DNA of 64,000 nt. Source: Clostridiaceae bacterium (GTDB taxonomy: Bacteria > Bacillota > Clostridia > CAYPLH01 > DUMO01). The stretch lies in the NCBI GenBank assembly GCA_012839865.1, contig DUMO01000051.1:62001-126000 (forward strand), read 5' to 3'. The notes beneath the pieces are model-generated. The model searched no databases. It saw nothing but the letters and a program-made list of their open reading frames with translations, and was not told the DNA's origin. Positions 1 to 64,000 of this stretch are shown here, one piece after another (position 1 is the stretch's first letter; each line of letters begins with the position of its first letter). Made by a program: the position numbers and the translations under genes.

Positions 1-2
1 TA

Positions 3-350
3 GGGAAAATTGCTTATTCATCATACTCCGCCGGCAAAGAAGTGCCTGAGGAGTATAAAACCCAGTGTGAATCTATAAAAACATGCCTGGACAATATCAA
101 AAATTTTAAGAAGCAAATTATGGCCTTAAAGCAGATTAAGGAATGTCCTTCATGTGGAAATGAACTGGAAATTGATGCTGTTTTCTGTTCAAAATGCGGG
201 GCCAAACAGGAAATAATCAAACCGGAAAATTCAGAAGCAAAGGAATCAGACAAGAATGATACTGCTGAAGAATGTGATAAATGCGAAGACACCCAGGAAG
301 AAAAATCAGATAATGAACAGGACGACGAATCTGAAACCGAGGTTGAATGA
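3..350 (+). CDS. C-terminal part of a zinc-ribbon protein (5' end outside window)
   Basis: The reading frame is open to the left edge, so only the last ~115 codons are present; the GTG at 42 is just an internal codon. After a helical stretch the protein has a double CxxC zinc ribbon (CPSCGNELE then FCSKCGAKQ) and ends in a very acidic tail rich in Glu, Asp and Ser. Such ribbons are common in small clostridial proteins and usually serve structure or protein contacts. The next gene also carries a zinc ribbon, which suggests related roles. Function unknown. Confidence 0.65.
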   Translation, partial: GKIAYSSYSAGKEVPEEYKTQCESIKTCLDNIKNFKKQIMALKQIKECPSCGNELEIDAVFCSKCGAKQEIIKPENSEAKESDKNDTAEECDKCEDTQEEKSDNEQDDESETEVE

Positions 351-581
351 GAATAGGTTCTGTTACTTATAACAAAAGCTCGGAGGCGTATGTCACCGGG
401 CTTTTATTCTTTGGCTGCAATAACTTGCATAATTTACACTGTTAAAATATAATATACTTGATTTCGGATGTTTAAAGCCTGCAACAAAGCGGCCAGGAAA
501 ACAATTCTTCGATTTGTGGGACAAGTATTGCTCATGTTTTAAAATATTATTATTCAGGGAAACAGGTAAGGGGGTCATCAC

Positions 582-1457
582 TTGGACGGGCAGAGCAGAA
601 TCTGTAATTATTGCAAGGAGGCTATTGATGTAAATTTAAGACGATGCCCATATTGCGGAAGCCTTCTTCGTAACACCGCAAAAGAAGGTGATGGGGATTT
701 TTCTTTTAACGATAAAGTTGACATAAGCTTTGGAAATTTAAAATATGTTGAAAATATCAAAGGTGAAAGAGATGCCGAAAGAGTCGAAAGTGATGCTCAA
801 AGTACTGAAAAAATCAAATACGAAAGCACAGTCGGCATTATAGAGGAAACAGCAGGAGAGGTAAGCCTGGAGGTTGCACCTGATTCTGAAAATGCAACTG
901 ATCATGACAGCAGCGCACTTTTATCAGACCCAATAATCATTTCAGCGGAAACTTTTGATATGGAAAATTCCAAACCGGACATTGATATAAAAGATGATGA
1001 GCCTCAGGCCGGAAGTGCTTTTAAAACCGATGAATCCGAGGCTGGAAGCGTTAAAAAACCTCACGAACTTACGACCGGCAATGCCATAAAAACCGATGAA
1101 CCCCAAACAGGCAGCGTTGTTCAGGATGAATACAGCACAGCAAGGCATGAGCCAACTGCTGCAAAACAACTGCATGACATGGAGCGAAGCAGGGAAGTCT
1201 ATAATCGAAAGCCTAAAAGGAAACTTGGCAATGGCATGAAAGTCTTTCTAACAGTCCTGTGCACAATCATTCCAGGTATTGGTCAGTTGGCAGGTGTCAT
1301 TATCGGAATCGCTTTTATGGCTGCCGAGGATGATGATGACAGCAGAACCTTCGGGACGGCTTTAATGATAGCAAGCGTGATCATGTTTTTTATTTCATGT
1401 GTTTTTTATGCCATCCTGTCCATTCTTTTGGTGAACTATAACGTTTTTGGATGGTGA
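582..1457 (+). CDS. Zinc-ribbon protein with C-terminal membrane segments
   Basis: About 291 aa starting at TTG with AAGGGGG just upstream. The N-terminus has a zinc ribbon (CNYCKEA then CPYCGSLL). The middle is long, acidic and probably disordered, and contains short degenerate repeats around KTDEPQTGS and KTDESEAGS (roughly residues 135-180). The last ~75 residues hold two hydrophobic segments separated by an acidic AEDDDDS loop, so the protein is probably membrane-anchored with a cytoplasmic zinc ribbon. It ends four bases before the likely start of the next gene. No specific function can be assigned. Confidence 0.7.
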   Translation: MDGQSRICNYCKEAIDVNLRRCPYCGSLLRNTAKEGDGDFSFNDKVDISFGNLKYVENIKGERDAERVESDAQSTEKIKYESTVGIIEETAGEVSLEVAPDSENATDHDSSALLSDPIIISAETFDMENSKPDIDIKDDEPQAGSAFKTDESEAGSVKKPHELTTGNAIKTDEPQTGSVVQDEYSTARHEPTAAKQLHDMERSREVYNRKPKRKLGNGMKVFLTVLCTIIPGIGQLAGVIIGIAFMAAEDDDDSRTFGTALMIASVIMFFISCVFYAILSILLVNYNVFGW

Positions 1458-1461
1458 TAAT

Positions 1462-2037
1462 TTGTATAGCGAGAAACAAAAAATACGAAAGCAGATGCTC
1501 TTGTTAAGGGACGGCATGACCCGGGAAGAGGTGGAGTTTCTCAGCAAAGAAATAATTGACAGAGTTTATTCAATGCAACAGTTTAAAGAAAGCAATCTTA
1601 TTATGTCATATGTAAACTTCAGAAATGAAGTCAAGACTGTTGATTTTATTGATAAATGCATTTCTTTGGGCAAGAAGGTTGCTGTTCCGAAAATTGTTGA
1701 TACCGGAGAAAAAAGACAGGAAATTATTGCGGTACAAATAACCGGAGTCAGTCACCTTGCAAAAGGAAAGTTTGGAATATTGGAGCCCGGTGAAAAGAAT
1801 TTAGCTGTGATTGACCCGTCATGTCTGGATTTTATTGTTGTTCCGGGTATCGCCTTTGATTTGAACAAAAACCGTTTGGGCTTCGGCAAAGGGTTCTATG
1901 ACAGGTTCCTGTCCCGCACAAACACCAGGTGCATTAAAGTTGGTCTGGCATACGAAATGCAAATAATCGAAAGTCTACCCTTCTCACATTATGATATACC
2001 TTTGGATTTTGTTGTAACAGAAAAAAGAATGCTATAG
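1462..2037 (+). CDS. 5-formyltetrahydrofolate cyclo-ligase
   Basis: Converts 5-formyl-THF to 5,10-methenyl-THF with ATP, returning a storage folate to one-carbon metabolism. Family marks are a basic N-terminus (EKQKIRKQ), KKVAVPKIV, the substrate/ATP loop GFGKGFYDRFL and the C-terminal GLAYEMQ. The length (~191 aa) is normal. Frame is open from TTG 1447, but that start overlaps the previous gene; TTG 1462, four bases after the preceding stop with GGTGAT in front, looks better and gives the usual short N-terminus. Probably translationally coupled to the upstream gene. Confidence 0.85.
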   Translation: MYSEKQKIRKQMLLLRDGMTREEVEFLSKEIIDRVYSMQQFKESNLIMSYVNFRNEVKTVDFIDKCISLGKKVAVPKIVDTGEKRQEIIAVQITGVSHLAKGKFGILEPGEKNLAVIDPSCLDFIVVPGIAFDLNKNRLGFGKGFYDRFLSRTNTRCIKVGLAYEMQIIESLPFSHYDIPLDFVVTEKRML

Positions 2038-2046
2038 CTTTTATTA

Positions 2047-2997
2047 ATGGAGGCAGTGTTGAAGCAAAAGTTATCGGTAGTCGGAGCCAATTTGGTTTTT
2101 GCCGCAATTGTAACAGGTTATTTTGTTTTTGAAATAATCCTGGTTATACTCAGAATATTGCTTGAAAGAGTCTATGGCAGTGAATTTGTTAAATTTACGG
2201 TAATGGATAATTTATACTATACAACGCTGGCTCAGTTTATTTTATTGCTTTTTCCGGTTCTTTTTTACTCATTTGCAAGAAATAATGATATTCTGAAAGT
2301 TTTCAGGCTAAACAAGTTGAAGTTCTCACACATAGTTATAGTTGCCCTTGTTTCAATTCCTGCCTGTTTTGCGGCAAAAGCATTGAATACAATAAATTTA
2401 TATATGCTTCAACCCTTTGTTGATATTCCGGAAGTCTACCTGCCGGTTCCAGGGAATATTTCGGAGTTGTTGGTTGTGATATTTACCATAGCTGTCACTC
2501 CTGCCATATGCGAAGAATTTCTTTTCAGAGGGCTTATGCTCAGTTCATATGAAATCAGGGGTTCAATGAGAGCCGTGGTCATAACCTCCATTATGTTTGC
2601 AATTTACCACTTTGACATAACCAATGTTGCAGGTACAATTTTCTCAGGAATTTTATTCGGATATATGGTGCTTCGGACCAACTCCCTTTATTCAGCTGTA
2701 ATTGCCCATTTCATCAATAATACCATTGCTGAATTATTAATATACAGGAGCGGAATTGAATACCCGGTGCCTGTTGTTGTTTCAGTTTTGGATTTTAAAT
2801 ATTCATTATATTATCTTCTGGTCAGTCTCTTTTTGATATTTTTCTTAATGAAACTGCTGGTCAAAGTCACACAGGGAGTTTACACTCCAAAACCTCCTAT
2901 CGCCCGGATCAGGGATGACTTTATTTCCGTTTTGTCCCATTGGCCAATTATACTGGTTCTCTTCTTATACATAGCCACAATACATATTTTTTATTGA
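2047..2997 (+). CDS. CPBP family intramembrane metalloprotease
   Basis: A 316 aa polytopic membrane protein of the CPBP/Abi family (prenyl-protein protease-like). The conserved core is visible: the EExxxR motif in CEEFLFRGLM, a Phe/His segment IYHFD, and AHFINN, which carries the third metal ligand. At least seven hydrophobic segments are apparent. Family members cleave membrane substrates, or in Firmicutes sometimes protect against bacteriocins; the substrate here is unknown. It starts ten bases after the cyclo-ligase, so it probably belongs to the same transcript. Confidence 0.8.
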   Translation: MEAVLKQKLSVVGANLVFAAIVTGYFVFEIILVILRILLERVYGSEFVKFTVMDNLYYTTLAQFILLLFPVLFYSFARNNDILKVFRLNKLKFSHIVIVALVSIPACFAAKALNTINLYMLQPFVDIPEVYLPVPGNISELLVVIFTIAVTPAICEEFLFRGLMLSSYEIRGSMRAVVITSIMFAIYHFDITNVAGTIFSGILFGYMVLRTNSLYSAVIAHFINNTIAELLIYRSGIEYPVPVVVSVLDFKYSLYYLLVSLFLIFFLMKLLVKVTQGVYTPKPPIARIRDDFISVLSHWPIILVLFLYIATIHIFY

Positions 2998-3030
2998 TAA
3001 AAAAGGTTCAAGCCCTTCTTCATAATGATT

Positions 3031-3058
3031 TTGTCCTTTCTATATACTATAGTATAAA
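3031..3058 (+). promoter_or_regulatory. Putative sigma-A promoter for the sigma-54-like gene
   Basis: TTGTCC (3031-3036), a 16 bp spacer and TATAAA (3053-3058) precede the TTG start at 3081, which has GAGGTG as its ribosome site. The leader would be very short. By-eye match only. Confidence 0.4.
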
Positions 3059-3080
3059 ATCTTTTGTGAGGTGAATTGGC

Positions 3081-4199
3081 TTGATTGATGCTAAGTCATA
3101 TTCAGCTAATCGTGATACTTGCAACAAACTCAGGCAAGCACTGGATATACTCACAATGAACTCCCATGAATTAATATCATACATTGAAGATCAATTGAAA
3201 AAATACCTGGTTTCTGAATTTTTCATATCCAACGAAGCAAACAGCATCAATATACGGGGACAAAGAAATAAATACAATCCTGCAGGTTTAAGGAAAGAAA
3301 TTGAGGACTTCAATGAAGAAAGTGAGGCACAACTCCCGAAATATTTCCATAATGGCAAATTTTTAAGGGATTACTTATATTTTCAGTTGCACACGTCAAT
3401 GCTGAATAAAAAGGAAATGCTGATCGGTGAATATATAATTGATAATATAGATGAAAACGGATATCTGACAACCAATTTGGAAAAAATTTCAGTTTTGTTT
3501 CAGATACCGGTGGATAGAGTTGAAAAAGTCCTTTTTGTAATTCATACCTTCGACCCCCCTGGAATTTGCGCCAGAAATCTTGAAGAGTGCCTTCTCATTC
3601 AGCTTAATCAAAACGGAATACATGATTCGGATGTCCAAAAAGCCATAAAATATCATCTTGATGATTTTGCCTGGCTAGATGCAGAGGAAATTTCAAAAAA
3701 AATGGGTATAAGTCAAAGCAGGGTGGAGGAAATACTGAAAATCATAAAAGGGCTCGAACCTAAACCGGGAAGGGCATTTTTCAATAATAATGAAATCAAT
3801 TACATAATTCCTGACATTCTGATTGAGAAATCAGATAAAAAATTTAAAGTCAGGTTAAACAGAGACTCCCTGCCGTCGGTGGATATTAACTACCTTAGAA
3901 ACAAAATGAATGATTCGGTGCAAATGCTCCGTATTTCCGCCAAAGATTATGAAGACAGCATCTTATGGCTGGCAAAATGTATTGAAAACAGAGTTAAAAT
4001 ATTAATGAAAATCACTCATTACATAGTTAAGAACAGTCAGGACTTCTTCTTATACGGGAAGAATCATTTCACGAGAATATCCATTGATAAAGCTGAAAAA
4101 GACCTGAAAATAAAGCGCAGCATCATAAAAAGAGTAGTAAAAAACAAATATTTAAAATGCAGCTTCGGAATTTATGAAATAAGTAAATTTTTCTATTAG
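3081..4199 (+). CDS. Sigma-54 (RpoN)-like protein lacking the RpoN box
   Basis: About 372 aa related to RNA polymerase sigma-54. Visible parts in order: a short region-I-like helix (LRQALDILTMNSHELISYI), an acidic linker, the core-binding domain with signature blocks (ENGYLT, FDPPGICARNLEECLL, LEPKPGRAF, YIIPDILI) and the start of the DNA-binding region through the helix-turn-helix (HFTRISIDKAEKDL to FGIYEISKFF). Family members continue for ~80-100 residues to the RpoN box, which reads the -24 element. Here the stop comes immediately after the IYEISKFF segment and no RpoN box follows in any frame before the convergent gene at 4246. It could bind core polymerase without normal promoter recognition, or be a decayed or specialised paralogue. 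Confidence 0.75.
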   Translation: MIDAKSYSANRDTCNKLRQALDILTMNSHELISYIEDQLKKYLVSEFFISNEANSINIRGQRNKYNPAGLRKEIEDFNEESEAQLPKYFHNGKFLRDYLYFQLHTSMLNKKEMLIGEYIIDNIDENGYLTTNLEKISVLFQIPVDRVEKVLFVIHTFDPPGICARNLEECLLIQLNQNGIHDSDVQKAIKYHLDDFAWLDAEEISKKMGISQSRVEEILKIIKGLEPKPGRAFFNNNEINYIIPDILIEKSDKKFKVRLNRDSLPSVDINYLRNKMNDSVQMLRISAKDYEDSILWLAKCIENRVKILMKITHYIVKNSQDFFLYGKNHFTRISIDKAEKDLKIKRSIIKRVVKNKYLKCSFGIYEISKFFY

Positions 4200-4245
4200 A
4201 TAAAATTAATAAAAATATGTTGAATATACTGAAACGGGCACAATC

Positions 4246-4551
4246 TTAAAAAGGCCATTCAAAAGGTTTTTTCTGTTCTGCTCCAAGAAAGCCTGATATG
4301 CCCTGGCTTCCAAAAAACTCTCTCTCCAGATCTTTTATGCGTTCTTCAGTATAATAGTTCATTTCTCCGAGCTTTTTTACTTCATCGGCAAATTCGCGTA
4401 TTTTTTCAATTTCCCTAAATGTCAGAACAGTCTGGCAACTGTCTGAATTTAAAATACGGTTCAGCTCGGATGAATATTCATATCCATCGTCAACATCCTT
4501 ATAACCGCTTTTTAAAAAGTGTTCCAAATTTTTTGGTATTTCTCTTGGCAT
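4246..4551 (-). CDS. Small protein of unknown function
   Basis: About 101 aa from an ATG at 4551 preceded by GGGGTG; the frame is open further upstream, but that extension has no ribosome site and atypical composition. The protein is hydrophilic and helical, beginning MPREIPKNLEHFLKSG and ending in Trp-Pro-Phe. No family recognised. It converges on the sigma-54-like gene and diverges from the recombinase region. Confidence 0.5.
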   Translation of the reverse strand: MPREIPKNLEHFLKSGYKDVDDGYEYSSELNRILNSDSCQTVLTFREIEKIREFADEVKKLGEMNYYTEERIKDLEREFFGSQGISGFLGAEQKKPFEWPF

Positions 4552-4847
4552 GAACAACACCCCATGTTCATTTTTTAATAAAGCATTTAAAAAAATGTAA
4601 ACTCTCATCCTCACACGCCTTGGTGGTTGTTTTGTTTTTTGACCAATCTCTCCTTGACCCGCGTTTGGCGATGATGTCCGGTTGTGGAAGTACATAATTC
4701 GCATACCCGGCAAGGCGCTCTTATGGTATACCGCTTAATTGTATTTTACCAAAAATTCCGATAATATGGACAACTTTTTAATTAGTTTATTTCAGCATAT
4801 ATTCTTATATGAATTGATTTTTCAAAAACAAAAACGCGGTGAGCACT

Positions 4848-5003
4848 ATGCCGGCAAAAAACAGGAAGGTAATTGTAACATACGGTAAAGATAAGAATAC
4901 CCTACAGGTTTTATACAGGCTGCTGCATGTTTTCACAAAGGCAAACGCTGATAAATACAATGATTTGAGGGGTAGGAATGTTTTTGGAAAAAAGCAGGGC
5001 TGA
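4848..5003 (+). CDS. 51-aa ORF overlapping the recombinase start
   Basis: An ATG with GGTGAG upstream opens 51 codons beginning MPAKNRKVIVTYG and ending KKQG. The product is basic. Its 3' end overlaps the first 26 bases of the serine recombinase in another frame, an arrangement that suggests translational coupling. It is too short for ordinary gene callers. No family recognised; possibly a recombinase accessory factor by position only. Confidence 0.45.
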   Translation: MPAKNRKVIVTYGKDKNTLQVLYRLLHVFTKANADKYNDLRGRNVFGKKQG

Positions 5004-6528
5004 TTATAGAATTGCAATTTATGTTCGTGAGAGCAGGGATGAGGACGGGGAAAACTTTGAAACCATTGAAACCCAAAGGGATCTGCTTATAGATTTTGTA
5101 AGCCGCAATAATCTGGGAAACATCCATAAAATTTACATGGATGACAATGTATCAGGGGCTGGATTTGAAAGGGAAGGCCTTAAAGAGCTGAAACAGGACA
5201 TTGAGAACGGATTTGTAAATCTTGTGGTTATAAAGGATTTATCAAGACTTGGCCGTAATAATGCCCAGACACTGCTTTTTCTTGATTACCTGGAAGAGCA
5301 GGGAGTAAGGGTTATTTCCAGCGACGGCCGGTATGACAGCGAAAAGGACAACGAAACAGTGGGAATTGAAACTTGGTATAATGAGCGTTTCTTGAGAGAT
5401 ATTTCCAGAAAGGTAAGGGCAAACCTGCTTCACAAGATAAACAGGGGAGAATATCTGGGCAGTGCCCCCTTCGGATATAAAAAATCTGAAAAAAGGAAAA
5501 ATCATTTGTGCATTGATGAGTCCACTGCATATATAGTAAGGGAAATATTTGAACTGTATAAAAAAGGTTTTGGCTATTCAGCCATTTCAAAAATACTCAA
5601 CGATAAAGGATATCCCTCACCATCCTCCCGCAACGGTGTTAAGGGAGGAAAATGGAATCATGTTGCCGTCCGGAGGATATTGTGCAACAGGGTGTATATT
5701 GGAGACACGGTTCAGAGGGTAAGCGAAAAAATCAGCTTTAAAAGCAAAAAAACAAGGCGCTTGCCGGAAAAAATGTGGGTCATAACCGAGAAGACCCATG
5801 AACCTGTAATTGATTCAGACACTTTTTACGAAGTTCAAAAAATCAGACAGGGCAGGAAAAAGGGGGCAGGCAACCACAAAGGCACCCTGCATGTCTTTAA
5901 AGGGCTGTTGTATTGCGGAAGGTGCTCAAAACCTTTATTTGCAAGAAAGCGCCCGAACCGCCCCATGGGCTATATATGCAGCAATTATTTGAAAAATGGC
6001 AGTAAGAACTGCACAAGCCATTATGTCAATGAAGAAAAACTTATTGAAACAATTGCAGGAGATCTTGTTTGTGCTTATCAAAAGGAAGACCGGAAAGAAG
6101 TGTTGTTAAACCTGTTATCTGAAGAAATGGGGAAGGGTCAGGAGAACAGTGCAAAAATCAGGCAACTTCGAAAAAATCTTGAAAACAGGATTAAACAACA
6201 GGATGTTTTATATATGGATAAGCTTGAGGGAAATATATCAAGTGAACTTTTTGAAAGAACCAACAGCTACCTGGAGAGTGTTATAAAGTCCCTTCGAAAA
6301 ACTATTGCTGAGTTGGAAAACACGCAGAGCAGCAAATTCATTGAGGCTCCGGAGATTTTCGATGATTTTATAGATAGTCTGAAAAAGGGAAACCTGACAT
6401 ATCATATGGCTCAAACCCTTATTACGAAAATAACGGTTTATGATCCGGGCGATATTTTGCCTGAAGGTGTTGAAACCGGAAATAGTGGTACAGGTCTGCT
6501 GCATATAACTTATATTTGTAAACTATAG
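4978..6528 (+). CDS. Large serine recombinase (resolvase/integrase family)
   Basis: A 516 aa site-specific recombinase. The N-terminal resolvase domain has the nucleophile Ser19 in YVRESRDEDG, an Arg-rich active-site segment IKDLSRLGRN and ISRKVRANL before the long helix. The recombinase domain (GSAPFGYKK, IVREIFELY, W-N-H-V-A-V-R-R-I-L) follows, then a zinc ribbon (YCGRC, YICSNYLKNG, CTSHYV) and a coiled-coil-rich C-terminus. This layout matches phage integrases and TnpX/SpoIVCA-like excisionases that join att sites. GGGGTAGGA lies before ATG 4978. No capsid, plasmid or transposon genes are near and no att sites are evident, so it may be a remnant or act on distant sites. Confidence 0.9.
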   Translation: MFLEKSRADYRIAIYVRESRDEDGENFETIETQRDLLIDFVSRNNLGNIHKIYMDDNVSGAGFEREGLKELKQDIENGFVNLVVIKDLSRLGRNNAQTLLFLDYLEEQGVRVISSDGRYDSEKDNETVGIETWYNERFLRDISRKVRANLLHKINRGEYLGSAPFGYKKSEKRKNHLCIDESTAYIVREIFELYKKGFGYSAISKILNDKGYPSPSSRNGVKGGKWNHVAVRRILCNRVYIGDTVQRVSEKISFKSKKTRRLPEKMWVITEKTHEPVIDSDTFYEVQKIRQGRKKGAGNHKGTLHVFKGLLYCGRCSKPLFARKRPNRPMGYICSNYLKNGSKNCTSHYVNEEKLIETIAGDLVCAYQKEDRKEVLLNLLSEEMGKGQENSAKIRQLRKNLENRIKQQDVLYMDKLEGNISSELFERTNSYLESVIKSLRKTIAELENTQSSKFIEAPEIFDDFIDSLKKGNLTYHMAQTLITKITVYDPGDILPEGVETGNSGTGLLHITYICKL

Positions 6529-6529
6529 G

Positions 6530-6558
6530 TTGACTTGACACATTCATTGTGATAAATT
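6530..6558 (+). promoter_or_regulatory. Putative sigma-A promoter for the OadG-like gene
   Basis: TTGACT (6530-6535), 17 bp, TAAATT (6553-6558), starting right after the recombinase stop. By-eye match. Confidence 0.4.
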
Positions 6559-6588
6559 TAACGCTGAGAAAACATTCAACAGGAGGAC

Positions 6589-6993
6589 TTGGCAAATATC
6601 ATGAGCAATGTTGCTACCACAATTATAACAATATTTATTGTTGTTTTTTTAGCCATAATGCTGCTTTCATTTATAATTGTGCTGCTGTCCAAAATGACTG
6701 CATCCAGGTCAAAAGACTCATCAGGAAGCGTAAATGGCAACCAAGGCCAGGACTCATCTGAAACCATTGGCCATATAGGTTTCATAAGAAATGTTGATAC
6801 TCAGAACGACAGTGAATTAATAGCAGTTCTGACGGCAGCAGTAAATGCTTTTACAAGTGGCAGTCCTGATTCAAAATTTATTGTCAGGTCATATAGACGA
6901 ATTCAACAGAGTTCGCCTATTTGGAATACAATAAGCAGAAAAGAGCAGATTCTCGGCAGTAATGCATATATTAGATTCAACCACAAGAAGTAA
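6589..6993 (+). CDS. OadG-like small membrane protein (decarboxylase gamma-type)
   Basis: About 134 aa: one strong N-terminal transmembrane helix, a Ser/Gly/Gln-rich linker, then a soluble C-terminal part with TAAVNAFTSG and the pattern RSYRRI...W...RKEQIL seen in OadG/gamma subunits of Na+-pumping decarboxylases. In those complexes gamma tethers the biotin and decarboxylase subunits to the membrane. No alpha, beta or biotin-carrier gene is nearby, so it is an orphan here. AGGAGG at 6581 lies 2 nt from TTG 6589 and 14 nt from ATG 6601, so the start is unclear. Assignment rests on weak motif similarity. Confidence 0.5.
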   Translation: MANIMSNVATTIITIFIVVFLAIMLLSFIIVLLSKMTASRSKDSSGSVNGNQGQDSSETIGHIGFIRNVDTQNDSELIAVLTAAVNAFTSGSPDSKFIVRSYRRIQQSSPIWNTISRKEQILGSNAYIRFNHKK

Positions 6994-7059
6994 AATATTG
7001 TAATTATTTTTTTATTTTTATATCATAATCAAATTAATACAAAAGAAGGAAACAACCCG

Positions 7060-8277
7060 ATGAACACCAAATATGTTGTGCTGTTAGGTGACGGAATGGC
7101 AGATTATCCCATTCCGGAACTGGATAATAAAACACCTCTTCAAGCAGCTTGCAAGCCCAATATGGACAGTCTGGCTGCAAAATCCCTTGTGGGACTGGTG
7201 AAAACTGTCCCGGAAGGGTTGCCGCCTGCAAGTGATGTGGCCAATTTGTCTGTTTTCGGCTATGACCCGAAGAAGCATTATACCGGCCGTTCACCTATTG
7301 AAGCCATCAGCATGGGGGTTAACCTTGCCGATGATGAGGTTGCATTCAGGTGCAATCTTGTAACGTTAACGGAAAACGAGCCATATGAAAGCAAAATTAT
7401 AACCGATCACAGCTCGGATGAAATTACCACCGGTGAAGCTGTTGAGCTTATTAAGGCTGTAAAAAGCCACTTTGAGACAAAGGACTTGAGATTTTACACC
7501 GGAATCAGCTACAGGCATTGCATGGTGTGGAAGAAAGAGAATCCGGACCTGAGGCTCACACCGCCCCATGATATTTTGGGGAAAAAGATAACTGATTTTT
7601 TACCATCAGGGAAGGATGCCCGGATTATCAGAAAAATGATGGAGGAAAGCTTTAATTTTCTGAACTCCCATAATATCAACACCGAGAGAAGAAAACGGGG
7701 ACTAAAACCGGCCAACTCCATTTGGCTTTGGGGGCAGGGAAAGAAACCTTCACTGCCGCTTTTCAGCGAGAAATTTAAAAAAACAGGCTCTGTAATTTCA
7801 GCGGTGGATCTAATAAAGGGGATAGGGATATGTGCCGGTTTGACAGCTGTTGATGTGCCCGGTGCAACCGGAAATATTCACACAAACTTTGAAGGAAAGG
7901 CAGAGGCGGCTTTAAAGGAGCTTCAATCGGGAAAGGATTTCGTATATATACACGTAGAAGCGCCTGATGAGTGCGGACACCGCTTTGAAATGGAGAATAA
8001 AATAAAATCAATAGAGTTGATAGATAAACTGGTTCTGGGGACACTCTTAAAAGGACTTGAGAAATTTGACAGTTACAAAATTATGATTCTTCCCGACCAT
8101 CCAACGCCGCTTTCCCTCAGAACCCATACAGCCGACCCTGTACCATTCATAATTTATGACAATTTAGTTGCGGCAGAGTCCGGCGTCAGCAGCTTTAATG
8201 AAACCGAAGTCAGGGAAAAAGGCATTTTTATAGAAAACGGACATGAACTCATGGAAATTTTTTTGGCTGCCAAATAG
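7060..8277 (+). CDS. apgM: 2,3-bisphosphoglycerate-independent phosphoglycerate mutase, archaeal type
   Basis: A 405 aa alkaline-phosphatase-superfamily enzyme that interconverts 3- and 2-phosphoglycerate in glycolysis through a phosphoserine intermediate. It is the short archaeal-type (ApgM) form rather than the ~510 aa GpmI. Visible marks: metal-binding LLGDGMADYP (Asp11), the serine nucleophile in PPASDVANLS (about Ser58), GRSPIEA, APDECGHR and the C-terminal metal motif ILPDHPTP followed by RTHTADPVPF. ATG 7060 follows AAGGA. Neighbours are not glycolytic. Confidence 0.92.
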   Translation: MNTKYVVLLGDGMADYPIPELDNKTPLQAACKPNMDSLAAKSLVGLVKTVPEGLPPASDVANLSVFGYDPKKHYTGRSPIEAISMGVNLADDEVAFRCNLVTLTENEPYESKIITDHSSDEITTGEAVELIKAVKSHFETKDLRFYTGISYRHCMVWKKENPDLRLTPPHDILGKKITDFLPSGKDARIIRKMMEESFNFLNSHNINTERRKRGLKPANSIWLWGQGKKPSLPLFSEKFKKTGSVISAVDLIKGIGICAGLTAVDVPGATGNIHTNFEGKAEAALKELQSGKDFVYIHVEAPDECGHRFEMENKIKSIELIDKLVLGTLLKGLEKFDSYKIMILPDHPTPLSLRTHTADPVPFIIYDNLVAAESGVSSFNETEVREKGIFIENGHELMEIFLAAK

Positions 8278-8558
8278 GAACTATAGCACTAATTATTAAA
8301 AAATAGAAAAATATTTCAAAAAAGTATTGATTTCTATTTATAAATTATTTACAATGAAAATATAGAAATTAGAGGATACAACACCAATAATTTTACGAAT
8401 AAACCTTATCATACAGTTGTGAGTTTATTGGTTGTAATTCTTACTCCGACACCGGATTGTTACGTTATAGTCAAAATACATAGTAGTATATATATTATAA
8501 ATATATATATATATAAGTCTTTATGACAAAAGAAACATGAAAGGGGTAAGAAAATTTT

Positions 8559-8801
8559 ATGAGAGCCACAGGTGTTGTAAGGAGAGTTGATCAATTAGGA
8601 AGGATTGTTCTGCCTAAAAAATTAAGAAAAGAGTTCGAGTTTAACGAAAAGAACGACATTGAATTGCTTATTGACGGTGACACAATTGTCCTGAGGAGAT
8701 TCTTGCCTTCCTGTGTATTTTGCAATACAAGGGAAAATGTAAGCGAATATAAGGGCAGAAATATTTGTGAAAACTGCATGGAAGAACTTAAAAAGCTATA
8801 A
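8559..8801 (+). CDS. AbrB-family transition-state regulator with C-terminal zinc motif
   Basis: An 80 aa protein. Residues 1-48 are a swapped-hairpin AbrB DNA-binding domain (TGVVRRVDQLGRIVLPKKLR). Residues 50-80 carry four cysteines in two CxxC pairs (Cys52/55 and Cys70/73), probably a zinc site, where B. subtilis AbrB has a different multimerisation domain. Such proteins typically repress stationary-phase and sporulation genes. ATG follows GGGG about ten bases upstream. The ~280 bp in front are very AT-rich and include an (AT)n run near 8490-8515 and a CCAATAA/TTATTGG dyad (about 8391-8432) that may form a leader hairpin. Confidence 0.85.
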   Translation: MRATGVVRRVDQLGRIVLPKKLRKEFEFNEKNDIELLIDGDTIVLRRFLPSCVFCNTRENVSEYKGRNICENCMEELKKL

Positions 8802-8842
8802 CATATAATTAACTATAAACATACATTGTAATTGGCTTAAAA

Positions 8843-8872
8843 AAAGGGGACTTGATGTCCCTTTATTTTTTT
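8843..8872 (+). terminator. Rho-independent terminator of the AbrB-type gene
   Basis: AAAGGGGAC, loop TTGAT, GTCCCTTT, then a T-run. It overlaps the 3' end of the convergent cotJC gene. Confidence 0.8.
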
Positions 8873-9498
8873 AGTCCATAAGCTTCTTTGTTTGATTCAG
8901 CTAGTTTTTCTTCTTTAGGTTTGCTCATGTAGAACTTTTTCTGTCCGAGTTTTTCCTGCACAATTCCAAGAGCTTCTCCGAACCTCTGGAAATGTACAAT
9001 TTCCCGGGCTCTTAAGAACCTGAGGGGGTCAATAACATCAGGGTCATCCGCAAGATTTATCAAGTTCTCATAAGTGGCTCTGGCTTTTTGTTCTGCTGCA
9101 AGATTCTCATGCAAATCTGCTATGGGATCGCCTTTGGATTGTATATATGCTGCAGTAAAAGGTACACCTGACGCACTGACCGGATAAACAGCATGATCAT
9201 GGTCGGAATAATAAGCTCCAAGACCCATCTTTTCCAACACATCCGGAGGAACGCCTTTAGTCAGCTGGAAAACCATTGTTCCGACTATCTCCAGGTGGGC
9301 AAGCTCTTCAGTACCGATATCGTTGAGAATTGCTTTTGCTTCTTCTGTAGGCATGCTGAATCTTTGACTTAAATACCTTAACGACGCTGCCAGTTCACCA
9401 TCAGGGCCACCATACTGAGTTATAATATATTTAGCCATTTTAGGGTTTTTATTTTTTATCTTCACCGGGTATTCCAATTTTTTTTCATAAATCCACAT
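8863..9498 (-). CDS. cotJC: Spore coat protein CotJC, manganese-catalase family
   Basis: A 211 aa ferritin-like protein of the manganese catalase family. Two Glu/His ligand sets for the di-metal centre are visible (GTEELAHLEIVGTM and the later AAEQKARATYENL with REIVHFQRFG). In B. subtilis CotJC is an inner-coat protein made in the mother cell under sigma-E and may detoxify peroxide. It is last in a three-gene minus-strand operon, 28 bases after cotJB, with AGGAGG upstream of its ATG. Length is slightly over the usual ~190 aa owing to a Lys-rich tail. Confidence 0.92.
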   Translation of the reverse strand: MWIYEKKLEYPVKIKNKNPKMAKYIITQYGGPDGELAASLRYLSQRFSMPTEEAKAILNDIGTEELAHLEIVGTMVFQLTKGVPPDVLEKMGLGAYYSDHDHAVYPVSASGVPFTAAYIQSKGDPIADLHENLAAEQKARATYENLINLADDPDVIDPLRFLRAREIVHFQRFGEALGIVQEKLGQKKFYMSKPKEEKLAESNKEAYGLKK

Positions 9499-9526
9499 AA
9501 TTAAACCTCCTTATTTTTTTGCAAAA

Positions 9527-9778
9527 TTATTGATATTCCCAAGGCCATGGACTTTCGATCCATTTCCACGGATACCTCGGGTAGGGTGAACTTGCAGTAA
9601 GAGGGCCATATAATCTTTCATACATGTCTTTCAAAATTCTACTGCGGTTAACATAACAATTGTGCAAGCTGATAGCCCGCACGTCATGCGGGTGAGTATT
9701 CAAATACAGCTGCATGTCAATTGCTGCGAAATCATATGCCATTATTTCTCTAAGCAGTTTTTCACGTTCTTTTACCAT
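9527..9778 (-). CDS. cotJB: Spore coat protein CotJB
   Basis: An 83 aa protein with the CotJB pattern: an N-terminal helix (LLREIMAYDFAAIDMQLYL), the NTHP segment, and an aromatic Pro/Trp-rich C-terminus (YPRYPWKWIESPWPWEYQ). It is needed with CotJA and CotJC for coat assembly. GGAGGTG precedes the ATG, 15 bases after cotJA. The order cotJA-cotJB-cotJC is as in B. subtilis. Confidence 0.92.
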   Translation of the reverse strand: MVKEREKLLREIMAYDFAAIDMQLYLNTHPHDVRAISLHNCYVNRSRILKDMYERLYGPLTASSPYPRYPWKWIESPWPWEYQ

Positions 9779-9793
9779 AATTACACCTCCAGT

Positions 9794-9997
9794 CTAGTGA
9801 TCAACCGTATATTCCGGATCCACGCCATAAGGCCTGTCAAGTTCAGGAAAAATTGTACCCTTGCCAAGCCCCACCATAGGCAGGTATACACAATTCAGTT
9901 CTTGAAAAGGAATATATGCCCGGGCCAGGTTTGTTTCAGGATAACAGCAATGGGCGTAATGCACATTATTCATACCATATAAGTGCTGCTGCATCAT
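9794..9997 (-). CDS. cotJA: Spore coat-associated protein CotJA
   Basis: About 67 aa, first gene of the cotJ operon. The diagnostic segment is ARAYIPFQELNCVY followed by a Pro/Gly-rich stretch ending GVDPEYTVDH. The frame begins at TTG 10003, but GGAGGT sits eight bases from ATG 9997, which is the likely start. The upstream ~200 bp should hold a sporulation (sigma-E) promoter on the minus strand; no convincing match was identified by eye. Confidence 0.88.
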   Translation of the reverse strand: MMQQHLYGMNNVHYAHCCYPETNLARAYIPFQELNCVYLPMVGLGKGTIFPELDRPYGVDPEYTVDH

Positions 9998-10249
9998 TAT
10001 CAATTACCTCCAAACTAGTTTTCTTTATTAACATAATATTTTTAAAACACATGAAAAGTGCTTAAAATAAATAATTTGTCAAGATAATACAGGCCTGTTG
10101 CTTTTTATTGACTCTTGAATGTACAATTAGCTTATATAGCTATTTCACCTGGATTTATGACATAATCAGCAAAGGCTTATAAGGCTTTGGAATAAATAAA
10201 GAATTTCTCAATCAAAAATGTGAGTGGTGTTATTTATATAAGAAAGAAG

Positions 10250-11431
10250 ATGAAAAAAATGGATTTAATTTATGAAATTATCAAGAATATTGATTCCGAC
10301 AAACGAATAAATACAATATACACCGTAAAATTTGATAAAGATGCATTATTGTCACCTCCTTTCGGTTCATGGTTTATTAACGGATTTTATGCAATAAATA
10401 ATGGGATTATATTAACCCCTTCTGAGAATTGGAATACTTATATGCAATTTACCCAACCCATGCACTTTGATTGTGACGGTGTTAAATGGAAAATCCGTCT
10501 TAAGGATAAAAATTCAAAAATTAGAGTTGAAAGGCGCACATCTCCAATGAATGTTGGGTTCAGTTCCACAGTGGAATTGGATAATTGTGTTATGAGAATA
10601 TATCAGTCAGCAGTATCTGCTACTGAAATACCCTCAACTGTAATTGCAGAAAAAGCAACTGTTTTGGAATTGGGTAAAGGAAGAGAATACAATTTAGTAT
10701 TGGAATCATTTGGTGAAGTTCTGGAATTCACAATTGAAGATTCAGTAACGGGAGAAAAGGATACCATAAGCTATATTTCAACCGGAAAAGGAGTAAAAAA
10801 TGCAGGCCGTTGCTGGGATTACCCGCGCTTTTATGTTTACAAGGGCTGTGTCGAAATTTTACAATTTGATTATTTCAGTAATTTTCCCCATTCTCCCAAA
10901 GCACTTTTATTAGGCGACAGCATTATGGAGGGAGATACAATACGTAATCTTCCAGGCGGTGGTTACAATAACAGATGGGCAGGAATGCTATACAAAAAGC
11001 TAAATGGCAATGTAGCCATTTTAGGCACCGCAGGAGAAACCTCATCAGGAATAATACGGAAACTTCCTGTATTGGACAGGGCTTTCAAAAAACCTGAATA
11101 TGTTTTTCTTGCTCATATGGTCAATGATTATGTTTTTGATGTCTGGAAGACCAACACAGAAAAGGTTATTCAATTGTTTAAAAGAAAAGGTTCAACTCCA
11201 ATTATATGTATGATGCCCATGCGTTCCGGACGGGAAGAGTTTTATGATGCTGTTTTAGACTATGTTGAAAAATGTCCGTATAATGTAATATACTTTAATA
11301 AGGCATTAACGGTTAATAGTGATGGAAAAACACCAGATAAAAAATATTACATCGGCGATAAAATACATCCCAATGTATTGGGTCATTCTAAAATGTTTGA
11401 GCAGGTTTTACAGGATTTGGATTTTATTTAG
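10250..11431 (+). CDS. SGNH/GDSL-type hydrolase
   Basis: About 393-403 aa. The C-terminal half is an SGNH hydrolase: block I LLLGDSIMEGD with the Ser nucleophile, block II Gly in GTAGETSSG, block III Asn in MVNDY, and block V DKIHPNVLGH with the catalytic Asp/His. The N-terminal ~200 residues are strand-rich and may be a jelly-roll or accessory domain, as in two-domain carbohydrate or acyl esterases. No signal peptide, so probably cytoplasmic. Start uncertain: GTG 10220 lacks a ribosome site, ATG 10250 has only a weak purine run. Stands alone between the cotJ operon and rpsO. Confidence 0.8.
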   Translation: MKKMDLIYEIIKNIDSDKRINTIYTVKFDKDALLSPPFGSWFINGFYAINNGIILTPSENWNTYMQFTQPMHFDCDGVKWKIRLKDKNSKIRVERRTSPMNVGFSSTVELDNCVMRIYQSAVSATEIPSTVIAEKATVLELGKGREYNLVLESFGEVLEFTIEDSVTGEKDTISYISTGKGVKNAGRCWDYPRFYVYKGCVEILQFDYFSNFPHSPKALLLGDSIMEGDTIRNLPGGGYNNRWAGMLYKKLNGNVAILGTAGETSSGIIRKLPVLDRAFKKPEYVFLAHMVNDYVFDVWKTNTEKVIQLFKRKGSTPIICMMPMRSGREEFYDAVLDYVEKCPYNVIYFNKALTVNSDGKTPDKKYYIGDKIHPNVLGHSKMFEQVLQDLDFI

Positions 11432-11577
11432 GTGCTGAAAATACTGTTAAAGTCATTGTTTTCTTGCCCTATGTTTTACCTGGACAACCTTTTTATCATC
11501 TGTTAAAATATTGGTGTTTACACACAACCACCAATGTGTTAAAATTGTTTAGAATAATAATCCATTTGCTTGGTTTT

Positions 11578-11637
11578 CAGGATTACTCCGACCGTTTACC
11601 AGGCTGATGGGGATTAAAAATACAGGAGGAAAAATCT
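11578..11637 (+). promoter_or_regulatory. Possible structured rpsO leader
   Basis: Between about 11568 and 11620 CTTGGT and ACCAGG can pair, and TCC with GGGGA, just upstream of the AGGAGG of rpsO. S15 represses its own mRNA through leader structures in several bacteria. Whether this is one is inference. Confidence 0.3.
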
Positions 11638-11901
11638 ATGCTTAAGGATAGGAAAAAAGAAATTATTGAGACTTTCAAAATTAGTGAGAATGATACCGGT
11701 TCTCCGGAAGTTCAAATTGCCATTCTTACTGAGAGAATCAATGACTTGAATGAACACCTTAAAGTTCACAAGAATGACCACCATTCAAGAAGAGGACTTT
11801 TGAAAATGGTTGGTCAAAGAAGAGGTTTGTTAAACTATCTTCAGAAGAAAGATATTGAAAGATATCGCTCTATAATTTCAAGACTAAATTTGAGAAAGTA
11901 A
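11638..11901 (+). CDS. rpsO: 30S ribosomal protein S15
   Basis: An 87 aa protein of normal length, binding 16S rRNA at the central-domain three-way junction. Typical S15 blocks are visible: [30 protein letters not shown] and the C-terminal [12 protein letters not shown] with [19 protein letters not shown] lies nine bases before ATG. As in many bacteria it is directly upstream of pnp, but separated by its own terminator. Confidence 0.98.
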
Positions 11902-11954
11902 TCGGGATATACTTTATTTTTTCATTTTAGTCGGATTTGCTTCGCAGTTGACTC

Positions 11955-11987
11955 TTAAAAAGAGCGGAGTTTCCGCTCTTTTTTAAG
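11955..11987 (+). terminator. Rho-independent terminator of rpsO
   Basis: TTAAAAAGAGCGGA, loop, TCCGCTCTTTTTTAA forms a strong hairpin with a T-run. The following 11988-12213 is AT-rich and gene-free; pnp is probably transcribed from a promoter there or by readthrough. Confidence 0.85.
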
Positions 11988-12213
11988 TTAACTCCCATCC
12001 CTTGGACGAAGCAATATATATTTTTGCCATTTGATTATCGCTCGAATAGTTGAAATTACATAGTTATTTTTTTAACATAAAGTAAATAATAAAACCATAA
12101 ACCAGGTAATTGAAAGATTATTAAAAGTATTACATATATTAATTAATTGCAGAATTCTTTAGAGTATATATAATTAATTTTTGCAAGAAGTATCAATTTT
12201 TATAATAAAAAAA

Positions 12214-12299
12214 TTGAAACCATAGGCTGTAGAAGGTAGCTTGTTTATCGGAAATTTTTTTCCGGTACAGAATCTACATCCTACTGTCTGTGGTTTCAA
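12214..12299 (+). promoter_or_regulatory. Long imperfect leader hairpin immediately upstream of pnp
   Basis: The arm 12214-12239 (TTGAAACCATAGGCTGTAG...) pairs with 12274-12299 (...CTACTGTCTGTGGTTTCAA) over 26 positions with only three mismatches and two G-U type pairs. The 34-base loop holds a second small stem (CGGAAA/TTTCCG). The outer stem ends two bases before the AAAGGAGGAA ribosome site at 12301. It resembles in layout the E. coli pnp leader stem that RNase III cleaves to permit PNPase autoregulation. Confidence 0.7.
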
Positions 12300-12316
12300 C
12301 AAAGGAGGAAAACTAT

Positions 12317-14437
12317 ATGAAAAAAAGCTACAGGATGACCCTGGCAGGGAGAGAACTTGTAGTTGAAACAGGGCAGTTGGCTCAATTTGCGAATGGTTCC
12401 GCACTTGTAAGATATGGTGATACTGTTATTCTTTCAACTGCTACAGCTTCACCGACACCAAGAGAAGGAGTGGATTTTTTCCCATTATCAGTTGATTATG
12501 AAGAAAGATTATATGCAGTTGGAAAAATACCCGGCGGATTCATCAAAAGAGAAGGCAAGCCTTCTGAAAAAGCAATTCTGACATCAAGAGTAATTGACAG
12601 ACCAATAAGACCTTTATTCCCGAAAGATATGAGAAATGACGTAGCTGTTGTAAATACAGTGCTTTCCGTCGATCAGGACAATTCACCTGAAATCGCGGCA
12701 ATGATCGGAACTTCCGTTGCGCTGTCCATTTCCGACATACCTTTTTACGGACCTATCGGTGGAGTAGTATTAGGACTTGTAGATGACGAGGTTGTTATAA
12801 ACCCAAACACTGCCCAAAGGGAAAAGAGCAAAATGTATATCACTCTTGCTGCCACCAAGGAGAAAATTATGATGATCGAAGCCGGCGCAGACGAGGTTCC
12901 TGATGAAGTTGTATTAAATGCCATTAAAATTGGCCATGAAGAGATCAAAAGAATTGTCGATTTTATCAACGAAATAGTTGCCCAAATCGGCAAGCCCAAG
13001 TTTGAATACATTTCTTCAAATGTTCCCGAAGAAATAATGACCGCGGTAAGAGAATACACCTACGATAAAATTAAAGAAAAAATATTTGAACCTGATAAAG
13101 CAACCAGGGAGAACAATTTGAATCTGATTGCAGAAGATACGGTTCAGCACTTTGCTGAAACATTTCCTGAGATGGAAGTCAAAATCAAGGAAGCAGTTGA
13201 TCAGGTTCAAAAAGAAATTGTACGCAAAGCCATATTGGAAGAGGGCAAACGAGTTGACGGCAGAAGTCTTAATGATATAAGGGAACTGCATGGTGAAGTT
13301 GGAATTTTACCGAGAACACATGGTTCAGCACTGTTCCAGAGGGGACAAACCCAGGTTCTTACCACAGTCACTTTAGGGGCCATGGGAGATGTGCAGATGC
13401 TGGACGGTATTGATTTGGATGAGACAAAAAGGTATATGCATCACTACAATTTCCCCTCATTCAGCGTAGGGGAGACCAAGCCCTCAAGAGGTCCGGGCAG
13501 AAGGGAAATCGGACACGGTGCATTGGCGGAAAGAGCTTTGGAACCTGTCATTCCAAAGGAAGACATGTTCCCGTATGCAATAAGACTGGTGTCTGAAGTC
13601 CTTATGTCCAACGGTTCCACATCCCAGGGAAGCGTATGTGCAAGCACAATGGCATTGATGGATGCAGGAGTTCCCATTAGAAATCCCGTAGCCGGAATAT
13701 CTGCAGGGCTTGTTACCGACGAAAGCAACGAAGACCGCTATGTAACTTTCATGGATATCCAGGGAATAGAAGATTTTTATGGTGATATGGACTTCAAGGT
13801 TGCCGGGACTAAGAACGGTATAACAGCAATTCAAATGGATATCAAAGTTAAAGGCATCAGTTACAATGTTATTGAAGACGCTTTCAATCTTACCAGGATG
13901 GGGCGGTTTAAAATAATTGATGAGGTTATATTGAAAGCGCTGCCGGAACCCAGAAAGAACTTGTCAGAATATGCACCCAAAGTTATCGCTACTAAAATTG
14001 ACCCTGACAAGATCAGAGACGTTATTGGCCCCGGTGGAAAGACTATTAATAAAATCATTGCCGAGACCGGCGTAAAGATTGATATTGATGATGACGGAAA
14101 CGTATTTGTTACAAGTCCTGATCAAAAATCCGGAAACCGTGCTATACAAATTATTGAAGGTATCGGAAAAAATATAGAACCCGGACAAATTTTCCTGGGC
14201 AAGGTAATAAGGACCACAAGCTTTGGTGCCTTTGTTGAGTTCCTGCCCGGAAAAGAAGGACTGGTTCATATTTCGAAACTTGATAACAAACGGGTGCAAA
14301 AAGTTGAGGACGTCGTAAATGTTGGAGATGAAATTATGGTTATGGTTTTGGATATTGACCGTCAGGGAAGGATAAACCTCTCCAGGAAGGATGCGATTTC
14401 CTCAAACAACAACAACGACAATAATAACAAGAATTAA
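12317..14437 (+). CDS. pnp: Polyribonucleotide nucleotidyltransferase (PNPase)
   Basis: Phosphorolytic 3'-5' exoribonuclease, about 706 aa. Two RNase PH domains (first ~1-215, second ~305-530) flank an all-alpha linker. The active second core has [33 protein letters not shown] and [18 protein letters not shown], including the Asp pair. A KH domain ([11 protein letters not shown]) and an S1 domain ([24 protein letters not shown]) follow, ending in an Asn-rich tail. AAAGGAGGAA at 12301-12310 fixes the start at ATG 12317; the frame is open from 12290 without a site. Probably autoregulated through the leader hairpin. Confidence 0.98.
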
Positions 14438-14484
14438 AGAGTCAACCAGCACACTAATTTAAACAGGATAATTGAATTGTTTAT

Positions 14485-14518
14485 ATAACCGGGGTTTTAC
14501 ACCCCGGTTATGTTTTTT
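14485..14518 (+). terminator. Rho-independent terminator of pnp
   Basis: ATAACCGGGG, loop TTTTACA, CCCCGGTTAT, then G and six T. A perfect 10 bp stem. Confidence 0.92.
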
Positions 14519-14647
14519 CATGCTTAGAATATTTCTCTTCCTCCGATAAAGAATAATCAAGTCAATAAAACAAGCACCCTTAATTATGAAAGTACATATT
14601 ATGTAGTGTTCATCTGTTACTATGATATTGCTTGGAGGGTTTTACAT

Positions 14648-15520
14648 ATGACTAAAAAGAGTTTTTCCATTATTGGAGGAGATTTAAGAAGCATCAAGCT
14701 TGCAAACTTGTTAATTGAGGATGATAACAAAGTTAAAATTTTCGGATTTGAAAATGCAGGATTTGACCTTGGCATAGCCGAATCCGACAGCCTGTTTGAC
14801 GCCATCAATCAAACAGATATTGTCATCGGACCAATTCCTTTTTCAAACGATAATGAAAATCTAAATGCTCCGTTTAGTAAAAATCCCATACCTATTTATG
14901 ATGTATTCAGCAATATTAAAGACAACCAATTGCTGATTGCCGGAGTAATAAGCAAAAAAATAGCTCAAATTTCCAAGGAGTATAATGTTTGTTCCATAGA
15001 CTTGTTAAACAGGGAAGAAATGGCAATACTTAACGCAATACCTACGGCAGAAGGCGCTATAAAAATTGCTATTGAAGAAACGCCAACTACTTTGCACAAT
15101 TCAAATGTCCTTGTTCTTGGTTTTGGCAGAATAGGCAAAACTCTTGCAAGGATGCTTAAAGGTATTGGTGCCAATGTATATGTGGAAGCAAGAAAATACT
15201 CGGATCTGGCATGGATTCAAAGCAGCGGCTATATTCCCGTACCCCTGGATGATTTGGCAAATTACCTGCCCAGAATGAATATAATTTTCAACACAATTCC
15301 ACATGTAATACTTAACTATGACCTGCTATACAGAATTGACAGGGATTGCCTTATCATTGACCTGGCATCAAAACCGGGAGGGGTGGACTTTGAAAAAGCC
15401 AGGGAATTAGGTTTGAACACCATATGGGCGCTTTCACTGCCCGGCAAGATTGCGCCGGTTACTGCCGCAAAATTTATAAAAGATACCATTTACAATATTA
15501 TTGAGGAACTGGGGGGCTGA
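14648..15520 (+). CDS. dpaA: Dipicolinate synthase subunit A
   Basis: About 290 aa. With DpaB it makes dipicolinic acid from the lysine-pathway dihydrodipicolinate in the mother cell; DPA then loads the spore core. An N-terminal dinucleotide-like fold (SIIGGDLRSIKLANLL) is followed by a Rossmann domain with LVLGFGRIGKTLARMLKGIG and a C-terminal LIIDLASKPGGVDFEKA. TTGGAGGG sits just before ATG 14648; the earlier frame opening at 14606 is spurious. It is two bases from dpaB. Expected to be sigma-K controlled; no promoter was identified. Confidence 0.95.
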   Translation: MTKKSFSIIGGDLRSIKLANLLIEDDNKVKIFGFENAGFDLGIAESDSLFDAINQTDIVIGPIPFSNDNENLNAPFSKNPIPIYDVFSNIKDNQLLIAGVISKKIAQISKEYNVCSIDLLNREEMAILNAIPTAEGAIKIAIEETPTTLHNSNVLVLGFGRIGKTLARMLKGIGANVYVEARKYSDLAWIQSSGYIPVPLDDLANYLPRMNIIFNTIPHVILNYDLLYRIDRDCLIIDLASKPGGVDFEKARELGLNTIWALSLPGKIAPVTAAKFIKDTIYNIIEELGG

Positions 15521-15522
15521 AA

Positions 15523-16101
15523 ATGAGTTTAAAGAACTTGAATGTAGGTTTTGCAGTTACCGGATCTTTTTGCACATTTGCTAAGATCATCCCTGTAATA
15601 AAACAATTGCTGGACGAAGGAGCTGATGTACATCCCATAGTGTCTGAAACTGTCAATTCTACAGATACAAGGTTTGGCACTGCAAAGGACTTCATGAACA
15701 AGCTGGTTGAATTGACAGGGAAGAAGGTTATATCTTCAATTGTGGATGCCGAGCCGATAGGGCCGAAATCTTTGCTCGATGTTCTTGTAATAGCACCATG
15801 CACCGGAAACACCCTTGCAAAGATCGCCAACGGGATCAGCGACTCTGCAGTGACAATGGCATGCAAGGCACAGCTTAGAAATCAAAGACCTGTAATAATT
15901 GCAATTTCCACAAATGACGGTTTGTCCGGAAATGCCCAGAACATAGGAATTGTACTTAACAGAAAAAACATATACATGGTTCCTTTTGGCCAGGATGATC
16001 CAAAAAACAAGCAAAATTCCCTGGTAGCCGACTACAGCAAGATTATTCCAACAATTTTGCATGCCCTGGAAGGCAGGCAAATTCACCCTATATTGATTTG
16101 A
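15523..16101 (+). CDS. dpaB: Dipicolinate synthase subunit B
   Basis: A 192 aa flavoprotein of the phosphopantothenoylcysteine decarboxylase-like family. It begins with VGFAVTGSFCTFAKI and has the conserved VIAPCTGNTLAKIANGISDS, the flavin-binding segment. Partner of DpaA in the final step of dipicolinate synthesis. It follows dpaA by two bases with GGGGG as the ribosome site (GAACTGGGGGGCTGAAAATG). Confidence 0.95.
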   Translation: MSLKNLNVGFAVTGSFCTFAKIIPVIKQLLDEGADVHPIVSETVNSTDTRFGTAKDFMNKLVELTGKKVISSIVDAEPIGPKSLLDVLVIAPCTGNTLAKIANGISDSAVTMACKAQLRNQRPVIIAISTNDGLSGNAQNIGIVLNRKNIYMVPFGQDDPKNKQNSLVADYSKIIPTILHALEGRQIHPILI

Positions 16102-16110
16102 TTGCATATT

Positions 16111-16156
16111 AAAAAGCACAATTGCATGTTCGCACACATTGATGTGTGCTTTTTTT
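16111..16156 (+). terminator. Terminator of the dpaAB operon
   Basis: AAAAAGCACA pairs with TGTGTGCTTTTTTT around a ~22-base loop that itself holds a short TGT/ACA pairing. T-run present. Confidence 0.75.
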
Positions 16157-16335
16157 AATGGCAAAAAATTAAACATGAGGAAATAAGCCGATATGCTTTT
16201 TTTTGAAATAATATTTTAAATTTAAAGCATAATATTTTGTGTATAGCAGTTCTATACGGGTTTCAACCAATGTGCTTTTTTATGACTGATCAAACTTATA
16301 AAATTTTCATCTATATGACATAGGAAGTGAAGTTG

Positions 16336-17064
16336 TTGAGAGAAGAAAACAAGGTTACTTTTGGGAACATGACGCCTGAAAAAACCGAAACTGAAGAAAA
16401 AAAGGACCAAACCAGGGATTTGATTGAACTGGGCAATACCTCTGTATCAAATCCCAAGGGAAACATTCATTGCCTTACAATTATTGGCCAGATAGAAGGG
16501 CATATAGTCCTTCCGCCGCAAAACAAAACAACAAAGTATGAGCATGTTATTCCCCAGCTTGTAGCAATAGAAGAGGACAATCAAATTGACGGCCTTTTAT
16601 TGGTTTTGAATACTGTCGGGGGGGATGTGGAAGCAGGACTTGCAATAGCTGAAATGATTGCCAGCATGTCAAAGCCAACTGTATCACTTATTTTAGGCGG
16701 CGGTCACAGTATAGGCGTACCTATGGCTGTTTCAACAAAGTATTCCTTTATCGCTCCTTCCGCAACCATGACCATTCATCCCATACGGCTGACCGGGCTG
16801 GTAATAGGAGTACCCCAGACATACGAATATTTCGACAAAATGCAGGAAAGGGTTGTTCAATTTGTTTCAAGAAATTCCAATATATCCGTCGAAAAATTCA
16901 GAAGCCTTATGTTGAAAACCGGCGAACTGGCAAATGATGTGGGTACGGTTTTGTTTGGCGAGGAGGCTGTGAACTGTGGTATAATTGATGCAGTGGGAGG
17001 GCTCAGGGAAGCTCTGGCAAAACTGTATGAATTAATAAATGAATCCAAGAAACCAAATGCTTGA
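16336..17064 (+). CDS. tepA: ClpP-like translocation-enhancing serine protease TepA
   Basis: About 242 aa of the ClpP/TepA family. The ClpP fold is visible through [31 protein letters not shown] and [16 protein letters not shown] (nucleophile Ser in GGGHSIG), and the His-containing [11 protein letters not shown], with a charged N-terminal extension. In B. subtilis tepA lies next to ylzJ and spoIIIE as here. AGGAAGTGA at 16322-16330 overlaps the possible GTG 16327, so TTG 16333 or 16336 is the better start. A role in export or pre-spore protein turnover is suggested for the family. Confidence 0.85.
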
Positions 17065-17112
17065 AGAAGCATGGACCAGGTAGAATATTTGCAACACAGG
17101 AGGAAACATTAA

Positions 17113-17355
17113 ATGATTATTCATTCAATTGTGCCCATGGATGTAATTTTCAACAATATGGAAGACTGTAACGGCAAACCCCTCGAAATTGAATATATGG
17201 GGGAAAAAATCGAAGTAATGCCACTTTCCAATAATCAATATAAAATCAGCCGTTTGCTCAGCACTTCTCCAAAAGCTTATTTGAATCCGCTTTTCCAGCC
17301 CGGCAATATAATAACTGGCATTGATTTAGAAAAAAATGAAAAAAAAATAAGATAA
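17113..17355 (+). CDS. ylzJ: YlzJ-like protein
   Basis: An 80 aa protein of the YlzJ family, unknown function, conserved between tepA and spoIIIE/ftsK in spore formers. Start MIIHSIVPMDVIF and the later SRLLSTSPKAYLNP match the family pattern. GGAGGAAAC precedes the ATG. The 287 bp after it are AT-rich, with no gene seen before spoIIIE. Confidence 0.75.
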   Translation: MIIHSIVPMDVIFNNMEDCNGKPLEIEYMGEKIEVMPLSNNQYKISRLLSTSPKAYLNPLFQPGNIITGIDLEKNEKKIR

Positions 17356-17642
17356 TATAATGAATTTGCCGATTCATACATTTCATTTTTCAGTTTTCTA
17401 TGCTTTGTTACAGCATTAATTTGATTTTTATTAATAAATACCCCTGTTCAGCAAGAAATCGAACAGATAAATTGCATGCTGTAGAAAAAAAATAGATTTT
17501 ATGGTATATTTTATTTAGTCAGGTGCTGTAAATTTTCTTTAAATTTTGCAGTAAGGAAAAAATTGTTTTTTATTTGGAGAAAACTGAAGAGAACTTTTTT
17601 TACAGAGAATACACAATTGGATTTTCTTTGGGGGTGCAAAAA

Positions 17643-19931
17643 TTGAGTGTGAGAAAAATACAAAAGAAAAAAGGCGGTAACATATTTTCCGGTTTAGAGA
17701 ACGAAATAATCGGAATATTATTGTTGGGTACAGGGCTGCTCTTCGCCTTAAGTTTTTTTTATGAAGAAGCTGTAGGCATTTTCGGCAACTTTATCAGAAA
17801 TCTTTTTTTAGGCCTTATGGGCATGCCGGCTCTTCTGATTCCGTCATTCATCATTGTATATGCGATTTTTGTAATATTTAAGAAAAACAACCCCCTTATC
17901 AACAGGAGAATAATCTGTATTTTTGTATTGCTTTTATTGATATCCTGCATTCTTCACATAATTCACTGGAGCAGCTTTGAGGAAATTTATGAAAACAGAA
18001 CATTTTGGGGCTATATGTCCGTTGCATATGAGCATGGAAAAACTCTTGACAACGGAGGTTTGATAGGAGGCCTTGTCACAGCACCCCTTTTGAAAATGTT
18101 CTATGTTGCCGGTACTTCGGTTATTATCGGCACTTTTCTTGCCATTGATATAATTCTGCTTCTTGATATATCCCTGGTAAAATTGCTTATCAGCTTGAAA
18201 AATCGTATTGGCAATTACTTTAAAAATTTCGTGAACAGGCTCAAGAAAATTGATATTGCTGCAGGGGAAGGCATTGAAGGCAAAGCACCAGGAAAAAAGA
18301 AAACAGAGGCTAAAAAACAACCGGTTGAAGAATATAAAGATGCCTGGCTTTCTCAGGATGAGGAACCGGATCCTATTAATTTTTTCATGAAAGATATAAA
18401 AAATGATGTTGAAATTAATGTAAAGAAGGCGAAAAAACAGCCTGCGGAAGAGATTAAAGTCGACTTGAGCAGTCATCCCGGGTACAAGTTTCCTTCCTTT
18501 GACCTGCTGAATGAGCCTAATCAGGAAAATGCGGACATGAATGAAATCAGAAATGCAGCTCTGGAAGGTGCCCGAAAACTTGAGGAAACCCTTTCAAGCT
18601 TTGGCGTAAATGCCAAAGTCATAAATATCAGCCGGGGGCCTACAATTACCCGATATGAACTGCAGCCAAGTCCTGGAGTAAAAGTAAGCAGGATAGTCAA
18701 TCTTTCTGACGATATTTCCCTTAACCTGGCATCTATGGGAGTAAGAATAGAAGCGCCCATCCCCGGTAAGGCTGCAATTGGCATTGAAGTGCCTAATAAA
18801 GAAATTGCAACAGTTACTATAAGAGAGGTTCTTGAGTCGCCGGAATTTTCAAAACACCCTTCGAAACTGGCCTTTGCTTTAGGCAAGGATATTTCCGGTG
18901 AATGTATTGTCGCAGATATTGCAAAAATGCCCCATTTGCTTATAGCAGGCCAAACCGGTGCCGGAAAAAGCGTATGCATCAACAATTTGATTATAAGCAT
19001 TCTTTACAAGGCTGCTCCTGACGAAGTAAAACTTCTTCTAATTGACCCAAAAGTCGTGGAACTGGGAGTATACAACGGCATTCCACACCTTTTGATACCT
19101 GTTGTGACAGACCCGAAAAAAGCTGCAGGAGCATTAAACTGGGCAGTGCAGGAAATGGTTGACAGGTATAAGCTGTTTGCAGAAGAAGGCGTCAAGGATA
19201 TAAAAGGATACAATAATCTTATGATGCAAAACAGCCAGCAGTTATTGCCGCAAATAGTAATTATTATTGACGAGCTTGCAGATTTGATGATGGTTGCGCC
19301 AAATGACGTTGAAGATGCCATATGCAGGCTTACCCAGATGGCAAGGGCGGCAGGAATGCATCTGGTTATTGCAACCCAAAGGCCTTCTGTTGATGTTATT
19401 ACCGGTGTAATAAAAGCCAATATCCCTTCAAGAATTGCCTTTGCCGTAGCTTCACAGGTTGATTCAAGAACCATTCTTGATATGGCAGGGGCCGAGAAGC
19501 TGTTGGGTAAAGGTGACATGCTATTCCATCCTTCCGGCAAATCCAAGCCGGTAAGAATTCAAGGCGCTCTTGTTCTGGAAGATGAGATTGACAATGTAAT
19601 CAAGTTTGTCAAGGAGCAGGGAGAAACTCAATATGACAACAATATAATTGAAGAAATAGAATCCCAAAACGGACCTGCCGGTGAAGGCGACGATGATGCC
19701 GATGAATTACTGCCCGAAGTCATTGAAATGGTTGTTGATGCAGGTCAGGCATCTGTATCAATGGTTCAAAGAAGATTCAGGGTCGGTTACGCAAGAGCAG
19801 CAAGAATCATTGATCAAATGCAGCAGAGAGGTATTGTTGGAGGATTTGAAGGAAGCAAGCCCCGCCAGGTTTTGATTACAAAACAGCAACTGCAGGAGAT
19901 GAAACTGAAGGATGACGACCGGTTAAAATAG
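17643..19931 (+). CDS. spoIIIE: DNA translocase FtsK/SpoIIIE
   Basis: About 762 aa. Four to five N-terminal membrane helices (first ~170 residues) anchor it at the septum; a charged linker follows; then the motor with Walker A GQTGAGKSV, Walker B IIIDELADLMMV and RPSVDVITGVIKANIPSR; and a gamma winged-helix domain at the end (LLPEVIEMVVD to GGFEGSKPRQVLI) that reads oriented DNA motifs. It pumps the chromosome into the forespore and clears DNA at division. The frame opens at TTG 17574, but GGGGGTG six bases before TTG 17643 and normal N-terminal length favour 17643. Confidence 0.96.
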   Translation: MSVRKIQKKKGGNIFSGLENEIIGILLLGTGLLFALSFFYEEAVGIFGNFIRNLFLGLMGMPALLIPSFIIVYAIFVIFKKNNPLINRRIICIFVLLLLISCILHIIHWSSFEEIYENRTFWGYMSVAYEHGKTLDNGGLIGGLVTAPLLKMFYVAGTSVIIGTFLAIDIILLLDISLVKLLISLKNRIGNYFKNFVNRLKKIDIAAGEGIEGKAPGKKKTEAKKQPVEEYKDAWLSQDEEPDPINFFMKDIKNDVEINVKKAKKQPAEEIKVDLSSHPGYKFPSFDLLNEPNQENADMNEIRNAALEGARKLEETLSSFGVNAKVINISRGPTITRYELQPSPGVKVSRIVNLSDDISLNLASMGVRIEAPIPGKAAIGIEVPNKEIATVTIREVLESPEFSKHPSKLAFALGKDISGECIVADIAKMPHLLIAGQTGAGKSVCINNLIISILYKAAPDEVKLLLIDPKVVELGVYNGIPHLLIPVVTDPKKAAGALNWAVQEMVDRYKLFAEEGVKDIKGYNNLMMQNSQQLLPQIVIIIDELADLMMVAPNDVEDAICRLTQMARAAGMHLVIATQRPSVDVITGVIKANIPSRIAFAVASQVDSRTILDMAGAEKLLGKGDMLFHPSGKSKPVRIQGALVLEDEIDNVIKFVKEQGETQYDNNIIEEIESQNGPAGEGDDDADELLPEVIEMVVDAGQASVSMVQRRFRVGYARAARIIDQMQQRGIVGGFEGSKPRQVLITKQQLQEMKLKDDDRLK

Positions 19932-19957
19932 ATACGTTTTTTAAGGAGGGTAACAAC

Positions 19958-20869
19958 ATGTCTTTCTTTGTTGTTTTTGTATTAACCCTTATGTTTCTGT
20001 TTCTTTTATATACGCTTTACCGCTATTTCAGGAGAAGAACGATTGCTACTTTAATCACCCTTTGCGGGCAGGTTTTTATATTAACAATTGCAGTATTATG
20101 CCTTGCATATAAAATCAATGTGGTAAATATTCATCTTGTGGAACTGGGATATATAATTTTAGGTATTGCTGCACCGTTCATATTGCTGCTGTATGACTAT
20201 ATAACCATGATTTCAGACTTTAAACGCCAGGAATCTTTTGAAGGTCTTGTTCAAAGAGTTGTCAGGCCGGAAAAAAAGAAAGCAGACATTAGCAATATTA
20301 ACTCTATTTGCCGTGAGCAAACAGTAAGTGAATTACTCGATGACCTGAATATCTCTGACGAAAGCATAATAAGGAATATCAGACGGCATATCTTGCAAGC
20401 GCAGCTATACATCAATACAAAGAACTACAACAAGGCATACAGCATATACAAGCCAATTGTTTCGGTTATAAGCACAAGCCCCTCAATATATTACAACCTG
20501 GGAAATATATGTTTTTATCGGGAAAAATACAATGAAGCAATAAGCTGTTACAAAAAGGTAATCAATATTTATGAGGAATTGTATAAAGAATTCAAAACAA
20601 ACAAAATCAGAACCTTGAAGCATAAAAAGCGCAGCAGATATCTGGATATTTACAACAAGATTCAGGCAATAAAAAATCATGAATATAAAGTCTATTACAA
20701 TATTGGGAATTGCCTTGCAAAATTGAACCGGTTCAGTGAGGCCAGAGAATACTACTCCATGGCTTCGGAGCTAAACCCGGAATTCGAGGAGGCAAAGCAA
20801 AATATAGCATTTTGCCTATCCGGCGGCGGGAAGGAAGACTCTCTTTTGCAGCAGAAAAACAAGGTATGA
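19958..20869 (+). CDS. Membrane-anchored TPR protein
   Basis: A 303 aa protein with three N-terminal hydrophobic segments (~residues 1-85) and a cytoplasmic part with two to three TPR-like units (YYNLGNICFYREKYNEAISC; YYNIGNCLAKLNRFSEAREY) separated by a basic insert. TPRs mediate protein contacts; the partner is unknown. GGAGGG precedes the ATG, 26 bases after spoIIIE, so it is likely cotranscribed with it. Confidence 0.75.
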   Translation: MSFFVVFVLTLMFLFLLYTLYRYFRRRTIATLITLCGQVFILTIAVLCLAYKINVVNIHLVELGYIILGIAAPFILLLYDYITMISDFKRQESFEGLVQRVVRPEKKKADISNINSICREQTVSELLDDLNISDESIIRNIRRHILQAQLYINTKNYNKAYSIYKPIVSVISTSPSIYYNLGNICFYREKYNEAISCYKKVINIYEELYKEFKTNKIRTLKHKKRSRYLDIYNKIQAIKNHEYKVYYNIGNCLAKLNRFSEAREYYSMASELNPEFEEAKQNIAFCLSGGGKEDSLLQQKNKV

Positions 20870-20953
20870 GTTGCTTTATGAATTCGTCTGAACAAATACT
20901 CTAATCTGACTACACTGAACATTAAGCAAAAGTACCTTAATTACATAATGTTC

Positions 20954-20982
20954 TTGACACAATTTTTAAAAAAGTTTAAAAT
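20954..20982 (+). promoter_or_regulatory. Sigma-A promoter for rny
   Basis: TTGACA (20954-20959), 17 bp, TAAAAT (20977-20982). This gives a ~165 base untranslated leader for RNase Y. Confidence 0.65.
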
Positions 20983-21153
20983 TAACCTATGCTATGTACA
21001 ATATAGTCCAATGTATCAGAAATGGTACAAGGACATGCAACGCATGCTTATTTTGCTTCCAGCTTGAATGAAATATTTGGCAAACCGCAAGCTTTAAAAA
21101 ATAAAGAAATGATCGTTATATAGTACGCTATTACTGGTCATTGAAAACTAAAT

Positions 21154-22746
21154 ATGGAGGTGAGTGTTATTTCGGGTTTTTTTATCGCAGCTGCAGTAGG
21201 CATAGTTGGCTTAATAATTACCGTTGCCGCCTCTATTTTTGCTTATTCATTCGGAGTGCGCAAGGGTATAGAACATAGAAAAAAAGTGGCTGAAGCTGAA
21301 ATAGGAAGTGCAGAAGAGGAAGCTAAAAGAATCTTGGTCGAAGCACAAAAAGTAGCAGAAAACAAGAAAAGAGAGGTCCTACTTCAGGCAAAGGAAGAAA
21401 TTCATAAAAGCAGGATTGAACTGGAAAGGGAAATCAGGGATAGGAGAAATGAAATTCAGCGCCTGGAGAGAAGGCTGGTTCAAAAAGAAGAAACTCTTGA
21501 CAGAAAGATGTCATCTTTCGAACAAAAAGAAGAGCAAATTAATAAGAAAACCAGAGAAATCCAAGCATTACAGGATGAAATAAGCGATCTTCACAGACAG
21601 AAGATCCAAGAGCTTGAGAGAATTTCAGGTCTTTCAACGGACGAAGCAAAGGAATATCTCTTACGAAGCGTTGAAAACGAAGTAAAACATGAAGCTGCAA
21701 TTCTTATAAAGGATATTGAAGCCAAAGCAAAGGAAGAAGCTGAAAAGAAAGCTAAAGAAATAATTTCCTGTGCAATTCAAAAATGCGCTGCAGATCATGT
21801 ATCAGAAATTACAGTTTCAGTTGTTCCGCTTCCAAATGATGAAATGAAAGGAAGAATCATTGGAAGGGAAGGCAGAAACATCAGAACTCTTGAGACATTA
21901 ACCGGAATTGATCTAATAATAGATGACACTCCGGAAGCTGTTATTTTATCAGGTTTTGATTCAATTAGAAGGGAAATAGCCAGGATAGCCCTTGAAAAAC
22001 TCATAATTGACGGTAGAATTCACCCCGCACGTATTGAAGAAATGGTTGAAAAAGCAAGAAAAGAAGTTGAGAATACAATCAAAACGGAAGGTGAAAACGC
22101 AACCTTCGAAACCGGTGTTCACGGGTTGCATCCTGAACTAATAAAACTTCTTGGAAAACTAAAGTACAGGACAAGTTACGGTCAGAATGTTCTTAGTCAT
22201 TCAATTGAAGTGGCTCATCTTGCAGGTTTGATAGCAGCAGAACTGGATGAAGATGTAGTGATGGCCAAAAGAGCCGGACTGCTCCATGACATAGGTAAAG
22301 CTGTTGACCACGAGGTGGAGGGATCCCACGTAAATATTGGCGCAGAGCTTGCCAAAAAATATAAGGAGAACCCCATTGTTGTCAATGCAATACTTTCACA
22401 TCACGGAGATGTAGAAACTACATCAATTATAGGAGTTTTCGTACAGGCTGCGGATACTATCTCTGCAGCAAGGCCCGGGGCAAGAAGAGAAACGCTGGAA
22501 TCTTATATAAAGCGTCTTGAAAAACTCGAGGAAATTGCAAATTCATTCAGCGGGGTAGAGAAATCTTATGCCATACAGGCAGGAAGAGAAGTCAGGATTA
22601 TTGTTAAACCTGAAGATGTTTCGGATGATGATATTGTGCTAATGGCACGAAATATTGTTAAGAAAATTGAAGAAGAGCTGGATTACCCAGGACAGATTAA
22701 AGTTAACGTGATCAGGGAAACCAGGTCTGTTGAGTATGCAAAATAA
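21154..22746 (+). CDS. rny: Ribonuclease Y
   Basis: About 525-530 aa endoribonuclease that initiates mRNA decay. Parts in order: N-terminal membrane helix, long charged coiled coil (~30-200), KH domain ([19 protein letters not shown]), HD domain with [17 protein letters not shown], and the RNase Y C-terminus. ATG 21154 has no ribosome site; a strong GGAGGTG (21156-21162) lies inside the called frame, six bases before an ATT at 21169 (Ile-Ser-Gly-Phe-Phe), so the real start may be the non-standard AUU. Next to ymdB and spoVS, as in other spore formers. Confidence 0.95.
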
Positions 22747-22837
22747 GCTTTGTACTTAATAGTATAGGTATCATGAATTTATTACGGCTAAAAGTACAAA
22801 TCAGCTTGCTGAAAATTCTTACTGATCTAAAATGTAG

Positions 22838-22859
22838 AAAGCGTGGAAACACGCTTTTT
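22838..22859 (+). terminator. Terminator of rny
   Basis: AAAGCGTG, loop GAAA, CACGCTTTTT. Perfect 8 bp stem with a tetraloop and short T-run. Confidence 0.85.
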
Positions 22860-22953
22860 CATTTTAGTTTTGTTTTTAAAACCATGATTTCCCTGATAGA
22901 ATAATAGTGAATACTTTTATTAGCCTTTTCCTGATTAGAATGGAGGAAAAAAT

Positions 22954-23733
22954 TTGAATGTTTTGTTTATAGGAGATGTAGTAGGAAATCCCGGGCGCAG
23001 GGCAATCAAGGAACTGTTGCCGGAATTAAAGCGTGAATACTCAATCGATTTTTGTATTGCGAACGGCGAAAATGCTGCAGGGGGCAGCGGAATAACATAT
23101 GTTGTTGCCCAGGAATTATACAAATCTGGTATAGATGCCATCACTATGGGGAATCATGTGTGGTCCAAGAAAGAGATTTTCAGTTTTATAGAAAGCGATA
23201 CCAAAATTATCAGACCTGCAAACTATCTAGAAGGATTGCCGGGTAAAGGGTCCGCAGTCATCAGTAATAATAACGGTAAAATCGGAATAATTAATTTAAT
23301 GGGAAGAATATATATGGAGCCTGTTGAATGCCCTTTCCGGACAGCCGACAAGGAAGTGGAGATTTTAAAAAACAGTGTCCGCATAATCATTGTTGATATG
23401 CATGCGGAAGCAACATCTGAAAAAACAGCCCTTGCCTGGTACCTTGACGGGAAAGTAAGCGGTGTTATAGGCACCCATACACATGTTCAAACTGCAGATG
23501 AAAGAATATTGCCCTTTGGCACAGGTTTTATAACAGATGTTGGGATGACGGGGCCATATGAAGGAATTATCGGTGTTAAACGAAATACAGTTATAGAAAA
23601 ATTCATTACGTTCATGCCTGCCCGTTTTGAACTGGAAAAAGGCAAAATACAACTGAACGCTGTTGTCCTGGAAATAGACGATTCCACCGGCAAAACCATT
23701 GAGATGCATCGAATAATGAAAATAATTGATTGA
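22954..23733 (+). CDS. ymdB: YmdB-family metallophosphoesterase
   Basis: A 259 aa di-metal phosphodiesterase; B. subtilis YmdB hydrolyses 2',3'-cyclic nucleotides and influences biofilm and RNase Y-linked RNA decay. Metal motifs: FIGDVVGNPGRR, ANGENAAGGSG, MGNHVW, DMHAEATSEK and IGTHTHVQTADE. Start is TTG with GGAGGAAAAAA in front. Family length normal. Confidence 0.94.
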   Translation: MNVLFIGDVVGNPGRRAIKELLPELKREYSIDFCIANGENAAGGSGITYVVAQELYKSGIDAITMGNHVWSKKEIFSFIESDTKIIRPANYLEGLPGKGSAVISNNNGKIGIINLMGRIYMEPVECPFRTADKEVEILKNSVRIIIVDMHAEATSEKTALAWYLDGKVSGVIGTHTHVQTADERILPFGTGFITDVGMTGPYEGIIGVKRNTVIEKFITFMPARFELEKGKIQLNAVVLEIDDSTGKTIEMHRIMKIID

Positions 23734-23857
23734 CAGAAAGAAAAAGGACGTTTCCTGCTAAATAACATTCTATCATATAGGATTTTTAACGAAAAAGAAG
23801 GAATTTGATTATTTGTGCAGAATTATAGAGTCATAAAGCAATTTTGGGGGTCTTTAA

Positions 23858-24130
23858 ATGGAAATGTTAAAAGTCTCTGCAAAATCAAACCCAAACTCTA
23901 TAGCAGGTGCCCTTGCCGGTGTTATTAGAGAGAAAGGGGTTGCTTATGTCCAGGCTATAGGGGCTGGGGCACTGAATCAGGCAATTAAGGCAATTGCAAT
24001 TGTTAGAGGTTTTTTGTCTCCTTCTGGTTATGACCTGGTATTTATACCAGCTTTTACCGAGGTTATAATTGACGGTCAGGAAAAAACAGCAATCAAGCTC
24101 ATAGTGGAGCCCAGAGACAGGAGAAAATAA
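23858..24130 (+). CDS. spoVS: Stage V sporulation protein S
   Basis: A 90 aa Alba-like protein. The whole sequence is the canonical SpoVS fold: VSAKSNPNSIAGALAGVIRE, AIGAGALNQAIKAIAI, VFIPAFTEVIIDGQEKTAI. It acts in stage V coat assembly and cell-cycle timing. GGGGG lies about ten bases before ATG. Confidence 0.96.
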   Translation: MEMLKVSAKSNPNSIAGALAGVIREKGVAYVQAIGAGALNQAIKAIAIVRGFLSPSGYDLVFIPAFTEVIIDGQEKTAIKLIVEPRDRRK

Positions 24131-24248
24131 TTAATAATTTGCACCCTCATCCCGTCCCTTATAATATTATGCCTGAAAACAGGAGAGAAAGAGTTGTTTA
24201 TTATCTTGTAAAGTGATTTTTTATTTTGCTAATGTCAAAAGTAAGCGT

Positions 24249-24275
24249 AAGCATATTAGATATATGCTTTTTTTA
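24249..24275 (+). terminator. Terminator after spoVS
   Basis: AAGCATAT, loop TAGAT, ATATGCTT followed by a T-run. Confidence 0.75.
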
Positions 24276-24442
24276 TTTTAGAGGCATTTCAAGTGTTGCA
24301 TCTTTGTGGTAAAATAAACTCATTGATTCAGGTATCAGGAGTTTATTTGCCAATGAAGAAAACTTTTTATTATATTCCGGATAAAATAAATCACAAAATA
24401 ATACATACAGAATATCAAAAGAATTTGGAAGTTGATATAAGA

Positions 24443-26134
24443 ATGAAAAATATATCAATGCTAAAAATTGCCGTGTCTATAATTTTATTGCTGATTATTG
24501 CAATCAACTGCACATTGGCTGCAGGGTGCAATTTTTCATTGGATATTATTGAGCAGAGTGATAATTCAAATAATATAAATTCTCCTGGTGAAAATATTAT
24601 TGACAGAGGTCCGGTCAACGGGGGTACATTAAATATGTTCAGTACAGTTCCGGACACCCTAAACCCATTGCTTACAAACAATATTCATGTTCATAATTTT
24701 TCAGCATTGATTTTTGAAAGCCTGGTAAAACTTGACTCTGCCCAAAATCCCGTGCCTTATCTTGCTGAAAATTGGGAAGTTTCTGATAATGCCCTGGAAT
24801 GGATTTTTCATTTGAGAAAAAATGTTTTGTGGCATAATGGAGACAGCTTTACCGCAAGTGATGTAAAATACTCTTTTGATATTATAAAAAGCAGTTTTTC
24901 AAATTCAGTTTATAATATAAATGTCCGGAACGTCAAAAACTGTGAAATTTTAGATGAAAATACAATAAAGTTCACACTTTTCGTACCTGATTCATTCACT
25001 GCCGAGAAAATGAATTTTCCGGTTATTTCAGAAAAGCATTATGGCGGACTTGGAGAAATAAAATCAGCAGGCATGATTACACCGGTGGGAACAGGTCCTT
25101 ATAAATTTGAGTCCATGGAAAAGGATGAATTAATTATACTCAAGGCTAATCCGGACTGGTGGAATCGAAAGGAAACAGGCAGCTTTGCTGCAACACCGTA
25201 CATTTCTTTTGTCAACATAAAATTATATGAAACCAAAGAAGATATATATAACGCTTTTGAGTCAAAAAATGTGGATTTCATACCTGTGCAAAAAGATCAG
25301 AGCTACAAATATCATGGACGTACGGATATTAACATATACAAATTCCCGGGCAGGAATTTTGAGTTTATTGCTTTTAATCTGTCCAACCCTGTATTGTCCG
25401 ACATCAATGTAAGAAAAGCCATCTCTTATGCAATAGACAGGTTTGATATTATGAAAAATGTGCTGCCTGATAAAGTGTTGCTTTCCGATATACCTGTAAT
25501 TCCTGGTACATGGTTGAATGAGGGGATTTCCATTGATTACCGTTATCCGGACAAGGCTGTTGAAGTTCTGGAAAACAGCGGGTGGAGGCTAAGCAGCAAC
25601 AGGTGGAGCAAGTATATGAACGGCAGGACCTACTACCTTGATTTTGAATTGGTTGTTAATGAAGATAATTCAGACAGGCTTATTGTGGCTAAAAAAATTC
25701 AGGAGCAGTTAAAGGACATTGGAATCAATATAAGTATCAAGGAATTGAGCTGGGATGAAAAAATGAAAAATATAAATAACAAGAAATTTGATATGGCTTT
25801 CATGGGGGTCTATATAAGCCGTTGTCCTGATATGTCTTTCCTCTATTCATCCCAAAAAAGGTATGCCAGAGAAGAGGAAGCATACAATGTTACCGGATAT
25901 GAAAACATTGATGTAGACAACTATCTCAACAAGATTTTAACCGAACTTGACCCAATGAAAAAAAAGGCATACTTTATAAATATGAAACAGATAATTTCTG
26001 AAGAATTGCCTTATATTGGCCTGTATTTTTATTATGATACAATAATTTATCATAAAAATATAAGGGGTGTTTCCAATCCCCATGTATGGGATCCTTTAAT
26101 GAATATTCCCGAGTGGTATATACCGGGGTATTAA
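24443..26134 (+). CDS. Peptide/solute ABC transporter substrate-binding lipoprotein (family 5)
   Basis: About 563 aa. The N-terminus is a lipoprotein signal (basic start, hydrophobic core, LAAGC lipobox), so the start is probably ATG 24443 although the frame opens at 24293. The mature part is an OppA/DppA-type family 5 binding protein: PDTLNPLLTNN, YLAENWEVSDN, WHNGDSFTASDVKYSF, VGTGPYKFE, DINVRKAISYAIDR. It would bind oligopeptides or nickel or sugars outside the membrane. No permease or ATPase genes lie next to it, so it must share a transporter encoded elsewhere or act as a sensor. Confidence 0.88.
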   Translation: MKNISMLKIAVSIILLLIIAINCTLAAGCNFSLDIIEQSDNSNNINSPGENIIDRGPVNGGTLNMFSTVPDTLNPLLTNNIHVHNFSALIFESLVKLDSAQNPVPYLAENWEVSDNALEWIFHLRKNVLWHNGDSFTASDVKYSFDIIKSSFSNSVYNINVRNVKNCEILDENTIKFTLFVPDSFTAEKMNFPVISEKHYGGLGEIKSAGMITPVGTGPYKFESMEKDELIILKANPDWWNRKETGSFAATPYISFVNIKLYETKEDIYNAFESKNVDFIPVQKDQSYKYHGRTDINIYKFPGRNFEFIAFNLSNPVLSDINVRKAISYAIDRFDIMKNVLPDKVLLSDIPVIPGTWLNEGISIDYRYPDKAVEVLENSGWRLSSNRWSKYMNGRTYYLDFELVVNEDNSDRLIVAKKIQEQLKDIGINISIKELSWDEKMKNINNKKFDMAFMGVYISRCPDMSFLYSSQKRYAREEEAYNVTGYENIDVDNYLNKILTELDPMKKKAYFINMKQIISEELPYIGLYFYYDTIIYHKNIRGVSNPHVWDPLMNIPEWYIPGY

Positions 26135-26213
26135 TGTCTTTTAATAAACTTTGGCTAATTGCAGCATCAGAACTTATGGTTCATGAAATACTATACCTGA
26201 TTGGGGTTTATGC

Positions 26214-26242
26214 TTTACAGTTTAAACAAGACAGTTTATAAT
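26214..26242 (+). promoter_or_regulatory. Sigma-A promoter for lspA-rluD
   Basis: TTTACA (26214-26219), 17 bp, TATAAT (26237-26242). Predicted RNA start near 26249 falls in the left arm of the hairpin described next. Confidence 0.7.
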
Positions 26243-26244
26243 AG

Positions 26245-26290
26245 GATTATCTCCCAGGAAGGATTGAATTGGCTTTACTGGGAGATAATC
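26245..26290 (+). promoter_or_regulatory. Perfect 13-bp leader hairpin upstream of lspA
   Basis: GATTATCTCCCAG (26245-26257) and CTGGGAGATAATC (26278-26290) are exact inverted repeats around a 20-base loop, at the 5' end of the predicted lspA transcript. No T-run follows, so it is not a plain terminator; an mRNA-stabilising stem or an operator are options. Confidence 0.6.
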
Positions 26291-26325
26291 ATGTTAGGTT
26301 CTTTTGTTCCGGAATCACAGAAAGG

Positions 26326-26799
26326 ATGATTAGATTGATATGGGCTGCTATAATAGTTTTAATTATAGCTTTGGATCAGATATCAAAGTTGATAGTGATT
26401 AATAACATGGAATTGGGGCAGAATATAGTAATTATCAAAAACTTTTTTCACCTGACATACTGGGAAAACAGTGGAGCTGCCTGGGGTATTTTCAAGAACG
26501 GAGCCTTGGTGTTTATTCCCTTGAATCTGATATTGTCAGCAGTTTTGGCATATATTTTGATCAATTCAAAATCCAACTATTTAAGATTTTCTCTTTCCCT
26601 AATTATAGGAGGAGCTCTGGGAAATGTTATTGATCGGATATTCAGAAACGGAAAGGTTGTGGATTTTCTAAGTTTTAATATTCTGGGATATGATTATCCG
26701 ATATTTAACATTGCTGATTCCTTTATAGTAATCGGCACTATTTTCCTGGCTTATTACTTGCTGTTTATATACAAGGAAAAGGATAAAATAATAAGTTAA
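26326..26799 (+). CDS. lspA: Lipoprotein signal peptidase (signal peptidase II)
   Basis: About 157 aa aspartyl protease with four membrane helices that cleaves prolipoproteins after lipid attachment. Catalytic motifs: GNVIDR and FNIADS, each carrying an active-site Asp; also LDQISKL and WENSGAAWG. The frame opens at TTG 26269 inside the leader hairpin; the family's N-terminus fits ATG 26326. It is 11 bases from rluD. Substrates in this window would include the binding lipoprotein at 24443 and the one at 49153. Confidence 0.93.
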   Translation: MIRLIWAAIIVLIIALDQISKLIVINNMELGQNIVIIKNFFHLTYWENSGAAWGIFKNGALVFIPLNLILSAVLAYILINSKSNYLRFSLSLIIGGALGNVIDRIFRNGKVVDFLSFNILGYDYPIFNIADSFIVIGTIFLAYYLLFIYKEKDKIIS

Positions 26800-26810
26800 C
26801 CGGAGTAAAC

Positions 26811-27722
26811 ATGGATACGTTTAATTTTATGGCAGATGATGACGGCCAGAGAATTGATGTATGGCTGGCGAAACATATGGAGGACCATTCCCGGTCCCAT
26901 ATACAAAAACTGATTCAAACCGGCCAGGTAATGGTTAATGGTATTATTGTCAAATCCAATTATAAAGTCAGAAAAGGCGATAATATCAACATCTCGGTAC
27001 CGGAAGCCCAAATACTGAACGTAGAACCGGAAAATATTGAAATTGACATACTTTATGAGGACGATGACATTATTGTTGTCAACAAGCCAAAAAACATGGT
27101 GGTGCACCCTGCAGCCGGCAATTTCTCAGGAACCCTTGTAAATGCTCTTTTATCCCATTGCAAGGATTCCCTTTCGGATATAAACGGTATAATAAGACCC
27201 GGTATAGTGCACAGGATTGACAAGGATACAACCGGGGTCCTTGTTGTGGCGAAAAACAACAGAGCCCATGAAGTGCTGTCCCAAAAGCTTAAAAATCATG
27301 ATATTGTAAGAGTATATGAAGCCATAGCCGACGGTGTTATAAAAGAAGATGAAGCGACAATTGATGCACCAATAGGAAGACATCCGACAGATAGAAAGAA
27401 AATGGCTGTCAATGTAAAAAACAGCAGGGAAGCTACAACCCATTTCAAGGTACTGGAACGTTTTCCCAAGCACACTTATATCGAATGCAGGCTTGAAACC
27501 GGAAGAACGCATCAGATAAGAGTTCACATGGCATATATAGGACATCCTCTTCTAGGGGACAAGGTTTATGGAAAAAAGAAACAGCCCTTTGACCTGGAGG
27601 GACAGGTTCTACATGCAAAGGTGCTGGGGTTTGAACACCCCATAAGCGGAAAATACATGGAGTTTACGGCAGAATTGCCTGAATACTTCAAGGATATATT
27701 GAGAGATTTTAGAGGACGGTAA
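26811..27722 (+). CDS. rluD: RluD-family 23S rRNA pseudouridine synthase
   Basis: A 303 aa RluA/RluD-type enzyme. An N-terminal S4 domain (RIDVWLAKHMEDHSRSHIQK) precedes the catalytic domain with motif HRIDKDTTGVLVVAKN (catalytic Asp), RTHQIRVHMAYIGHPLLGD and KVYG. It probably isomerises uridines in helix 69 of 23S rRNA; the exact site is inferred. CGGAG precedes ATG and the gene follows lspA closely, as is common in Firmicutes. Confidence 0.92.
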   Translation: MDTFNFMADDDGQRIDVWLAKHMEDHSRSHIQKLIQTGQVMVNGIIVKSNYKVRKGDNINISVPEAQILNVEPENIEIDILYEDDDIIVVNKPKNMVVHPAAGNFSGTLVNALLSHCKDSLSDINGIIRPGIVHRIDKDTTGVLVVAKNNRAHEVLSQKLKNHDIVRVYEAIADGVIKEDEATIDAPIGRHPTDRKKMAVNVKNSREATTHFKVLERFPKHTYIECRLETGRTHQIRVHMAYIGHPLLGDKVYGKKKQPFDLEGQVLHAKVLGFEHPISGKYMEFTAELPEYFKDILRDFRGR

Positions 27723-27735
27723 TGAAAACTGTATT

Positions 27736-27997
27736 TTACCGTTAAAGTTCAGGCACTTATCATGAACAATCAGCTCTAATACTGCTTTTACGGCAAGGCA
27801 TAGGAAAACACAGTTTAAAATGCCTTGGAATCTTAGTAATGTCCGCGTGTTTGAGCGAAGCGAGTTCGCGGAATTACTTAGGTTACAAGGCATTTTAAAC
27901 TGATTGTTTTCCTTGCCGAAGGCGTACTTGCAGTATTGGAGCTGATTGTTCGTGAATTAAGTCAATTACATCGATAATACCTGAACACTAACGTTTT
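27736..27997. repeat. ~260-bp imperfect palindrome (fold-back element)
   Basis: The left side (27763-27827, GAACAATCAGCTC...CAGTTTAAAATGCCTTG) matches the reverse complement of the right side (27885-27952) almost base for base apart from small indels, and more weakly out to 27738 and 27997. The centre CTTAGTAAT.TCCGCG...CGCGGA.ATTACTTAG forms an inner stem around GTTTGAGCGAAGCGAGTT. No ORF. It could be a MITE-like insertion or, if transcribed, a very long hairpin ending the lspA-rluD transcript. Confidence 0.8.
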
Positions 27998-28032
27998 TAC
28001 TTGAACAAAACCAAAGAATTTTTGAATTTTCA

Positions 28033-28061
28033 TTTACAACTATTAGCACTTGTGTTATAAT
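28033..28061 (+). promoter_or_regulatory. Sigma-A promoter for rplS
   Basis: TTTACA (28033-28038), 17 bp, TATAAT (28056-28061). It leaves a ~240-base leader before rplS with GCCTGTAAGGC and a GTTTATCA/TGATAAAT pairing (28071-28165), possibly a ribosomal-protein leader. Confidence 0.75.
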
Positions 28062-28308
28062 ACTTTCCGTGTTTATCAGGCGCTCCATAAAGCTTACTGC
28101 CTGTAAGGCAAGAATTGAATAATCTTTAAGATTGATTTTGATTACTTACAGCGTATTTGATAAATACTAACAGTGCTCAACACTAATGTGCGAAGCAAAA
28201 GCTCTTTTCACCCTGGTCAATAAGGTTGTATACGGAGCTTATGGAATACGGACGGTCCTCTGTTATGTACACAAACATGAACGTCTTGGAAGGAAGGAGG
28301 AGAATAGA

Positions 28309-28650
28309 ATGGATTTAATTAAAGAAATTGAACAAGGCCAGTTGAGAACCGATTTACCGGAACTTGAAATCGGAAGCTATGTCAGAGTACATGTAAACAT
28401 CAAAGAAGGAAACAGAGAAAGAGTTCAGGTTTTCGAGGGTACAATAATCAGCAAAAAAGGAACAAGTTCAAGGGAAACAGTTACTGTAAGAAGAGTTTCT
28501 TACGGTGTTGGAGTTGAGAGGGTATTCCCGATACATTCTCCCATAATAAACAAGATTGAAATTGTAAGAAAAGGTAAAGTAAGAAGAGCAAAATTATATT
28601 ACCTGCGTGAACGAGTAGGTAAGGGAGCAAAAGTTAAAGAAAAAATATAA
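28309..28650 (+). CDS. rplS: 50S ribosomal protein L19
   Basis: A 113 aa protein of normal length, located at the 30S-50S interface. Typical blocks: [80 protein letters not shown] precedes ATG 28309; the longer frame opening at 28186 is leader sequence. In many Firmicutes rplS follows trmD; here it has its own promoter. Confidence 0.97.
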
Positions 28651-28689
28651 TACCTAATATCCCGGAAGGGAACATTAAAAATTAAAGCA

Positions 28690-28718
28690 AAAAGGGACTC
28701 ATCGTCCCTTTTGTTTTA
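28690..28718 (+). terminator. Terminator of rplS
   Basis: AAAAGGGAC, loop TCATC, GTCCCTTTT, then TGTTTT. Confidence 0.85.
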
Positions 28719-28800
28719 TCCATATCCGAAAAACTGGCATCATCAGCCAAAAACGAGGGATAAAAACCAACAATAAAAGTGAAATAGAGGAATAGTAGTT

Positions 28801-29415
28801 ATGGATGAAAATACTACAAACAAAAAAAGTAATCTTGGCTGCTTGAGTGAATTGGCTCAATGGATTCAGGCAATATTAATTGCCGCTGTTATTGCATTGC
28901 TTATCAGGGGATTTATCTTTGAACCTGTTGAGGTAATTGGAGAATCCATGGAAAATACTCTTCACACTCATCAAAAAGTAATACTTTACAAACTGGGCTA
29001 TTATTTTTATTCTCCTCAAAGGGGAGATATCATCGTGCTGCAGATTCAGGAAGGATGGCTGAGTTTTATACCTTTTGCCGATAAAATTCCTTTCATCAAA
29101 AAAATTTATCCTTTTCCCGAAGAAATCGACTATATCAAGCGTGTTATAGCTGTTCCGGGAGATACTATTGATATAAAGGACGGTTATGTCTATGTCAATG
29201 GCGAAAAACTGGAGGAACCATATGTTAAAGGCAGAACCTTTGCCAGAAACGGAAGTTATCCCGTAACTGTTCCACCGGACAAGGTTTTTGTCCTGGGTGA
29301 TAACCGGGAGAACAGCAGCGACAGCAGGAATATAGGTTTCATAGATCAAAAGAGAATCAAGGGCAAGGCAGTTTTTCGTTTTTGGCCGTTTAGTGAAATA
29401 GGAGTTTTGAAATAA
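28801..29415 (+). CDS. lepB: Signal peptidase I
   Basis: A 204 aa type I signal peptidase with one N-terminal membrane helix. The catalytic Ser is in EVIGESMENTL, the general-base Lys in DYIKRVIAVPGD, and box E is GDNRENSSDSR. It removes signal peptides from exported proteins, which in this window include the two large lyase-like proteins. It lies between rplS and rbgA, as in several clostridia. Confidence 0.95.
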   Translation: MDENTTNKKSNLGCLSELAQWIQAILIAAVIALLIRGFIFEPVEVIGESMENTLHTHQKVILYKLGYYFYSPQRGDIIVLQIQEGWLSFIPFADKIPFIKKIYPFPEEIDYIKRVIAVPGDTIDIKDGYVYVNGEKLEEPYVKGRTFARNGSYPVTVPPDKVFVLGDNRENSSDSRNIGFIDQKRIKGKAVFRFWPFSEIGVLK

Positions 29416-29428
29416 ACCGGAGGGAATT

Positions 29429-30310
29429 ATGAATATACAGTGGTTTCCGGGCCATATGGCGAAAACAAGGCGGATACTGGCAGAAAATTTAAAATATGTA
29501 GATGTGGTTATTGAACTATTGGATGCCAGAATACCCATAAGCAGCAGAAATCCGGAATTTGACAATTTGCTTAAAACCAAACCAAGGCTGATAACCTTAA
29601 ACAAATGTGACCTTGCTGACAACGATATCTCAAAGGAATGGGAAGCATGGTATAAGAGCAAGGGTCTTGTAAGCGTTTTTATCGATTCAATAAAGGGAAC
29701 CGGAATCCCAAAACTTTTTTCTGAATTGAAAGAGCTTGCAAAAGATAAAATTGAAGCCGACATGGCAAGAGGAAGAAAATTCAGACCTGTAAAAACAATG
29801 GTGGTTGGCATTCCCAATGTCGGAAAATCTTCTTTTATTAACAGGATTGCCGGGCGTGCCCGGGCTCAAACCGGGGACAAGCCGGGTGTCACCCGTGCAA
29901 AACAATGGGTCAGGGTTAATAATGAAATAGAACTTTTGGATACCCCGGGAATCCTCTGGCCCAAATTTGAAGATTTGACCACAGGATTGCACCTTTCTTT
30001 CACAGGTGCGATTAAAGATGATGTTGTTGACATAGTTGAAGTGGCATCGCATTTATTGATGAAACTTATGCAACTATACCCCCAAATGGTAATCCAGCGT
30101 TATAAAATCCAATCCATTGAATATGAAAACGGATATGATATACTGGAAAATGTGGGAATGAAGCGTGGCTGTCTTGTGTCCGGAGGAGAAGTTGATTTGA
30201 CCAGGACAGCAGGTATTGTTTTGGATGAATTCAGGGGGGCCAAAATAGGCCGGATATCACTGGAGCGTCCCTCTGATGTGACAGATACCGTAGAAAAAGA
30301 GGAAGGTTAG
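29429..30310 (+). CDS. rbgA: Ribosome biogenesis GTPase RbgA (YlqF)
   Basis: A 293 aa circularly permuted GTPase needed for late 50S assembly. The G motifs are in permuted order: G4 LNKCDLAD, then G1 GIPNVGKSSFINR, G2 region and G3 DTPGILWP. The start has the family's QWFPGHMAKTRR. The C-terminal ANTAR-like domain follows. CGGAGGG is the ribosome site. Overlapping transcription unit with lepB and rnhB (6-13 base gaps). Confidence 0.96.
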   Translation: MNIQWFPGHMAKTRRILAENLKYVDVVIELLDARIPISSRNPEFDNLLKTKPRLITLNKCDLADNDISKEWEAWYKSKGLVSVFIDSIKGTGIPKLFSELKELAKDKIEADMARGRKFRPVKTMVVGIPNVGKSSFINRIAGRARAQTGDKPGVTRAKQWVRVNNEIELLDTPGILWPKFEDLTTGLHLSFTGAIKDDVVDIVEVASHLLMKLMQLYPQMVIQRYKIQSIEYENGYDILENVGMKRGCLVSGGEVDLTRTAGIVLDEFRGAKIGRISLERPSDVTDTVEKEEG

Positions 30311-30316
30311 TTTTTT

Positions 30317-31081
30317 ATGCTCTCAATTAAGGAATTGGAAATGCTTCTGGCTGAAAAGGATACAGATGAAGCTCTGGAATATTTATATTCCATCAAAGAT
30401 GACAATAGAAGAGCAGTTATTAAGCTTATTGAGAAATATGAAAAATTGAAAAATGAAATGAAAACTGAGCTGGCCCGGTTTAACAACATGTTAATTTATG
30501 AAGAAAAAGCTTATTTAAACGGGTTTAAACTGGTGGCAGGCGTAGATGAAGCCGGAAGAGGACCCCTGGCCGGTCCCGTGGTGGCTGCATCTGTAATACT
30601 CCCCAGGACAATATTTATAAAAGGCCTTGATGATTCAAAGAAGCTTACCCCCAAAAAAAGAGAAGAACTATTTGATGAAATAAACAATAAAGCAATTGCA
30701 GTAAGTGTTGGAATTATAGATGTTGATGTAATTGACAGAGTCAATATTCTGAATGCAACTAAAATGGCCATGGATCTGGCTGTACGAAAACTCTTGCCAG
30801 AACCGGATTACTTATTGATTGATGCCGTAAAGCTGGATAAATACAAGACAAGGCAGGAAGCTATAATAAAAGGTGACCAAAAGAGTGCATCAATTGCTGC
30901 AGCTTCTGTTATTGCAAAAGTTACAAGAGACAGAATACTGGACAGACTGCATGAAAAATACCCCCAATACGGATTTATTCATCATAAAGGGTATGGTACA
31001 AAGGAACATATTGACGCTATAAAAAAATATGGCATATGTCCGATACATAGATTGAGCTTTACAAAAAATATTGTTTCATAA
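30317..31081 (+). CDS. rnhB: Ribonuclease HII
   Basis: A 254 aa type 2 RNase H that removes RNA from RNA-DNA hybrids and single ribonucleotides. After an ~70-residue N-terminal extension usual in Firmicutes come the catalytic motifs: GVDEAGRGPLAGPVV (Asp, Glu), DSKKLTPKKRE, LLIDAVKL and ASIIAKV-like ASVIAKVTRD. It starts six bases after rbgA. Confidence 0.96.
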   Translation: MLSIKELEMLLAEKDTDEALEYLYSIKDDNRRAVIKLIEKYEKLKNEMKTELARFNNMLIYEEKAYLNGFKLVAGVDEAGRGPLAGPVVAASVILPRTIFIKGLDDSKKLTPKKREELFDEINNKAIAVSVGIIDVDVIDRVNILNATKMAMDLAVRKLLPEPDYLLIDAVKLDKYKTRQEAIIKGDQKSASIAAASVIAKVTRDRILDRLHEKYPQYGFIHHKGYGTKEHIDAIKKYGICPIHRLSFTKNIVS

Positions 31082-31160
31082 CTGAATCTCTTATATAAAA
31101 GACACGATGCAATCAAAGTCAGGAACCCGTTGGAAAATCTCTTTGATTTGAGGGGTTAAA

Positions 31161-32507
31161 GTGAGAGTTGATATTTTATTTTCAGATATAAAATCAATAT
31201 TGGACAAAAACACATCAATTGCAGACAGAATCAAACCCGGGAATATAATTAAGGCTCAAATAATGGATATTCTTCCCGGCAATTTAAAGTTGAAATTGCC
31301 TGACGGCTCAGTATTGCACGCAGTTTCGATGGTTCAGATAAAGGCAAACCCGGGGGACATGGTAAATTTCATAGTCAAAGACAGAGTTGATGACAAGATT
31401 ATTCTTGAAACACTAAAACCGGAAGTAATAAATCCGGGCAATTCCTTTGAATCCAATGAAAAAGAAAGTTTAACAAGAGAGCTTAAAAGCATCGGCCTGA
31501 CAAGTGACAAGCTTAACATGGAAATTGCTGCGGGTCTTAAAAAAGAAGATTTGTCCGTAAACTTGAAAAATATAGCTTATATAAAAGACTTGATAAACAG
31601 CTTTGAGCAGTTGGATATAAAAGGCGCTGTATTTTTAACTGCAAATGGAATAAGTGGCGAAAAAGCCAATATCGATGCCCTTATAAGAACTTTTTACAGC
31701 GGGTTTAAGCTTTCTGAAAGGCTTGAAATTCTAAACAGGCTTCTTGATGAGTCAGAAGATATTAATTTAAATGCTGAGACTGTGACGGGTAAAGCTTTGC
31801 AAAATGCAGCTTCTGCTGAGTTGGAAGATAAAATTTCAAATGAACAGGCAAACGCTGATTATTTGCAAAATACATTTGATAAGAACCAATCAAATAAGTC
31901 AAAAACTGACTTTTTTGCCGACATCTATACAAATTTTGATGCTGCAGCATCAAAGCAGGATCTCAACCCCGAAAAGTCTTTAAAGAAACTGTATATCAGA
32001 CTGGAATCCCTCAAACAGAGTATTCCAGACCTAAAAACAAACAGCGCAAGTTTAAACCGATTCATTGATAATATCCAAAAGGATATAAAGTTTTTATCCC
32101 AGGTAAATAAACATAATGTCTATCTTCAGATGCCAATAAAAATCAATGGATACAAAACCACGGGAGAGCTATTTATTTTAAGGCACCGTCGTAAAAAAAG
32201 CAGAATCAACCCGTCCGGCATATCAATACTGATATCCCTGAACACACAAAATTTGGGCCATGTCGATTCTCTTTTGACTGTCAGCGGGAGGTCGGTGAAT
32301 ATAGATATGCGGGTAGAAAAAAAAGAAATATCAAATATAATTTTAGGCAATCACAAACTTCTTTACGAAAGAATGCTTGAAAAAGGCTATAAGCTGGTGG
32401 ATTTGAAATGCAGATTAATAGAGGAAAAAATCAGGCCTTTGGACTTTGATGAATTTATCCTGAAAGAATTGAATTCGAAAATGTATACCCTTGACTTGAA
32501 AATTTAG
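31161..32507 (+). CDS. FliK-like (flagellar hook-length control C-terminal domain) protein
   Basis: A 448 aa protein, GTG start with GAGGGG. The N-terminal ~300 residues are low in conservation and rich in Asn, Lys and Asp. The C-terminal ~140 residues match the FliK-type domain pattern: PIKINGYKTTGELFILRH, SLNTQNLGHVDSLL, a central strand VNIDMRVEKKE, and LLYERMLEKGYKLVDLKC. With the FlhB-like gene next to it, it corresponds in position to B. subtilis ylqG-ylqH beside rnhB, away from flagellar operons. Role unknown. Confidence 0.7.
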   Translation: MRVDILFSDIKSILDKNTSIADRIKPGNIIKAQIMDILPGNLKLKLPDGSVLHAVSMVQIKANPGDMVNFIVKDRVDDKIILETLKPEVINPGNSFESNEKESLTRELKSIGLTSDKLNMEIAAGLKKEDLSVNLKNIAYIKDLINSFEQLDIKGAVFLTANGISGEKANIDALIRTFYSGFKLSERLEILNRLLDESEDINLNAETVTGKALQNAASAELEDKISNEQANADYLQNTFDKNQSNKSKTDFFADIYTNFDAAASKQDLNPEKSLKKLYIRLESLKQSIPDLKTNSASLNRFIDNIQKDIKFLSQVNKHNVYLQMPIKINGYKTTGELFILRHRRKKSRINPSGISILISLNTQNLGHVDSLLTVSGRSVNIDMRVEKKEISNIILGNHKLLYERMLEKGYKLVDLKCRLIEEKIRPLDFDEFILKELNSKMYTLDLKI

Positions 32508-32656
32508 ATGGAAACAGCCCAAATCATTCTAATGTATAGACGTTAATACATCATCATCATCATTAAACTTAATAATCTATTAAAAACTGGCTTTTTCAGG
32601 CTGGGAAACAAGACGATTTTACTTGCAAATATAATGAAAGGTAACTGATAAGCGAG

Positions 32657-32932
32657 ATGAAAGAGAATAAAAAAAAGATAAAAGAAGCAGCCGCATTGAA
32701 GTTTTCTCCCGAAATAGACGATGCGCCAAAACTGGTGGCGGCAGGGAAGGGAGTCGTTGCGGAAAAGATTATTGAAAAGGCGAAAAAAAATAACATTCCC
32801 ATACATGAAAATGCTGAATTGTCCCATGAGCTACAAAAGATGAATTTAGGCAGTGAAATTCCTCCGGAGTTATATGAAATTGTGGCAGCAATCCTGGCTT
32901 TCGTAGCCAAAATTGATTATGACTATGATTAA
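32657..32932 (+). CDS. FlhB-like cytoplasmic domain protein
   Basis: A 91 aa protein similar to the cytoplasmic C-terminal part of FlhB/YscU export switch proteins: PKLVAAGKGVVAEKIIEKAK, NNIPIHENAELSHEL, IPPELYEIVAAILAFV. It lacks membrane helices and the autocleavage NPTH motif, so it cannot be a full FlhB. Such stand-alone FlhB C-terminal proteins can replace the natural domain in B. subtilis. It follows the FliK-like gene by about 150 bp. Confidence 0.8.
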   Translation: MKENKKKIKEAAALKFSPEIDDAPKLVAAGKGVVAEKIIEKAKKNNIPIHENAELSHELQKMNLGSEIPPELYEIVAAILAFVAKIDYDYD

Positions 32933-32988
32933 AGCAGATAAATATTACATGGTCAACTGGAGGGAGAAAACATGTGTGGTGAGGAGAA

Positions 32989-33097
32989 TTTGTGATGCGC
33001 GAGGGGAGAAAAAGGCGTATGAAGGAACTTTGTGATACGCGAGGGGAAGAATCAGGTGTATGAAGTAACTTTGTGATGCGCGGCGAGGGGAGGAGAC
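32989..33097 (+). repeat. Three ~40-bp tandem repeats duplicating the yraN ribosome site
   Basis: Units begin at 32989, 33029 and 33070 with TTTGTGATGCGCGAGGGGA (second TTTGTGATACGC, third GCGCGGCGAGGGGAGG). Each carries the purine ribosome-site-like GAGGGGA. The first two also contain GTATGAAG, which opens short ORFs of up to 22 codons that end before yraN. Confidence 0.75.
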
Positions 33098-33100
33098 TTT

Positions 33101-33460
33101 ATCAATAATATTGAAAAGGGCAAAATTGCTGAAAATTATGCAATTAAATTTCTGAGAGAAAACAATTATAAAATAATCTGCACCAACTACCGCTTCAGAA
33201 GGTTTGGAGAAATTGATATAATTGCCGGTGAAAGCGAATATATATGCTTTATAGAAGTTAAAGCCAGAAGCAGCAACAGATTTGGGTATCCCTCTGAGGC
33301 AGTAAATTATATCAAGCGCAATAGAATAAAAAATACAGCAAGCTACTACCTTGCAGAGAACAAAATTAGAGATGCCAAAGTACGCTTTGATGTCGTAGAA
33401 GTATTTTTTAATGCAAGTGATAATGATGTAAAAATTAATCTTATAAAAAACGCGTTTTAG
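33101..33460 (+). CDS. yraN: YraN family (UPF0102) endonuclease-like protein with no ATG/GTG/TTG start
   Basis: In frame from 33077 to a TAG at 33458 the sequence encodes a complete ~119 aa YraN protein: EKGKIAENYAIKFLREN, NYRFRRFGEIDIIAGES, FIEVKARSSNRFGYPSEAV and RFDVVEVFF, with the restriction-endonuclease-like Glu, Asp, ExK motif (GEIDII...FIEVKAR). No ATG, GTG or TTG occurs in frame at the N-terminus. The ribosome site GAGGGGAGGAG is seven bases from an ATC at 33101 (would read Met-Asn-Asn-Ile-Glu), making ATC the likely start unless a base is wrong. The family is often linked to ribosome or RNA/DNA processing; role unsettled. Confidence 0.85.
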   Translation: MNNIEKGKIAENYAIKFLRENNYKIICTNYRFRRFGEIDIIAGESEYICFIEVKARSSNRFGYPSEAVNYIKRNRIKNTASYYLAENKIRDAKVRFDVVEVFFNASDNDVKINLIKNAF

Positions 33461-33563
33461 CTTGGTTGTCAGGCAGGGAGCGTTTTTTAAATAATAATCA
33501 TATGACTTTTTAAACGGCAACATTGCTATCAATTATAAAACAGAACAGGGAAGGGTGTTTTTC

Positions 33564-34493
33564 ATGTTGATAGTTGATGCTCACTGCGATACCGTAAGCA
33601 GGGTGCTTGAGTCCAATACAAGTCTTTTGAAAAATAATTTTCATCTTGATATCGTCAGAATGAAGAAATATGAAAAGTATGTTCAGTTTTTTGCCAGCTT
33701 CATAAATCCTTCCCATGGAGACCCCATGAAAAAGGCAATTGCACTGATTGACAGGTATTTTATTGAGATAGAAAAAAACAGTGAACATATTATGCACTGC
33801 AATAAATACACTGACATAGAAAATGCATTGCAAAGCGGGAAAATAGCTTCACTTCTTTCAATAGAGGGAGGAGAAGCTCTTATGGGGCAGCTTGCTTCAT
33901 TAAGGATGTTTTACCGCCTGGGTGTACGGAGTATTTGCCTTACCTGGAATTACAGGAACGAAATAGCCGATGGTGTCAAAGATTCAATAAGCGGTGGAGG
34001 GTTGACTTCCTTCGGCCGTGAAGTTGTTAAGGAAATGAACCGCCTTGGAATGCTGATTGACCTCTCGCATATCTCTGAAAGAGGATTCTGGGATTGCCTT
34101 GATGTATCAACTGCACCTGTCATTGTATCCCACTCCAATGCCCGAGCCCTTTGCAACCACCCAAGGAATCTCACTGATGAGCAGTTAACTGCTCTCAAAA
34201 ATAAAGGCGGCGTTGTTGGAATAAACTTTTATCCGCTGTTTTTAAACAATTCCGGAGAAGCCAGCATTACCGATATCATAAAGCATATTGAATATATGGC
34301 AGGTTTGATAGGAACAGAATATTTGGGTCTGGGAAGTGATTTTGATGGAATAGAAAAAACACCAGCCGGTTTTGATGGCGTCCAATGTATGGATACATTG
34401 ATAAACAAGCTTCTAAAGCTTAATTATTCAGAAAATGATGTGGAAAACATAATGGGCATGAACCTTTTAAGATTGATGGAAAAAGTATTATAA
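33564..34493 (+). CDS. Membrane dipeptidase (peptidase M19 family)
   Basis: About 309 aa zinc dipeptidase of the renal dipeptidase family. Motifs in order: VDAHCDTVSR (metal His/Asp), SIEGGEAL (Glu bridging both zincs), LTWNYRNEIADG, IDLSHISERGFWD (His), VSHSNARALCNHPRNL (His and Arg) and GLGSDFDGIEKTP (Asp). It hydrolyses dipeptides, often D-residue-containing. AGGGAAGGG supports ATG 33564. No signal peptide is seen. Single gene, separated from the next by 820 bp. Confidence 0.93.
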   Translation: MLIVDAHCDTVSRVLESNTSLLKNNFHLDIVRMKKYEKYVQFFASFINPSHGDPMKKAIALIDRYFIEIEKNSEHIMHCNKYTDIENALQSGKIASLLSIEGGEALMGQLASLRMFYRLGVRSICLTWNYRNEIADGVKDSISGGGLTSFGREVVKEMNRLGMLIDLSHISERGFWDCLDVSTAPVIVSHSNARALCNHPRNLTDEQLTALKNKGGVVGINFYPLFLNNSGEASITDIIKHIEYMAGLIGTEYLGLGSDFDGIEKTPAGFDGVQCMDTLINKLLKLNYSENDVENIMGMNLLRLMEKVL

Positions 34494-34535
34494 AGCAAAA
34501 GGCCCGTGATGATCTACGCTACAGCCAATGCAAAT

Positions 34536-34975
34536 CCCTGCATACCTATAAACAATCTTTCGACTGCCCACAAGCATTACGGAACTTACACCAACCTTTG
34601 CTCGATTATCAGAGATACCTTAGAGACATACTGCAATCTTCCGACTGCAATATACCCCCAGCATTCAGTATAATCACCAGAGAGCTGTTAAACCAGTTAA
34701 CAGACGTTAGGGCAATAAATAAAGCCTGCCTGCGGAACCACTGATAATCTTAGCTCGAATCATATACATCCTTTTCGACCACACTGCAATATTTTGTACT
34801 ACAGTACAGCCTTGGAAGACATATACAACTCTTCTCGCCGACCAACATCAAGCTTAAACAAAATCAGCTCGACCAGCTTACTGAAATTGAAAACCTGATA
34901 CTGATCTTTGACCGAATATCATGAAGCCCTTTCGAACCCCATAACACTCTTGGCTCAACCATCACGAACCCTTTT
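34536..34975. repeat. Degenerate intergenic repeat array A
   Basis: The 820 bp gap between the dipeptidase and the GntR gene has no credible ORF. From about 34536 to 34975 the plus strand is C- and A-rich, G-poor, and carries a recurring motif of the type CTTTTCGACC or GCTCGAACC at roughly 21-base or 42-base steps (for example near 34557, 34636, 34771, 34831, 34868, 34928 and 34952). A segment at 34794-34815 (TTGTACTACAGTACAGCCTTGG) matches the repeat unit of array B. Function unknown; a transcribed structured RNA or binding-site cluster are possible. Confidence 0.5.
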
Positions 34976-35135
34976 GCAATATTTATTGTTGCCACCTTAA
35001 AAGGTTTTAAACGTGGAAAAAAATGAAATGCTTCCTGTATGTTTTCGTAAAACCTATTTAGATAGCATATTATTGATGTTTGTATATGGAAAAATATATC
35101 TCTGAAAAAGTAAATAGAAAACTTTTCAATAAGTA

Positions 35136-35164
35136 TTGATAACTAATTGGCATTGTTATAAAAT
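35136..35164 (+). promoter_or_regulatory. Sigma-A promoter for the GntR/UTRA gene
   Basis: TTGATA (35136-35141), 17 bp, TAAAAT (35159-35164), with a ~150-base leader. Confidence 0.6.
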
Positions 35165-35313
35165 TAGTAGTGTTGTAATTACATAATAATATGATTACTC
35201 GATATCCGGCTTTTTAAGCATTACTCGTACGGTAAATTCCTTGGATGAAATATTTTTATATCAGTTATATAAGCAAGTAAATCAAATCTTGCTTTATATC
35301 GGGGGGTTTTTTT

Positions 35314-36051
35314 ATGATTAACAAGTTCAGCAATATTCCGCTTTATTCGCAGCTTAAGGATTTGATAATTGAAAAAATCGAAAAGGGGATATACAAAGAA
35401 GATACAAAAATTCCTTCGGAAGACGAATTTTGCAGGCTTTACGAAATAAGCCGTCCCACTGTAAGACAGGCCATAAGTGAGCTTGTTAATGGTGGTTATC
35501 TGTATAAAGCAAGAGGGAAAGGCACCTATGTAGCAAAGCCCAAATATAAAATCAGTTTAAATGACTATACCGGATTTACAGATTCAATACTTGAAAGCAA
35601 GGTTCCAGGCAGCCGGAATATAATTAACATCTGCCAGATTGACAGCAACCAGGTTCCAAAATTAAGCGATATTTTCAACTTTCCCGGCAGCCATAAAAGC
35701 CTGTTTACAAAGGTGGAGTACTTAACTGTAATAGATAATGAAGTATTTGCACTGAATGTTTCCTATCTGCCGATGAGTCTTTTTCCCGATATTGATTCCG
35801 ATATAAGAAACAACAAGCCTTCGTATGAAATACTGAAGGGAAAATATGCATTGGTTCCGTCCAAATCCAGCAGTACCCTGGAAATTGTTTATACAGAACA
35901 ATCTGAAACACAGTTTTTGAAAATTCAACCAGGTCAACCATTAATTAAGATTGACAATACGCTTTACTCAAAAAGCGCACAGGTTGTTGAATATATTGTA
36001 TCAAAATACAGGGCCGACAAATGCAAGCTTACCTTCAACCATTCCAGATGA
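35314..36051 (+). CDS. GntR-family regulator, HutC subfamily (UTRA domain)
   Basis: A 245 aa repressor. Residues ~5-75 are the GntR winged helix (PLYSQLKDLIIEKIEKGIY, KIPSEDEFCRLYEISRPTVR, ARGKGTYVAKP). The rest is a UTRA ligand-binding domain with the YLTVIDNEVFALNVSYLP stretch and the final QVVEYIVSKYRADKCKL. HutC-type proteins sense sugars, amino sugars or histidine-path metabolites. No obvious transporter or catabolic partner is adjacent except the polysaccharide-lyase-like genes 3 kb on, so control of those is a guess. GGGG lies ten bases before ATG. Confidence 0.9.
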   Translation: MINKFSNIPLYSQLKDLIIEKIEKGIYKEDTKIPSEDEFCRLYEISRPTVRQAISELVNGGYLYKARGKGTYVAKPKYKISLNDYTGFTDSILESKVPGSRNIINICQIDSNQVPKLSDIFNFPGSHKSLFTKVEYLTVIDNEVFALNVSYLPMSLFPDIDSDIRNNKPSYEILKGKYALVPSKSSSTLEIVYTEQSETQFLKIQPGQPLIKIDNTLYSKSAQVVEYIVSKYRADKCKLTFNHSR

Positions 36052-36163
36052 ATCAACAGGCCGGATACCATATGAATTTGGGAGAATCCTCTTTCGAGAG
36101 GCGAATTACAGCATTAGAATTGATTGTTCATTTAAAGCCCAAAGTGGTTTGAGCGATAGCGTT

Positions 36164-37888
36164 CTAATTTAACCTGATCCCCCATATGAGCTGGCCTCTT
36201 GTCCCGACAACAATCATATTTCCGTAAACGGCAGGGGATGCTTCAACATTTCCGTGCAATGCAATTTTATCAAGAATTTTGCCGGTTTTTCCCTCCAAAA
36301 GATTCATGTATGCACCGGAGTCGCAAACAATCAAGTATGATTTTCCTTCTTTTGTATAAACATCAACAGGCGAACTCCAGCAATAATACGGGTGGTCGAT
36401 TCTCCATGCCTCTTCACCGGAATCCTTGTATAAAGCGACAATTTTGCCAACTCTATTGTTTTCAGTCTTGGCAATATTAAAAACTACAATATCACTTATA
36501 TCACCCTTGCCCAAAACCGGTGTTGCAAGAGCTCCGCCATTTATTGAAGGATCATGGATGCATTTATAGGACTTCTCCCATATGAGCTTGCCGGTCAATG
36601 CGTTTATTTTTCTGATATACGAGTAACCCTGGCTGCCCTGTATGTCAACTTCACATGCCGTATATAAAAACACTCCTGTTCCGTCATCCTCCAATACCAT
36701 GGTACTGTCGGTATCATCCGTCACATCCCTGATCCATTCCGGTTCGAGGGTGTCAAGATTGACACATTGCAAAAAGCCCGCATTATCTACGAAATATATG
36801 TAGTTTTTATAGTAAACAGGTGAACATTCAACCCCGATCTTGTTGCTCTTAAGCGGTTTATACCGGTATTTTACTATTTCCGGATTCAATGAAACAGTAG
36901 ATTCATTAATATTAAAATCGGTATTAAGCTTAATTTTATACAATATTCCGTTTTCACCGCACTCAATAAGAGTATCGGAACCCGGATCCAGCAATCCGTT
37001 TGAATCAAAAGCCCCCCAGCTTCTGTATTTGTCACTGTCAAGACCGTCAAGGTAAAATATTTCCTTCTGATCAATTAGGCTGAAAATTCTGTAACCAATT
37101 TCACCATTGTCATGAGGAACACCTTCCCCGGCAAAAAGAAGAGGATATCCTCTGGGATCCACCATGACACTGCCCTTATATGGAGCACCGGTGTCAATGG
37201 GTGGTCGTGTAGGTTTACCGTCTTCAAGGTCGATAAAGTAAATTTTACCGTCCAGGGTGGCATAAATTACCTCTATTAGGTCAGTCTTTGCTTTTTTCTC
37301 CTGGGAAATGTTCATTATTTTTTTTATACTGTCTTCCCATTTTACTATTGCAGGCTGTCCGGTCCATCCGACACCGGTCCAGTCTCCAATATATCCTACC
37401 TTCACCGACCACACCTCTTCAAATTTCTCCGAAACAATTTCTGCAAAACCGTAACTTGCCGAGTTTCTGTAATTATTTCCCCGGAAACATGTTATTCCTT
37501 CCAGCAAGGAATAATTTTCCGGAGCAGGGAAATTAATCGTTGGTATTGTTTCCGAAGTGGATAAAACATCCCTGTCAGATATAACATCGTAAACAATATT
37601 GTAATTTTCGGGTAAGCACTCCGGAATTACTTCAGCATTATATTCAACCGGTTCCTGTAAAGCAGGCGTGGGACTTGCCACCGGTTCCAAAATTGCAGAA
37701 GGAGTATTGCTTGTATTCGAACCAGAATCAACATTGTTACCTGACGGAGACGGGGTAACAGCAGCAACATCAGGTGATTCCACATTATCAAACCTGTTTT
37801 CGAAGAAGCTGAATATGTCGGCCATGTATACACAAAGGGTCACTAAAACTGATATTAATGCCAGTACTATTAAATACTTTTTTTTCAT
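36164..37888 (-). CDS. PQQ-like beta-propeller protein, membrane-anchored
   Basis: About 574 aa. An N-terminal hydrophobic anchor (KYLIVLALISVLVTLCVYM) is followed by a Ser/Thr/Pro-rich linker (~30-85) and then a beta-propeller with repeated blade patterns: DGKIYFIDLEDGKP, NYIYFVDNAGFLQCVNLDT, LTGKLIWEKSYKC, KIVALYKDSGEEAWR, GAYMNLLEGKTGKI. It resembles extracellular PQQ/BamB-like proteins without an enzymatic quinone site. GAGG precedes ATG 37888; the earlier ATG 37912 lacks one. The gene converges on gntR, and a GTTTGAGCGATAGCG stretch lies between them (~36147). Confidence 0.8.
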   Translation of the reverse strand: MKKKYLIVLALISVLVTLCVYMADIFSFFENRFDNVESPDVAAVTPSPSGNNVDSGSNTSNTPSAILEPVASPTPALQEPVEYNAEVIPECLPENYNIVYDVISDRDVLSTSETIPTINFPAPENYSLLEGITCFRGNNYRNSASYGFAEIVSEKFEEVWSVKVGYIGDWTGVGWTGQPAIVKWEDSIKKIMNISQEKKAKTDLIEVIYATLDGKIYFIDLEDGKPTRPPIDTGAPYKGSVMVDPRGYPLLFAGEGVPHDNGEIGYRIFSLIDQKEIFYLDGLDSDKYRSWGAFDSNGLLDPGSDTLIECGENGILYKIKLNTDFNINESTVSLNPEIVKYRYKPLKSNKIGVECSPVYYKNYIYFVDNAGFLQCVNLDTLEPEWIRDVTDDTDSTMVLEDDGTGVFLYTACEVDIQGSQGYSYIRKINALTGKLIWEKSYKCIHDPSINGGALATPVLGKGDISDIVVFNIAKTENNRVGKIVALYKDSGEEAWRIDHPYYCWSSPVDVYTKEGKSYLIVCDSGAYMNLLEGKTGKILDKIALHGNVEASPAVYGNMIVVGTRGQLIWGIRLN

Positions 37889-37912
37889 AAAAATAGAATC
37901 CTCATTTGCCAT

Positions 37913-38719
37913 GTAGTCTATATTTTAAAATTGGCAACAATACAATAATATTTCAGAGCCTCAAATTAGTCAAGTTTATTGACAAACCTGATTTTGGACA
38001 AATTCATTTCCCATTATTGCAGTTCAGGCAAACCAATACTATTTTTAAAATATCTAATATTCTAATAAAATGACTATTATTTGAAATTATGTCTACAACT
38101 AATAGGCATTAACCAATTATTATTCCTGTATTTGTCCATGATGAATTTGTTTTGGTGTAAGTAATAAATGACCATTATCAAAAGTAATGTCTATTTTATT
38201 TAAAATAGAAATAATTTATAATCCTTTTTGCAGTAAATTACTGAAAAAAAAGGGTGGACTTTTATTTAACAGAGAGGCTGTTAAACTGACAATTCAGGAC
38301 AAAGCCGGCACTGGGAAATCATTTGATTGAAACGCTTTAATAAAGAAAACCAAGTGTAATCTACCGGACAGCCAACAGCCACCTCTTCCTGTTTATTTAA
38401 ATATTAGAGAAAAAGTATTTGCTTTAATGTTTACGTGTTCCAGATCTAAAAAATGAGGTTTTTCGCGATTCCTCTAACTGATTCAGCTACCAAAACATAC
38501 AAAATATCAAACTTCCATGGGCAAAAATCTTTTACATTACTTGCCAAATGTTTTGATAGAAGATAATTATATGCTTATGCATAAACAATTTCGCAACAGT
38601 GTCCCTCAAAATTGAAATTCAGGTCAAATCTGCATCATGGTGTCTCGCACCTAAAATATATTAACACTATTTTGGGAGGTGATACAGTTACAATACGGAA
38701 AAAGAAATTCTGGTCATAA
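37913..38719. other. Gene-free AT-rich spacer
   Basis: About 800 bp upstream of the PQQ-propeller gene with no ORF beyond background. It includes a TTATTTAAAATAGAAATAA stretch near 38200 and a strong ribosome-site-like GGGAGGTGAT at 38675 followed by only a ~18-codon ORF (GTG 38680). Nothing else recognised. Confidence 0.5.
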
Positions 38720-38811
38720 TGACCGGGTAGATTGAAAAGGCTGAATACTTAAGACATATTTGATGGGAGACAGTATTTAAAACGCCTTGTTTCAAAACAA
38801 TCTACCGGTCA
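38720..38811. repeat. 92-bp inverted-repeat hairpin
   Basis: TGACCGGGTAGATTGAAAAGGC (left) pairs with GCCTTG...CAATCTACCGGTCA (right), enclosing ~40 bases. The right side shares the look TTTAAAACGCCTTG with the palindrome before rplS (TTTAAAATGCCTTG). It lies between the PQQ gene and repeat array B. Confidence 0.6.
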
Positions 38812-38840
38812 ATTCAGCAAAAGACAATTCCTAGAAGTTT

Positions 38841-39221
38841 TCGCAGCATTGTAAAATCCTGAATTTACAGCAAATTTTATTTACTGCATTGTAACCAGTT
38901 TTATTCGCAGCGAAGGTATTCACAGCAGAGTAATAGCTTGGATTGCAACTTGGTATTCGCAGCACAGTAACAGCTTGGATTGTAACTATAGTGATTACAA
39001 ATCATAAAACCGGCTTAGCTTTCAACCAGTGTATTACAGCGCAGTAACAACCTGAATTGCAGCCTTTGGGTACTACAGTACAGTACCAACGGGATTGCAA
39101 TCAGAGTACTACAGCGCAGTAAACTGCATGGACTGCAACTAATGCAGTGCAGCACAGCGACATACACAAATCAGAGATAATGAATCACAGTAAAGTAACC
39201 GGCTGAAATTGTAACTATAGG
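38841..39221 (+). repeat. Degenerate ~37-bp tandem repeat array B upstream of the first lyase gene
   Basis: About eight to ten units follow one another, for example from 38917, 38954, 38992, 39030, 39070, 39106 and 39143. Their rough consensus is GTATTACAGCGCAGTAAC followed by AGCTTGGATTGCAACTA. Units at 38917 and 38954 are nearly identical; others drift. Each can form a small GCAGT/ATTGC stem. The array ends about 40 bases before the ATG at 39264. No ORF covers it and spacing is too loose for CRISPR. Confidence 0.7.
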
Positions 39222-39263
39222 TACAAGAAATGCTAATGAATTTACTTTTAGGAGAGTGAAATT

Positions 39264-42200
39264 ATGTTTAAAAAAGTAGTTTATTCTTCACCTATGTTGA
39301 TACTGCTGGCAGTTGTTTTCATATTTACTGCTTATTTTGGAGTTCCGGCTTTTAAAGCGGCAGCCGCTCCGACACATCCCTTTCTTATTGTACAGGTATC
39401 CGAATATACAGAGCTTCAAAACCGTGCACAAAGACAGCCCTGGTCTTCCATGAGATCCTCTGCTATTTCGGATGCAAACAGCCTTACCTTTAATACCGGT
39501 TCAGGTTATACTCAAAGGTGCGAGCGCATGAGAGAAATAATGGAATCCTGCGCATTGGCATATATTCTTGATCCGGCTAACAGGACAACATATAAAAATA
39601 AAATATTGAGCACCTTAAATTATTGGAAATCAAATGTTACAGGAAATCTATACAGTGAATTAAATGGTGGAAACTGGACCTATGCAGTTCCTCCCGGAAG
39701 CGCATTTTTCGCAAGCGTAGTCGCCCTTGATATAATATATCCGGATCTTACCTCCAATGAGCGGACAAATGCAGAAAGCATACTGGGAACCGTCGGGAAA
39801 TGGTTTTATGACAATCACATGAACTGGACCGAAGCCATGTGGGGTGCCCGCGGCATCTGGATGCTCTATACAGGTGCAACCTCCATAAGCGTATATGATA
39901 ATTCCCAGGGCAAACACGTTACCGTAACCAAGCAGGACGTAATAAACAGATATCTGAACGCTGTAAAAAGCTATATAACAAATGACGGTGTAGGTCTTAT
40001 AGGTCCCGGATATACAGGTGCACGATTTGCCTCTGACAGGCATCAAAAGCAGTATTTCATGGATGTCCTGGATTACACAGAAAACGCCAATGTTTATGAT
40101 GACTCTAAAATTAAAAGTTTTTATGAATGGTTTTACGGTTATGCTTCAACTGCTTTCAAACGGTACTGGGTATTTGGAGACTCCCCGTATAACAATTCTT
40201 ATGTATTGAGGTCATCAATCTGGAAAACAGACAACTTCTCAAATAATGCCGGAAAATATGCTGCCTGGGCTTTGGGAAGCTACATTGCTCCAGGACGGTT
40301 GTTCAATTATGTTCTTCACCGTTCAGACTTCCCGACGGCTGAAAGAGCTGAAAGCAAAATATTCCCCGAGGGTGGAGCATATTTGTTTGAAGATACTTCT
40401 TCATCCAATGCTCTGGACCTTGTTTTATGGAATACCACAGACGATGACGGACACGGACATAAAGATACAAATGCTATCAATGTTGCCGCATATGGAGAAC
40501 TTCTGCTTGTCAACTCAGGATATAACGGTTGGGCAACAAGTGCTGCAGGGTTCTCATGGACATATATTCATGACAGGGCGGTGTCAGGGAATACTGCTTT
40601 AATCAACTACACTTTCTCTGATGACTACAACCCTCCTGCAACCAATGACCATCAGCGCAAGTATGGAGCAGGCATAACCGAAGGGTTTGCATCAAGCACC
40701 TTTGGGTATGCTTCCGGAGATTCCGGCAGTGCGCTTCCAAACGGGAAACACATCCGAAATGTTGTTTCAGTGTTCCCGCAAGATTCAAAAAATGGATATT
40801 GGGTATTGTTTGATGAGATGACAGCAAATGTTCCGGGACAAACGGCACATATTGCACTGCACCCGCCGTCTGCATCATATTCCACTGTAACCAGCAAACA
40901 GGAATACAGATGGACTGTCAATAAATTCAGCAGTCATAATGTTTACCTGTCAATTTTCCTGGGAACCGAGCCTTCAACTGCCATCATAAGGAATGGGGCA
41001 ATTGCTGACTGGGGCGACTCATTTGTCGGTAAATATCTATATTCAACCTATACCACAAATAGCTCCACAGGCAAAAAGAATATTGTTACGGTATTGTTCC
41101 CCCATGACAATACCCATGCCAAGGCCACAATGTCAAGAATATCACAAAGCAATTGCACCGGTGCTTCCATTAATCTTGACGGCGGTACTACCATCGACTA
41201 TGCCCTGGAATCTGCAGGCACCGGGGATGTCACATATGGCGGCGTGACATTCAGAGGTCTTGCAACCCTTTACCGCAAAGCAAACGGTGCTGTTAATTTC
41301 TACTTTGTCAGAAAGGGCAGAGCTTTCAATGATGGCGAAACAATACGTCAGGGCTTCAGTTCAAACAGTGATATAACTGTTTATGTAAAGGATAAAACAG
41401 GTAATATTGTTTCTCCGGGAACTAATGTAACATTCTACTACCCGGGAATTCAGGGAGTAAAGATAAACGGAAATCCGTTGAGCGTTTCCTCCTCCGGTCA
41501 GAACTGGGTAACTGTCTATGTACCGGCAGGACAACATAGCCTGGAACTTACAACAGACGGCTCCAGCGGCGGTGGTGATCCGTCAGAAAATTATGTAAAT
41601 TTTGGTACTGCAAATCAGGGTACAGGTATAAATCAATACACCTACTCAAACGGCACTCCCATGACTCTTTATGGAAAACCGACAACCAACTGGGCTGTCA
41701 GTTCCGGCAGCAGTTTGTATAATGACAGGGGAGCAACAAATGCTTATGCACTGTTCAAATACGAAGGAAACCAGATAAGGTTGTACACCGAGAAAGCACC
41801 TTACTGCGGTATTATTGGCATAAGCATACTGGATGAGGATGATAACGTAATTGAAGATGAAGAGTATGTTGACCTTTATGCAGCCACTGCAGTGCAAAAT
41901 GAGCTGGTATATACAAGCAGCATACTGCCCGAAGATGTATATAAGCTTAAAATAAGGGTTACGGGCGAGGTTAACCCGCTCAATCCATACGTGTATGATG
42001 GAAACAATCCGCCAACCAATCCTTACTGGTCGGTAAACCTGTATAGTGTCTGCATTGTAGACACTGCGGAACCTACACCTCCTCCTGAACCAGTAAGAAC
42101 ATATTACGACTTTGGTGCTGAAAACCAAGGTTCCGGGGTAAATCAGTATACTTATTCCAACGGCACTCCAATGACATTGTATGGCAAGCCTACAACCAAC

Positions 42201-43148
42201 TGGGCTGTAAGTTCAGGCAGAAGCCTGTACAACGACAGGGGAGCTACTGATGCTTATGCTGTGTTCAAATTTGAAGGAAATCAGATTGAATTGTACACCG
42301 AAAAAGCTCCTTTCTGCGGAATTGTAGGCATTAGCATACTGGACGCAAATGATGCTGTTGTTGAGAGCGAGGTAAATGTTGATTTGTATGCTGCTTCCTC
42401 AACACCTGAAGCACTGGTATATACAAGTCCTCTGTTGGCAGATGGCGTTTACAAGCTCAAGGTAAGGGTTACCGGAGATGTGAATCCCCTTAATCCGTAT
42501 GTTTACGATGGACAAAATCCTCCGACAAACCCATACTGGTCAGTCAACCTGAAGAAGGTTTGCGTTGTAGATACATTCGGAGCCGCACCGACACCTACAC
42601 CGACACCGACGCCTACACCGACGCCGACTCCCACACCTACACCTGCTGTTTTCACCCCTCAGCATGATTCCTTTGTGAGAGACGGCAGTTATGCCGGTGA
42701 CAACTATGGCAACTATAATTCAATCTATGTTAAGAAGGATGCAGAAGGATACAACAGGGTGTCATATATCAAGGTTGATTTTGGCTCACTGTCGCAGTCG
42801 CAGATCACACAAGCCATGCTGAGATTATACGTCAGTGCGATAGGTTCAGATGCTACACGGACTGTAAAAGTATATGGGACTAATGATGAGAGTTGGACCG
42901 AAAGCACCATAACCTGGAATAACAGGCCTGCTCTGTCAACATACATTACTGAGCTGGCGATCCCGTCTTCAGCCCTTGACACCTGGGTTGAATTTGATGT
43001 GACAAATTACGTGAATCAACATGCAGGAACTGATAAGGTTGTATCCTTTGGCCTTATTAACGAAGGAACAGCATCATCGAATTCCCATGTACATTTTTCA
43101 AGCTCAGAGGCTGCATCAAACAAACCTGAACTGGTAATTCAACCGTAA
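39264..43148 (+). CDS. Secreted heparinase II/III-like polysaccharide lyase, multi-modular
   Basis: A 1294 aa exported protein with a signal peptide (~1-35, ending FKAAAAP). Residues ~40-400 are an alpha-toroid like alginate/heparinase-type lyases (LAYILDPANRTTYKNKIL, SDRHQKQYFMDV). Residues ~400-760 are beta-sandwich with the heparinase II/III signature GHGHKDTNAINVAAYGELLL. Two ~155-residue modules follow (~775-935, ~945-1105), each with NQYTYSNGTPMTLYGKPT and a final NPYWSVNL; then a Pro-Thr linker (~1107-1129) and a C-terminal DNRLRE/CBM96-type domain (~1132-1294; DSFVRDGSYAGDNYGNYNS). No dockerin or S-layer motifs. GGAGAG lies before ATG. The glycan target is unknown. Confidence 0.8.
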   Translation: MFKKVVYSSPMLILLAVVFIFTAYFGVPAFKAAAAPTHPFLIVQVSEYTELQNRAQRQPWSSMRSSAISDANSLTFNTGSGYTQRCERMREIMESCALAYILDPANRTTYKNKILSTLNYWKSNVTGNLYSELNGGNWTYAVPPGSAFFASVVALDIIYPDLTSNERTNAESILGTVGKWFYDNHMNWTEAMWGARGIWMLYTGATSISVYDNSQGKHVTVTKQDVINRYLNAVKSYITNDGVGLIGPGYTGARFASDRHQKQYFMDVLDYTENANVYDDSKIKSFYEWFYGYASTAFKRYWVFGDSPYNNSYVLRSSIWKTDNFSNNAGKYAAWALGSYIAPGRLFNYVLHRSDFPTAERAESKIFPEGGAYLFEDTSSSNALDLVLWNTTDDDGHGHKDTNAINVAAYGELLLVNSGYNGWATSAAGFSWTYIHDRAVSGNTALINYTFSDDYNPPATNDHQRKYGAGITEGFASSTFGYASGDSGSALPNGKHIRNVVSVFPQDSKNGYWVLFDEMTANVPGQTAHIALHPPSASYSTVTSKQEYRWTVNKFSSHNVYLSIFLGTEPSTAIIRNGAIADWGDSFVGKYLYSTYTTNSSTGKKNIVTVLFPHDNTHAKATMSRISQSNCTGASINLDGGTTIDYALESAGTGDVTYGGVTFRGLATLYRKANGAVNFYFVRKGRAFNDGETIRQGFSSNSDITVYVKDKTGNIVSPGTNVTFYYPGIQGVKINGNPLSVSSSGQNWVTVYVPAGQHSLELTTDGSSGGGDPSENYVNFGTANQGTGINQYTYSNGTPMTLYGKPTTNWAVSSGSSLYNDRGATNAYALFKYEGNQIRLYTEKAPYCGIIGISILDEDDNVIEDEEYVDLYAATAVQNELVYTSSILPEDVYKLKIRVTGEVNPLNPYVYDGNNPPTNPYWSVNLYSVCIVDTAEPTPPPEPVRTYYDFGAENQGSGVNQYTYSNGTPMTLYGKPTTNWAVSSGRSLYNDRGATDAYAVFKFEGNQIELYTEKAPFCGIVGISILDANDAVVESEVNVDLYAASSTPEALVYTSPLLADGVYKLKVRVTGDVNPLNPYVYDGQNPPTNPYWSVNLKKVCVVDTFGAAPTPTPTPTPTPTPTPTPTPAVFTPQHDSFVRDGSYAGDNYGNYNSIYVKKDAEGYNRVSYIKVDFGSLSQSQITQAMLRLYVSAIGSDATRTVKVYGTNDESWTESTITWNNRPALSTYITELAIPSSALDTWVEFDVTNYVNQHAGTDKVVSFGLINEGTASSNSHVHFSSSEAASNKPELVIQP

Positions 43149-43163
43149 CCTGTCAAATTTCAC

Positions 43164-43193
43164 AGCCTGCACGACTTTTTAGTTGTGCAGGCT
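43164..43193 (+). terminator. Hairpin after the first lyase gene
   Basis: AGCCTGCACGACT, loop TTTT, AGTTGTGCAGGCT is a 13 bp stem (one G-T pair) just after the stop. No T-run follows, so it may stabilise the 3' end or weakly terminate. The rest of the ~310 bp gap to the next gene has no convincing gene; a 29-codon ORF at 43235-43324 is doubtful. Confidence 0.55.
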
Positions 43194-43458
43194 ATGATAC
43201 GGTTTTAAAGGCTGATTATGAAAAAAGGGAGGAGGTGAAGGTTTTTAAGGCAATAAATACAAATAAGAGGGGAGTGGTTGCAAAAATTTATGTAATTGTA
43301 ATTGGCGGCAAGTATCATGCATAGGTTATACAGAGAGTATGTGCAAAGGACTTGTCTTTCAGTCTGTTATTGACCCTTCAGCTCTTTTGAAAACAGGCAA
43401 TAATTGCACAAAAACAACAAGAAATTTTAACTTACATTAAAACAGGAGGATGAACCGG

Positions 43459-46400
43459 ATGAGAAAAAAACATTCAAAACTTCAATGGCTTTAATTTTAT
43501 CTTTTGTTATTGCTGCTGCGGCTCTGTTCGGTATTCCGGCGCCAAAGAGTGAAGCAGCTTCGCACCCGTTTCTGATTGTAAACGCTTCTGAGTTTGAGGA
43601 ACTAAGGAGCCGTGCATCAGAAGAGCCATGGGCAACATTTAAAAGAACTGCAATTTCCGATGCAAAAACTCTTACTTTCAACAAAGCTGCCGGCTATGGT
43701 GACAGATGCACTTCCATGAGAGAGATTTTAGAAGCTTGCTCTCTTGCATATATTCTTGATCCTGACAATAAGGATTTATACATTGACAAGATTCTGGATG
43801 TACTTAATTACTGGAAATCCGATGTTGAAGGAAACATATTTAAAGAGCTGGACTCAACCAACTGGACCTATGCAATACCTCCCAGCGGTGCATTTTTCAG
43901 CAGTGTACTTGCCTTGGATATCATATATCCCGATCTGACGCCCGAAGAAATTGCAAATGCCGAGGCTATACTGCAAACCGTGGCTGACTGGTACTGGGCA
44001 TATGATTTCAGCTGGGCAACCGCTTTATGGGGTGTCAGGGGTATTTGGGCTATTTATAAAAATGATACTGACAAGATTGACACGACAATAAGTAATTACA
44101 ATACTTATGTAAAGATTTACATGTCATCTGATGGAGTACCGGTTACAGGCATGGGGTATGCAAATGCCAGATTCAACTCCGACAGACATGCCAAGCAGTA
44201 TTTAATGGACGTTATTTCCCATGTGGGGTATTATGACTATTACAACGATTACGTAGTAAAGAATTTCTATGAGTGCCTGTACGGTCACGGAATAACTGCA
44301 TTTAAACGCATGTGGGTATTTGGCGATACAGCTTTCAACAATACAATGTACCGCAGGTCATCCATTTACAAGGCAGGCAATTTTTCCGAAGAAGCAGCCA
44401 AATATGCAGCCTGGATACTGGAAGATTACAGCATACCAAACGGCCGCCTTTTAAACTATATACTTCATAAGCCGAATCAACCTTCAGGGGGATATGCTAC
44501 AAGCAAGATTTATCCGGACGGCGGTGCCTTCTTCTTTGAGGATACACCTTCACCAGATGGGCTCAGAATAGTTTTGTGGAATCCAAAGACCTCCGACGGC
44601 CACAGCCACAAGGAAGTAAACGCGTTAAACGCAGCGGCATATGGAGAATTCATGCTGGTTAACTCAGGTTACAACAACTGGGGTGAGGGAGCACTGGGAT
44701 TTAGCTGGAACTACATGAATAACAGGGCTGTTTCAGGAAATACAGCACTGATAGATTATACATTCACCAACGAGTATGATCCTCCTGCAAGCAACGACCA
44801 CAGATACAAACACGGAGCAGGCATAACCGAAGGATTTATTTCTGATATCCTAAGTTATGCAAGGGGGGATTCAGGCAGTGCACTTCCAAATGGAAAGCAT
44901 ATAAGAAATCTGGTTTCAATTTCACCCGATAACGCAAATAACGGTTATTGGATACTTTTTGACGAATTTACAGCAGATCAGCCTGGAAAGACAGTGCATA
45001 TCGCGCTTCATCCGCCCACAGACAGGTATGAAATAGTATATCCGGACAAGGAATACAAATGGACAATCAACAAGGTCAGCGGAAAAGATGTAAACTTAAC
45101 CGCATTCCTTGGAACCGAGCCTCTGTATACTCAAATCAGGAGCGGGGTAATAGGCAGCTATGGAAACTCCTTTGTTGGAAAATACCTGTATTCCACTTAT
45201 CCTACAGACAGTACAGGGAAGAAAAATGTTGTAACGGTACTGTTCCCCCACGACGCAAATCATAAAAAAGCTGACATGATCAGCATTTCAGGCAGCAACT
45301 ACAGTGGCGCTCTAGTATATTTGAATGATAATACTTTGGATTATGTAATGGAATCAACGGGAGTCGAGACAGTAAGTTATAATAATTTTTCATTTACAGG
45401 TACTGCTCTGGTATATCGAAATGAAAAGGGATTATCCAAACTTTACTTTGTCAAGGATGGTAAAGGTTTTGATGACGGAACCTCCTTTAAGCAGGGTTTT
45501 GCTTCGGATAATGCCGTAACTGTATATATGAATGATAAAGAAGGTAAAATTATTTCAAAGGGAGCCAATGTTACATTCTATTATCCCGGAATATCAGGAA
45601 TAAAGATTAACGGCCAGGCTGCGACACCTCAAGCGGCAGGCAGCAACTTTGTGACTGTTTATATTCCTGCGGGCACATATGATATAAGCTTGCAAAACGG
45701 CACTATGACACCCGGTGTACCGGCAATTGACATGTTGTTCTCCAACGGAAAAATTTCTCTTAGTGGAAATGCCAAAATATATGGCAATATCGGAACCAAC
45801 TCAGTTGGAAAGGACAGCGTTTCATTTAACGGAAATCCGTCAATTCAGGGCAATCTCCTTATCGGTCCGGGAGCTGACCCGAATACTGTAATTGAAGGAG
45901 CAGGCAACAAGACATTTGTAACAGGCTCTGTATCCAATTTAACACAAACTAAAGCTTATAGTATGCCTGGATTTGCCAAACTACCGGAACTTGAATACAA
46001 AGGAGATTTAATTGTCAATTCTGATTCCGCCCTGGATCAAAGCGGTTCCTATGGCAAAGTGGCCATTAAGAAGACACTTGCTGTTAATATAGGAAATGAA
46101 GACATCTATATTGCAGCAGACTCTTTTGAACTGTCGGGACAGGGTGAACTGGTTGTCAATAAACAAGGATCCGGCAAACTGATTCTGTTTGTTAAAGACA
46201 GTGCAAATATTTCAGGAGCCGGTATCAACAAGGATGGCAATCCGGATGATGTAATAATTTATTACAATGGAAGCAAGGACCTTGAGTTCAGTGGAAGCTT
46301 TAAATTATCAGCTTCTCTGGCTGCAGGAAATGCCGCTATGAAAGCAAGCGGCAACGTAAGCCTGGCAGGCAGCATGGTAATAGGAGGACCTGCCGTTGAA

Positions 46401-48317
46401 TTGAGCGGCGGCAGCAAAATTGACACAGGAATTCTTTATGCACCTTACGCAGCACTGTCACTTGAAGGAAACAGCAGTATTGCAGGTTGTGTAATCGCCA
46501 ATTCCATAAGTCTTTCAGGAAATCCCAAAATTTCGCAGAAAGATACAATAGACATTAGTTTCCTGAATGAGTTTGATTGGGGTCTTCTGCCATTGCCGAC
46601 ACCAATTCCTACACCTATACCTCCTACACCTACACCATCGCCTACACCCATTCCGTCACCTACTCCGACCCCTTCGCCTGTGCCTGATCCGTCGCCGACT
46701 CCGCTGCCCGGAGAAACCATTGAATACATCAATTTCGGCAGAACAAATCAGGGAACCGGCATTAACCAGTTTACGTTTAATAACGGAACTCCAATGACCC
46801 TGTACGGAAAAGGAACACTCAACTGGACAATAAGCGGAGGCAATACCGTATACACCGACAGGGGAGCTACAGATGCATATGTATTATTCACCTTTGATGG
46901 CACCAAGATACATCTGTTTGCTGAGAAGGCTCCATTCAGCGGTATTGCAGCCATAAGTATTCTTGATGAAAATGATAATATTGTTTATGATGAAGTGCTT
47001 GTAGATTTCTATTCGGATCCCGCCAAGAAAGATACTCTTGTTTACACAAGCCCTGAGCTTGATAGAGGTATATATAAACTTAAAGTAAGAGTTACCGGGG
47101 AAGTCAATCCGCTTAACAAGTATGTTAATGACGGAAATGACCCGCCAACTTCTCCGTATTGGTCAATCAACCTGTATAAAGTCGGAGTTGTGACAAAATC
47201 TGAAGCTACACCTCCGCCGACACCAACACCCACACCTGTGCCGGCAGAAGTATATTTTGATTTTGGTACTCCAAACCAGGGAGAAGGCATTAATAAATAT
47301 ACTTATTTCAATGGCACTCCGACCACCTTATACGGAAAAGGAACTTTAAACTGGACGGTCAGCAGCTCCAAATCAATATACAGTGACAGGGGAGCACCTG
47401 ACGCATATGTATTGTTCACCTTCCAGGGCAAGAAAATTGACCTATATGCTCAAAATGCCCCCTTTAGCGGTATTGTGGCAATCAGCATATTGGATCAGGA
47501 CAACAATGTAATAGTTCCCGAACAGAATGTTGATTTATACGCCGCGGCAAACACATTAGATGTTCTGGTTTATGAAAGCCCTGAACTGCCAGGCGGAATT
47601 TATAAACTTAAAGTCCGTGTAACAGGTGAGGTAAATCCTCTGAATGCATATGTAAATGATGGAAACGATCCTCCGGTAAACCCATACTGGTCTGTAAACC
47701 TTCAGAAGGTATGTGTTTATACCGCTCCCGAACCGACTCCGGAGCCTACACCTACTCCTACACCGACTCCGACACCAACTTCTGAACCTACACCTACTCC
47801 GGATGGTATAGTGTTCGGCACCAATCACGATTCATTTGTAAGAGACGGTGAAAGCTATGCTGATGCTAACTATGGCAACTACAATTCCGTGTATGTAAAG
47901 AAAGATGCACCCGGTTATAACCGCAAGGCGTATATCAAATTTGATTTCAGCGCACTTGCAGCAGCCGAGGTTGCAAGTGCAAAACTGAGATTGTATGTTG
48001 TCAATATCGGAACCGATGAAAACCGCAATGTAAGGCTATACGGGAATGAGGATACCAGCTGGCTTGAAAATACCATCACATGGAACAACGCTCCCGAACC
48101 GACCACTTTCATATGTGAAGTGCCGGTACCGGCTTCCGCCCTTAACACATGGGTTGAATTTGATGTAACGGATTATATAAATTCACAGCTGCCGGATAAA
48201 AAGGTTGTTTCCTTTGAACTTGTAATTGAGGATGTCCAGTCAAGTCAATGCCATGTATTTTTCGCAAGCTCGGAGGCTGAAGAAGGTTTAAGACCACAAT
48301 TGATAATCAAGCCTTAA
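43459..48317 (+). CDS. Second secreted lyase-like protein, frameshifted in the signal peptide
   Basis: A ~1620 aa paralogue of the preceding protein. AGGAGG precedes ATG 43459, but the frame Met-Arg-Lys-Lys ends after eleven codons; the main frame (open from before ATG 43485) is reached by one extra A in the A7 run at 43464-43470, giving a normal signal peptide MRKKTFKTSMALILSFV. Then come the same toroid and sandwich domains (SDRHAKQYLMDV; GHSHKEVNALNAAAYGE), an added ~290-residue repeat region rich in Gly-Asn (~745-1035, DUF7305/beta-helix-like), a Pro-Thr linker, two of the ~155-residue modules, a second linker and a DNRLRE-type domain. No dockerin. Confidence 0.75.
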
Positions 48318-48343
48318 GCAGCACATATTCCCCGGCAAGCTTG

Positions 48344-48367
48344 CCTGGAGCCTGTTAAGGCTCCAGG
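48344..48367 (+). terminator. Hairpin after the second lyase gene
   Basis: CCTGGAGCC, TGTTAA, GGCTCCAGG: perfect 9 bp stem. A stronger terminator follows at 48384. Confidence 0.6.
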
Positions 48368-48383
48368 TACAGCATATTATAAT

Positions 48384-48427
48384 AAAAACAGGAGGTTGAT
48401 CATTATTTGACTGGCCTCCTGTTTTTA
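48384..48427 (+). terminator. Terminator of the lyase region
   Basis: AAAAACAGGAGG pairs exactly with CCTCCTGTTTTT around a 19-base loop. The T-run lies in the 3' arm, and the A-run in the 5' arm makes it possibly bidirectional. Confidence 0.8.
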
Positions 48428-48514
48428 TGTTTAACCAGAGAGGCTGCCTTTATGGTAAAAAAACCTTGCTGACAGCCACCTGTTCATCACTACATGTTGG
48501 TTTTAAGCTATATT

Positions 48515-49153
48515 TTACATTACCTGGCTGACTTTTATGGATTGTACAACATTATCCTTTACGGTTACGAAAAATAAATCATATCCCCTGGGTGAATAAA
48601 TCCACACACCTTCTCCAGTAATATCTGCCGGCTTTCCATAATACTTTTCTATTTCCGAAGCGGAATCGCCAACTTTCAAACCCCGGGGAGTGGGGTGGCT
48701 GGAAGAGGCAACTGTTATGGAATAAACTTTCCCCTCCACAAGATGTATATATGTTCCATCATCATAGGTCAGGTATTCTGATTTAATACCATAAGTGGTT
48801 TCTTCCTCGCTTTTTATCAATGTTGCTTCCATTGCTTCCTCGACTTCTTCTTTGGTCTGGTTTACTTTCAACTTGCCAAGGGCAAGATCTTCGTCAAGAA
48901 CAAAAGGCTTTGGTTCTGAAACTTCAGATTTTGCTCCGTCTTCAGAAGATTTTGAACCGTTGTTTTCAAGCTCATTGCTTTTATTACCGGTTTCATTGCC
49001 GCCGTCGTTTTCAGATGAACCGGGGTCGGTGGCATCAATGCCGCTGTTTATGCCCGTATCATCTCCATTGATGTATTTAGTTTCTTTCAAGGCGCATCCT
49101 GCCAATGAAAAACATATCAAGCTTATTAGTATAATTTTAAAAATCCTGTGCAT
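48515..49153 (-). CDS. Putative lipoprotein of unknown function
   Basis: About 212 aa. Signal MHRIFKIILISLICFSLAGC has a lipobox (LAGC), so it should be lipidated. A Ser/Asn/Glu-rich linker (~30-75) is followed by a ~135-residue C-terminal domain (GKLKVNQTKEEVEEAME, GDSASEIEKYYGKPADITG, IYSPRGYDLFFVTVKD), a pattern seen in small periplasmic-type domains of uncertain role. GGAGGAATT eight bases upstream supports ATG 49153. The divergent partner is the GntR-ABC operon. Confidence 0.8.
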   Translation of the reverse strand: MHRIFKIILISLICFSLAGCALKETKYINGDDTGINSGIDATDPGSSENDGGNETGNKSNELENNGSKSSEDGAKSEVSEPKPFVLDEDLALGKLKVNQTKEEVEEAMEATLIKSEEETTYGIKSEYLTYDDGTYIHLVEGKVYSITVASSSHPTPRGLKVGDSASEIEKYYGKPADITGEGVWIYSPRGYDLFFVTVKDNVVQSIKVSQVM

Positions 49154-49311
49154 GTATAATTCCTCCAATAAATAAATCTAATTATATTTGCATCAATAAT
49201 AGACGAATAACAATATAATAAAGTTTCCTGGTACATTTTAGTGTATTTTGTGTGATTATTGCTATTCAGACTTAAAATTTCACAAAGAATCAACTTTAAT
49301 GATAAAAAAAC

Positions 49312-49346
49312 TTGACACCGGAGTGTATTATGCATATAATACACTC
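49312..49346 (+). promoter_or_regulatory. Sigma-A promoter with overlapping dyad operator (GntR-ABC operon)
   Basis: TTGACA (49312-49317), 17 bp, TATAAT (49335-49340): a near-consensus promoter. A perfect 11 bp inverted repeat GAGTGTATTAT-GCAT-ATAATACACTC (49321-49346) covers the spacer and -10. Such dyads are typical sites for YtrA-type GntR repressors, suggesting autoregulation by the gene that follows. Confidence 0.8.
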
Positions 49347-49364
49347 AAGAGGTGATATCAGAAA

Positions 49365-49742
49365 GTGATTGATTTTTCCAATGTGGCGTTAAACATCAGG
49401 GAACCTGTGTATATTCAGTTGGTGTTGCATGTTAAGAAGCAAATTGCAAAAGGGACTGCTTCTTCAGGAGATAGCCTTCCGTCAAGAAGAGAGCTTGCTG
49501 CCATGTTGGAAATTAATCCAAACACCGTCCAAAAAGCCTATAGGCTTATGGAGCAGGAAGGTTTCGTTGTAACCGAGGGAAATACGGGAAGTGTATTGAA
49601 TTTTGACAGCCATACTTTGAATTTAATCAGGGAAGAATTGACAAAGGGTATGGTCCGGGATTTTATAAGCAATGCCAAGGAGCTTAATTTATCTTTCAAG
49701 CAAACCATTGACCTGGTGAGTGATGTGTGGGATGAAGTGTAG
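49365..49742 (+). CDS. GntR-family regulator, YtrA subfamily
   Basis: A 125 aa short GntR protein. Residues ~8-80 are the winged helix (PVYIQLVLHVKKQIAKGTA, LPSRRELAAMLEINPNTVQKAYRLMEQEG), and only ~45 residues follow, as in YtrA-type regulators that sit at the head of ABC transporter operons. GTG start with GAGGTGAT upstream. It probably represses its own operon through the dyad over the promoter, with a cell-envelope signal as inducer by analogy. Confidence 0.9.
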   Translation: MIDFSNVALNIREPVYIQLVLHVKKQIAKGTASSGDSLPSRRELAAMLEINPNTVQKAYRLMEQEGFVVTEGNTGSVLNFDSHTLNLIREELTKGMVRDFISNAKELNLSFKQTIDLVSDVWDEV

Positions 49743-49963
49743 CTTGTGTGTCGGTTTTGGCTTCATATGATACAGGCTGATTTATGCATATGTATTTAGT
49801 ATAAAGGAAATCCAAGGTAATTTTTTTGCATGGCATGTATTAGTACATTAATACACAATGTCCATTAATGATAGACTGTATTTAGTAAAAACCGGGAGTC
49901 CAGAGATGTTGCTGTCCGTTCTGTACTATAAAAACGGCCGGTTTCCAGGGGAAGGGAAGGATT

Positions 49964-50734
49964 ATGATGCAGAAGCTTTACAAACTTGTAAACCATGAAG
50001 TGAAGGGAATACTGAAATACATACTGGTTTTGGCTTTAGCCATGTTGGTGCTTCAAAACGTAATATTGCTGATACAGTTAAAAAGGGCGTTTTTCTCAAC
50101 TTCCGAAAGATTTGAAGATATACTGGCAATGTGTGGCTTTCCATTGATTTTCGTCATCGCTTTCTTTACCGTAACAGGTATTTGTATAATGAGCGTCTAT
50201 TCAAACTATACGGGAAGCAAAAGCATATATACACTTTTAACTTTACCTCAGAGAAGAGAATTTATATATATAGCAAAGTTTATTTCATTTCTGACTTGTT
50301 ACCTGGTTATCTGGGCAGCACAAATTATAAGTGTTTTTATAGGATATTTTCTTGTATATAACACATATTTGGCAGGAAGAATAAAACCGATGACAAACGG
50401 ATTGTTCCTTGCATTCATAAGGTCCGGCCTGCTTCGCTTTATGGTGCCCCTTGGTTTAAAAAGCATCATAGTCAATGCGGTAACGGTTATGTCATTCATT
50501 TCAACCTTTTATTATGGAATTCTTTGCGAAAGAAGCAGGAAATTCAGAGGTCTTTTGGCAGTTGCAGCAAACATGGGACTTATAATTTACACACTGGTTG
50601 TTCACATTGGAGTTTCTTACGGAGATAATATCGATTACCCCATGAGATATATCATAACTGCTCTTAAGGCAGTAATAATGTTCTTTATTGTTTTTCACAG
50701 TATGAAACTGGTAAAGCAGGGTTCAATAGCTTGA
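49964..50734 (+). CDS. ABC transporter permease-like membrane protein
   Basis: A 256 aa polytopic protein with about six hydrophobic segments (e.g. ILVLALAMLVLQNVILLI, FISFLTCYLVIWAAQIISVF, LLAVAANMGLIIYTLVVHIG). The LLTLPQRREFIYIAKFI stretch between helices is the kind of amphipathic loop found in ABC-2 type permeases. Position between the GntR regulator and the ATPase supports a transporter role. A GGGAAGGG stretch precedes the start. The 220 bp before it have no gene. Confidence 0.7.
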   Translation: MMQKLYKLVNHEVKGILKYILVLALAMLVLQNVILLIQLKRAFFSTSERFEDILAMCGFPLIFVIAFFTVTGICIMSVYSNYTGSKSIYTLLTLPQRREFIYIAKFISFLTCYLVIWAAQIISVFIGYFLVYNTYLAGRIKPMTNGLFLAFIRSGLLRFMVPLGLKSIIVNAVTVMSFISTFYYGILCERSRKFRGLLAVAANMGLIIYTLVVHIGVSYGDNIDYPMRYIITALKAVIMFFIVFHSMKLVKQGSIA

Positions 50735-50749
50735 AAGGCAGGAGAAAAA

Positions 50750-52156
50750 ATGAATTTTTTAAAAAGGAATATTCTTTTGATAGTTGCTGTTCCGGCAATT
50801 GCGGTCATATTGGCTTGCTATATATTTCTTGGCTTGAAAAGCAACGATGCCACCTTTTATTTAAATGACATCTATGGCGACCGGGTGGCTTTAAAGGGCA
50901 TAACCATTAGCGGATACCTTCAGGACAGGTACCATCATCAATTTTTTCAGATAGCCAACGGTGAGGTCGATAATAAATTCAGGTATTATAATGATACAAG
51001 TGAAATTATTGAGCCAAAAGTTAACTATGCAAACGGTTTGGCCCATGATGGAAAAGTATACTGGTATCAGTACGAATACAAAATTGCAAAGGATGCAAAT
51101 ACGGTTAAGGAAACAAAAACGAAGGATACAGGAGCCGGTGATGTTAAAGAAGTGATCACACAAATTGGCGCTGACAAGGTAAATGTGGTTGCAACTGTCC
51201 GCGTCCGCTCTGAGGATTTCAATATAAATATTCCGGATGATTACATACTGGTTAATACTGATATTTATTTAAAAAGTGAAAGCAAGGAGTTTATATTTGA
51301 GAGTACCAGGCATGAAAGCAATGGCGTTGTCATATCTCAAAGCAGCAATGACACAATGCCCGCAAGGGAGCTTAACAGTATGGATAATACCCTGGCAGTG
51401 GCAAATGACAGTTTATTTTTCACAATCCCTGTGACAGGCAAGTACTCCGGCACATCCGGCATATATAAGCTTGAGGAGTTTGGAGTGTGGTTTAATGAAG
51501 AAAGACCCGGAAAAGTAAAAACCATTACAGAGCTTGACCTTGATGGGCACAATATTGACGTTCTGGGGCTTGAATCTGTTGGAGAAAACCTCTTGCTGGT
51601 ACTTGCCATTGATAATGTGTTGACTTTCAGAATGTTTGATTTAAATGGCAATATGATAGATGAAGCCTCCGTACCTGATTTGGACGGCAGCCTGCTTTAC
51701 AGGTATGATAGTTTTACAGATGACAGTATGATTCATTTCTCTTTTGGTATCGACAGGGAGTCCTTTATAATGGACGGACCCCTGGTAAGTGTGTCCTTCA
51801 AGGGTGGTAAGCTGGCTGTTGAGCATGTGGTTATGAATCTGGATTTAAACAATGAAATTGCCCGGTGCCAAATAATAGATTCTATAGACGGCAAACTTTA
51901 TATAGTGGCAAGTACCACGGATAATGAAGTTTTAAGCCATTATACGTACAGTTATCTGGCACCAAGACACTTGAAAATTTTCGTATATGAAAGACAAAAT
52001 TCGGGCTCAAAATTATTGTATATTGGAGAGCTTGCAACAGATATCAACGAAGATTTCAGAAAATACATGTACAGCTCCGAACCTGTTTCAAACTATTACA
52101 ACAACAGGGAGTTTGTCGGAATTGAAATACAGCCGGAGCGGGAAGGTGATTTTTAG
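50750..52156 (+). CDS. Membrane-anchored extracytoplasmic protein of the ABC operon
   Basis: A 468 aa protein: one N-terminal transmembrane helix (LLIVAVPAIAVILACYIFL) and a large, strand-rich outer domain with many Asp/Asn/Gly turns (FDLNGNMIDEASVPDLDGS; SIDGKLYIVASTTDNE), perhaps a beta-propeller. It overlaps the ATPase start by one base (TAGTG). By position it could be a sensor or accessory subunit of the ABC system; no family recognised. Confidence 0.65.
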   Translation: MNFLKRNILLIVAVPAIAVILACYIFLGLKSNDATFYLNDIYGDRVALKGITISGYLQDRYHHQFFQIANGEVDNKFRYYNDTSEIIEPKVNYANGLAHDGKVYWYQYEYKIAKDANTVKETKTKDTGAGDVKEVITQIGADKVNVVATVRVRSEDFNINIPDDYILVNTDIYLKSESKEFIFESTRHESNGVVISQSSNDTMPARELNSMDNTLAVANDSLFFTIPVTGKYSGTSGIYKLEEFGVWFNEERPGKVKTITELDLDGHNIDVLGLESVGENLLLVLAIDNVLTFRMFDLNGNMIDEASVPDLDGSLLYRYDSFTDDSMIHFSFGIDRESFIMDGPLVSVSFKGGKLAVEHVVMNLDLNNEIARCQIIDSIDGKLYIVASTTDNEVLSHYTYSYLAPRHLKIFVYERQNSGSKLLYIGELATDINEDFRKYMYSSEPVSNYYNNREFVGIEIQPEREGDF

Positions 52157-52875
52157 TGATTGAATTAATAAACGTGAAAAAATATTATGGATTGTCCCGT
52201 ACAGGCCTGGAAAAAGAATCCGTAACATTCAATGACGGGGAAATAACAGGTATAATCGGAGAAAACGGCTCAGGAAAGACAACAATGCTGAAAGCAATAA
52301 TGGGGCTTTGCGAGCTTACTGAAGGCAGGATCCTTATAGATGGCCTGCCTGTAACAAGTGTATACGGCAAGATGTCCTTTATTACAGAGGAGGGAAGCTA
52401 TTTTCCCGGTATGACCCCTTTGGAGTACGGAGATTTTTTGAAAAGCTTTTTTGCGGGATTTGACATGGATAGATTTCTGAAACTCCTTGAATACTTTGAG
52501 ATTGAAAAAAATTCAAAAATCCGAAACATGTCCAGGGGGCAAAAATCCAAGGTGGAAATAGCAGCAGGATTTTCAAAGGGAGCAAAATATATTTTGATGG
52601 ATGAACCATTTCTGGGAAACGACATGTTTACCAGGCATGATTTTTTAAAGCTTATGATTAGCAGTTTAAGGGGTGAAGAAACCATTTTGATAAGCACTCA
52701 CCTGATAAATGAGATTGAAAATTTTGTGGACCGCATTGTCATCCTGCAGATGGGCAGGATAAAAGCGGATTTTTACATGGATGATATGAAAGAAACCGGC
52801 AAAAGCCTTAAGGAAGTATTGATGGAAACAACAGGTTATGATGAAGAATGGTATAAAAAGCTGTTTGATACTTAA
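52156..52875 (+). CDS. ABC transporter ATP-binding protein
   Basis: A 239 aa ABC ATPase: Walker A GENGSGKTT, signature MSRGQKSK, Walker B YILMDEP, H-loop ISTHLI. A Q-loop-like region sits at FITEEGSYFPGM. Type resembles YtrB/BcrA-like ATPases of GntR-controlled operons that export peptides or detoxify envelope stress. GTG start overlaps the preceding stop, so translational coupling is likely. Confidence 0.92.
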   Translation: MIELINVKKYYGLSRTGLEKESVTFNDGEITGIIGENGSGKTTMLKAIMGLCELTEGRILIDGLPVTSVYGKMSFITEEGSYFPGMTPLEYGDFLKSFFAGFDMDRFLKLLEYFEIEKNSKIRNMSRGQKSKVEIAAGFSKGAKYILMDEPFLGNDMFTRHDFLKLMISSLRGEETILISTHLINEIENFVDRIVILQMGRIKADFYMDDMKETGKSLKEVLMETTGYDEEWYKKLFDT

Positions 52876-53062
52876 GTTTCTCAACAGGCCTTTTTGTGAG
52901 AATGCAGGGTCATTTTCTTTTCACAGTTGAAACTCAAATCGTTTAAAAAAATATATTGTATCAAGGACCGGTGTACAAATATCTTTTACAGTTTCGGAAA
53001 TTTACATAACAATTCTTTAACATTTCTAAAAACCCATGAAAATAGCGGAAATGATAATTTAC

Positions 53063-53077
53063 ATAATGTAACATTAT
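53063..53077. promoter_or_regulatory. Short dyad upstream of the 53132 gene
   Basis: ATAATGT-A-ACATTAT is a perfect 7 bp inverted repeat, 20 bases upstream of a TATAAT (53091-53096). It could be a binding site. Function inferred only from symmetry. Confidence 0.4.
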
Positions 53078-53131
53078 TCTGATTATTTCATATAATGCAA
53101 TATACCAATTAAATATGGAGGTGAAGAATAT

Positions 53132-53491
53132 ATGGATAACAATGTTTTTGGAGGTTTTTCAGGAAAAGTTGCCGCTATTCCAGGTTCAATCAGAGAGCTC
53201 CTGAAAAAATTGATTGAGAGAAGAGTAACTATTGTACTTGATGCAAATGTAGAACCGGAATGTGTTGAAATCGAGAATGTTGTAGGAAACATTCTTGTTG
53301 CCGAATTTGGAAACAAGTTCAAATTCGTTGACATCGACTGCATTTGCGAAATAATAGTTGACCGTGATGAACTCCTGGAAGCATTACTGGGAAGAAAATG
53401 CTGCAATGACAACGACGTTGGCAGCAATGCAAGCTTTGACTGCAATGATTTATCAGATGTTCTTGGTGGGAAAAAGCCAAAAAGAGGATAA
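53132..53491 (+). CDS. Small protein, paralogue of the 53654 gene (DUF2642-like)
   Basis: A 119 aa protein. The core SIRELLKKLIERRVTIVL...VVGNILVAEF...FKFVDIDCICEIIVD resembles small beta-barrel (Sm-like, DUF2642-type) proteins, several linked to spore coats in Bacillus. The tail is Cys/Asp/Asn-rich. GGAGGTGAAG precedes the ATG. A homologous gene is 160 bases downstream, implying a tandem duplication. The family link is inference from pattern. Confidence 0.6.
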   Translation: MDNNVFGGFSGKVAAIPGSIRELLKKLIERRVTIVLDANVEPECVEIENVVGNILVAEFGNKFKFVDIDCICEIIVDRDELLEALLGRKCCNDNDVGSNASFDCNDLSDVLGGKKPKRG

Positions 53492-53533
53492 CAGAAATTG
53501 CAGCCAAGAGATAATTATTTAATATTAAGAGAA

Positions 53534-53564
53534 AAAGCCCCTTGTGCCTCAATAGAGGGGCTTT
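53534..53564. terminator. Hairpin between the paralogous small genes
   Basis: AAAGCCCC pairs with GGGGCTTT around a 15-base loop. The plus-strand side lacks a long T-run, while the minus-strand side continues as TTTTTCTC. Confidence 0.55.
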
Positions 53565-53653
53565 AACCTTTATATATAATTTTATTGTGTTTTCGATTAT
53601 TTTGCTCATGCTTGGCAAAAAATATCAGTGAGGTATGTTGAGGAGGTTTTAGC

Positions 53654-54115
53654 ATGTTTAAATACAGGGAAGTTTTGGACTACAGCAAAAAATGTTGTGA
53701 AAGATACCTTGAGAAGTTCACGCAAGTCAATAATCATCCTTATGAAAAAAGCAGAACTGAAACAGGGACGTTGGTTGAAGACAGAAAAAATGACGGGAAA
53801 TCAAATAATTTTATAATACCTCTTGATTTATCAGACGAAAGCTTTGATGTTAACAAAGGATTTAAGGATGTTATGCCCAGGTCATTGAAAGAATTGCTTA
53901 AAATGTTGATTTGCAGAGTTGTGACAATTGTTCTCAATGCACAAAATTGTCCTCAGAAGGTAAAAATCAGAGATATATCAGGAGATATCCTTGTGGCAGA
54001 AACACCCGGCAGGGGAGAGGAGAAGGTTATAAAATTTATTGATATCAATTGCATTTGTGAAGTAATAGTCAGCAGTGACGAGCTTCTCAGAAGCATTTTG
54101 GAAAAATGCCCGTAA
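53654..54115 (+). CDS. Small protein, paralogue of the 53132 gene
   Basis: A 153 aa protein. Its second half repeats the conserved core of the upstream gene (SLKELLKMLICRVVTIVLNA, ISGDILVAE, KFIDINCICEVIVSSDELL), while its first ~60 residues are different, hydrophilic and Lys/Asn-rich. AGGAGG lies seven bases before ATG. Both genes probably arose by duplication and diverged at the ends. Function unknown. Confidence 0.6.
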   Translation: MFKYREVLDYSKKCCERYLEKFTQVNNHPYEKSRTETGTLVEDRKNDGKSNNFIIPLDLSDESFDVNKGFKDVMPRSLKELLKMLICRVVTIVLNAQNCPQKVKIRDISGDILVAETPGRGEEKVIKFIDINCICEVIVSSDELLRSILEKCP

Positions 54116-54258
54116 ATGAAGACAGAAGTAAATAAATATTTTTTGACCACAACTTTTCCTAACATAATCTGGATTTTAAGCTCGGTTTTGTGATATTATA
54201 AGCTATAGCTGGTGAAAAAAGTCTTAATTCTGAGCATTTGCACAAGGAGGACAAACTT

Positions 54259-54675
54259 ATGAAAAGCTACAGGAAAGAGTTGTGGTTTAATACCAAAAAC
54301 CGGCGTGAGTTTATCAACATCACGCCAATGGTGGAGCAATGCCTTAGGGAAAGCGGAATAAAGGAAGGATTGCTTTTGTGTAATGCAATGCATATTACAG
54401 CAAGTGTGTTCATAAATGATGATGAAGCAGGACTACATCAGGATTTTGAAAAATTTCTCGAAAAATTAGCTCCTGAAAAGCCATACAGCCAATATGCGCA
54501 TAATGGATTTGAAGACAATGCTGATGCCCACCTTAAGCGTACAATAATGGGCAGGGAAGTTGTGGTGGCCATAACAGACGGCAGGCTTGATTTCGGTCCC
54601 TGGGAGCAAATATTTTATGGTGAATTTGACGGTAGGAGAAGAAAACGTGTACTTGTAAAGATAATCGGCGAGTAA
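54259..54675 (+). CDS. yjbQ: YjbQ family (UPF0047) protein
   Basis: About 138 aa of the YjbQ family, described as having secondary thiamine-phosphate synthase-type activity in some members. Features: [77 protein letters not shown] supports ATG 54259 over the earlier opening at 54238. Adjacent genes give no functional hint. Confidence 0.9.
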
Positions 54676-54707
54676 AAAGCATGCTGAAAATTTTATCGAG
54701 GTGATAG

Positions 54708-55523
54708 ATGAACAGGCTTAAAAAAAGAACTATAACATGCTTGATTATTGCTGCATCATTGACAGCCTTATATAGTTTTATTGAGCCCTTTTGGATAAAT
54801 ATCAAAACCATAAAACTAAGCAGGGATAAAATACCTGCATCTTTCAAAGGAAAGAAAATAGTTTTTATTTCTGATATTCATCATGGTCCTTTTTTGTCCG
54901 TAAACAGGGTGAAGAAGCTGGTCGAAAGAGTGAATTCCTTATCTCCGGATATTATTTTGCTGGGAGGCGACTATGTTCACGGCAGTGCCAGGTACATAGA
55001 ACCATGTTTTAAAGAACTGTCCTATTTAAAAGCAAAATACGGGGTGTTTGGAGTGCTTGGAAACCATGACCATTGGGAAAGTACCGAACTTACACAAAAA
55101 AGCATGAAAAACGCCGGCATGGTAAGTCTTGATAATATGGCAGTCTGGGTTTATGAGGGTAATGAAAAAATTAAAATCGGAGGAGTTGGCGATTTATATG
55201 AGGACAAGCAGGATATAAATCCAACAATAAATGATGTATCCGAGGATGACTTTGTGATTCTTTTGTCTCATAACCCGGATTATGCAGAAAAGATAAAAAC
55301 ATCAAAAATAGATATTGTACTCAGCGGACATACCCATTGAGGACAGGTTACATTCTTCGGCAAATGGGCACCTATAGTGCCGTCTATATATGGACAGAAG
55401 TACAGATCCGGAATTATTGAAAATATGCAAACCACAGTTATTGTTACAAATGGAATCGGGACAATATTTCCGCCTGTAAGATTTTTTGCCAGACCTGAAA
55501 TTATTGTGATTGAACTTGAATAG
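54708..55523 (+). pseudogene. YkuE-like metallophosphoesterase interrupted by an in-frame TGA
   Basis: The frame codes for a signal-anchored metallophosphoesterase: N-terminal helix, FISDIHHGPF, GGDYVH, GNHDHWES, and then SGHTH. The next codon, where the family has Gly (GHTHGGQ), is TGA at 55338; translation in the same frame continues with [18 protein letters not shown] and the normal C-terminus to TAG 55521. Thus one base change (GGA to TGA) splits a ~271 aa protein into 210 aa plus a lost ~60 residues. Sequencing error, recent inactivation or readthrough cannot be separated here. No clear SECIS hairpin follows. Confidence 0.85.
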
Positions 55524-55553
55524 AACTTTTTTTGCTTATTTTCGTCTAATAAA

Positions 55554-55595
55554 AACAATCGAATCAAAACAATCGGATCAAACCAATCAGACCAA
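55554..55595. repeat. Three 14-bp tandem repeats
   Basis: AACAATCGAATCAA, AACAATCGGATCAA and ACCAATCAGACCAA follow directly after the phosphoesterase end. The remainder of the ~550 bp gap to 56077 is AT-rich with a possible promoter (TATAAT at 55775-55780) and the dyad below; a 67-codon ORF there is not credible. Confidence 0.6.
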
Positions 55596-55953
55596 AAGCT
55601 TAGTAAAAATACAGTATAAGGCTGATATTAAGTTAAATGTAGAGGTTGAAATTTTTTGCAAGCCAAAATGGTTGCAGGTCCGGTTGCACAAGATTAGGGT
55701 TAAATCTATGTAGGTTAAAAAGTTTATGCAGTTTACAATAATGAAAAAATTTTTATTGCGTTTTAAAATTATGTTATAATCTTGCCTGTAAAGTGTATAT
55801 TGCAGCGGAAAATTTTTTCAGTCCATTAATTAATATATCCTGCAAAAGTTAGAACGCTGTTTTATTTTTTGATTATTATACATTGAAAACTTATTATATC
55901 ATGAAAAAGGGAAAGCCCCGGAAAAGAGGGGAAAACCCCGGAAAAAAAATCTC

Positions 55954-55985
55954 ACATTATACAAAATAAAAGTTTTGTATAATGT
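55954..55985. promoter_or_regulatory. Perfect 13-bp dyad upstream of the Xer-type recombinase
   Basis: ACATTATACAAAA (55954-55966), TAAAAG, TTTTGTATAATGT (55973-55985) is an exact inverted repeat, preceded by GGGAAAGCCCCGG and GAGGGGAAAACCCCGG direct repeats (55909-55942). It could be an operator, or a core site for the recombinase encoded next. Confidence 0.6.
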
Positions 55986-56076
55986 AGAGGAGAAAGTTTT
56001 AAAAAATTTATGGAGAAATTTAAATAACTGAAAACGGATTGGAGCAAAAATATTTTTGTGAGGTTTTAAATTTATC

Positions 56077-57099
56077 GTGTATTATGATGCGCCTGTTATT
56101 GTAAATGATTTTTTAAGTTATATGGAAACCATTCAAGGTAAATCCATAAATACTATAAATGAATACTATTATGATTTAAGACTTTTTTTCAGGTTTATAA
56201 AGGTTCATAAAAATCTGGTTGATAAAAATATTGATTTTGAAAAAATCGATATTAACGATATTGATATTGAAAAAATCAGGGAAATCACTTTGAGTGATCT
56301 TTATGCTTTTATGTCTTATATTAGCCGTGAACGCAACAACAAAACCAATACCCGGGCCCGTAAAGTTGCAAGCGTAAAAGCATTTTTCAAATATCTCACA
56401 ACCAAAGCCAGACTTTTGGAAAACAATCCGGCTATAGAGCTTGAACCGCCTAAACCTTTAAAACGCTTGCCCAAGTATTTGAATATTGAAGAAAGCAAAA
56501 AGTTGTTAAGCTCTATACAAGGCGAGCACCGGGAACGGGATTATGCAATAATTACATTGTTTTTGAACTGCGGGCTGCGTCTTTCCGAACTTGTCGGAAT
56601 TAATATAAACAGAATCCGTGGAGATACTCTTACAGTAATTGGTAAAGGTAATAAGGAAAGAACCATATATCTTAATAATGCCTGTAGGAAAGCTATTGCT
56701 GCATACATGCGGGTCCGTCCCGTTGACGGTGTCAAGGACAAAAATGCCCTTTTTTTAAGCGAAAGAAAGCAACGCATAAGCAATAAGACTGTACAGTACA
56801 TTGTTAAAAAATATATAAAGGCCTCGGGTCTCGACCCGGAAAGGTATTCTACGCATAAATTGAGACACACAGCTGCCACACTAATGTATAAGCATGGCAA
56901 TGTGGACATCCGGGCATTAAAGGAAATCCTGGGTCATGAAAGCATTGCCACTACACAGATTTATACCCATGTAGACAACCAGCAGCTGCGAGAGGCTATG
57001 GAAAGCAATCCACTTTCCGATATTGAAACAGCAAATGATATTGATGATAATATAAAAAATAAAAAGCTAAAAAAAGAAATCACAGATAGCGAGGAATAA
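56077..57099 (+). CDS. Tyrosine recombinase, XerC/XerD type
   Basis: A 340 aa site-specific recombinase. An N-terminal SAM-like DNA-binding domain (NDFLSYMETIQGKSINTINEY) precedes the catalytic domain: Arg in CGLRLSELVG, a Lys in the beta-hairpin region, HKLRHTAATLMY (His, Arg), LGHESIATTQIYTH (His, Tyr nucleophile). Length and layout match XerC/D-like enzymes resolving dimers or integrating elements. GTG start with GAGG upstream. Paired with the LCP gene five bases downstream. Confidence 0.93.
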   Translation: MYYDAPVIVNDFLSYMETIQGKSINTINEYYYDLRLFFRFIKVHKNLVDKNIDFEKIDINDIDIEKIREITLSDLYAFMSYISRERNNKTNTRARKVASVKAFFKYLTTKARLLENNPAIELEPPKPLKRLPKYLNIEESKKLLSSIQGEHRERDYAIITLFLNCGLRLSELVGININRIRGDTLTVIGKGNKERTIYLNNACRKAIAAYMRVRPVDGVKDKNALFLSERKQRISNKTVQYIVKKYIKASGLDPERYSTHKLRHTAATLMYKHGNVDIRALKEILGHESIATTQIYTHVDNQQLREAMESNPLSDIETANDIDDNIKNKKLKKEITDSEE

Positions 57100-57104
57100 C
57101 TATA

Positions 57105-58157
57105 ATGAACCTAAAGAAATTTTATGTCATATTATGTGGAGTCATGGCAATATGCCTGTTTTCAATTGGACTGGTAATAATACTCGGTACCGGATTTGTT
57201 GATAATACTGTAGATGCCCATTCCGACCTTAAAGACCCATTGGGAAAAATACTTAATCCTCAGGATAATAATGATGTTGAGGATAACATAAAAGTGGTAA
57301 AAACATTTACCTGCCTGCTTTTGGGTGGTGATAGAGTTGCTGAAAATACAGATACAATTATTCTGGCAAATTATAATCCTGAAAACCTGAAATTAACTCT
57401 AATGTCAATCCCAAGGGATACCCGCTTATCTTCGGAAACAAACAAGATGCTGCAGAATTCAGCTCGTGAGGCTGGTTTTTTGGTAGATGAAGATGACTAT
57501 ATAATTGACAAAATAAACTCCGCATATCCTATCGGCAAAGGGAAGCTTGCAAAGAAAATAGTCTCTACCCTGCTTGATATCGATATAGACTATTATGTTT
57601 ATATTGATACAAAAGTTTTCAGGGAAATAATTGACCTGTTGGACGGCGTAGAATATGAAATCCCCTGTGATATGGATTATGATGATCCCCTGCAGGATCT
57701 GCACATTCATCTTAAGAAGGGCAAGCAGATACTTTACGGAAAAGAAGCCGAAGCTTTCATGCGTTTTCGGGAGCCCAACGAATGGAATGATGAAATTTTA
57801 AAATATTATGACGGCAGCGACATGAAGAGAATACAGGCACAACAGAATTTTATAAAAGAACTTTTGCGTCAAAAAATAAATATGAAATACTTTACCAAGG
57901 TAAGTGATGTGATAAAAACCTTTTTTAAGAATTTTGAAACCGATGTCGGCCTGGGTGATATTTTACCCTATTTCAGCCTGGATGTTTTGAAATTTGATAT
58001 CAATAATGATTTGAGTTTTCTGAAACTCCCAGGTCAACCGGCCTATGAAGATAATTTGTGGTACTATAAATTCGATGTACAAAAAACGAAGGAAATACTT
58101 GATGAATATTTCAAACCTGAAATCATAATTGAAACAAACCAGTCCACCGGTCAATGA
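57105..58157 (+). CDS. LytR-CpsA-Psr (LCP) family protein
   Basis: A 350 aa protein with an N-terminal membrane helix and an LCP domain (~65-270): CLLLGGDR, NTDTIILANYNPENLKLTLMSIPRDTRL, KINSAYPIGKGK, and MRFREPNEWN with DMKRIQAQQNFI. LCP enzymes transfer undecaprenyl-linked glycopolymers, such as teichoic acids or capsules, to peptidoglycan. It directly follows the tyrosine recombinase gene by six bases. No glycan biosynthesis genes nearby. Confidence 0.93.
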   Translation: MNLKKFYVILCGVMAICLFSIGLVIILGTGFVDNTVDAHSDLKDPLGKILNPQDNNDVEDNIKVVKTFTCLLLGGDRVAENTDTIILANYNPENLKLTLMSIPRDTRLSSETNKMLQNSAREAGFLVDEDDYIIDKINSAYPIGKGKLAKKIVSTLLDIDIDYYVYIDTKVFREIIDLLDGVEYEIPCDMDYDDPLQDLHIHLKKGKQILYGKEAEAFMRFREPNEWNDEILKYYDGSDMKRIQAQQNFIKELLRQKINMKYFTKVSDVIKTFFKNFETDVGLGDILPYFSLDVLKFDINNDLSFLKLPGQPAYEDNLWYYKFDVQKTKEILDEYFKPEIIIETNQSTGQ

Positions 58158-58183
58158 TCACTTATATTTACTGAAGAAAATTA

Positions 58184-58223
58184 AAATCCCTGATTGCTGT
58201 TTGTTAGCATTCAGGGATTTTTT
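58184..58223 (+). terminator. Terminator of the recombinase-LCP operon
   Basis: AAATCCCTGA pairs with TCAGGGATTT, followed by TTTT. The loop contains a further short TTGCT/AGCA stem. Confidence 0.85.
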
Positions 58224-58365
58224 ATTAACGCTCATTTTCTTAATAAACAATAAACTACATCACATTTAAGGCAATTTCCAACCGGGACCCGGTTTTCACC
58301 CAAAAATGCGCAGGATTCCCACCGGAATTTCCAGATCAAAAGTTCATCTTATGCGGATTCTTCAA

Positions 58366-59802
58366 CTACTGCATTTTCTCGTAGAAAACCTTGCATCCAT
58401 TGTAGAATGTATACACGTCAGCCTTGCTTGTAACCTCATAGGGCGCATGCATCGATAATATTGACACTCCGCAATCCAGAACTTCAGCTCCCAGGTTGGC
58501 AATGTACTGGGCAATGGTTCCTCCTCCACCCTGGTCTACTTTGCCCAACTCGGCTACATGCCATGCAATACTGTTTTCATTGAATATTTTGCGCACCTTT
58601 GCGATAAATTCAGGGTTTGCATCACTGCCACCGGCTTTGCCTCTGGCTCCTGTATATTTCTCAATAACAATACCTTTTCCAAAATACGAAGCATTCCGCT
58701 TATCGTAAACACTTTCATAATTCGGGTCAAATGCCGGATTTACGTCTGCTGAAAGCATCATGGAGTTGTTTAAACACTTTCTCAGGACAATATCATTGTA
58801 TTTGTCATTCCCAATAGCGCAAAGAGCAGCAAGAAAATCTTCAAAAAGCCTTGATTCGGCACCTGTATTCCCCATGCTGCCAATTTCTTCCTTGTCGGTT
58901 AAAAGACAAACAGCAGTCCTTTCAATATCCTTCAATTCAAAAATTGCTTTCATTGCAGGATAGGAACACACCCTGTCATCCTGACCATAAGCTCCTATCA
59001 TGCTCCTGTCAATACCAATATCCCTTGCCTTGAAAGCCGGGACAATTTCAAGCTCGGCTGTGTAAAAATCTTCTTCCACTATTCCGTATTTTTGATTTAG
59101 AATATTCAGAATATTCAGTTTAACCTTGTTGCTTGCCTTTTCATCATTGTATGGTTCGGAACCAAATAACAGGTTAAGCCCCTCTCCTGTTATGCCTTCA
59201 CTCATCTTCTTATCCATTTGGTCTTTCGCAAGGTGTGGCAAAAGGTCGGAAATTGTAAACACAGGGTCGTTATCATCTTCGCCTATGCAAATATTTACAA
59301 CCGTACCGTCTGCTTTGATGACAACTCCATGCAATGCCAGGGGTATGGCTACCCACTGATACTTCTTGATTCCACCGTAATAATGAGTTTTCATAAGTCC
59401 CATTTCCGAGTCTTCATACAATGGGTTTTGCTTTAAGTCAATTCTGGGAGCATCAATGTGCCCGCCTATTATATTGACCCCTTCCTCTATGGGCCTCTTC
59501 CCTATTACACTAAGAATCATGGCCTTGTTCCGGATTATTTTGTACACTTTTGTACCGGGAGAAAGCTTTTCATCTTTTTTAACAAGCTCGTCAAATGATA
59601 CAAATCCGTATTTTTCAGCTTCCTTCCTGGCTTCAGCTACATACTCCCTTTCAGTTTTTGCCCTGTCCAAAAACAATTTGTATCCATTGCAGAAATCGTC
59701 CAGCTTTTTTCTTTCATCCCCGGAAATTTTATTCCAGATATTAATTGAGTTGTAAGAAAGTCTCTCCTGCAGTTTCTGGCCTTCAGTTTTTTTGTCTTCC
59801 AT
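58366..59802 (-). CDS. M18 family aminopeptidase
   Basis: A 478 aa di-zinc metallo-aminopeptidase (aspartyl aminopeptidase-like). Zinc and catalytic segments: GGHIDAPRIDLK (His/Asp), QDDRVCS, LTDKEEIGSMGNTGAESRLF (catalytic Glu pair), DVNPAFDPNY and SMHAPYEVTSKAD (last His). It trims acidic N-terminal residues from peptides in the cytoplasm. GAGGAGGATATCAT is the ribosome site. Follows the PHP gene by about 45 bases and may be the last gene of the minus-strand series. Confidence 0.94.
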   Translation of the reverse strand: MEDKKTEGQKLQERLSYNSINIWNKISGDERKKLDDFCNGYKLFLDRAKTEREYVAEARKEAEKYGFVSFDELVKKDEKLSPGTKVYKIIRNKAMILSVIGKRPIEEGVNIIGGHIDAPRIDLKQNPLYEDSEMGLMKTHYYGGIKKYQWVAIPLALHGVVIKADGTVVNICIGEDDNDPVFTISDLLPHLAKDQMDKKMSEGITGEGLNLLFGSEPYNDEKASNKVKLNILNILNQKYGIVEEDFYTAELEIVPAFKARDIGIDRSMIGAYGQDDRVCSYPAMKAIFELKDIERTAVCLLTDKEEIGSMGNTGAESRLFEDFLAALCAIGNDKYNDIVLRKCLNNSMMLSADVNPAFDPNYESVYDKRNASYFGKGIVIEKYTGARGKAGGSDANPEFIAKVRKIFNENSIAWHVAELGKVDQGGGGTIAQYIANLGAEVLDCGVSILSMHAPYEVTSKADVYTFYNGCKVFYEKMQ

Positions 59803-59847
59803 ATGATATCCTCCTCAATTTTAATATTGAACATTATTGGAAAATAA

Positions 59848-60654
59848 TCATTCTATATTGAGATAAACAGGTTTTCTATGCTTAAAAATAGTGGTATATT
59901 TAAAGCCAATGCCTTTTAAAATGTCATTGAATTCCTTTAACTTGCAACCCAAATGATCAGTTCTGTGTGCATCGGAACCAATGCAAATAATCTCTCCGCC
60001 AAGCTCACGGTATCTTCTTAACAGTTCAGGATCAAAATTATCGCCTGGTAAAATGGGTTTTTCCCTGTAACATGCCGTATTTACTTCAAGACCTTTTCCT
60101 TTTTCGATAAGCTTCAGAAATATTCCGTCCAGCAAGTCAGTAAAATCACAATATCTTAAGGTGTTATCCTCATAATGGCTTTTTCTTGCGATAAAATCAA
60201 AATGCCCTGCAACATCAAAATTATTGCAGTTTGAAACCATACTGTAAATCAACTCAAGATACCTTGAAAAAACCCTATGTTTTGTTTTTCCTTCATAGTA
60301 GTTTTCACGGTACGGATCTTCCCCATCTATTACGTGCACTGATGCCAAAACATAATCAAAATCATATTTTGATGCAATAGCCTCGCTATCTTCAATGGTA
60401 TGCGGCTGGATGCCAATTTCAATACCTTTGATAACATCAATCCGGTTTTTATATTCTTGCTTTAGTCTATCCATATACTCGTTATATTCATTAAAATCAA
60501 TATTAAAAAACTCATTATCATCCGGAAAATCTATATCCATATGATCTGTAAATACAATGCCTTTCAATCCGAATTGGATAGCATGGTTACAGGCTTCTTT
60601 TGCATCCATCCTGCTGTCGCCAGAAAAAAAACTGTGTACATGGCAGTCATACAT
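59848..60654 (-). CDS. PHP-domain phosphoesterase, HisJ-like
   Basis: A 268 aa PHP-family protein: MYDCHVHSFFSGDSRMDAKEA (HxH metal ligands), GIVFTDHMDIDFPD, GIEIGIQPHTIE, VLASVHVIDG, DVAGHFDFIARK and IGSDAHRTDHLG. HisJ-type histidinol phosphatases share this layout, but no his genes are near, so another phosphoester substrate is possible. The ribosome site is weak. Confidence 0.8.
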   Translation of the reverse strand: MYDCHVHSFFSGDSRMDAKEACNHAIQFGLKGIVFTDHMDIDFPDDNEFFNIDFNEYNEYMDRLKQEYKNRIDVIKGIEIGIQPHTIEDSEAIASKYDFDYVLASVHVIDGEDPYRENYYEGKTKHRVFSRYLELIYSMVSNCNNFDVAGHFDFIARKSHYEDNTLRYCDFTDLLDGIFLKLIEKGKGLEVNTACYREKPILPGDNFDPELLRRYRELGGEIICIGSDAHRTDHLGCKLKEFNDILKGIGFKYTTIFKHRKPVYLNIE

Positions 60655-60722
60655 AAAATTCTACACATCCCTGTTATACTTGAAAAATAATTAACCTGAA
60701 ACTTATTTGATATTAACACTTA

Positions 60723-61805
60723 TCACCAATAATTGTCAATAATTCCTCCACCCACGACAATGTCACCGTCATAAAAAACAACAGACTGCCCTGGAGTTAT
60801 GGCGCGTTGCGCGTCTTCAAACACTACTTTTACTTTGTCTTCCTCCAAAGGATAAACCATGGCAGGAGCCTCTTTCGCTGAATACCTGATCTTTGCTTTA
60901 ACTGAAATCGGTTCTGTTAATTTATCAATTGAAATAAAGTTGAGACTGCTTGCAATGAGAGTATCTTTAAAAACATCAGACTCTTCTCCAAGTATTACCC
61001 TGTTGTTCCCAACGTCTATATCCAGAACGTAAACAGGCTTGCCAAGGGCTATGCCAAGCCCTTTTCTTTGCCCTATTGTATAGTGGACAATTCCTTTATG
61101 CCTTCCAAGGACATTGCCATATATATCAACAAAGTCTCCCTCTTTAACATTGCAATTGGTGTTTTCCAAAATAATCCGGCCATAATCATTGTCTTCAACA
61201 AAACATATTTCCTGGCTGTCGGGCTTTGAAGCAACCGAAACAAGGTTCAGCTTTGCTGCAATTTCCCTGATTTCATCTTTTGAAGAAAACTTGCCATTGG
61301 GCATCAGGGTATGGGATAACTGTTCCTGGGTAAGGTTGTACAGCACATAAGACTGGTCCTTTTTAAGCGAAAGGGACTTTTTCAACAGAAATCTGCCAAG
61401 GGAACTGTCATACTCAATTCTTGCGTAATGCCCGGTTGCAACGTATTCGACACCCATTGCCAGTGCTTTTTTCAGAAGCGCCTCAAATTTTACATACCTG
61501 TTGCATGCAATGCAGGGATTTGGCGTTCTGCCTTTCAAATACTCATTTTTGAAGTATTCAACCACTTTTTCAGAGAAAATTTCTTCAAAGTTCATCACGT
61601 AATAGGGTATACCCAGCTGGTTGGCCACTCTTCTTGCATCTTCCACAGCATATAAAGAACAGCAGCCTCCTTCACGATCCTGGGCTCCAGGCCACAGCTT
61701 CATGGTAACACCGATTACTTCATATCCTTCCTGTAAAAGAAGAGCGGCAGCTACTGAACTATCAACCCCACCGCTCATTCCGACAATAACTTTTTTTTTA
61801 TTCAT
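60723..61805 (-). CDS. mnmA: tRNA-specific 2-thiouridylase MnmA
   Basis: A 360 aa enzyme that 2-thiolates U34 of Lys, Glu and Gln tRNAs using sulfur from NifS/IscS. PP-loop ATP site [12 protein letters not shown]; catalytic cysteines in [13 protein letters not shown] and [32 protein letters not shown] and the C-terminal [15 protein letters not shown]. Starts downstream of nifS and nifU on the same strand; the gap is ~190 bp, which would fit one transcription unit or a weak separate promoter. Confidence 0.97.
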
Positions 61806-61992
61806 ATCTGACTTCCCTGGTTAAATTTTTTGCATTTTATCATGTGCAATATATAAAACACTGTAAAGAACCGAAAGAATACTACTAAAAATCGTCTTAG
61901 GTAAATCTTTTAACTGTCTTTTTGCATACCGGTAATAAACCTATGCCTTAAAATATCATTATCATTTGATTGCGAAAATACTATTAATCTTT

Positions 61993-62433
61993 TCAGTCCT
62001 TATGCAGGTGCTCAATATCTTCACATCGTCTGCCGCAGGAAGTTGTCTTATTGTCGCCTGTTTCACCATTCTTTTTTCTCATATAATCTTCAAGAGCAGC
62101 TTTTATTGCTTCCTCTGCCAGATTGGAGCAGTGCATCTTAACAGGCGGCAGCCCGTCAAGGGCGTCAGCAACGGCTTTGTTTGTGATAGCCAGTGCTTCT
62201 TCAATGGTTTTACCTTTAATAAGTTCCGTTGCCATACTGCTTGTGGCCACTGCAGCGCCGCAGCCAAAAGTTTTGAATTTGGCATCCACAATAATATTAT
62301 TTTCTATTTTCAGGCTCATTTTCATTATGTCGCCGCATTTTGGATTGCCAACCTGACCTACGCCATCCGCATCTTCAATTTCTCCTACGTTTCTCGGATT
62401 CATGAAATGATCCATAACTTTCTCACTATACAT
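61993..62433 (-). CDS. nifU: NifU/IscU-type Fe-S cluster scaffold
   Basis: About 146 aa scaffold protein. Conserved Cys sites: GNPKCGDIMKM, FKTFGCGAAVATSS and MHCSNLAEEAI, with Asp/Lys around them. It receives sulfur from NifS and iron, then hands clusters to apoproteins. ATG 62433 with AAGGA eight bases before is preferred to TTG 62439. The C-terminus has an extra Cys-containing tail (TTSCGRRCEDIEHLH). Confidence 0.95.
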   Translation of the reverse strand: MYSEKVMDHFMNPRNVGEIEDADGVGQVGNPKCGDIMKMSLKIENNIIVDAKFKTFGCGAAVATSSMATELIKGKTIEEALAITNKAVADALDGLPPVKMHCSNLAEEAIKAALEDYMRKKNGETGDNKTTSCGRRCEDIEHLHKD

Positions 62434-62452
62434 TCTCAATTCCTTCTTTCTA

Positions 62453-62542
62453 CTTTAGGTACAATAGGGATATTCTTTTATTAGTTTACATACAATGGGG
62501 ACATTCTTTTCTTACTTTACATACAATGGGGACATTTGTCTC
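62453..62542. repeat. Three ~31-bp direct repeats at the nifS 3' end
   Basis: Units at 62453-62484, 62485-62515 and 62516-62542 share TTTACATACAATGGGGACATT (first one diverged: GGTACAATAGGGATATT). The third encodes the last residues of NifS (Met-Ser-Pro-Leu-Tyr-Val-Lys, stop); the others repeat that end in the gap to nifU. Confidence 0.8.
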
Positions 62543-63678
62543 AACCTTTCCACTATGGGAGGCAACTTCTGCATGAGGTAGTCAATATCCTCATTTGTAT
62601 TATCCTCTCCAAAAGTAAGCCTTAACGAACCATGTGCAATTTCATGAGGTAAACCGATTGCCAGGAGCACATGGGACGGATCCAATGAACCGGAAGTGCA
62701 TGCAGAGCCGCTTGAAGCTGCAATTCCTACCATATCCAGCATCAGCAACAGTGATTCACCCTCAATGAATTCGAATGAAAAATTTACATTTCCGGGAAGT
62801 CTTTTTGTCGGGTGCCCGTTAAGTCTTACATAAGGTACCTTTTCCATAACTTCCTTAATAGCTTTGTCCCGAAGCTCAATAAGCTTTTTATTTTTTGCTT
62901 CCATATTGTTTGTTGCAATTTCAATTGCCTTGCCCAAGCCAACTATTCCTGCAACATTCTCGGTACTTGCCCGTCTTCCTTTTTCCTGGGCTCCTCCATG
63001 TATAAAGGATGTAATTTTTACTCCTTTTCTTACATAAAGGGCTCCTACACCTTTAGGACCGTAAAACTTGTGTGCTGACATGGACAGAAGGTCAATACCC
63101 ATTTTTTCGACATTGATGGGTATATTTCCTATAGCCTGTACCGCATCGGTGTGAAAATATATGCCTTTTTCCTTTGTAATTTTAGCAATTTCTTCTATTG
63201 GTTGAACAGTGCCAATTTCATTATTGGCAAACATTATTGAAACCAGAATTGTATTCGGTTTGACAGCATCCCTTACCTGTTCGGGAGTAACCAGTCCGTA
63301 TTCATCAACAGGAAGATACGTTACTTCAAATCCGTCACTTTCAAGGTACTGGCATGTATGGAGTACCGCATGATGCTCTATGGCCGTTGTTATTATATGA
63401 TTTCCCCTGGCCCTGTTTGCATAAGCCACTCCCTTTATAGCCCAATTGTCGGCTTCAGTCCCTGAGCCTGTGAAAAATATTTCATTTGCCTGTGACCCGA
63501 TAGCCAATGCCACTTTATCCCTGGCTTCATCTATTGCCTTTTTGCTTTCCCTGCCAATAGAATATATGGTGGAAGGGTTTCCGTACTTTTCATTAAAAAA
63601 GGGCAGCATTGCTTCCAAAACTTCAGGCTTTACAAACGTTGTCGCAGCGTGATCCAAGTAAATAAATTTTTTATCCAT
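62512..63678 (-). CDS. nifS: Cysteine desulfurase NifS
   Basis: A 388 aa PLP enzyme that strips sulfur from cysteine for Fe-S assembly and MnmA. Marks: FIYLDHAATTFVKPE, GSGTEADNWAIKG, AIEHHAVLHT, the PLP Lys in MSAHKFYGPKGVGALY, and the active-site Cys in SSGSACTSGSLDPSHVL. Length and layout are those of group I NifS/IscS. Follows the Rrf2/IscR gene by ~140 bp and precedes nifU. Its last codons lie in a repeat. Confidence 0.97.
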   Translation of the reverse strand: MDKKFIYLDHAATTFVKPEVLEAMLPFFNEKYGNPSTIYSIGRESKKAIDEARDKVALAIGSQANEIFFTGSGTEADNWAIKGVAYANRARGNHIITTAIEHHAVLHTCQYLESDGFEVTYLPVDEYGLVTPEQVRDAVKPNTILVSIMFANNEIGTVQPIEEIAKITKEKGIYFHTDAVQAIGNIPINVEKMGIDLLSMSAHKFYGPKGVGALYVRKGVKITSFIHGGAQEKGRRASTENVAGIVGLGKAIEIATNNMEAKNKKLIELRDKAIKEVMEKVPYVRLNGHPTKRLPGNVNFSFEFIEGESLLLMLDMVGIAASSGSACTSGSLDPSHVLLAIGLPHEIAHGSLRLTFGEDNTNEDIDYLMQKLPPIVERLRQMSPLYVK

Positions 63679-63819
63679 TTTCTATCTCCTTAACAGTTAA
63701 TAGATAAACTCTTTTATATATTATGGTTTGTTTTTGAAAAATCACAAAGCAATTATTTCATTATATTTTATTCCCTGAATACCATCTTTTAAACACAATT
63801 TCGAGTAATTTAGTAGGAA

Positions 63820-64000
63820 TTATTTTTTCTCATTCTTTTGAATCTTATCAACCAGATCCTTTAAAGTTACCGTATCGATTACACTGTTGATGCTGTCTCG
63901 TATTTTAAGCCACAAGTCTCTGGTGACGCATTCTTCCGACTGCCCGCATATAAAGGGACTATCTTCGCTTACACAATCAACCGGCGCTAAAGAACCTTCC
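63820..64000 (-). CDS. iscR: Rrf2/IscR-family regulator, C-terminal part
   Basis: The last ~60 codons run off the right edge. Three cysteines are seen in PVDCVSEDSPFICGQSEECV, the Fe-S ligand cluster of IscR-type regulators, followed by TRDLWLKIRDSINSVIDTVTLKDL and a Lys-rich end. IscR senses Fe-S status and represses the isc/nif operon that follows it here. Only the cluster region is visible; the HTH lies outside. Confidence 0.85.
   Translation of the reverse strand, partial: EGSLAPVDCVSEDSPFICGQSEECVTRDLWLKIRDSINSVIDTVTLKDLVDKIQKNEKK

Follow-up and report, generated by a model that had tools for sequence, protein, structure and literature searches.

The window, a stretch of 64,000 nucleotides from a Clostridiaceae bacterium, contains a gene for a short sigma-54 factor (rpoN) within a conserved group of genes. 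The order at the locus is Zn-ribbon protein, 5-formyltetrahydrofolate cyclo-ligase (5-FCL), CAAX protease, rpoN, small convergent gene, serine recombinase, and apgM (Table 1), and it recurs around short and full-length rpoN alike in the relatives whose loci were compared. Since the same neighbours flank both forms, the window gene corresponds by orthology to ordinary rpoN, still in the ancestral position and shortened there. At 4246 the convergent gene named in the original prediction does exist; its conserved stretch covers approximately 4246-4551 and is found again in relatives, and the encoded protein of about 101 amino acids is convergent to rpoN in 12 genomes. The serine recombinase adjoins rpoN in 20 genomes and looks domesticated rather than mobile. 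A promoter and terminator scan at the rpoN locus gave a signal no higher than that of shuffled sequences, and in the analysis of codon usage an off-frame control scored as well as the short ORF. In some of the short genes (G403 and G411) a hairpin with a T-run can be seen by eye, unscored, directly 3' of the stop codon.

Table 1. Genes and protein features at the rpoN locus (positions in the window)
Feature	Position	Strand	Remarks
5-Formyltetrahydrofolate cyclo-ligase (5-FCL)	1447..2037	+	Conserved neighbour
CAAX-protease-like (Rce1-like) membrane protein	2047..2997	+	Conserved upstream neighbour
Ribosome-binding-like stretch GTGAGGTG preceding the TTG start of rpoN	3066..3080	+	Putative, from sequence
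Short sigma-54 (rpoN) ORF	3081..4199	+	372 aa from TTG start to TAG stop; the genome's only sigma-54
Region I (AID) helices, residues 4-50	3090..3230	+	Second helix kept; Q-rich first part mostly lost
Core-binding domain (CBD), residues 91-270	3351..3890	+	31/32 conserved residues kept
Extra-long helix (ELH), residues 284-318	3930..4034	+	R304 = E. coli R336, kept
Helix-turn-helix (HTH), residues 335-353	4083..4139	+	I348 in place of T380, R346 in place of E378; R351 matches the retained R383
Closing hairpin with the truncation point, ..GIYEISKFFY before the stop	4149..4199	+	Common end of the short forms
Small convergent gene, MPREIP..WPF, ~101 aa	4246..4551	-	No Pfam family; locus marker
Serine recombinase	4978..6528	+	Same position in short- and full-form genomes
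apgM-type phosphoglycerate mutase	7060..8277	+	Conserved locus marker

Domain content of the short protein

The window protein retains the core-binding part of sigma-54 and lacks the C-terminal RpoN domain. Pfam Sigma54_CBD matches the ORF with E=2.8e-56 over profile positions 8-182 of 185, while the Sigma54_DBD match (E=1.2e-15) covers positions 8-88 of 160 only. Sigma54_AID scores 22.5 bits, slightly below its cut-off of 23.8, and TIGR02395 covers positions 10-362 of 434 with 238.7 bits, below the cut-off of 277.35. In an alignment to solved chains the last FF of the protein corresponds to residues 402-403 of the 477 residues of E. coli sigma-54, and therefore the missing part is the RpoN domain. 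The original prediction was right that the core-binding blocks are intact, that the HTH is recognisable, and that the C-terminus is absent, although the 74 residues missing relative to E. coli are a little under the 80-100 that it claimed. It also held that no RpoN box occurs before the convergent gene, and no remnant of the RpoN domain is present in any frame of the window locus, nor around any short gene examined.

Conserved residues, defined as positions with at least 85% conservation among 24 full-length proteins, are kept unevenly across the domains. The window protein keeps 31 of 32 in the CBD, 5 of 13 in the ELH, 7 of 14 in the HTH, and 3 of 8 in Region I, and the other short forms keep 6-8 of 8 in Region I and 25-32 of 32 in the CBD. 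Three HTH residues, E378, T380, and R383, read the -12 element, and only R383 is retained in the window protein. Among all short forms T380 is replaced in 15 of 15 and R383 is lost in 11 of 15; E378 and R383 of sigma-54 crosslink to promoter DNA (PMC5505868). R336, whose mutation leads to activator bypass, is retained in every short form. In the genus of G158 the HTH has a uniform new helix, HES(I/L)LDKALAGKYLQCRWG.

The AlphaFold model of the window protein (29 sequences, mean pLDDT 80.8) predicts with confidence the Region I helices, the CBD, the ELH, the complete HTH, and the closing hairpin. Because this confidence extends through the HTH and the hairpin, the product as modelled ends at a domain boundary and not within a fold. 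Foldseek matches at E <= 0.001 are exclusively sigma-54 chains, nearly all of them within RNA-polymerase complexes; their low TM-scores reflect domain arrangement.

The lost domain is not supplied from elsewhere in the genome. A Sigma54_DBD search of the assembly (2.74 Mb, 99.98% complete) matched ORF 3081-4199 alone, so a missed second rpoN was rejected; the gene is therefore not the second rpoN that the original prediction had considered, and no full-length copy accompanies it. A profile restricted to the RpoN domain had no match anywhere in the 2.74-Mb genome, which led to the rejection of a stand-alone RpoN-domain protein. In the other genomes that have only the short form, this profile gave no matches except a weak one in G403, and it detects full-length sigma-54 in both G179 and G404 as well as the RpoN domain of G260.

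Distribution and phylogeny

Sigma-54 matches are found in 103 of 391 genomes of the class, mostly with lengths of 450-490 amino acids, and in a survey of the phylum nearly all sigma-54 proteins among the matches listed are full length. The window genome is the sole one of its genus, family, and order among the genomes compared. The short form is found at the same locus in 14 genomes of one other order of the class, giving 15 with the window, and one of these (G410) is a single-contig chromosome. All matched members of the genus of G158 have it. The frame is open in 15 of 15 short forms, and those of the 14 relatives end within about 12 residues of the '..GKYxQCxWGxFExxxFF' point. Relatives do carry a full-length homologue at the locus, an outcome that the original prediction had coupled to a frameshift or assembly error; neither a frameshift nor a remnant of the RpoN box was found at the short genes.

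A tree based on the shared part of the protein places the 15 short forms together with the full-length protein of G427 in one starred clade (97/92), with Caldicoprobacter and G393, whose genome is 55% complete, outside it. Holding the 15 short forms together was not rejected (p-AU 0.11), but a single origin is unproven since G427 falls among them. G427 has no enhancer-binding protein (bEBP), and T380 and R383 are also lost; it therefore looks like an intermediate state. Alongside a full-length sigma-54 of separate derivation and a bEBP, G404 keeps a short copy, and the retention of both sigma-54 forms argues that the two are not interchangeable.

Other fates of rpoN can be seen in related genomes. 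G347, G277, and G111 have no rpoN at all, and clade members G424, G418, and G260 have lost part or most of the CBD. In-frame loss of all or part of this domain occurs at L129:7487-8182, L131:7523-8554, and L130:7611-8567 (231, 343, and 318 amino acids, respectively); the RpoN box is retained at L130 (G260) and missing from the other two. In G349 (C5:182615-183647) an rpoN copy is interrupted by several internal stops and seems to be a true pseudogene, in contrast to the intact short forms.

Selection on the short forms

Wherever a test is possible, the short gene shows purifying selection. Among four species of the genus of G158 (G411-G414), pairwise dN/dS of rpoN is 0.09-0.18 by two methods, like several neighbouring genes, and in the closest pair within the genus it is 0.12, similar to the neighbours. 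By domain the values are 0.06-0.10 for the CBD and 0.07-0.18 for the ELH-HTH. The window protein is without a close relative and its own selection is judged from conservation only; the rate of the window gene relative to relatives is 1.32, inside the neighbours' range of 1.03-1.45. The short rpoN of Caldicoprobacter is more relaxed, with dN/dS of 0.21-0.23 versus approximately 0.03-0.10 for most neighbours.

Activators and promoters

No GAFTGA enhancer-binding protein is found in any genome whose sole sigma-54 is short. In the window genome all PF00158 matches are of the Lon, Clp, or MoxR types and none has GAFTGA. PF00158 proteins of G403 and G424 were considered as bEBPs and rejected, as GAFTGA is absent. 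PF00158 proteins of 598 amino acids without GAFTGA are located at L235:2125-3918 and L236:1046-2839, and that of G403 has a SpoVT_C-like domain. By contrast with the short-only genomes, a strong PF00158 match is present in the genomes of 10 of the 12 scored full-length genes (Fisher p=2e-5, uncorrected for relatedness). The link between shortening and bEBP loss comprises few independent events, and a phylogeny-aware test of low power gave a median p of 0.5 for three independent pairs.

Strict -24/-12 sites in the window genome number 3, versus 2 for a control pattern, a comparison of weak power as full-length genomes also have few. G408 and the f53-family genomes with full-length rpoN that were read each have a single GAFTGA protein divergent from a -24/-12-like site. 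At L237-L241, in five full-length genomes, an activator of 321-339 amino acids with GAFTGA is divergent from such a site before a small unknown protein, and sigma-54 in these five genomes apparently has a one-locus regulon.

Discussion

The in-place truncation, its recurrence, the selection in relatives, the absence of activators, and the altered -12 residues suggest that a promoter-specific factor has been turned into a different kind of RNA-polymerase regulator. The preferred reading, to which we assign a probability of about one half, is that the short protein, derived from sigma-54, attaches to core RNA polymerase with neither promoter recognition nor activators and serves as a holdback or competitor factor. 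We infer core binding from the conservation of the CBD and the fold match; the inhibitory role is predicted. In sigma-54, DNA entry is blocked by Region I together with the ELH, and RNA exit by the CBD (PMC5505868, PMC7057263), and this blockade persists until remodelling by an activator (PMC7057263). The lineage has lost its GAFTGA enhancer-binding proteins, its -12 recognition helix is altered, and the -24-reading RpoN domain has been deleted cleanly at the domain boundary, with the CBD and the ELH-HTH scaffold retained. Sigma-54 keeps the cleft and the RNA exit shut before remodelling, and with no activator left the short protein would hold polymerase away from other sigma factors. Of the options in the original prediction (titration of core polymerase, a new manner of DNA binding, or a decayed gene), titration appears to fit best. 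Tentatively, the short forms may represent a class of sigma-54-derived core RNA-polymerase binders, with no -24/-12 promoter and no activator, selected as dedicated RNA-polymerase regulators.

There is real counter-evidence to the holdback reading, and it leaves room for rivals. The degraded Region I (3 of 8) weakens the lock model for the window protein specifically, and core binding is not universally kept in the clade, since G424, G418, and G260 have lost CBD sequence. The lineage keeps a sigma-54, selected where testable, without activators and without the main promoter-reading domain. If the holdback reading is true, the polymerase-locking function of sigma-54 has been separated from its promoter function, and this could be tested in a natural protein.

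The short form resembles E. coli RpoN/SigL (TIGR02395) in its CBD, ELH, HTH scaffold, part of a degraded Region I, and orthologous locus with full-length genes in relatives. It differs from ordinary sigma-54 in the absence of the RpoN domain and of GAFTGA activators, in its altered -12 helix, and, by a count of weak power, in showing no excess of strict -24/-12 sites. A 2011 survey found that sigma-54 and its activators co-occur almost perfectly, the exception being the inactive rpoN of Neisseria, a sigma-54 without activators (PMC3162934). The passages found on truncated RpoN in a 2025 survey concern Neisseria alone (PMC12316311), and a literature search that took in few subscription journals found no published description of the present short form.

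A rather unlikely alternative is an activator-independent sigma factor, in which another element is read by the altered HTH, or the upstream contact comes from a separate DNA-binding protein, and ATP-driven remodelling is no longer needed once Region I is partly lost. The strong constraint on the ELH-HTH in the genus of G158 and its uniform new helix agree with such a factor, as does the loss of the Q-rich Region I segment from the window protein; in E. coli, mutating this segment leads to activator bypass (PMC7057263). However, bypass forms require a pre-opened bubble (PMC7057263), R336 is kept in all short forms, Region I is well kept in the others, and the genome-wide profile search found no stand-alone RpoN domain.

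It is unlikely that the protein is a relic of a slowly decaying rpoN, whose promoter recognition could erode freely after the loss of the activators. Shortening does accompany bEBP loss, some relatives lack rpoN or parts of it, and decay has a known case in Neisseria, whose rpoN-like sequence (RLS) or truncated sigma-N is the closest published case: a sigma-54 variant without DNA-binding parts in genomes without GAFTGA bEBPs (PMC6755734). The Neisseria alleles, from one genus, are frameshifted, truncated, or without the HTH or RpoN box, and the protein itself went undetected (PMC6755734). In the window gene, by contrast, the HTH is present and the frame intact, and the short form is common to 15 genomes of one clade, with purifying selection where testable. 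Caldicoprobacter (G122, G003, G337) also lost the RpoN domain, independently, in genomes without bEBPs; unlike the window gene, its rpoN has a different locus, variable end points, and more relaxed selection, and is closer to decay. Simple decay, an option in the original prediction, is disfavoured by the same short form at the same locus in 14 relatives, by dN/dS of 0.09-0.18 among four species long after truncation, by open frames where a true pseudogene (G349) has internal stops, and by the ordinary rate of the window gene among its neighbours.

It is highly improbable that the short gene is an artefact of assembly or sequencing, or that the serine recombinase 0.8 kb downstream split it as in a skin-like element; the split was rejected, since the recombinase has the same conserved position beside full-length rpoN and is therefore not the cause of truncation, no second fragment with the RpoN domain exists in the genome, and the same end is seen across many assemblies, including the single-contig G410. 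Elsewhere in the window, positions 39264-48317 (+) encode two large adjacent and related secreted-looking proteins of 1294 and 1610 amino acids with PT-rich linkers.
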